27,305 nt of DNA from a virus. The notes below the pieces were generated by a model. The model worked only from the letters and a program-made list of their open reading frames with translations. It was not told the DNA's origin and did no database searches. The stretch is from positions 1 through 27,305 of the IMG/VR virus record IMGVR_UViG_3300023198_000945. One strand, 5' to 3'. This document shows, piece after piece, positions 1 to 27,305 of this stretch (its first letter is position 1; the number at the start of each line of letters is the position of its first letter). Both the position numbers and the translations under genes were made by a program.

Positions 1-22
1 CACTAAACAACAGGAGATTGAC

Positions 23-223
23 ATGATAAACATTCCGGACAACTGCCCGAATATCGCATGTGGCAAGAGTTTGAAGGCCAAGCACGGAGATGGTACATTT
101 CACTGGCCCGAGATATTCATGTTTAATGTTATCGTGTGCCTGGATGAGAACGGTAAAGTCGTAGGGTTCTACTGTCCTCATTGCGGCCGGTGGATGAGAA
201 ACAAATATTACGCGGGGGATTGA
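23..223 (+). CDS. Small zinc-ribbon-like protein
   Basis: A 66-residue protein of unknown function. It has two Cys clusters, CPNIAC near residues 8-13 and CPHC near 51-54, in the usual arrangement of a small four-Cys zinc ribbon. The start is supported by an AGGAG ribosome site at 12-16, seven bases before the ATG. The following gene starts one base after its stop, so the two are probably co-translated. The fold is inferred from the Cys spacing; no function can be assigned. Confidence 0.75.
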   Translation: MINIPDNCPNIACGKSLKAKHGDGTFHWPEIFMFNVIVCLDENGKVVGFYCPHCGRWMRNKYYAGD

Positions 224-224
224 T

Positions 225-611
225 ATGTGTCTGGACATCATAACGAAACGGAATCCCTGGAAGTCTTGGGGTGTTGGGTACAAGAAATATATCGAACATT
301 GTAACGGCAGACTCGATTCAGCTGTTATGACCTGTGAGGAGTATTGGGATTACGGGAGATGGTATTCCGCTGATGAGACGGATTTATACACAACATACGA
401 AGGGGAAAAGTATACCAGCGGTTTTCACATTTTCTCTACGAAGGCGGAAGCGAAATCCTGGGGAAGCCCCCACAGTGTCGTTGTCAAGGTGCGATATAGA
501 GGAGCTCATACTATCGGGATTCAAAATGGAGCAAAAGTCATCGTTGCCAGGAAAGTCAAATTACTGAAGGAAATTCGTGACGGAAGATATTTAGAGTGGG
601 GGCCGTATTAA
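225..611 (+). CDS. Conserved phage hypothetical protein
   Basis: A 128-residue soluble protein with no signal peptide or membrane segment. The opening MCLDIITKRNPWKSWGVGY, the middle GFHIFSTKAEAKSW and the beta-rich end (VVVKVRYRGAHTIGIQ, then VIVARKVKLL) resemble an unnamed family I recall from phages and some bacteria. This is recognised by pattern only. The ATG lies just after the upstream stop, behind a G-rich stretch (214-218) that can act as ribosome site. An overlapping ORF in another frame at 334-567 is a shadow. Function unknown. Confidence 0.8.
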   Translation: MCLDIITKRNPWKSWGVGYKKYIEHCNGRLDSAVMTCEEYWDYGRWYSADETDLYTTYEGEKYTSGFHIFSTKAEAKSWGSPHSVVVKVRYRGAHTIGIQNGAKVIVARKVKLLKEIRDGRYLEWGPY

Positions 612-680
612 CAACTGAGCATGATAATAATCGTTCGGACATGACATGATAACAATCCCCCGAGCGATCACATAACGGGT

Positions 681-715
681 AGCGGTCGGGAGGGATGGCC
701 CTTTAACTCCCGGCT
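681..715 (+). promoter_or_regulatory. Bulged hairpin upstream of the 738 gene
   Basis: In the 126-base gap between genes, AGC (681-683) plus CGGGAG (687-692) pairs with CTCCCG (707-712) plus GCT (713-715). This gives a nine-pair stem with a three-base bulge. It ends about ten bases before the ribosome site of the next gene. No U-tract follows, so it is not a typical terminator; a role in translation or RNA stability is inference. Confidence 0.4.
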
Positions 716-737
716 GCACATAAAAGAGGAGACAGAG

Positions 738-1085
738 ATGCGTGAACATAAATGCGAGAAAATGAGTATATGGAAGATACAAACATGCCACGATAAGTGG
801 TGGACGTTAAGCCGTAAGGGCAGCCCCCACGTAAATCTTATTGTAACATTCTGTCCGTTTTGCGGAGAGAAGCTACCCGAGATATCCAAGTATGATAGCG
901 GGGCATATTCGGCTATTTTCGACTTCGTTGCTCCAGGTTACACTCAGCGGATTCTGGTGAAGAATAAAGGCAAGTGGATCGCGTATGGACTTCCTGAAAT
1001 GGATATGCAGGGAAAGTGTTCATCCGATACCGAAATCGACAAATGTTACAAAAACATCAAAAGAATATTCGAGGTGGAACAGTGA
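738..1085 (+). CDS. Zinc-ribbon-like hypothetical protein
   Basis: A 115-residue protein with CPFCGEKLP at residues 39-47, the usual second half of a zinc ribbon. Cys6 and Cys17 are possible partners. The second half is beta-rich, with an ILVKNKGKWI strand pair that resembles the C-terminal parts of the proteins starting at 2461 and 3050. The ribosome site AGAGGAG (724-730) fits the ATG. The last four bases, GTGA, overlap the GTG start of the ATPase gene, so the two are translationally coupled. Function unknown. Confidence 0.8.
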   Translation: MREHKCEKMSIWKIQTCHDKWWTLSRKGSPHVNLIVTFCPFCGEKLPEISKYDSGAYSAIFDFVAPGYTQRILVKNKGKWIAYGLPEMDMQGKCSSDTEIDKCYKNIKRIFEVEQ

Positions 1086-2344
1086 AAATAAAACACATCA
1101 GTATTAAAGGACGCCAGGGAATAGACGATCTCGAATTTGCAATGGGATCTGTTACGGTATTGTCTGGTAAGAATGCTGTGAATAAATCCTCTGTTATCGA
1201 TGCCCTGAAGGATATCCTGAGCCACTCCCACGATCCTGCACGGATTCGGAAAGGCAGCAAGGCCGCAACAGTGGAGTTGAAACTTGACAATGGTCACATC
1301 TATAAGATGAAGACCACGCCCAAGTCGACTCAGTGGGACTTCAGGGATAACAAGGGAACTTCGATAAGGCGCACGGCGGAGTTATTGACCGGGTTGCTGA
1401 ATCAGCTGAGCCTGGACCCTCTGGCGTTTTTGTCTAAGGCGCCGAAGGAGCAGGCGCGGATATTCACTCAGGCGATTCCGATTAAGGTTACGGCCGAGGA
1501 GCTGGGTGTGCCGTTAAAATACACAGCCGGAATTGACTTTGATCAGCATGCTTTGAGTGCTATCGGTGATGACAACAGCGGTGTGTATGGTAAGATCTAC
1601 CAGGCACGGACTGAAATCAATCGCGACATTAAACAGAAGCGAGCTACTGTAGCTTCTATGGACCAGGGGTTGGAAGTCCTCGCGGTACCTGCGAATGGTA
1701 AGAGCTGGTCGGATGTGGTTCAGATCCTGGAGCAGGAACGTGCCGGCATAGATGCAGGACGCCAAGCTGCAATAAATGCAGCAGATGAAACATATGAGAC
1801 GTCAAAAGAACAACTTCAGCTCGAGCGTAATCAAGCATATGAAGCCGTTCGTCTCGCGTTCGAAGCACCTTTGTCGGATGTTGATGGACGACTCGGTACC
1901 GCCAGGACGGCGGCGGAGAATGCGGGTAAGCTGGAATCTACTCGAAATTTTGTTGCTGTAATGAAACAAGAGGCTAATGATGGCGAGACCATATCGGATC
2001 GGATGACGGATGATCTGCAGAAGCTCAAGGACAAAAGGGCGGAGTTGGTCGAAGTGTCACCTATACCGGGACTTGAGACATCACCTACGGGATTGTTGTT
2101 TGAAGGTGTCCCGTTTGAGGTCGCGAACCTGGCCAAGCAGCTTGAGATTTCTATCAAGATCGCTCAGTTGAGCACCGGGGATCTCGGGCTTATTCTGGTG
2201 GATAATATGGAACATCTGGATAGCGAGAACTACGAAGAAATGATGCGCCAGATGGAACGTGCGGCAAACAAGAACGGACTTCAGTTTGTATGCGCCAGGG
2301 TGACGGATTCTCCCGGGCTGACAATAGAAAATAAATCCGAGTGA
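1082..2344 (+). CDS. SMC/RecF/SbcC-like AAA ATPase with altered Walker A
   Basis: A 420-residue ATPase of the kind phages often carry near recombination genes. The N-terminus (VKIKHISIKGRQGIDDLEF) and P-loop (28-37, SGKNAVNKSS) match the SMC/RecF ATP-binding head. Residues about 170-330 are helical and probably coiled-coil. The C-terminal head has the QLEISIKIA helix and a Walker B-like LILVDNMEHLD (370-380). The start is the GTG at 1082: it has GAGGTGG at 1069-1075 and overlaps the previous stop as GTGA, whereas the ATG at 1016 would overlap the upstream gene by 70 bases. The Gly before the P-loop Lys is Asn34, which is unusual in a live ATPase. A role in DNA-end processing or recombination is inferred from the family. 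Confidence 0.88.
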   Translation: MKIKHISIKGRQGIDDLEFAMGSVTVLSGKNAVNKSSVIDALKDILSHSHDPARIRKGSKAATVELKLDNGHIYKMKTTPKSTQWDFRDNKGTSIRRTAELLTGLLNQLSLDPLAFLSKAPKEQARIFTQAIPIKVTAEELGVPLKYTAGIDFDQHALSAIGDDNSGVYGKIYQARTEINRDIKQKRATVASMDQGLEVLAVPANGKSWSDVVQILEQERAGIDAGRQAAINAADETYETSKEQLQLERNQAYEAVRLAFEAPLSDVDGRLGTARTAAENAGKLESTRNFVAVMKQEANDGETISDRMTDDLQKLKDKRAELVEVSPIPGLETSPTGLLFEGVPFEVANLAKQLEISIKIAQLSTGDLGLILVDNMEHLDSENYEEMMRQMERAANKNGLQFVCARVTDSPGLTIENKSE

Positions 2345-2348
2345 TTGA

Positions 2349-2379
2349 TTGACAACCGGAGATGCAGATACTATATAAA
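2349..2379 (+). promoter_or_regulatory. Sigma70-like promoter before the DUF5675 gene
   Basis: A perfect TTGACA box at 2349-2354 is followed by TATATA at 2372-2377 (17-base spacer, four of six matches) or TATAAA at 2374-2379 (19-base spacer, five of six). It lies in the largest gap of this part, right after the ATPase stop, and would start a transcript reading the DUF5675, membrane-protein and lipoprotein genes. Use of this promoter is inferred from the boxes only. Confidence 0.6.
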
Positions 2380-2415
2380 TAATGCGGCATCATCCATGTA
2401 TCTCCTCCTTTCTGA

Positions 2416-2447
2416 AGCTCCCGGGATGAACGGTGTTCCTGGGAGCT
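2416..2447 (+). promoter_or_regulatory. Eleven-pair hairpin in the leader of the DUF5675 gene
   Basis: Bases 2416-2426 pair with 2437-2447 (AGCTCCCGGGA with TCCTGGGAGCT, one G-U pair) around a ten-base loop. The stem ends four bases before the GGAG ribosome site of the gene at 2461. No U-run follows, so it is more likely a 5' leader structure than a terminator. A pyrimidine tract CTCCTCCTTTCT at 2402-2413 lies just upstream and could pair with the ribosome site. Confidence 0.55.
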
Positions 2448-2460
2448 GATGGAGTAAACC

Positions 2461-3036
2461 ATGCAAATTAAAGTAGAGCGAGATGTATTTACGGAAAGAG
2501 GTACGAGCGGTGTGTTGTATGTAGACGGGATCAAATATTGCTATACTATGGAAGACAGTGTGCATAGTGGTCCCAAGATTCCCGGCAAGACTGCGATACC
2601 TGCTGGGGAGTACCAGGTGATTATAAACAGGTCACGTCGGTTTGGGAAATTGATGCCGTTGCTGATCAGCGTACCTGAGTTCCGTTGTATCAGAATTCAC
2701 AAAGGCAATACACCTGCCGATACTTCAGGATGTATTCTGGTAGGAGCTGCGCGAGGTTCCGGTAAGATATGGGATTGCACGCCGGCATACGATACGTTGT
2801 TCCGGGAGATCGAACTTGCTCTGCTGAAAAGTGAGCGGGTGAGGATTCTGGTTGAGAACCACAGGGGTACAAAGTCTGGGTATGATGACGGATATTATAT
2901 CCTGACGGATGGGCAAATCGCGATCCGGCGCAAAGGAAAATGGACGATACCGGATATGGTAGATATTAATGATCTGTGGTTTGTGAGTGATGGGTCATTT
3001 TTCGCTAATCATACTATCAAGGATAAATTGGCATAA
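2461..3036 (+). CDS. DUF5675-family protein with C-terminal extension
   Basis: A 191-residue protein. Residues 1-135 show DUF5675 features: KIPGKTAIPAGEYQV (39-53), VPEFRCIRIHKGNT (71-84) and DTSGCILVG (87-95). The His80/Cys91 arrangement recalls the catalytic layout of L,D-transpeptidases, but that relation is my inference. Residues 136-191 are an extra tail containing YYILTDGQIAIRRKGKW, similar to the ends of the neighbouring small proteins. There is no signal peptide. A GGAG site at 2451-2454 fits the ATG. It sits behind its own promoter and ahead of a membrane protein and a lipoprotein, so a role in lysis or the cell envelope is possible but unproven. Confidence 0.82.
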   Translation: MQIKVERDVFTERGTSGVLYVDGIKYCYTMEDSVHSGPKIPGKTAIPAGEYQVIINRSRRFGKLMPLLISVPEFRCIRIHKGNTPADTSGCILVGAARGSGKIWDCTPAYDTLFREIELALLKSERVRILVENHRGTKSGYDDGYYILTDGQIAIRRKGKWTIPDMVDINDLWFVSDGSFFANHTIKDKLA

Positions 3037-3049
3037 AGGAGAAATGAAG

Positions 3050-3451
3050 ATGGACTGTAAAGATTGTGAATGGTATAATAAAGAACCAAAAAACCCTCCA
3101 TTCGGTATGTTTTGTTCAGAACCTGGAGAAGAGAGTGATCTGTTTTATAGTCCAGGGTGCGCGTGTCCAAGTTTTATAGAGAAGTCAGAAGGCTGCTCCT
3201 GTCCACCAAATCAGGCGGCGAAGTTCTGTGATAAGTGCGGCAAGCCTCTGAGATGGATCACGGAAAACGGGTATTACAGGATACCGGAGGCGACACCCGG
3301 GCATTACTTCATAGCCGTCAAGAACGGGGCTATCTGGACTACGCTGTACAGCGACGGCTCCTCATCAGAGAGATCCAACAGCATAATGCACGAGCAATGG
3401 ATCAACAAGTTTTTTGATCAAATTCTAAAACTCGATGTACCTGGAGTATAA
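3050..3451 (+). CDS. Cys-rich protein with two zinc-binding modules
   Basis: A 133-residue protein. Module one has Cys3, Cys6, Cys22 and Cys37/39 (CKDCEW, FCSEP, CACPSF), the same layout as the 63-residue protein at 16963-17154. Module two has Cys49/51, Cys60 and Cys63 (CSC, then FCDKCGKPL), a zinc ribbon. The rest is beta-rich (HYFIAVKNGAIW). I chose the ATG at 3050 because AGGAG at 3037-3041 lies eight bases before it; the ATG at 3044 is only two bases from that site, and the longer frame from 2987 would overlap the previous gene. Function unknown. Confidence 0.8.
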   Translation: MDCKDCEWYNKEPKNPPFGMFCSEPGEESDLFYSPGCACPSFIEKSEGCSCPPNQAAKFCDKCGKPLRWITENGYYRIPEATPGHYFIAVKNGAIWTTLYSDGSSSERSNSIMHEQWINKFFDQILKLDVPGV

Positions 3452-3452
3452 A

Positions 3453-3740
3453 ATGAAGAAAACACTTGAGTTTATGATGCTGGAACGTGTATTCTTATTA
3501 TCAGGTGCTCTGGCGTTTTCCGGATTGGGAATTCTCCTGATCCACTGGGGAGCAGCTGCAGAATACATTATGATCTTTTTCACGCTGGCAAACGGTCTCG
3601 TAGGTGCGTTATTGAGAGGTTTGATCAGTCCTGGTGATTTCAAAGACGTTAACGGTAACGGCGGTCAGGGTCAAATGATCCCACTTTATCCTACACCAAA
3701 GCGAATACCGCCTTCACACACAGAGGACAATAAATCATGA
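3453..3740 (+). CDS. Small membrane protein, two predicted helices (holin candidate)
   Basis: A 95-residue protein with two hydrophobic stretches, about residues 9-29 (MLERVFLLSGALAFSGLGIL) and 31-52 (AAAEYIMIFFTLANGLVGAL), and a hydrophilic Pro-rich tail. The ATG at 3453 has GGAG at 3443-3446 and starts two bases after the upstream stop. A possible ATG at 3435 has no ribosome site. The stop overlaps the next start as ATGA, coupling it to the lipoprotein. Size and topology would suit a holin, and the neighbours are envelope-related, but no holin family is recognised. Confidence 0.8.
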   Translation: MKKTLEFMMLERVFLLSGALAFSGLGILLIHWGAAAEYIMIFFTLANGLVGALLRGLISPGDFKDVNGNGGQGQMIPLYPTPKRIPPSHTEDNKS

Positions 3741-4195
3741 AGAGGACATTAGCACTTTGTTTTATCCTGGTACTCGTACTGGCCACTGCAGGCTGTGACG
3801 GTACCGTCAAGAAGGCCGCAGAGTATATGGACGACGCTGCAGACGCGATTGGACTGATCCAAGCTATTACAATCAGCGCGGAAGCCAACGATCTAATCAG
3901 TGGCGAAATCCACGACGGTATACTCAAGGCAACCCTCAAGGCGAGCACGGCCGGCCTGGAGATTGTAAAATTACTCACTATGCTTGATCAGATGGGTGTT
4001 GAGGAATTCAATGTCAATGATAAGACGGAGATTCTGACTTATTTGACTGCTATGAGTGAGGCACTTGATCCGGTAGAGATTATCGGGATTCTCGATATCG
4101 AGGATGCTGAGGTTAGACATTCTATACAAACAGGATTCGAAACCGCCAGGTCTGTCTTATCGGCCTTTAACATTATGATTCAAACAGGAGAATAA
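3737..4195 (+). CDS. Phage lipoprotein
   Basis: A 152-residue protein with a lipoprotein signal: MKR, a hydrophobic core, then LATAGC with the acylated Cys at residue 20. Asp follows at +2, which in enterobacteria holds lipoproteins in the inner membrane. The mature part is helical, rich in Ala, Ile and Asp, with no enzyme motif. It starts within the stop of the membrane-protein gene (ATGA) and ends one base before the next ATG. It could be an outer spanin-like or superinfection-exclusion protein. It is longer than most o-spanins and lacks their Pro-rich character, so this stays open. Confidence 0.8.
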   Translation: MKRTLALCFILVLVLATAGCDGTVKKAAEYMDDAADAIGLIQAITISAEANDLISGEIHDGILKATLKASTAGLEIVKLLTMLDQMGVEEFNVNDKTEILTYLTAMSEALDPVEIIGILDIEDAEVRHSIQTGFETARSVLSAFNIMIQTGE

Positions 4196-4196
4196 T

Positions 4197-4385
4197 ATGG
4201 ACGCCGAAAAAGCGTTATTGATTGCGAACCTGCTCAACACGTATGGCCCGAAGATCGTGGCTCTTGTCATGAAGATCCGGAAGGATAACGGTGAGGAAGA
4301 GACTATTGACCTGCTGGAAAGTGCCGGGAGTAAGTTCAGAGAAAATATTGAACAGGCTCAGGAAGCACTGGATCAGGAGTCTTAA
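4197..4385 (+). CDS. Small helical hypothetical protein
   Basis: A 62-residue protein. The first half (ALLIANLLNTYGPKIVALVMKI) is an amphipathic or weakly hydrophobic helix; the second half is charged and helical. The ribosome site AGGAG at 4186-4190 fits the ATG, and the stop shares one base with the next start. No family recognised. Its coupling to the lipoprotein gene suggests they act together. Confidence 0.75.
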   Translation: MDAEKALLIANLLNTYGPKIVALVMKIRKDNGEEETIDLLESAGSKFRENIEQAQEALDQES

Positions 4386-4714
4386 TGCTGATTGATTTGT
4401 TTCTCCCGATAGGGCTAGGGGCGTTCGGTAGTGCATTGAGCGGCATAGGTCAAGCTCAGTGTACCTGCTCGCGGGATTGTCCTGTACACGGTAATCAGGC
4501 TACGGGTTTGAATGCCGCCAGGGCGGCTCAGTGGGGTCCGGGTTTACAACAGCGGACGGCGCAACGGCTGGCACAGCTAGAATATAAGGCCAGCCTCGCC
4601 GCTTCCGGGTATTACGATCCTATTTTATCCTCCGAGCCGAGCAAACCAAAACACCGGGAATATAGCGGTGTAGATCCGATGAAGAACACCGTGACACCTA
4701 AAGTACTCAAATGA
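4385..4714 (+). CDS. Hypothetical protein with hydrophobic N-terminus and Cys/His motif
   Basis: A 109-residue protein that begins with a short hydrophobic segment (LIDLFLPIGLGAFGSALSGI, residues 2-21), followed by CTCSRDCPVHG (about 26-36), which could bind a metal. The rest is polar and helical, then Pro/Lys-rich. The start overlaps the preceding stop by one base, with AGGAG at 4375-4379. It is the last gene of this tight run; a 105-base gap follows. Function unknown. Confidence 0.72.
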   Translation: MLIDLFLPIGLGAFGSALSGIGQAQCTCSRDCPVHGNQATGLNAARAAQWGPGLQQRTAQRLAQLEYKASLAASGYYDPILSSEPSKPKHREYSGVDPMKNTVTPKVLK

Positions 4715-4819
4715 TATACTAGGGTTGAATCCGCGAATATCGGAAAATAGATAAGGTAGGGCGGACAAGGACTGGCTAGGGCTGAGGCCGGTGACAACTA
4801 AATAACCGAAAGGATTCGC

Positions 4820-5806
4820 ATGAGTCGAGCCGCTAAGTCTAAGCTTGTATTGGATGCTGTCAGGAGGTTTACACATCTACCTGACAGAACTATAGCAAGA
4901 CACTTGCTCAATCAACATAAAGGGTTGTTTGATAATGATCTTGAGAAGATTAGAAGTAGTGTCCGGTATTACAGAGGCAAGAATGGAGAAAAGAGTCGAG
5001 CAACTGCCGAGAAGAAACACTCCGGATTATTCACAGGTGGTCCTGTTAAACTTCCCGAAACCTGGAGACTGACACGAACCAATTACGACCTGCCTCCTGG
5101 GTTATGGTTGATACTGTCTGATATTCACATGCCGTTTCACGAAAGAGTAGCACTTGAGGCGGCCGTACAGGCGGGACAGGCAGAGAAGGTTGACGGGATA
5201 TTACTCAACGGAGACGCCTGGGACTGCGAGGCTTTGACGTTTTGGCCCACAGCTCACAGGGATTTCAACAAGGAATTGGAAGACTTTATCGATTTTCTGG
5301 ATTGGTTGAAGCTACAGTTTCCAACACAGAAGATCGTGTTTAAACCCGGGAATCATGAATTCAGACTTCCGAGGTATTTTATCACGCACGCTCCTGAACT
5401 CGCCCAGAGTCCAGTAGCTTCTATGGAGACGGTATTGGGATTTGAGAAACGCGGTATTGAATTCCTTGACTATTTCCAGATCATCAACGCAGGCAAACTT
5501 CCTATTATTCACGGCCATGAAGTCCCGGCTATTATCCGTTGTGTTAATCCCGCGAGAGGATTGTTTTTGAGAACCAAGACATTCTCCGCGTGTTCGCACT
5601 GCCACAGCACATCGGAACATTCTCCCAAGAACATCCATGACGAATTGTTAACCACCTGGAGTTTCGGGTGCTTGTGCGATCTCCATCCGGAGTATTCGCC
5701 GTATGGTAACGATTGGAATTGGGGCTTTGCCTTTGTGAATGTGGAGAAGAACGGGGATTTTGAGGTTTTGAACCGCAGGATTTTACCTAATGGAAAGGTG
5801 GTATAA
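4820..5806 (+). CDS. Calcineurin-like metallophosphoesterase
   Basis: A 328-residue enzyme with the full metallophosphoesterase motif set: SDIH (Asp101, His103), GDAWD (Asp132, Asp135), GNHE (178-180), HGHE (231-234) and SHCH (260-262). These coordinate two metals and hydrolyse phosphate esters; the substrate cannot be told from sequence. Residues 8-50 look like a helix-turn-helix-type DNA-binding region. GAAAGGA before the ATG (4808-4814) acts as ribosome site. The 105-base gap upstream holds only a weak promoter-like pair (TTGAAT 4725-4730, TAGATA 4748-4753). The MazZ-like gene follows two bases after the stop, which hints at joint work on nucleotides or DNA. Confidence 0.92.
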   Translation: MSRAAKSKLVLDAVRRFTHLPDRTIARHLLNQHKGLFDNDLEKIRSSVRYYRGKNGEKSRATAEKKHSGLFTGGPVKLPETWRLTRTNYDLPPGLWLILSDIHMPFHERVALEAAVQAGQAEKVDGILLNGDAWDCEALTFWPTAHRDFNKELEDFIDFLDWLKLQFPTQKIVFKPGNHEFRLPRYFITHAPELAQSPVASMETVLGFEKRGIEFLDYFQIINAGKLPIIHGHEVPAIIRCVNPARGLFLRTKTFSACSHCHSTSEHSPKNIHDELLTTWSFGCLCDLHPEYSPYGNDWNWGFAFVNVEKNGDFEVLNRRILPNGKVV

Positions 5807-5808
5807 AT

Positions 5809-6177
5809 TTGAAAAGGCAACCAGAACCAGAGAAGATGTTGAAAGGAGAGTCAGGCGCGACTCAGTCAGAGGTCAAGGAGCGGTTCGATTTGATCTGCCC
5901 GGCCGGGTTGAGGCGTCTGGCGGCACGGTATGGATTTGGCTCCGTAGCTCACTCTGATTTTAACTATTGTAAAGCAGAGGATGACAAAGCATTCCACAGG
6001 GCCAGGTTGAATCATCTCATTAAACATTTGAACTTGTACCTGCTTGAGGGTAATGAGAAGGACGATAACCTCGCCGCGATTGCCTGGGGTGCTTTTACGC
6101 TAATACACTATGAGGAGCGGTGTCAGCATCATCTGGCGCCGATATCGGGAAATGCAAAAGATACTGGTGATGTTTAG
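5809..6177 (+). CDS. dATP/dGTP diphosphohydrolase-like protein (DUF5664, MazZ-like)
   Basis: A 122-residue all-helical protein of the DUF5664 (dATP/dGTP diphosphohydrolase N-terminal) type. Features are RFDLICPAGLRRLAARYGFG (25-44), ARLNHLIKHLNLYLLEGNEK (65-84) and DDNLAAIAWGAFTLIHYEE (85-103). The His, Glu and Asp residues there are the expected metal-binding set. Characterised members (MazZ) strip pyrophosphate from dGTP/dATP in phages that make 2-aminoadenine DNA. I chose the TTG start because AGGTGG (5796-5801) precedes it by seven bases. The ATG at 5836 is an alternative and would keep the domain. It is coupled to the metallophosphoesterase. Confidence 0.75.
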   Translation: MKRQPEPEKMLKGESGATQSEVKERFDLICPAGLRRLAARYGFGSVAHSDFNYCKAEDDKAFHRARLNHLIKHLNLYLLEGNEKDDNLAAIAWGAFTLIHYEERCQHHLAPISGNAKDTGDV

Positions 6178-6421
6178 TTTGGCTGTAGTGACATGTGCTG
6201 TTCTGTGCTCTGGGTTTATCCTGGCGTTACCCGGGGCAGGCGGTACTGTAGAGGTCTCTGTTGTAAAGTTTATTGACTGGGAAGCCGTTGAGATGTGTGA
6301 GCGCCAGGTTATGTGGATTGATGAATTACTGGTGGCGGGGAGTAATAGTGAAAAGACAGCGAGACGGTTGAGAAATCAGAGACATGTTTTAGAGAGTAGG
6401 TGTAGTAAACTGCAACAGTAA
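6110..6421 (+). CDS. Small membrane-anchored protein
   Basis: Up to 103 residues. A hydrophobic segment (ILVMFSLAVVTCAVLCSGFI, residues 18-37) acts as signal anchor, followed by a charged helical region. The start is uncertain. ATG 6110 has no ribosome site and overlaps the upstream gene by 68 bases. ATG 6152 or 6170 would place the anchor at the N-terminus. The topology (one N-terminal helix, helical outside domain) resembles i-spanins, but no family is recognised. Confidence 0.6.
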   Translation: MRSGVSIIWRRYREMQKILVMFSLAVVTCAVLCSGFILALPGAGGTVEVSVVKFIDWEAVEMCERQVMWIDELLVAGSNSEKTARRLRNQRHVLESRCSKLQQ

Positions 6422-6448
6422 GATCAACTTTTAAACCAGGAGATGTAA

Positions 6449-6526
6449 ATGAAAATGTGGTGTAAAATCTTCTTGTTACTTTTAGTGTCTATTATCTATG
6501 CTTTTATGTGTTACTGCTTTCGATAG
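6449..6526 (+). CDS. 25-residue transmembrane peptide
   Basis: A very short gene with AGGAG at 6439-6443 followed by the ATG at 6449, filling the gap between the stop at 6421 and the next gene at 6536. The peptide starts MKMWCKIFLLLLVSIIYAF and is one hydrophobic helix with three Cys and charged ends. Ribosome site, spacing and a clean fit between genes support it. Function unknown. Confidence 0.55.
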   Translation: MKMWCKIFLLLLVSIIYAFMCYCFR

Positions 6527-6535
6527 GGGGGCGGC

Positions 6536-6910
6536 ATGAAGTGTCCGAGATGCGGGAGTGAACCTTATATGATTCCAGCGGATTCTTGGAATCTAAGATG
6601 TTTGAGATGCGGATATGAAGAGTTAGCCACGGCTGTTCTTGAAAGGCAGCAAGTCGAAATCGAATCGCTGAAGGCGGAGCTTGCTCGACTTGAACCTGAA
6701 TATAAGAGGACGATTGGTGAGCGCAATCAGGCGCAAGGACGAAGTAGACATTTACAGGCTGAGCGAGACAGGTTGCGGGAGTTATTGAACCGGATACATG
6801 AATCTGTCTGCATAAATAAACGCAACAATCTTGTATTCAGTTGGGGAGATGGTTGCATGGTTGCTGGTTGCAAACTAACCGCCGCAGGGCTGAAGGGAGG
6901 TGGGGAATGA
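6536..6910 (+). CDS. Zinc-ribbon coiled-coil protein
   Basis: A 124-residue protein. Residues 3-26 form a zinc ribbon (CPRCG, then CLRCG), and about 32-90 a charged coiled coil (ERQQVEIESLKAELARLEPE and onward). The tail reads SWGDGCMVAGCKLTAAGLKG. The C-terminal GGGE is encoded by the ribosome site of the next gene, which starts inside the stop (ATGA). A G-run at 6526-6531 precedes the ATG. Such ribbon-plus-coil proteins are common among phage accessory genes; function unknown. Confidence 0.78.
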   Translation: MKCPRCGSEPYMIPADSWNLRCLRCGYEELATAVLERQQVEIESLKAELARLEPEYKRTIGERNQAQGRSRHLQAERDRLRELLNRIHESVCINKRNNLVFSWGDGCMVAGCKLTAAGLKGGGE

Positions 6911-7218
6911 GTGACCAAGAGCAAGACTATCCATTAGACCAAGTGGAGAAGGACAAGCGCATCAAGGAGTTGAAGGATGAGCTTTCACACCTAAAGGATA
7001 TTTATAACGCTATATCGTTTAGTGATAAGACGCAACTCTATAACGAGAACGTCAAGATGCGGGAGTGCTTGGAGATTCTCAAGGATACTCCTATCCCAAT
7101 GGGATATGGGGATGATCCAACGGCTGTAATCCATCGAGTCAGAGAACTAGCCGCCGAGGGACTGAAGCCTGTGTCACGAAAAGTACCTACTATTAGTGAC
7201 AAGGGAGGTGGGGAATGA
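6907..7218 (+). CDS. Small coiled-coil protein
   Basis: A 103-residue protein starting MSDQEQDYPLDQVEKDKRIK, with a coiled coil from about 13 to 55. The ATG at 6907 overlaps the preceding stop and follows GGGAGGTGGGG. A longer frame from 6841 lies inside the upstream gene and is rejected. It shares the EKDKRIKEL segment and a 24-bp DNA identity with the protein at 7403-7621, and its end (AAEGLK, then KGGGE) resembles the end of the preceding protein. Function unknown. Confidence 0.72.
   Translation: MSDQEQDYPLDQVEKDKRIKELKDELSHLKDIYNAISFSDKTQLYNENVKMRECLEILKDTPIPMGYGDDPTAVIHRVRELAAEGLKPVSRKVPTISDKGGGE
6945..6968 (+). repeat. 24-bp direct repeat, copy 1
   Basis: Identical to 7576-7599. Both copies encode EKDKRIK in the same frame within coiled coils of different proteins. 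Confidence 0.8.
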
Positions 7219-7388
7219 CTATTATATTACACTGGTGGATGATACCCGTAGCACTGTTCATTATCCCACTCATCTACGGCATGTTGCATGAGGATGAGGG
7301 CGGGTATTTTCCTGATATGAGTGTATCGTTTGCGGTATTGGTGTGTTGGCTTGCTGCGCTATGTATCATCATAGGACATTTCTTATAA
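7215..7388 (+). CDS. 57-residue membrane protein
   Basis: A short gene coupled to the preceding stop (ATGA at 7215) behind the cassette ribosome site GGGAGGTGGGG. The protein has two hydrophobic helices, about residues 3-24 (IILHWWMIPVALFIIPLIYG) and 37-57 (VSFAVLVCWLAALCIIIGHF), joined by an acidic loop HEDEGGYFPD. The stop at 7386-7388 lies just before the third copy of the ribosome-site cassette. Function unknown. Confidence 0.7.
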   Translation: MTIILHWWMIPVALFIIPLIYGMLHEDEGGYFPDMSVSFAVLVCWLAALCIIIGHFL

Positions 7389-7402
7389 GGGAGGTGGGGA
7401 GA

Positions 7403-7621
7403 ATGAGCGATAATTATTGGTGGTGTGACTCATGTAAGATTGTTGTTGACGATTCAATGGTTGTTAATGACTCGATCCATATATCATGTGGCGCAAAAGT
7501 GAAATGGAAACAATTCTGCGAACAGACAAAAGAGGAACTCCAAAATAAGAACGCCACCCTCCGCCAAGAGCTTGCGGAGAAGGACAAGCGCATCAAGGAA
7601 CTCGAAGAGGGGGTGTGGTGA
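7403..7621 (+). CDS. Small Cys-containing coiled-coil protein
   Basis: A 72-residue protein starting MSDNYWWCDSCKIVVDDS, with CxxC at residues 8-11 and Cys at about 29 and 39 as possible metal ligands. It ends in the coil QELAEKDKRIKELEEG. The ATG at 7403 follows GGGAGGTGGGG; the longer frame from 7343 would overlap the membrane-protein gene. It is the last plus-strand gene before the convergence point. Function unknown. Confidence 0.7.
   Translation: MSDNYWWCDSCKIVVDDSMVVNDSIHISCGAKVKWKQFCEQTKEELQNKNATLRQELAEKDKRIKELEEGVW
7576..7599 (+). repeat. 24-bp direct repeat, copy 2
   Basis: Identical to 6945-6968. Identity at third codon positions points to recent copying or recombination rather than protein-level constraint alone. 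Confidence 0.8.
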
Positions 7622-7642
7622 ATTAATTTTACTAACACCTCT
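7608..7642. terminator. Weak hairpin at the convergence point
   Basis: Bases 7609-7616 can pair with 7635-7642 (two G-U pairs) around an 18-base loop that overlaps the last plus-strand codons and stop. There is no U-tract on either side. It is the only structure I see between the convergent operons; a termination role is weakly supported. Confidence 0.25.
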
Positions 7643-7662
7643 CGCTAATAAAGAATAGTTTA

Positions 7663-8013
7663 CTACTTCTTAAAATGCTTCGTCTTTACCGCTGACCATG
7701 TTGCATTGAGCAGCAGAGCCAATATCCCCGTCAACAAAGCCCACACCCTAGTCGATAAACTCCCCAACGAAGCCTGCACATATGTCATTTTGGTCTCAAG
7801 CACAACCAGGCGCTCTCCGTTTTGCTTAGCGTGTGATGCTATCTCAGATTCTATTGAGTGAATTTGAACATCTTGAGCGTCGTCTACTTTTTGGTTTGCC
7901 TCTTTCCAGGTAGTCAACGACGATAGAGATTCCGTACTGGCCAGGATTTGGGTTGAGCAGAATACAGCACCGACTATCAAGAATGTGAGAACAAGAGAGT
8001 TCATTATTTTCAT
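7663..8013 (-). CDS. Membrane protein: signal, coiled coil, C-terminal helix
   Basis: A 116-residue protein. An N-terminal signal or anchor (MNSLVLTFLIVGAVFCSTQI, residues 4-23) is followed by a helical coil (about 35-80) and a C-terminal membrane helix (VWALLTGILALLLNATW) ending in KTKHFKK. AGAGGA lies seven bases before the ATG. It is the last gene of the late operon, about 50 bases after the third ejection candidate. Coil plus C-terminal helix plus basic end resembles XhlA-type lysis proteins; a lysis role is inference. Confidence 0.78.
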   Translation of the reverse strand: MKIMNSLVLTFLIVGAVFCSTQILASTESLSSLTTWKEANQKVDDAQDVQIHSIESEIASHAKQNGERLVVLETKMTYVQASLGSLSTRVWALLTGILALLLNATWSAVKTKHFKK

Positions 8014-8060
8014 TGGGAGATCCTCTGGAATGGTTTACGCTTTGCTGCTATTCTCATTGT

Positions 8061-9836
8061 TTATTTCTCTCCAAGATCCCGCTCAAGTTCAGAGATCTGG
8101 TACAAGGGATTTACTGCAAGCTTTTGGATAATCAATCTGGTCGTTTTGATTTTGCCGTCGATCAGACTGTCAGCCAGACGTTTTTTCATAGCCGCAGATA
8201 CTGTGCGCCATGCTGTAGATTTGAAAAGGCTATCAGCACCGTGAAGAAGAGCTGCATCGAGTATAGCTGTAGTTGGTCCTCCTCTATGCAATCCAGAAGC
8301 TGCGCCGACAGCAAGGACTACGCGCTTTCCTAGCGGCGTATCTTTGCCGACTTGTGCTGTCTTTTTAGCTGACATTATGTCGTTGAAGTTTTTCCAAAAA
8401 GAGAACTCAGCATTTATTTTAGCTATACTGGGATAATCACTGGCGATTTGGGCTCTGATAGCATTGGTGAGAACTTTTTTAGCTTCGGCTTCGGCCGCTA
8501 AAGGTTTCGTCATTGCAAATCCACCAGGTTTACTTGCTATGTATTTATCCATCAACTGGCGCCATCTACGTGCGCTCTCTGCCGAGATTTGAATAGGTTG
8601 TTCGGCAAGGGCTTTTTCGGTGGCGGCGGCTTTTATCCGAGTAGAGTCGTCAACGTAGCCTGCGGTAACTACAGGCTCGTATCTGCCAGTTTTTGGGTCT
8701 ATTCTTGTTTCTATCTGATCCCATTGCTGGCTGACGCGTTGACCTCTACCCTGAGCAGTTGCACTAGCGGGATTTGCCGCTTCTGATGTAAAAATCTGCC
8801 TCCCTCCTCTTTTCTCTAATTCAGATACCGGCTCTGTCACGGCTGCAGTCGATGCAACACCAGGAGTAGAGCGTGGTGGCGGTGTTCCGGATATTGGACC
8901 TGGAGGTAGTGCTTTCTGTGCAGGAGCTTTCTTTCCAGTTTGCGCAACCATTTCATCTAATTTCGCTAATATAATTTCGTATTGACGTTTTAATTCAGGA
9001 TTCTCAACTATACTGGTCCCTTTGATCATAGTATCATTAGCGATTCTGTCGCGAAGCTCTTGATATATAGGGCGTGCATCTATCATGGAATCTGGAGGAA
9101 GAGCCTTCCACGCCTTGTCAAGAGCTTGAGCTGATGTTTCCAGTTCATCTGCAGTACGGCCCAGTAGGCTCTCGAACGAACGAGCTTTTATGCCGCGTTC
9201 GATAGCTTCCGGTATGACTTTTGTTTCAGCTATAGCTTTGGGGATTTGCTTTGTGGTGCCGAGGACTTTGCCGAATTGCTTTTCTGCGCTTCGTATAAGA
9301 GCTTTGGATACCGCTTTTACGGGTTTGGCTAACGCTAACAGCTTCCCGCTTCCGAGCATAGCAGTATCTGCAGCAACTGCACCAGAAGCTCCTGCTATAT
9401 TGCCAGAAGCCCCTTGGCCTACTATGTTGCGGAGCATTGGCTCAAGCAGAACCCAACTCGCCTTGAGTGCAGGCTTGTCTAAAAATCTTATCTGATTCAT
9501 GGTATCGTTAACCATGTCAAATGCCTCTTTGACTTTCCCTTTCAGTTCTGGGTTATCGTCGTAGCCGAAAAATTCAGCGGAGGCTCCTTTGCCGAAACGG
9601 TCAACAGGACCTCCTTTTGTCAATTTATCTACAGGATCTTCGGGAGACAGAGCTGATTTTAAATCAGATAACATTTCTGATCTGACATTTTCCGGAAGGT
9701 CTATGGTTTTTACACTTTCTGCGAACGCGGTAGCGTTACCTGGATTATCATAGAATGCGTCGTGGAGGGCTGCGCGCTGCTCGTTGTTAAGATCCCCTAA
9801 CCCTCTGAGATAGGTAGCGAAATCATCTGTAGCCAT
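8061..9836 (-). CDS. Large virion protein, candidate third ejection protein (gp16 position)
   Basis: A 591-residue protein with no enzyme motif. The N-terminal region is helical and acidic. An Ala/Gly-rich weakly hydrophobic stretch lies at roughly 135-180, a Pro-rich linker near 300-330, and a hydrophobic Gly/Ala stretch near 510-545 (VVLAVGAASGLH). It is third in the row after gp7- and gp20-position genes, and P22 gp16 (about 609 residues) has similar size. In P22 these proteins leave the virion with the DNA and help it cross the envelope. AGGAG precedes the ATG; the start lies three bases after the upstream stop. The call rests on position and composition. Confidence 0.72.
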   Translation of the reverse strand: MATDDFATYLRGLGDLNNEQRAALHDAFYDNPGNATAFAESVKTIDLPENVRSEMLSDLKSALSPEDPVDKLTKGGPVDRFGKGASAEFFGYDDNPELKGKVKEAFDMVNDTMNQIRFLDKPALKASWVLLEPMLRNIVGQGASGNIAGASGAVAADTAMLGSGKLLALAKPVKAVSKALIRSAEKQFGKVLGTTKQIPKAIAETKVIPEAIERGIKARSFESLLGRTADELETSAQALDKAWKALPPDSMIDARPIYQELRDRIANDTMIKGTSIVENPELKRQYEIILAKLDEMVAQTGKKAPAQKALPPGPISGTPPPRSTPGVASTAAVTEPVSELEKRGGRQIFTSEAANPASATAQGRGQRVSQQWDQIETRIDPKTGRYEPVVTAGYVDDSTRIKAAATEKALAEQPIQISAESARRWRQLMDKYIASKPGGFAMTKPLAAEAEAKKVLTNAIRAQIASDYPSIAKINAEFSFWKNFNDIMSAKKTAQVGKDTPLGKRVVLAVGAASGLHRGGPTTAILDAALLHGADSLFKSTAWRTVSAAMKKRLADSLIDGKIKTTRLIIQKLAVNPLYQISELERDLGEK

Positions 9837-9839
9837 GTG

Positions 9840-11474
9840 TTATTCTCCTGTCAGGTTCTTAAAAGGATTTTTGGGGCGTTCTGGTACAACACCGCTTTCT
9901 GTAAACGGTACTGTGCCAAGAGTTTCCATAGCATCCCTAGCAAGAGGACTGAACATCATATGTTCTGGCATGTCCATTTCCATTGTCGTTTTATACCTGT
10001 TGTTCGCGTTATAGGCTCGCGCATTAGCTGTTTCTGCCATTTGTTCTAGCACCACGAGAGCATCACTGATAGGAAGATCCTCGTTGATTATCTTGAGACC
10101 TTCCTGGCGGTCTGTTTCGTGCATTGCTCTGTTGTTGAGCAAGAAGGCGTAGAACTCGTCTTTGGCTGGTGTTATAGCGGTCAGAACCCTACGGAGTTCA
10201 GGGTATTTGCCGACATTTAGCCTGAGCCAGTTTACGGATTTATTCAACAGAGCTGAGTCTGTATTTTCGATCATTTTGTATAAATCATGTGCTGCAGCGG
10301 CGTGCATCAAGAAAGTGTTATAAGCTTGGAGCTGATCTCCGCCTTTTCCGCTGGTGTAGAGATCCAATATATTTATTTTACGCTGGATACTTGAAACATC
10401 GAAATCAGGATGACGTTGGAGAAGTGTGTCGAGAAAGATTTCCCTGCGCTCACTACGAATAGACATGAGGCGATAAGGGTTAACCAGGCTACCTGAAGCG
10501 ATAGCATCAGCGAGACGGTTGTAGCGCTCTTGGGTTTGAGGTGGAATTTCTCCCTGGAGGCTTTTGCTGAACTCTTTGGTATCTTGATTCTGAACGAGAG
10601 CTTTAAGATCCTGACGTTCTTTTTCTGCGGCTTTCCAGTCGCCAGCTCCCATGAAGCGTGTTATGGCGTCCTTGGTCGCGGTAACAGCCCGTGAAATTTC
10701 CGGATCGGCAGCGCGCTCAGAGCCAGGAACTACGATAGCATCGACCATATCCATGTAGCCTTGGAGATTGATAGAGCCCGTTACTTCACGCTCTTTTAAC
10801 TGAACATCGGCTTCGAGAACACGTTGTTGGAGCGGTCTGTCTTCTTTCTGGTATTGGAGCTGGTTTTCTGCGGCCGTAAGTTGAGCTTCTGATGCACGGT
10901 AGTTGTTAATCTGCTCTCTAGTCAAACCGCGTATTTTGAGCCCTTCTATCTCTTTTTCGAGCTCAGCATACGGAGTGTTCAAATAGTGGTTTGCCTCATT
11001 TTCGTCGATATGACCGGCATTGAACAATTCTCGTACTGCTTGGTTCTTCGTCAGATCGTCCGTAACGCCTCCAATGATAGATCTGAACATAGTGTTCTCA
11101 TTTTGCGTGTTCTCGAACTCAGCGTCCGATAGGCGCAGTTGTGACTCTCTCTGCTGATTAAACTCAGTTTCAACTCCGATAAAAGCCTGTGGGCTGATCC
11201 GACCTTCGAGAGCGGCCAGGTATTCATCGATATCGCCCATTTTCTCTGGGGAGCTGTCGGTACCCGGGTTTTCATATATGGACCTGATCAGATCCTGCTC
11301 TTCTTTTTGTCTCTGGGCTTCCTGTAGAGCCATCTGATTGGCCTGGAGCTGGGTAGCCTGGACTTGCCCCTGCTGTTGCTGGTTCTTCAGCGTCATCATG
11401 TCGCTGAGGCTACGCATCATGTCAGGAGCCTGGGGTACCGTGGCTTGTAGTGCTATGTTGGGATTAACTGGCAT
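9840..11474 (-). CDS. Gln-rich virion protein, candidate second ejection protein (gp20 position)
   Basis: A 544-residue helical protein. Residues 1-60 are rich in Gln and Met (MPVNPNIALQATVPQAPDMM, then NQQQQGQVQATQLQ), a style I recall from internal virion proteins of podoviruses. The rest is charged and helical with no catalytic motif. It lies between the p32-like protein and the 591-residue protein, matching P22 gp20. AGGAG precedes the ATG by six bases. Role in DNA delivery is inferred from gene order. Confidence 0.72.
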   Translation of the reverse strand: MPVNPNIALQATVPQAPDMMRSLSDMMTLKNQQQQGQVQATQLQANQMALQEAQRQKEEQDLIRSIYENPGTDSSPEKMGDIDEYLAALEGRISPQAFIGVETEFNQQRESQLRLSDAEFENTQNENTMFRSIIGGVTDDLTKNQAVRELFNAGHIDENEANHYLNTPYAELEKEIEGLKIRGLTREQINNYRASEAQLTAAENQLQYQKEDRPLQQRVLEADVQLKEREVTGSINLQGYMDMVDAIVVPGSERAADPEISRAVTATKDAITRFMGAGDWKAAEKERQDLKALVQNQDTKEFSKSLQGEIPPQTQERYNRLADAIASGSLVNPYRLMSIRSERREIFLDTLLQRHPDFDVSSIQRKINILDLYTSGKGGDQLQAYNTFLMHAAAAHDLYKMIENTDSALLNKSVNWLRLNVGKYPELRRVLTAITPAKDEFYAFLLNNRAMHETDRQEGLKIINEDLPISDALVVLEQMAETANARAYNANNRYKTTMEMDMPEHMMFSPLARDAMETLGTVPFTESGVVPERPKNPFKNLTGE

Positions 11475-11489
11475 ATTAGACTCCTGGTT

Positions 11490-12743
11490 TTACCATTGTG
11501 GGAGATTGGCGTAGATATTGGTCATGTCGTTTGGGGGCGGCATTATTGAAGTGGCTTGCTGCGTCCCGGGCTGATTGAACAACTGAGACATCGCGTACAT
11601 ATTGCCGGCACCCTGAACACCTTGATTGAGCGCATTCGTCCAGGCATTAGATCCGCCGACATAACCGGAAGCTCTGGCGTTTGCGGCCTGGGTAGCGTAA
11701 TCACCCATAACTCCGGCCGTACCCATCATGGTGTTGGCTGCATTAGTTCCGTATTGAGCTCCTGCCGCTGCGGCTCCTTGAGATGCGGTTTGTCCTAAAC
11801 CAGCCAGTCCAGCGTATCTGTTCCAGAGATCTGATCGTTCACCCTGGAAACGGCCGTAGGCTTTGCTGTATTCGTTACTCATGTAGTCTTGGCCGTACCG
11901 AGTGACAGCTTTAAGAGCAGCCCCACCGAGAGCGCCGCCGCGTGCTGCAGCTCCCCTCTCCAGAGCTTTCTGCCCCTCGGCAAAACGAAATTGCGTACTT
12001 GGGTCTGTGTATTTGTCATACTCGAAAGGTTTGGTGAATTCACCCAGAGCAACAGGACCTCCACCGGACTCATTCAAAAGCTCACTGCTTACAGGCTGGC
12101 CGACCATATTTCCTGGACCGGTGCCGCCTCCGCCACCTTGGTGTGTGTTCTGTTGCGTATAACCTCCTCCACCGAATCCGCCGAGGGCCTGTGATATAGC
12201 CGAATTAGGATCTGGAAGAGCCGCCAGAGCGTTTTCAAGTCCAGGCATCTGCTCCGTAAGTTCTCTTATTCGGGCAGCTTTTTGAACACCGTCTAAACCG
12301 CTGGTATTACCGAAATGAGAGGTACCTTCCGCATTCAGAGAAGACTGCTCATTCCAGAGATTATCGAGTTCGGTTTGAGCATCCTGAAGTGCTCCCTGTG
12401 CGTTATTGTATTCTGCGGCACTGGCCTGGTTATAGCCCCCTCCATAAGATTGAGCCTGTCCCTGCTGAGGCTGCGCCCCCAGACCTGTCATGAGCTGATT
12501 CAAGGCAAACGTGCCAGCGGCTACACCAGGGGCTGCGAGCTGTTGGCCCACATTAAACTGACGCTGCTGTTCGGCAAGAGCCTGTTGTCCTGACTGATAC
12601 CCAAGATCTGCGGCATAGTCAGCAGATTGAGATTGCTCATACGCAGCTCTGCTGGCGGCGCCGGATGCTTTGGCGCCAGCATACACTGATGTACCTATAC
12701 TAGCTGCTCCTATAATTGCTGGTACTGCTACGGCTGCTGGCAT
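11490..12743 (-). CDS. DNA transfer protein (p32/gp7-like ejection protein)
   Basis: A 417-residue protein. The N-terminus (VAVPAIIGAASIGTSVYAGA) is a hydrophobic Ala/Gly helix. The middle is Gly/Gln-rich with a GGGGTGPGN tract. The C-terminal half has the recognisable run STQFRFAEGQKALERGAAAR, then LKAVTRYGQDYMSNEY and YAGLAGLGQTASQGAA, which I associate with phage DNA transfer proteins. These are packaged, ejected first and help genome entry. AAAGGAG precedes the ATG by seven bases. Its place before two more large proteins repeats the P22 order 7-20-16. Confidence 0.82.
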   Translation of the reverse strand: MPAAVAVPAIIGAASIGTSVYAGAKASGAASRAAYEQSQSADYAADLGYQSGQQALAEQQRQFNVGQQLAAPGVAAGTFALNQLMTGLGAQPQQGQAQSYGGGYNQASAAEYNNAQGALQDAQTELDNLWNEQSSLNAEGTSHFGNTSGLDGVQKAARIRELTEQMPGLENALAALPDPNSAISQALGGFGGGGYTQQNTHQGGGGGTGPGNMVGQPVSSELLNESGGGPVALGEFTKPFEYDKYTDPSTQFRFAEGQKALERGAAARGGALGGAALKAVTRYGQDYMSNEYSKAYGRFQGERSDLWNRYAGLAGLGQTASQGAAAAGAQYGTNAANTMMGTAGVMGDYATQAANARASGYVGGSNAWTNALNQGVQGAGNMYAMSQLFNQPGTQQATSIMPPPNDMTNIYANLPQW

Positions 12744-12744
12744 A

Positions 12745-13089
12745 TTATATCTCCTTTTTCCAGGCTGTTGCGAATTTAGTGTAACCTAATCGTTTCAAAT
12801 AGAGTTCTAAAGTGTCGTCTGGAGCGAATCCTATTACCGTGGCTGCTCCGAGTTCTTTCAGCTTATTCACGCATGTTTTTTCGAGACGGGCGCCTACGGT
12901 ACTACCTCTGTGTGCAGGCGCTACCCAGCTGCCTTCAAGATGAGGAAGCTGAACGATAGCCATGCGACCAATAACTTTGTCGTCGTCATCCACAGCGACA
13001 GCTACGAGAGAGTTGTCCGGAGTGAAACCGGCACCGTCTATGCCGTCGAGTTTGTGGTATTCATTCGGTTCTAGGAATTTTATTTTCAT
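12745..13089 (-). CDS. GNAT-fold acetyltransferase-like protein
   Basis: A 114-residue protein. The motif-A region WVAPAHRGSTVGARLEKTCV (55-74) matches the acetyl-CoA loop (Arg61, Gly62, Gly66), and YLKRLGYTKFATAWKKE (97-113) is the usual GNAT end. It is shorter than most GNATs (140-160 residues), mainly missing N-terminal helices. The substrate is unknown. Its ATG overlaps the upstream stop (ATGA) and it has no good ribosome site, so it depends on coupling. Being inside the virion operon suggests modification of a phage structural or delivered protein. Confidence 0.75.
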   Translation of the reverse strand: MKIKFLEPNEYHKLDGIDGAGFTPDNSLVAVAVDDDDKVIGRMAIVQLPHLEGSWVAPAHRGSTVGARLEKTCVNKLKELGAATVIGFAPDDTLELYLKRLGYTKFATAWKKEI

Positions 13090-13337
13090 GGCTTTAATAC
13101 ATACGTGTTACCGACAAACGTCTGAAGTTGTGCCAACAAAGGTCCGGTACCGGTGTAGCTATCGGCAACCGCCTGTACTTGAGCTTTTAATTCATCATCT
13201 AATTGGGTTATATTTTTACCTTCTAGCTCAAAAGTGAAACTCGGTGTGACGGTTATCTCGCCGTTTGTTATCTCTACTTTGACATTTACCCTCTTGCCGC
13301 CACTTGTGATCGCTAAAATCGTATAGTTTATTGCCAT
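13086..13337 (-). CDS. Small beta-rich hypothetical protein
   Basis: An 83-residue protein with beta-strand pattern (INYTILAITSGGKRVNVKVE, then EITVTPSFTFELEG) and a short helix near the end. There are no Cys clusters or membrane segments. GGAG precedes the ATG by five bases; the stop overlaps the GNAT start. Between the fibre candidate and GNAT it may be a minor tail protein. No family recognised. Confidence 0.75.
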   Translation of the reverse strand: MAINYTILAITSGGKRVNVKVEITNGEITVTPSFTFELEGKNITQLDDELKAQVQAVADSYTGTGPLLAQLQTFVGNTYVLKP

Positions 13338-13350
13338 AATTTCTCCAGAT

Positions 13351-14781
13351 CTACTGCACTGATTTGAATACTTGGAAATCTATATCTAAATCCGTATCGT
13401 CGCCAGCATATTCAAATATCCCATCGGTATCAAGTGGAACCATGATCGTATGGCGCTCATAACCACCAGCATCGATAGAATTGGTGTTAATTTCTTCGAT
13501 GTCTACTAGGTTAGTGTCGCCATTTCGCCTAAACCGAGCCTGAAACGTGTCTGCACCGGCTCCGTTATTTACTAATCGAGCGCGAACGATTGCCCAACTA
13601 TGACCGGCAGTTATATAGGAACTGAGGTCGATGTTATACCAAGTGCTTATATTGGTGCATACCTGACCCGTAAACTGATATGCGCTTGGGTTTGTTTCAC
13701 CAACACTGATAATGCCGTCAGGAAAAGTACCATCGTGGTTCGCGTTTGCTGGCTCAATGAGGATACTGTCAATTTCAGATACATTGGCGTTATCATCATC
13801 ACCGCCGCCATTCAAAAAGAATCGAGGATTGAAGTACGCTGTAGTTGCCGGAAGCTTGTAGGGATCAGTGGCTGTACCAGTTCCGCCCGTTCCGGTTCCT
13901 TTAAACCATATCGTTTTCTCTTCCCATACCTGAATAGTGAGAGTCCCTAAATCAAAGGCACTGATTAAGTCCTTATAGGCGGTACTGGTAGCCGCTCCGT
14001 CCTGATCGAAAGTGTGAAGCCTTAAATATAGATTATCCTCTGCGGCGTCATCGGTAGTGTATCTGCGAAAGACTATAACCGCCCGATACAGACTATCGGG
14101 GTTGAATGGGATATTTTTATAATATGTGCCTGTTGTGTAATTCGTGGCAGAGCAAACTTTGCCGCCAGTTTTACCCCGAGCCGGATACGCGACATTAAAC
14201 CCACTTAAACTATTCCAGTAATTCTCGCAATCTGAACCGTCCTCGAATGTTTCATGTGTCTGGCCCTGCTTATAATCCGATAGAGTAACCGCATCGCTTC
14301 TCATGCTATCTGCAATTACTTTATCTGGATTAACCTGCCCAGCCTCATCGAGTCCTAACAATACTCTGGTCTGGATATCTTCCGGTCGCCATAAGCTGTT
14401 AAATGTTCCGCCGTCATTCCAGCCCATGAGGAGAAGACTGGTAGTCGGTGTAGGTAGCGTATTGGTTGTTAAAAATACATTAGGCTGTGACGCGCTCCAG
14501 TAGATATAAGTATCGTTGGTGTTGTCGTTTGCAATAACGTATTTGACGCCATTGTATTTGAAATGGATACCTGTCCAGGACACGTAACCGGCAGAAGGAT
14601 CGTTACTCGCGAATGTTCCTCTATAGACTTCTACGATAGAGTCGTAATTATACACATCCAGAGCGGCGAGAACTCTCCTCCACACCTCACTCCACTCGGA
14701 TGTCATTATACCGGCCTGCATATCCTCCGGACTCGCATACATTGGAGTACGTGGTGCGTATTTAGGAATAGAGATTGCCAT
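13351..14781 (-). CDS. Tail fibre or receptor-binding candidate
   Basis: A 476-residue protein. The N-terminal part (1-170) has short helices (SEWSEVWRRVLAALDVYNYD). From about 178, aromatic-rich beta segments (ETFEDGSDCENYW, then FNPDSLYRAVIVFRR) look like jelly-roll or carbohydrate-binding domains; the C-terminal quarter is another beta domain. It directly follows the gp10-like gene with a one-base overlap, the place where P22-like phages attach needle or spike parts. No peptidase or hydrolase motif is visible. Host-binding role is inferred. Confidence 0.68.
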   Translation of the reverse strand: MAISIPKYAPRTPMYASPEDMQAGIMTSEWSEVWRRVLAALDVYNYDSIVEVYRGTFASNDPSAGYVSWTGIHFKYNGVKYVIANDNTNDTYIYWSASQPNVFLTTNTLPTPTTSLLLMGWNDGGTFNSLWRPEDIQTRVLLGLDEAGQVNPDKVIADSMRSDAVTLSDYKQGQTHETFEDGSDCENYWNSLSGFNVAYPARGKTGGKVCSATNYTTGTYYKNIPFNPDSLYRAVIVFRRYTTDDAAEDNLYLRLHTFDQDGAATSTAYKDLISAFDLGTLTIQVWEEKTIWFKGTGTGGTGTATDPYKLPATTAYFNPRFFLNGGGDDDNANVSEIDSILIEPANANHDGTFPDGIISVGETNPSAYQFTGQVCTNISTWYNIDLSSYITAGHSWAIVRARLVNNGAGADTFQARFRRNGDTNLVDIEEINTNSIDAGGYERHTIMVPLDTDGIFEYAGDDTDLDIDFQVFKSVQ

Positions 14782-16238
14782 TAATGTACTCCAAGAGAAG
14801 CTTCGTAGAAAGCGTCAATTAATCGATATGGTATAGGATCTGTGGTGGATATTTCAGGTACGAAATCCCAACCGCTGCCGAGACGTCTCCATCGGACTCT
14901 TTTACTGTATTCTGCATTGGTTCCGACTGATATAGCGTCTTCGGCTGTCCAGGTTTTGCCGCCGTCCCAGGAGTAACGTAGCGTGAGTGTGGAAGAAGAT
15001 CCTGCACCAGCGGCCGGCGCCAGTCCTGTTTCGAGATGGACTTCCAGGTTGTGCATGAACAGCCTGTGGTTTTCGGCGTAGAGATGGGAAGGGACACGTA
15101 TTCGTTTTATGGGATCGTCATTGTCAGTGCTGTAAGTTGAACTTACGATATATACTTTGCCGTCAGTGCGATCTCCAGCGAATAGATAACCGAAAGCCGC
15201 TACCACGTTGTCTGTTTTGTGCCTGGTCATTGTGTAGGTAGGAGAAGCTCCCATGTATTGTCGTTCATGCCAGAGACCGGTTAAGGCGTCGTAAGACCAG
15301 GTAGTAGCGGGGAGATTCAGGTTGTAGAACTCATGACCGTATTGTCGATAGGAATAGGCGGTAAGAGCCAGCGCCTGAGCAGATGTAAGACTGTGCAGAT
15401 CCCGTTCAACCTCGTGATTTGATATACGTCTGGGAGTGTGACCTTCAGCTCTCCAGACAGCACCCTGGCCGCGTGCGTCAGCACCTACCCACGCTATGCT
15501 GTTATCGAATTCAGCTACAGTGTCTCCGCCCATTATACCGCGTTCAATCACGGCTCCCGGGATTCTGACGTAAGGAAAGTCAGCGTCTCCACTGTTGTAG
15601 TATGGCCATGTGGTTTTGTCTGCGTGCAGCCAAACCTCGTTGTGGCTTATGAACATGCCGAGTACATCACCCGGGTCATCTTCTTTGGTGGCGTAGTCAA
15701 GAGCACTCCATGTAGAGCCGTCATAGAGATTTGAGATCTTTACGATCCTGTCGCTGGCCTTTATCGCGATAAAATAGCCATCAGCGAACCCTGCTTGACC
15801 GAAGTCTCCGGATACAGCAGCGAACGTGCTCGGGGCTGTGAAGAGATAGCCGCTACCTCCGGATGTTATGAAATAATGAGTTCCGTTATATGATATCGAA
15901 GCTGGAGTTGTTGCACTTGCGACTGTGCCGATAAGTGTAGTTGTGCCTGGTGTAGTGACCTGTCCCGCGCCGTTTATGACAAAGTCATTATTCAGTTTTA
16001 TGAGTTTATCGCCAGCGACGGCCAACAGTAACCCTCCTTGATATACGAGAGCCCTGATCTGTTTCGTGTCACCGTAGTCCCACACCTCTTCCAGTCCTGG
16101 AGTCGGCAATAGTGCAGCTCTGTTTTTACCGCTACCGCTCTCAATAAGCTCGGCGTACCAGTTCACAGACCGGGCGGATTCAATAACTGAACTTTTGCCT
16201 TCAGCAGAGCCCCCAACAAAATTTGGATATCTTGGCAT
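14781..16238 (-). CDS. P22 gp10-like packaged DNA stabilisation protein (tail hub)
   Basis: A 485-residue protein (P22 gp10 is 472). Diagnostic stretches are FVGGS (7-11), SVNWYAELIES (24-34), LLPTPGLEE (43-51), and near the end YSWDGGKTW, RVRWRRLG and PIPYRLIDAF. In P22, gp10 forms a hexameric hub below gp4 that keeps packaged DNA in place. Both neighbours overlap it by one base, the upstream one being gp4-like, as in P22. High confidence in family. Confidence 0.93.
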   Translation of the reverse strand: MPRYPNFVGGSAEGKSSVIESARSVNWYAELIESGSGKNRAALLPTPGLEEVWDYGDTKQIRALVYQGGLLLAVAGDKLIKLNNDFVINGAGQVTTPGTTTLIGTVASATTPASISYNGTHYFITSGGSGYLFTAPSTFAAVSGDFGQAGFADGYFIAIKASDRIVKISNLYDGSTWSALDYATKEDDPGDVLGMFISHNEVWLHADKTTWPYYNSGDADFPYVRIPGAVIERGIMGGDTVAEFDNSIAWVGADARGQGAVWRAEGHTPRRISNHEVERDLHSLTSAQALALTAYSYRQYGHEFYNLNLPATTWSYDALTGLWHERQYMGASPTYTMTRHKTDNVVAAFGYLFAGDRTDGKVYIVSSTYSTDNDDPIKRIRVPSHLYAENHRLFMHNLEVHLETGLAPAAGAGSSSTLTLRYSWDGGKTWTAEDAISVGTNAEYSKRVRWRRLGSGWDFVPEISTTDPIPYRLIDAFYEASLGVH

Positions 16239-16963
16239 TAGTAATTCCTGTCGGAGAGTATAGTGTATGGTCCTTGTCGCAACAGTGCGCTGTCAGTGAT
16301 GAGAGTCGGAATTTTAAGATTGTGTGTTTCGAGTGTGGCCTTGGCTTCAATAGCTCGAGCAATTACAGCTGCCGGAACTTCTTTACCGTATTCCGGAGCG
16401 AGATCTATTGCAAGGTTGTAAGCGATAGCCCTGGCATAGCCTGGTGCGAGAGACACGGCGTCGCTTGTGGCTGTGTACGCTGCGAGGCTTTTTTCACTGT
16501 AGATAACCAGATCAGGAGTAGCACTTACAGGAACGTACCAGAGATAGATAGTGACTATTGTCGGGTCGACTTCATAGTATAGATGAGAAGGGAAAGTCGA
16601 CTGGGTTTCTTTTGTTCTGATGCGAGCCCATTCGTTTGGGTCTCTGATGACTTCTACGGGATACTCAACAGTGGTGGATGCTGCCGGGTTTTCAATCACG
16701 CCGGCTGCAACGATATGAACCGGGCGCGTAGTGTCGAAATCTTGACTCGGACCCATAGTATAGCTTGCGGTGCCGGCAACAAGATCAAATGTTTCTCGTG
16801 TCACTTTGAGTATAGCCAGTCCTTCGATACTCCACGAGCCCAGCATGTTATTGAGTGCTTCAAGCGCATCTGTACCCTCAGCCGTTGTCGGGTTTTCTCC
16901 TGGAGCTATAGCTCCGATTAAACGCAACGACCTTTTTACGAGATCGAGAACTGTACTTGCCAT
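16238..16963 (-). CDS. P22 gp4-like tail accessory factor (head-tail connector)
   Basis: A 241-residue protein, longer than P22 gp4 (166). The start VLDLVKRSLRLIGAIAPGE and ALEALNNMLGSWSIEGL, the WYVPVSATPDLVIYSEK strand and the PGYARAIAYNLAIDLAPEYG helix are typical of the family. In P22 it binds the portal after packaging and closes the head. AGAGGT precedes the ATG by eight bases. The start shares a base with the stop of the Cys4 gene. Confidence 0.9.
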   Translation of the reverse strand: MASTVLDLVKRSLRLIGAIAPGENPTTAEGTDALEALNNMLGSWSIEGLAILKVTRETFDLVAGTASYTMGPSQDFDTTRPVHIVAAGVIENPAASTTVEYPVEVIRDPNEWARIRTKETQSTFPSHLYYEVDPTIVTIYLWYVPVSATPDLVIYSEKSLAAYTATSDAVSLAPGYARAIAYNLAIDLAPEYGKEVPAAVIARAIEAKATLETHNLKIPTLITDSALLRQGPYTILSDRNY

Positions 16964-17154
16964 TATTTTTTACCTCTCTTTTTTGCGGCCTGCTCGAACA
17001 ATCTGCACCAGTCATCAGCCCTCACAAGCTTAAAATAAGATGAGTTCGGTGTCAGACTATCAGGAGGTTCTCCGTGACAGCGAAAAGTTTCTGTATTAGG
17101 GGCTCCAAACTCCGCTGCTATTTTGCCTACCCATTTACAATTTTTACAGTGCAT
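16963..17154 (-). CDS. Small Cys4 zinc-binding-like protein
   Basis: A 63-residue protein with Cys3, Cys6, Cys26 and Cys50 (CKNCKW, FRCHGEPP, DWCRLFE), a small phage zinc-binding layout. The same pattern opens the protein at 3050-3451. A GGAG site lies four bases before the ATG, directly after a hairpin. It sits between coat and gp4, where P22 has no such gene. Function unknown. Confidence 0.75.
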   Translation of the reverse strand: MHCKNCKWVGKIAAEFGAPNTETFRCHGEPPDSLTPNSSYFKLVRADDWCRLFEQAAKKRGKK

Positions 17155-17162
17155 AAGTCTCC

Positions 17163-17178
17163 AGTCGGGGAGCCGACT
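17163..17178 (-). promoter_or_regulatory. Hairpin between coat gene and Cys4 gene
   Basis: On the minus strand AGTCGG, loop CTCC, CCGACT: a perfect six-pair stem with a four-base loop. It lies about 30 bases after the coat stop and touches the ribosome site of the 63-residue gene. There is no U-tract. It may protect the coat message or limit translation of the next gene; this is inference. Confidence 0.45.
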
Positions 17179-17206
17179 TGCAAATCAGCCCCCCTGTTGG
17201 TGAAAT

Positions 17207-18439
17207 CTATCCTGCAACCCTGCAAGCGAGTTGAGGATAAAGGACAGTCCATCCATACAGGACGTCCAGCCTGCAGATGAACCTGTCATAGATGATATCG
17301 TACTGGCGAACAAGTCTCATGCTCATACCGAGCTGCTTGTCGCTCATACGACCGGCCATATCCACGCCGCGAGGCAACGGAAGATCAGCCATACCGAGAC
17401 AGAAAGCGTCACGATGGAATACCATGTTCTGAGGGCTCTGGGTCGAAGCAGCTCCCAAGAACGTGAGAGCATCGCCATCAACAGGATATGCGCTGATGGT
17501 AGCTTTCGCGTGAGTGGCGATATACATCGGAGGCGCGATAGAAAGCGTCGCGTACCCAGAAGCATCGGCCGTGGCTAATGCGGTACATACAAACTTCCGC
17601 AGTTTGCCTGTGGACTGACGGCTCTGAGGATTGACAGCATACACGGTGGCTATTGTGAAGATGTCGCCATCTGCAATAGTACCGGTGGAGGCGGTCATGC
17701 CCTCAACAACGAGTGTTGCCTGGCCAGCGGTCGAAACCGTGGTTCTGACTTCAACACTTGAACCCAGGTCATTACCCGTGGTATGAACACGAGCATTCTG
17801 GTCCATCTGCCATTCTAAACCGACAGCGGTTCCCATACGACCGGATTTGTACTGCTTGCTGATCTCGTTGCTGGACTGAAACAGACCCTTTAAGGAGTCT
17901 ATGATTTCAATCTGTGCGTCGGGGTTGATAACGGCAGATCTCAGTCCGTCCATAGGACAGGCTTCATCGTCCAGGGCGCCGTTTGCCTGGAGATAGGTTT
18001 TCAGATCGCTTGGGGTTGTCCCAGGCGTACCCACGGCATTGTACACATCTTTGTACAGCGCCATTCCGTCGTAGTCTATCTTGTTGGCGATAGTCGATAC
18101 GGCGGGTTGCAGGATTCTCTGGCTGAAGTCGTCAATACTCAGAGCGAGCTCAACAGAGGTGAAGGAGATATCGACACCGAACTGGGTGCCGAGTGTCAAC
18201 GTCACATAATCCTCATCGGTGTTCTCGAACGAGGATATCGTAGCACCGGATCTTCCGATGTACTTGGGCGGTTTACGGATATTGAGAGCGGTACCGATTT
18301 TGGCACCCTCTACAGCGAACTTGTCATCATACTGACGATTGACGAGCTTGGCAAACCGCAGGTTGTTCTCAAGAACACGCAGGGCTTCCCGCGTGATCAT
18401 GGTTATGGTGAGAAGGTCATTGGTTGGATTGCTAACCAT
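17207..18439 (-). CDS. Major coat protein, P22 gp5-like
   Basis: A 410-residue protein (P22 coat is 430). It opens with NDLLTITMITREALRVLENN and has the FENTDEDYVTLTLGTQFGVD segment of the P22 coat family. The inserted-domain region near 235-310 contains GDIFTIATVYAVNPQSRQST, which is conserved in this family. The C-terminal part (DLPLPRGVDMAGRMSDKQLG, then YDIIYDRFICRLDVLYGW) matches too. GAGG lies about nine bases before the ATG. It forms the capsid lattice with the upstream scaffold. Confidence 0.93.
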   Translation of the reverse strand: MVSNPTNDLLTITMITREALRVLENNLRFAKLVNRQYDDKFAVEGAKIGTALNIRKPPKYIGRSGATISSFENTDEDYVTLTLGTQFGVDISFTSVELALSIDDFSQRILQPAVSTIANKIDYDGMALYKDVYNAVGTPGTTPSDLKTYLQANGALDDEACPMDGLRSAVINPDAQIEIIDSLKGLFQSSNEISKQYKSGRMGTAVGLEWQMDQNARVHTTGNDLGSSVEVRTTVSTAGQATLVVEGMTASTGTIADGDIFTIATVYAVNPQSRQSTGKLRKFVCTALATADASGYATLSIAPPMYIATHAKATISAYPVDGDALTFLGAASTQSPQNMVFHRDAFCLGMADLPLPRGVDMAGRMSDKQLGMSMRLVRQYDIIYDRFICRLDVLYGWTVLYPQLACRVAG

Positions 18440-18477
18440 TTCTAATTACCTCGTGAATAAAAGGAGAAGCGCAAGTC

Positions 18478-19386
18478 CTATTTGCCTCCTCCAGCATCGC
18501 GCCAGGCCATATATTCCCGGTGAGTCATCTTTTCGGGATCTTTTGTAGCCTGAGTCCGGTTCGTGTTGACCGGCGTTACAGGCGTACCTGCCACGGTTGC
18601 GGGTTTAACTTTCGGTTTTGGTTTCGGTTGAGGAGTAGTAGCTGGATCAGACTCGAACTTCATTTCGAGCTTTCCTATTTCGCGCACAACAGCATTTCCC
18701 GACATACCGAGGAATTTCTCGGCAATATCCGGGTTTGTTCCGATATGATACGCGATATCCGGACCCACAGGTGAATCGACAATAGCCTCAAAGGCAGCTT
18801 GGGGAATACGAAGATCGGAATTTACTTTGACGTCGAAATCGCTATACCTGGTTCGTGCTTCCTCTACTTTAGAGTTCCAAGTATTAACGGTTTCGCGTTT
18901 CCGATCCGTTTCTTTCTGCTGCGCTGAAGCTTTCTTGTCATCAGCCAGTGCGACTTTCGCACTCCATAAACCAACGGCTTTCACGTAATCTTCGTATGTC
19001 TCAAAGCTGTCCCGATCCGGCTCAGCTAAAACGTCAGGAGTAGCAACTGGTTGTGCAGCCTGCTCCCCTTCCGGTTTAACTCTGCCTTCGAGTTGGCCTG
19101 TGAGACGTGCGTTTTTTTCCTTTAATTCGTACTTCTGTCGCGTAAGCTCGTTGATACGTTGCTGGTAGGAATTCGGTTTCGGTTTATCTTCAGTTTTCTC
19201 AACCTGGGGAGTACCTGGATCTCCCTCGATTTCGGTTTCTTGAGGAACGCCCTCAGAACCTTCTTCAGGTGATGTTTCTGTTTCTGTTTCTGACTCTTCA
19301 AACTGCTGCTCGCCAGGGATTACTTCTTCGTTCTCGACGACACTAACCTGGAGGCTGTCGTCGACCGTGTTTTCAGTCGCTGTCAT
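18478..19386 (-). CDS. Scaffolding protein, P22 gp8-like
   Basis: A 302-residue protein (P22 gp8 is 303). Very acidic N-terminal 65 residues (FEESETETETSPEEGSE), a central helical charged part, a Pro/Lys linker (PQPKPKPKVKPA) and a C-terminal DPEKMTHREYMAWRD helix, the usual coat-binding end. It lies directly before the coat gene, as expected. AAAGGT precedes the ATG. In P22 the protein directs capsid assembly and leaves before DNA enters. Confidence 0.88.
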   Translation of the reverse strand: MTATENTVDDSLQVSVVENEEVIPGEQQFEESETETETSPEEGSEGVPQETEIEGDPGTPQVEKTEDKPKPNSYQQRINELTRQKYELKEKNARLTGQLEGRVKPEGEQAAQPVATPDVLAEPDRDSFETYEDYVKAVGLWSAKVALADDKKASAQQKETDRKRETVNTWNSKVEEARTRYSDFDVKVNSDLRIPQAAFEAIVDSPVGPDIAYHIGTNPDIAEKFLGMSGNAVVREIGKLEMKFESDPATTPQPKPKPKVKPATVAGTPVTPVNTNRTQATKDPEKMTHREYMAWRDAGGGK

Positions 19387-19446
19387 TTGTTACCTTTCAC
19401 CGTAAACGGCGTATTGGACCCGGTGATGCCACCGGTAGATTTGAAG

Positions 19447-19464
19447 GGGGAGCCGAAGCTCCCC
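19447..19464 (-). terminator. UUCG-loop hairpin after the beta-helix gene
   Basis: On the minus strand GGGGAGC, loop TTCG, GCTCCCC: a seven-pair stem closed by the very stable C(UUCG)G loop, seven bases after the stop of the gene at 19472. Only a short CTTC follows, so termination would be partial. It may instead protect the upstream message from 3' exonucleases. A weaker stem (CCGGT 19420-19424 with ACCGG 19431-19435) lies next to it. Confidence 0.55.
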
Positions 19465-19471
19465 GATTAAA

Positions 19472-20446
19472 TTACTTGGTTAATGGAACAAGAATACCGG
19501 CTGCGGCTCCGGCGCCGTATACATTACCGGCATCGGTGGAGTTACAGTCAGTAGCCTGGAAAGCAGAACCTGGATCTAAGAACACATCTCCGCCGGCGTC
19601 TGATGCAACTACCATAGCGTAAGTGAGTTCTGATCCGGATACGTTTCTGCTCTGAGAGTTGTACCCTACAGTCCGTATGAATTCGAGTCCGCCGTCAAGT
19701 GAACTGGTAGCGGCTCTAACGAACAGGTGATTGGTTGCGTGAGTGGAGACCAACTTGAAAACACAATCCGTGAACCTGTTGTTCTTGGCTGTGCTTTCAC
19801 ACAACAGCTGTGAATTGGCCTGAGCTCCACAAGTGATCCTGTCCATACCGATAGTGCATCTCTCAAACTGATTCTCTTCAGCACCGCTGAGATTGATTGA
19901 GTAAGCACCTGCGATATCCATGCTGGCGTGACCGAATCCTGTTATGTGACAGTCTTCGAATTTGTTACGGTCGCCGGTTACTTTCAAACAACCGGTTGGG
20001 TTTGTATCAGCAACACCGGCAAACATCGCGATGCCCCTGAACAGACAGTTGTTGGCACTGACCGTAATCAGATTGCTGGCAGTGACATATGAACTGATAA
20101 ACGCCAGTCTGGAACGGGGAGAGATATTGATCCCGTTGTTGACTCCGATAAGATGCACACCGTCTTTGTTCCAGTCCAGTGTTTCAGACTGATACGACGT
20201 GCAATAAGCGGACGAGTTACCTTCGCTATGAACGAGGATAACATCATTCTGGTTCGCCTTGGCGTTCTGGAATGCGACCTGGATTGTCTTGAATGCGCGT
20301 TCTACAAGATCCGGACGTGCATTGATATCGCTACCGTACCGAGGCCGGACATGGAGAATGCGTCCTGCAGGAAAAGGCAGAGAATCCCCGAGATTGGGCA
20401 AGATAGGAATGTTGTTTAAACGTGGTAATACTGGTTTAGCTGGCAT
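19472..20446 (-). CDS. Right-handed beta-helix structural protein
   Basis: A 324-residue protein. After a Pro-rich start and a helix (about 47-64), it shows pectate-lyase-type coil repeats about 30 residues apart: NNCLFRGI (132-139), NKFEDCHI (161-168), NQFERCTI (192-199) and NNRFTDCVF (222-230), with stacked Asn and Cys positions. No obvious catalytic site. AAGGA precedes the ATG. It is placed between portal and scaffold, which is odd for a host-binding spike, so a capsid decoration or head-fibre role is plausible. Function is not proven by sequence. Confidence 0.75.
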   Translation of the reverse strand: MPAKPVLPRLNNIPILPNLGDSLPFPAGRILHVRPRYGSDINARPDLVERAFKTIQVAFQNAKANQNDVILVHSEGNSSAYCTSYQSETLDWNKDGVHLIGVNNGINISPRSRLAFISSYVTASNLITVSANNCLFRGIAMFAGVADTNPTGCLKVTGDRNKFEDCHITGFGHASMDIAGAYSINLSGAEENQFERCTIGMDRITCGAQANSQLLCESTAKNNRFTDCVFKLVSTHATNHLFVRAATSSLDGGLEFIRTVGYNSQSRNVSGSELTYAMVVASDAGGDVFLDPGSAFQATDCNSTDAGNVYGAGAAAGILVPLTK

Positions 20447-20458
20447 ATCTAATCATCC

Positions 20459-22810
20459 TTATAGTTGAAGTTCGTCCGGTCGTAGTTCGAGATCGGATGA
20501 CATATCCGGCTCTACGGCTGCGGCAACAGCCCCGGGCTGAACTGGTTGTGGTTCGCCGGTGATAGGGGGAGTAGCTTCAGGCTCGTTTACGGAGCTTATG
20601 CTTGCCTGAGCTGGAGCTATCCCTTGTTCGGCCTCGAATTTAGATAATATATCGAGACGCTGTCCTATAGTCTGTATCTCGCTTCTGAGTATTTCGACAC
20701 CCTCAGCACTTCTGAGTTTGGCTTCAGTTACGAGAAGTTCGGTTTTGGCATTGAGTCCAGCGATACGCTCCTTAGAAGCGATTTCGAGAACCTTACCATC
20801 ACGCTCGTCAGTGAGTTTATTGACAAGTTCCGTAAGAGCTTCATGCTGCTGCATGAGTTGTTGCATTTCAGCCTGGACTTGGGGCGGAATCTTGGGTTTT
20901 TCTTCTCCCTCTTCAGGCTCCTGAAGTTCTGGCGGCAACATCTTGTGAATACGATCTGCAATCTTGTCAGCCAGAGGCCAGTCCATAGACTTGACCATAA
21001 GATCGCCGGCAACCTGAGCGAACTGGGGATAATTGCGCGTGAGCTCTACCATAGATGCTGCGGCTTCCTGGCGCCGTGTTGTGTATGAAGGTCCGACGAT
21101 AACAGCGACATCATATTCACCAACACCGAGATCATAAATCCTGTCTGCGGCTTTTACGTCGTCCTGGGGCTGTTCAAGCTCAGGAACACCCGGGTTAAGA
21201 GACGACTGTAGATGTACCATCTCTTCTTTCTGATCAACTCCGATAATACGCTCAATACGAGGAGTATCGTAAACATACGGGATGAGATCTACCAGGATAC
21301 GTCCAGTGTGGCGTATAGATCGTGTTAGATTGTCTATCAGGTGGAAATTGGCAACATCACCTTCGCGCTGTCGTGCCAGGATGGCTCTACCGGATGTCTC
21401 ATTGCCCTGAGCCCCAACACTCGCATCATATAACCCTGTTGTAGCCTTGAGATCGTCTGCAGCCTGGGCTCTCGATAATGCCGTAGCCTGAATAGGCGGC
21501 TCGCTGGAGAGCTTACTCGGGGGCGGTACAGGCTTCCCTTCAATAGAACTCGCCTTGTAGGGCAGATAGGCTCTGTTTTTGGTGTTGAGATCCTTCCAGA
21601 ACTCGTCGACTCCCTTTAACTGACCAACCTCAATCAAGAACGGGGCTTTAGGCGCCAGAGCAATCATCTCTGTTTGAGCTGATGTCCAGTAGTTATAGGC
21701 ACGCTGAGGATCTTTTGCGTACCGCACAACTCCGCTGAGTCGACGTTTCCCGTCTGATATAAGCTCTTCACCAAGCACCGGGATGAGCGGAATAAACTTA
21801 CCTTTGTAATCCTGGCGCTCTTCCAAAACTTTCTTGGCATTAAACTTGGCCCAGCGCACTTTTTCGACTTTTAAACGTCGTGTAATGGTGTATTCGGTTG
21901 AAGCCTCTTCTTCCGTGAGCTCGTCTTCGTATTTTTCGGTATCGTCAGCAAGCTTGACCAGAACCTTATCGATTTTTTCTTTATACCAGTATTCAGCAAC
22001 CCTGATATTCTTCTCTGTGATCCAGTCTTGGACGTTGTCTCCGGATGAGTGGAATCTGGTCAGCCCGGCAGCTTCTGCATCTTCACCGAATTCCTCTTTA
22101 TACTCCTCGTGTGTATAGTCCTCGACAACAAACGCCCATTGAATATCGCTACCATCAGGCTCTTCAAAAAAAGGATCGCAATAGACAGTAAAAGGGTTAA
22201 GGACGCGCTTGATAACAAGTTTCTGTTTTGATGTCTTGTCATCAGCGTAGACATTCAGCACTCTCAACCAACCAGGTCCACCAGTAGCTGCGGCGAAATC
22301 AAATGCGGTATCATAAGCTGTGTCGGCGTTATCGTATTCAATACTGCGAATAAGGCCCTCAACTATCTCTGCTGTTTTCTTGTCGGCGTGCTCTCCCATC
22401 GGTGTAACGTGTATCGACGGGCGGTTTTGGCGCTCATCATTTGTAATCTGGCGAATGAACTGGGGAATCCTGTTTACAGTCAAGCAAGGTCGTTTATCGA
22501 TCTCGCGTTGGGTTCTGATATCGGTAGGCCATTGGTCTCCGAGTCTGAATCGCATATCCTCTGCGGACAGGGCTCTCTGCTCTTCCCAGTTTTCTGCAGA
22601 GATCTTCTGACGTCTGATGGCGAGTTCCAGGAAATCTTTGAGCTGTTGCTCGGTTCTCCTCTTGACCCCGCCTTCGAGATCCTCCGGAGAGAACTCTTCT
22701 TTCTTATCCTCACCCATGTAAGTGGAGGCCGGAGGTGTTGGAAGCTGTGGTGTCTGCTGTGCTTCAGCTCCAGGTGCGATGAATAATTCGTTACCCATAT
22801 TCGTTGACAT
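20459..22810 (-). CDS. Portal protein, P22 gp1-like
   Basis: A 783-residue protein (P22 portal is 725). It has DMRFRLGDQWP (85-95), RPCLTVNRIPQFIRQI (107-122) and RQNRPSIHVTP (130), all typical of the P22 portal family, then the AFDFAAATGGPGWLRV segment. The C-terminal 200 residues are Gln/Glu-rich and helical, as expected for a portal barrel. It forms the dodecameric ring through which DNA is packaged and ejected. AGAGG precedes the ATG. The 966-residue gene ends eight bases upstream. Confidence 0.94.
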   Translation of the reverse strand: MSTNMGNELFIAPGAEAQQTPQLPTPPASTYMGEDKKEEFSPEDLEGGVKRRTEQQLKDFLELAIRRQKISAENWEEQRALSAEDMRFRLGDQWPTDIRTQREIDKRPCLTVNRIPQFIRQITNDERQNRPSIHVTPMGEHADKKTAEIVEGLIRSIEYDNADTAYDTAFDFAAATGGPGWLRVLNVYADDKTSKQKLVIKRVLNPFTVYCDPFFEEPDGSDIQWAFVVEDYTHEEYKEEFGEDAEAAGLTRFHSSGDNVQDWITEKNIRVAEYWYKEKIDKVLVKLADDTEKYEDELTEEEASTEYTITRRLKVEKVRWAKFNAKKVLEERQDYKGKFIPLIPVLGEELISDGKRRLSGVVRYAKDPQRAYNYWTSAQTEMIALAPKAPFLIEVGQLKGVDEFWKDLNTKNRAYLPYKASSIEGKPVPPPSKLSSEPPIQATALSRAQAADDLKATTGLYDASVGAQGNETSGRAILARQREGDVANFHLIDNLTRSIRHTGRILVDLIPYVYDTPRIERIIGVDQKEEMVHLQSSLNPGVPELEQPQDDVKAADRIYDLGVGEYDVAVIVGPSYTTRRQEAAASMVELTRNYPQFAQVAGDLMVKSMDWPLADKIADRIHKMLPPELQEPEEGEEKPKIPPQVQAEMQQLMQQHEALTELVNKLTDERDGKVLEIASKERIAGLNAKTELLVTEAKLRSAEGVEILRSEIQTIGQRLDILSKFEAEQGIAPAQASISSVNEPEATPPITGEPQPVQPGAVAAAVEPDMSSDLELRPDELQL

Positions 22811-22818
22811 AAATGCCT

Positions 22819-25719
22819 CTATAATTTCGATTTCGGATTAGGTGCGTATTGTCGTGTGCTCTGGCTACCACCGGATGTGTCGGGAGGGTTTGCGGCCTCA
22901 TCAGCTTCGATTTCTTTTAGTTTACGCCGGATACTGTTAACCCCTCTACCAAAACCTCTTGCGAGTTGTGTAGTGACATTAGAGAAATAAAATCTGATCG
23001 GATTCTGGTAGGCTTTCTCTAAAGCAAATAGGGACCTGAGCTGAGCATCTGTCGGATTGCCGAATAGTTCAACTATTACAGTCTCCTGTGGGCTTTTGCG
23101 TGTTAGTACTCTCACCAGTCCACGTTCCTGTGCCAGTGAGGGGTAGTTATCAAACGCCTGCTTCTCGGGTATCTTGAGAGCCTTGGCGAGAGATGCTTCA
23201 TGACTCGTGACGTTGATAGCGGTGCCGTCCTCAGTCAACCAGCCTCGTGTGAGTTTCGCCGGGTCTTTTGTAACTGTGCCGAGTGTTGAGGGCTTTATTT
23301 TAACGGCTGCTGCAGGAGCGAGGGCTGCAGGGGCTCCACCGCTTCCGCTACTTCTTCCACCTTTTCCCTGGAATTTGGCCCACTCTTCTGGAGCATATCG
23401 CTCGAATCCTTCTCTGATCCACTGTTCAATCTTGGGTTTAAGAGTACTGTCCAACTCTCTGATATCCTTGGATCGCCCGGCTTTATCCAGCCTCTTGATA
23501 TAACTTTCGCCACTTTGATACCTCTTGTTTTTCCATGTGTTAGCTGCGGTTTGCAGTTCTGTACCGAACCAGTCTGTGTATATCTCATCTTTTAGTTTAA
23601 ATTCGTCAGCTATTTTACCGACTGTAGCTTCTATCTCTTTAAATCTAGCAGACGACCACGCGGGATCTTTTGGGCTGGTTTCAATCAATCTAATCGCAGG
23701 TCTGCCCCCTACCTGTACCGAAGAAGCCCCTTCAAGAGACGGGTCTAGTTCAATTAGTCTTTTGTGGAACTTCGTAAAAGCGCCTCTGTTATTTAATTTT
23801 TCAGGGAGTATTATATCCATGCCGGTGGCTAGTTGCTGCTTACCCTTAACGACTCTCGTAACTCCAGCTCTCGACTTTGCGGGACCCATCACGTCTCTTA
23901 CTGCCGGCCCAACTCTAGCCCGAATCCGATATCCCATCATGTAATCTTGCTGAGCGTAATAACCGACAGCGTTGATAAACTCATGCACAGATTCAGGTGT
24001 ACCAAACACTTCTACTGACTTACTCGGATTAACTTTACCTCCCCAAGCCCCGGGTTTCATGAATCCACCCAAAACCCTAATTCCTATTTTCGGGCCGAGC
24101 ACATTCATAATGTTCGTCAGAACTTCATTTGTTATGGACTCGTTGGCTTTGTAGTCTAATTTATGCAAGTCCGGGAATATCTTGGAATAAGGTGACTTGT
24201 TACCGAAAGCCAGCTCGGTAGGTATAGTTGATACATTGTGGCGCATCATCAATTCAGGAGACTCATAGGCATACCCGAATTTCTTACGCATCGCAGCCCA
24301 GAGAGCCGCTTGCATTTGATCCGGTGTCCAGTCGCTTTTGCCTCCTATCTTTAGTCTATTTGCTTCAGGGACTGCCTCATTCAGCTGTTTCGTAATCAAC
24401 TCATACTGAGCTTCGGAAGGAACTCCGGTCTTGTTATCTTGCTTGAGACCTTTTGTGGCTTTTTTGCCGAACCTCTTTTCGAGGAATTTTAAATAGGTCT
24501 TATCTAAAAATCCTGCGAGTCGCAACATGTGAACATCAATAGGAGTCGGGCCTCCGTATTTTGGGTCATCCCCCATGATGCTGCGCGTAGTCTTCCCGAA
24601 TGCTGCGTCTAGGAAATCAGATAGCTTGGCTCTAATACCGGCTTTCGGTACTTGCTCTTTGAGAGCAGCTTTTACCGCAGGTGCATTAAGTCCAGCCTGT
24701 TTAGGCTCATGCAATCCAGCTAACTGACGCTCCGCTATCAGCATGTTAGTCACTCCGCGTCTCGGAGCTTCATTAAGCTGTGTCAAACTCCATGCAGCCA
24801 GTCTCGTAGAGGCGTCGTCTATCCCGACATATTTCTCGAACACCGGACGAAGCTCTGAATAAAACCTAGCCGCTTCCTGTATCTCGGCATCTGAACCATA
24901 TTCCTTTATCATTCTCATATAATCTTTAGTCGATTGAGGACCAACAGGAAATTCTCCTGTACCGTCATTGAGATAGTGCCTGCTGTTGGAATGTTTCTGG
25001 AATGGAGTCTTCCGCGCTTTTGTTCTGCGTATTCTCTCTCCAGGACGCTGTAGTGGCTCGACATTGTCCCAGTATTTCTTTAGAGCATTGCCGGCATATT
25101 TCCAATCAGGAAACATAGCGTCTGTGTTGAGAAATCCACCCTCTTCTGCTAATCCTCTCGGACCAAATCCCTCACGAGCAGCCCCCTGAAGTTTCTTGGC
25201 TCCAGATATCACACCTGGAGACACTGCAGCTAAACCGAGAGTGAGATTAATAATCCCTTTGGGATAATTGCCTTCTTCAAACCCGTCTATACCGTGCTTG
25301 ATCATGGGAATGCCGAAACCAACACCGGCAAGGCGCCCGAGCTTGCGTGGCAGCGCGGCAGCGGCGCCTATAGTACCGATAGCCAGTGGTGTGGTCATTC
25401 CTATTGCAATATTGTCAACCTCGTCCATGAGCTGCTTCATGGCATTTGGTTTATTCGGGTCAAGAGTGGCAGCGAGTTGGGGATTACGCGCCATGTAAAC
25501 GTCCCAGGAGGATCTCCCGGGCTTGATCAGAGGTGTAGTGAGGAATTCCCCTATCTGACCGAGACGAGATCCACCTGCTGATGTCGTACTGGTGGGCAAT
25601 GTACCACCAATCTCAGCCGCCGACAGCCTGGAGGAGTCCAAAGGCTTCTGCACGTTGGGCGAGAATGTCCTACCACCTTGACGAATCAGCTCGGATAAAC
25701 TCAGTGTAGGCTCTGGCAT
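22819..25719 (-). CDS. Large multi-region protein upstream of the portal
   Basis: A 966-residue protein with no confident family. N-terminal 100 residues are low complexity and polar. Two Ala/Gly-rich hydrophobic stretches (about 104-140 and 157-173) could cross or disturb membranes. Residues about 290-485 form one conserved-looking domain: RLAAWSLTQLNEAPRRGVTN (306-325), PTPIDVHMLRLAGF (391-404) and QAALWAAMRKKFGY (470-483). The IDVH part recalls the VDTH of HhH-GPD DNA glycosylases, a weak resemblance. A Ser/Gly/Ala linker lies near 785-805. AGGGA precedes the ATG, and the start overlaps the radical-SAM stop by one base. It may be an injected or polyvalent-type protein. Confidence 0.8.
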   Translation of the reverse strand: MPEPTLSLSELIRQGGRTFSPNVQKPLDSSRLSAAEIGGTLPTSTTSAGGSRLGQIGEFLTTPLIKPGRSSWDVYMARNPQLAATLDPNKPNAMKQLMDEVDNIAIGMTTPLAIGTIGAAAALPRKLGRLAGVGFGIPMIKHGIDGFEEGNYPKGIINLTLGLAAVSPGVISGAKKLQGAAREGFGPRGLAEEGGFLNTDAMFPDWKYAGNALKKYWDNVEPLQRPGERIRRTKARKTPFQKHSNSRHYLNDGTGEFPVGPQSTKDYMRMIKEYGSDAEIQEAARFYSELRPVFEKYVGIDDASTRLAAWSLTQLNEAPRRGVTNMLIAERQLAGLHEPKQAGLNAPAVKAALKEQVPKAGIRAKLSDFLDAAFGKTTRSIMGDDPKYGGPTPIDVHMLRLAGFLDKTYLKFLEKRFGKKATKGLKQDNKTGVPSEAQYELITKQLNEAVPEANRLKIGGKSDWTPDQMQAALWAAMRKKFGYAYESPELMMRHNVSTIPTELAFGNKSPYSKIFPDLHKLDYKANESITNEVLTNIMNVLGPKIGIRVLGGFMKPGAWGGKVNPSKSVEVFGTPESVHEFINAVGYYAQQDYMMGYRIRARVGPAVRDVMGPAKSRAGVTRVVKGKQQLATGMDIILPEKLNNRGAFTKFHKRLIELDPSLEGASSVQVGGRPAIRLIETSPKDPAWSSARFKEIEATVGKIADEFKLKDEIYTDWFGTELQTAANTWKNKRYQSGESYIKRLDKAGRSKDIRELDSTLKPKIEQWIREGFERYAPEEWAKFQGKGGRSSGSGGAPAALAPAAAVKIKPSTLGTVTKDPAKLTRGWLTEDGTAINVTSHEASLAKALKIPEKQAFDNYPSLAQERGLVRVLTRKSPQETVIVELFGNPTDAQLRSLFALEKAYQNPIRFYFSNVTTQLARGFGRGVNSIRRKLKEIEADEAANPPDTSGGSQSTRQYAPNPKSKL

Positions 25720-27284
25720 TATTTATTCCCTTTCAACGGAAATTCAATCACTTCACCAAGTTGTCGAGATTTTCTGCCGCGTTCTACTGCAGCATTCCAG
25801 ATTTGATTGGTTACGCTGTTCGGATCTTTTGAGTCTAATACAGAACCTATGCTAAAAGGTCTCTGAACTGTCGGCGGTTTAACAGCAGGCTGCGATATAT
25901 TACTGAACGGCTGCTGACCTTGTCTACTGACAGGAGGCTGTTGATTAATAAAGTCTACATTGCGCTGATAATTCCTGCCGGCTCGCGGTAATCTCGGCTG
26001 TACCGGAGGAGGATCGAGTGATTTACTCGACCAGTCGAACAGCTCATCCGAAAACGTCTCGTGGATTTTAGGGTCCGGCATCCAGGATTTCTGAAGCACG
26101 TTCTGATCTATATCAGCCGCTGTAGCTGCTTTCAAAGATTTGCTTAAATCGGTATCATCGAATACAGCCAAGTTGTAAATATTGTTGTGAGATATCACAT
26201 CTTTGTTGTTGTCGAGCCAGCGTGATGTATTGCGATACGTGTCTGCTGTCTCGCCAGGCAACCCGATCATGACATTCGGTACCAGCTTGGCGTCAGTCAT
26301 CCTGATCTTGTCCGCCGCCTCGTCCAGCAGCTTCATGTTCGACGGTTTCCGCAGGCTTTTGAGAATCGGGTCATTGGCACTTTCAACACCGAGCTCGATA
26401 TACTTGATCCCAGACCCGTTGATAAACTCCGGTGACAACTTCTTCATTTGCGCTGGGGATGTCTGTACAATAAACCCCTGGAAGTCTGGATTCTGAGACT
26501 TCATACGATCATAGATATCAGGCAGCAGCTTGTGATTCTTGGCCTGACCGAATGTCTTGTCGTTCAGATACACGAGAGGACTTGGAAGATCCTTTGCAAT
26601 AGCGTCAGCCTGCTGCATAATACCTTTTTTACCCATTTCTGTAACACTTCCCCCTAAATTACAGAAAGTACAGCTATGCAGACACCCTGTACTAAGGCAG
26701 AGTCGTGGAACAGTTTTGGTACCCTTGAAATTCTTATAGTTATTCCCAGCCTGGAATTTGAAACCAGTGTCTTCAACCATGTCTTTAACATTGTCATAAG
26801 CCTTTACGTTGTCCATTTTCTTGAACATACCGAGATTTCCGCCGTACCCCCCGATACTAAACTTACCGGGCGAGCTCTCTACGAGCTTCTTAGCGAAGTT
26901 TTTATTCACGTCCAACACCGACATCGCGGTATTACCGTATCCGGCGTCATTCATGAACTTGATAGCTTCATCGAGATCCCGCACGACATACGTGTCAGCG
27001 TTTTTAACACTGTTCGCGATCTGAGTCTGCCAATCCGGTAATTCCCAGAAGTCTGCCGGTCTGTTATAACCAGGACGGCTCTGGTACAGCTTGTCAAAAT
27101 ACTGAGTCGCCTTATCCGTCGCCTTTCGAGACCCGGGATTCAACAAGTCATCTGAAAACTGCACCATCAGAGTGCGATCTGAATTACTCGAAACAGCTCC
27201 AGGTTGATCAGCTCCTCTCACCCAGATATTACGGTCAGTACTGGTCGGGGTGCCTCTTGAAGCATTCTTGGCAGTCACGCCCAT
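25719..27284 (-). CDS. Radical SAM protein with Pro/Gln-rich tail (start may lie outside window)
   Basis: At least 521 residues. The cluster motif is CLHSCTFC (Cys201, Cys205, Cys208), followed by VYLNDKTFG (238-246), YIELGVESAND (295-305) and VPNVMIGLPGET (335-346), the standard SAM-binding and core strands of radical SAM enzymes. Residues about 100-190 include KFSIGGYGG and could be a reduced B12-binding-type Rossmann domain (inference). Residues 424-475 are Pro/Gln-rich, unlike an enzyme. The substrate is unknown. The ATG at 27284 has no ribosome site and the frame stays open to the window edge, so the true start may be upstream. It is coupled by one base to the 966-residue gene. Confidence 0.88.
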   Translation of the reverse strand: MGVTAKNASRGTPTSTDRNIWVRGADQPGAVSSNSDRTLMVQFSDDLLNPGSRKATDKATQYFDKLYQSRPGYNRPADFWELPDWQTQIANSVKNADTYVVRDLDEAIKFMNDAGYGNTAMSVLDVNKNFAKKLVESSPGKFSIGGYGGNLGMFKKMDNVKAYDNVKDMVEDTGFKFQAGNNYKNFKGTKTVPRLCLSTGCLHSCTFCNLGGSVTEMGKKGIMQQADAIAKDLPSPLVYLNDKTFGQAKNHKLLPDIYDRMKSQNPDFQGFIVQTSPAQMKKLSPEFINGSGIKYIELGVESANDPILKSLRKPSNMKLLDEAADKIRMTDAKLVPNVMIGLPGETADTYRNTSRWLDNNKDVISHNNIYNLAVFDDTDLSKSLKAATAADIDQNVLQKSWMPDPKIHETFSDELFDWSSKSLDPPPVQPRLPRAGRNYQRNVDFINQQPPVSRQGQQPFSNISQPAVKPPTVQRPFSIGSVLDSKDPNSVTNQIWNAAVERGRKSRQLGEVIEFPLKGNK

Positions 27285-27305
27285 GTCATATGTCCGCGTA
27301 GGCGA

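Follow-up and report, generated by a model that had tools for sequence, protein, structure and literature searches.

A radical SAM domain upstream of the portal gene of a P22-like phage, probably part of a polyvalent protein with a coupled OGG-like glycosylase piece

The window analyzed here, i.e., the whole stretch of DNA under study, is a linear virus fragment of 27,305 bases, which ends in an open reading frame for a radical SAM protein. This reading frame is probably the C-terminal, radical SAM portion of a phage polyvalent protein, which together with a translationally coupled piece carrying an OGG-like domain would be injected into the host and act on nucleic acid. The reading builds on the fold and motifs of the radical SAM domain, its polyvalent relatives, a recurrent linkage to a glycosylase, and a position in the late operon with a stop-start overlap. 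The radical SAM gene and its elements are the following:

25719..27305, minus strand: radical SAM cistron, its 5' end cut by the contig end (open frame, homology beyond the ATG, no Shine-Dalgarno sequence)
27279..27305, minus strand: SPTRTYDMG, encoded in frame over the called ATG and continuing P..TY..[GA], a motif conserved ahead of the domain in giant homologues
26715..27197, minus strand: N-terminal Rossmann-like (B12-fold-like) domain, about residues 30-190 (family alignment; AlphaFold2 model; VIA-align matches to AprD4, MgmA and CysS)
26214..26696, minus strand: Radical_SAM core, residues 197-357 (Pfam PF04055, E 4.7e-7, passing the Pfam gathering cut-off)
26661..26684, minus strand: CxxxCxxC cluster-binding motif, residues 201-208, invariant in 37 of 37 family rows
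26544..26564, minus strand: NDKTFGQ, residues 241-247, a family signature in invariant alignment columns
25833..25982, minus strand: Pro/Gln-rich disordered linker, about residues 435-484 (pLDDT under 50)

The open reading frame was confirmed at 25719-27284 on the minus strand and its product (P0001) comprises 521 residues, with cysteines only at positions 196, 201, 205 and 208. The last three constitute the CxxxCxxC motif and are all found in each of the 37 aligned family rows, i.e., the cluster cysteines and motifs are intact, as an earlier note on this DNA had claimed. An AlphaFold2 model, obtained with 37 aligned sequences, has pLDDT values of ~90-98 over most of residues 30-420, and the radical SAM core, the integrity of which the earlier note had left to structure prediction, is unbroken. 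The closest solved structures found with VIA-align are those of AprD4 (Z 23.1), MgmA (22.5), CysS (21.4) and MiaB (~20), at sequence identities of 12-15%, and a Foldseek run with the model likewise points to radical SAM structures. Matches to NCBIfam profiles were all far below threshold; the best was of PhpK type (2.9e-12), followed by a lipid-biosynthesis B12/radical SAM family and MiaB/RimO, a class of enzymes with an N-terminal Rossmann-like domain. A sequence search of the PDB matched RimO and TM_1862. The features that define the radical SAM superfamily, i.e., CxxxCxxC and a partial TIM-barrel core, are thus seen in the Pfam match, the motif, the model and the Z scores of up to 23. Judged by its motifs and predicted fold, the domain is catalytically intact, and it should bind a [4Fe-4S] cluster and SAM.

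With AprD4, MgmA, CysS, PhpK and MiaB/RimO the protein shares the fold over about residues 30-430 and the CxxxCxxC core, but it has its own sequences WELPxW, conserved together with GGY in the N-terminal Rossmann-like domain across the 37-row family alignment, and NDKTFGQ, and it lacks DxHxxG and a second cysteine cluster. The best NCBIfam score for a cobalamin-dependent radical SAM methyltransferase reached 45.7 bits where 600 are required, and a role of cobalamin is unsupported, because the DxHxxG cobalamin motif is absent from the P0001 sequence. Nor is an auxiliary cluster indicated, because C196 is the sole cysteine outside CxxxCxxC. Identity as a methylthiotransferase of the MiaB/RimO type was rejected, since the N-terminal domain has no second three-cysteine cluster.

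Translation probably does not begin at the ATG at 27284, because the reading frame is open up to base 27305, i.e., the window edge, the ATG is not preceded by a Shine-Dalgarno sequence (a Shine-Dalgarno-like stretch is found before the other late genes examined), and homology continues upstream, where SPTRTYD stands before the called start. Very likely, as judged from these sequence features, the gene extends beyond the contig end and 25719-27284 represents no more than its 3' part. A contig search, from which near-identical records may have been withheld, found no near-identical contig that would prolong the window at its 5' end. The earlier note had taken 27284 as the gene start and the gene as an isolated new type; both points give way to a longer, probably polyvalent, protein that is present here only with its end. 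The Pro/Gln-rich tail described in the same note is real and predicted to be disordered, but it looks like an ordinary inter-domain linker rather than a tail of virion type.

Single-sequence searches of viral_contigs with P0001, the 966-residue open reading frame located next to it or the portal protein returned no relatives, and the family was reached only via a two-sequence alignment of P0001 and a distant radical SAM protein encoded on a Mesorhizobium plasmid. With this alignment, 40 loci were found in viral_contigs, with homology over most of the domain and best-segment identities of 32-52%. After removal of near-copies, the domain resides inside a larger open reading frame at 28 loci and in a stand-alone frame of 392-549 residues at 8 loci. 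The larger frames comprise 710 residues, up to the contig end, in L010 and 1514-4379 residues in the others, some of which are also cut by contig ends. Forty columns are invariant in the 37 rows of the family, including the cluster cysteines, WELPxW-type residues, GGY and NDKTFGQ, and the window protein nests among the giants, in a clade with L010, L046, L012, L011 and L029 (support 98/92). In one of the giants (L043:2793-14453), a stretch similar to the beginning of an ADP-ribosyltransferase domain (FYRGSKGG...) splits the radical SAM domain near the IGLPGE motif, and this copy, being interrupted by an insertion, may be inactivated or rebuilt.

The family was detected at no more than two loci in 84,980 species genomes, for which reason a host-operon family was rejected; the concern raised in the earlier note, that homologues might be found only in host operons, is not borne out. 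One locus is a Planctomycetia MAG contig, where the domain is part of a 2538-residue protein (L130:5731-13347) with an insertion of ~115 residues between the N-terminal and core parts. The other is a Neptuniibacter MAG contig with a stand-alone gene and a DUF7178 gene 0.9 kb downstream. As far as these searches go, the family is mainly virus-borne and not a host operon enzyme. In the collection of curated phages the matches were weak, and no isolate phage of that collection was seen with the family; the matches set aside were an MnmL-like gene, the contig of which also carries bacterial housekeeping genes, and, with a homologue as query, MiaB-like genes.

Polyvalent proteins have been defined as combining disparate activities in several domains, and it has been proposed that they are packaged and enter the host along with the DNA (PMC5512222). 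The radical SAM homologues resemble them in being very large, in combining several unrelated domains, and in residing near virion or packaging genes. The Pfam domains identified among the giants are ART-PolyVal (5 of 16), GNAT (4 of 16), LPD38 (3 of 16) and LPD22 (1 of 16), as well as NUDIX, histidine phosphatase and HATPase; the L012:4452-12845 giant also has a DnaJ-type CXXCXGXG zinc domain at residues 2312-2378. Several disparate domains are thus found on a single large polypeptide in the giants, whereas the window protein differs from the described class in being split over at least two cistrons and only partly present, with its second enzymatic domain in the coupled cistron. Pfam matched none of its polyvalent-associated domains in the two window cistrons, of which the radical SAM gene lacks its 5' part. 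A further difference is that neither radical SAM nor a DNA glycosylase is named in the main text of PMC5512222; radical SAM is likewise absent from the main texts of PMC9503650 and of PMC7824862, a survey of jumbo phages. Polyvalent proteins are therefore known, but a radical SAM member was not found in the literature searched.

The most consistent partner of the radical SAM domain is DUF7178. A gene of this type is present in all nine records with a stand-alone radical SAM gene. In seven of these (L041, L042, L045, L047, L048, L049 and L131) it is found within ~2.1 kb on the same strand, in L040 it is located 5 kb away on the opposite strand (detected with a custom profile only), and in L031 it resides elsewhere in the 343-kb record, away from the radical SAM gene. 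The domain was also identified in 15 of the 28 larger radical SAM proteins, C-terminal to the radical SAM domain in all 15; it was not detected in the other 13, about half of which are cut by contig ends. With PF23802, the Pfam family of DUF7178, alone, matches were found in 19 of 37 radical SAM records versus 1 of 40 P22-portal records, a contrast that is somewhat inflated because the former are on average longer than these controls. The lone portal record with PF23802 has a 4682-residue giant without a radical SAM domain. In L132:4924-18972 (the record of L058), from a P22-like phage with a coat protein 59% identical to that of the window, a 4682-residue protein has DUF7178 at about residues 1577-1921 and no radical SAM domain.

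The DUF7178 family profile matches the archaeal Ogg proteins 3fhf and 3knt, which are 8-oxoguanine glycosylase/lyases, at ~1e-5, and a Lys and an Asp are invariant in 30 of 30 rows, usually with a spacing of 18-20 residues. This spacing is the one expected for bifunctional HhH-GPD glycosylases. On the basis of profile and residues, DUF7178 is an OGG-like DNA glycosylase family. A literature search for DUF7178 gave no match; the domain is found in phage records H55-H84, which include SIO1 gp9, cyanophage 9515-10a gp9, Lentibacter phages and mycobacteriophage Kimona, and which are mostly annotated as hypothetical, one of them as N-glycosylase/DNA lyase. DUF7178 without radical SAM is common in other phages, and a reciprocal search revealed no radical SAM gene within 8 kb at the non-seed DUF7178 loci, i.e., the dependence runs one way. 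The glycosylase needs no radical SAM protein, while the radical SAM protein is usually accompanied by the glycosylase. Such a one-way pairing fits a radical SAM enzyme that acts on, or prepares, the substrate of the glycosylase.

In the window, the corresponding domain is found in the coupled cistron:

22819..25719, minus strand: 966-residue protein (P966), second piece of the module, an orphan in the family and phage searches
24220..24948, minus strand: divergent DUF7178/OGG-like HhH-GPD domain, about residues 258-500, with putative catalytic K365 and D395 (profile, Lys/Asp invariance, VIA-align 2)
22984..23286, minus strand: C-terminal module, residues 812-912 of P966, common to the L010 protein after its radical SAM domain (BLASTP E 7e-7, phmmer 2e-7)

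Residues 266-484 of P966 matched a profile built without P966 at 29.3 bits (E 1.2e-7), whereas 2000 shuffles scored no higher than 7.9 bits and 1340 control proteins no higher than 4.9 bits; with a profile of the stand-alone DUF7178 members only, the match is weak (13.3 bits, E 0.0068). An AlphaFold2 model of the domain has a pLDDT of 70 and a pTM of 0.68. With this model, Foldseek gave no significant match (best E 0.4), and the top rows in VIA-align 2 were MjaOgg, TmOgg, SsOgg, hOGG1 and EndoIII, with Z scores from 6.8 to 5.0, i.e., below 8. Z scores of this size are no proof on their own, but combined with the independent profile match they support the assignment as a glycosylase. The domain resembles OGG2-type 8-oxoguanine DNA glycosylase/AP lyases and DUF7178 in its profile match, its top structural rows and the invariant Lys and Asp, retained as Lys365 and Asp395, but differs in being divergent, in the spacing of 30 residues between the two, and in its location within a 966-residue protein of a virion operon.

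That the radical SAM enzyme would act on nucleic acid is suggested not by its own sequence but by its conserved partner, the OGG-like DNA glycosylase. The modification of the capsid that the earlier note had envisaged finds no support. It seems somewhat doubtful that the virion-delivered radical SAM protein is instead an effector with a host protein, tRNA or a small molecule as its substrate, and with the OGG-like domain as a separate effector that merely travels along. Polyvalent proteins do mix unrelated activities, ART-PolyVal and GNAT, which are thought to hijack the host, co-occur with the radical SAM domain, and the enzymes with the nearest structures (MgmA, RimO, MiaB and AprD4) have proteins, tRNA or small molecules as substrates. 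However, outside polyvalent proteins the stand-alone radical SAM genes keep DUF7178, within ~2 kb in seven of nine cases and in the same record in all nine, which weakens this explanation because mere co-travel does not predict such a neighbor.

The genetic surroundings of the giants bear on whether the proteins are packaged. Genes upstream of the giants match terminase, major head, tail, tail-fiber, internal virion protein and endolysin families, and a phrog_2 terminase was detected in four viral records, in all of which the giant gene is located downstream on the same strand (coordinates converted by hand). Neighboring portal, terminase or virion genes, as described for polyvalent proteins, are seen in the window and in L010 as well. 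Because the radical SAM homologues are domains of polyvalent proteins, an association with the virion is likely, in agreement with the earlier note. It is rather unlikely that the enzyme is encoded late but left unpackaged, acting before packaging on the phage DNA or its precursors inside the cell that produces the phage, e.g., in base modification, so that its place in the operon would be a matter of timing. Stand-alone homologues have neighbors without an obvious virion role, and a packaged [4Fe-4S] enzyme would meet oxygen, both of which favor such a scenario. Most homologues, however, are domains of giant polyvalent proteins, the class argued to be packaged (PMC5512222), and these giants adjoin head, tail, terminase and internal virion genes.

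The setting of the two cistrons in the window is defined by these elements:

25717..25721, minus strand: TAATG stop-start overlap of the radical SAM cistron and the 966-residue cistron (1 base), read from the sequence
20459..22810, minus strand: P22-type portal protein (Pfam P22_portal, E 9e-172)
17207..18439, minus strand: P22-type coat protein (Pfam, 1.9e-38; phrog_283, 6.9e-80)

The radical SAM reading frame is collinear with the 966-residue frame, the portal gene begins 8 bases past the latter, and scaffold, coat and adaptor genes follow. The gene is therefore found where the earlier note had placed it, i.e., with overlapping codons and in the same direction in a virion operon, before the portal. 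Portal, scaffold, coat and adaptor are in the same order as in the P22 late operon, from which the window differs by the radical SAM and 966-residue cistrons upstream of the portal. Further enzymes encoded in the window are a GNAT acetyltransferase (12745-13089), inside the late operon and adjoining a DNA-ejection-like gene, and a calcineurin-like phosphoesterase (4820-5806) in the early region. The terminase is off the contig in the window; in the related P22-like phages inspected, the portal gene is located directly or closely downstream of the terminase. In the independent contig L010, genes for the small and large terminase subunits are followed by a 181-residue open reading frame and then by the radical SAM gene, and the large subunit is ~40-50% identical to those of the P22-like relatives. 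This large subunit is encoded in two pieces (L010:3338-6011) with a 156-residue open reading frame between them, an arrangement suggestive of an intron- or homing-type insertion; the terminase is apparently split in L051 and L058 as well.

A radical SAM gene was found in none of 46 related P22-like records, i.e., the insertion is rare in this lineage and the gene is as unusual at this site as had been suggested. The codon usage and GC content of the radical SAM frame are inside the spread of the other late genes. That the frame is a chance-captured auxiliary metabolic gene or a chimeric assembly, unrelated to virion proteins, is highly improbable: its absence from the 46 relatives and its position at the contig end would suit such an origin, but L010 independently joins a P22-like terminase to a radical SAM polyvalent gene and encodes a protein that shares a module with the 966-residue protein, the two window cistrons are coupled by TAATG, codon use is within the late-gene range, and the 84,980 genomes hold no host-operon family.

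According to the preferred reading, that of an injected polyvalent protein with a coupled glycosylase piece, the radical SAM gene of a P22-like podovirus would sit between the packaging genes, i.e., the terminase off the contig, and the portal gene, and the translationally coupled 966-residue piece would carry the divergent OGG-like (DUF7178) glycosylase domain. Both proteins would be synthesized alongside the head proteins, enter the head, and be ejected into the host together with the DNA. There, the [4Fe-4S] cluster of the radical SAM protein would be loaded and a 5'-deoxyadenosyl radical formed, such that a nucleic-acid or nucleotide substrate could be modified, while the glycosylase/lyase domain would recognize or remove particular bases. 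Together they would process bases, to repair or protect the phage DNA on its entry or to attack the DNA of the host. A tentative, more far-reaching proposal is that phages package and inject a radical SAM enzyme that works jointly with an OGG-type glycosylase domain, either in favor of the entering genome, the bases of which would be edited, repaired or protected, or to the detriment of host DNA.

If this reading is correct, an oxygen-sensitive Fe-S radical enzyme would be present in the first minutes of infection, and radical chemistry on nucleic acids delivered by the virion would be previously undescribed. The pairing of radical SAM and OGG-like domains offers a concrete handle on the substrate, which would be DNA or nucleotides. 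At the same time DUF7178, a family without an assigned function in well-studied marine podoviruses, gains a fold and likely catalytic residues.
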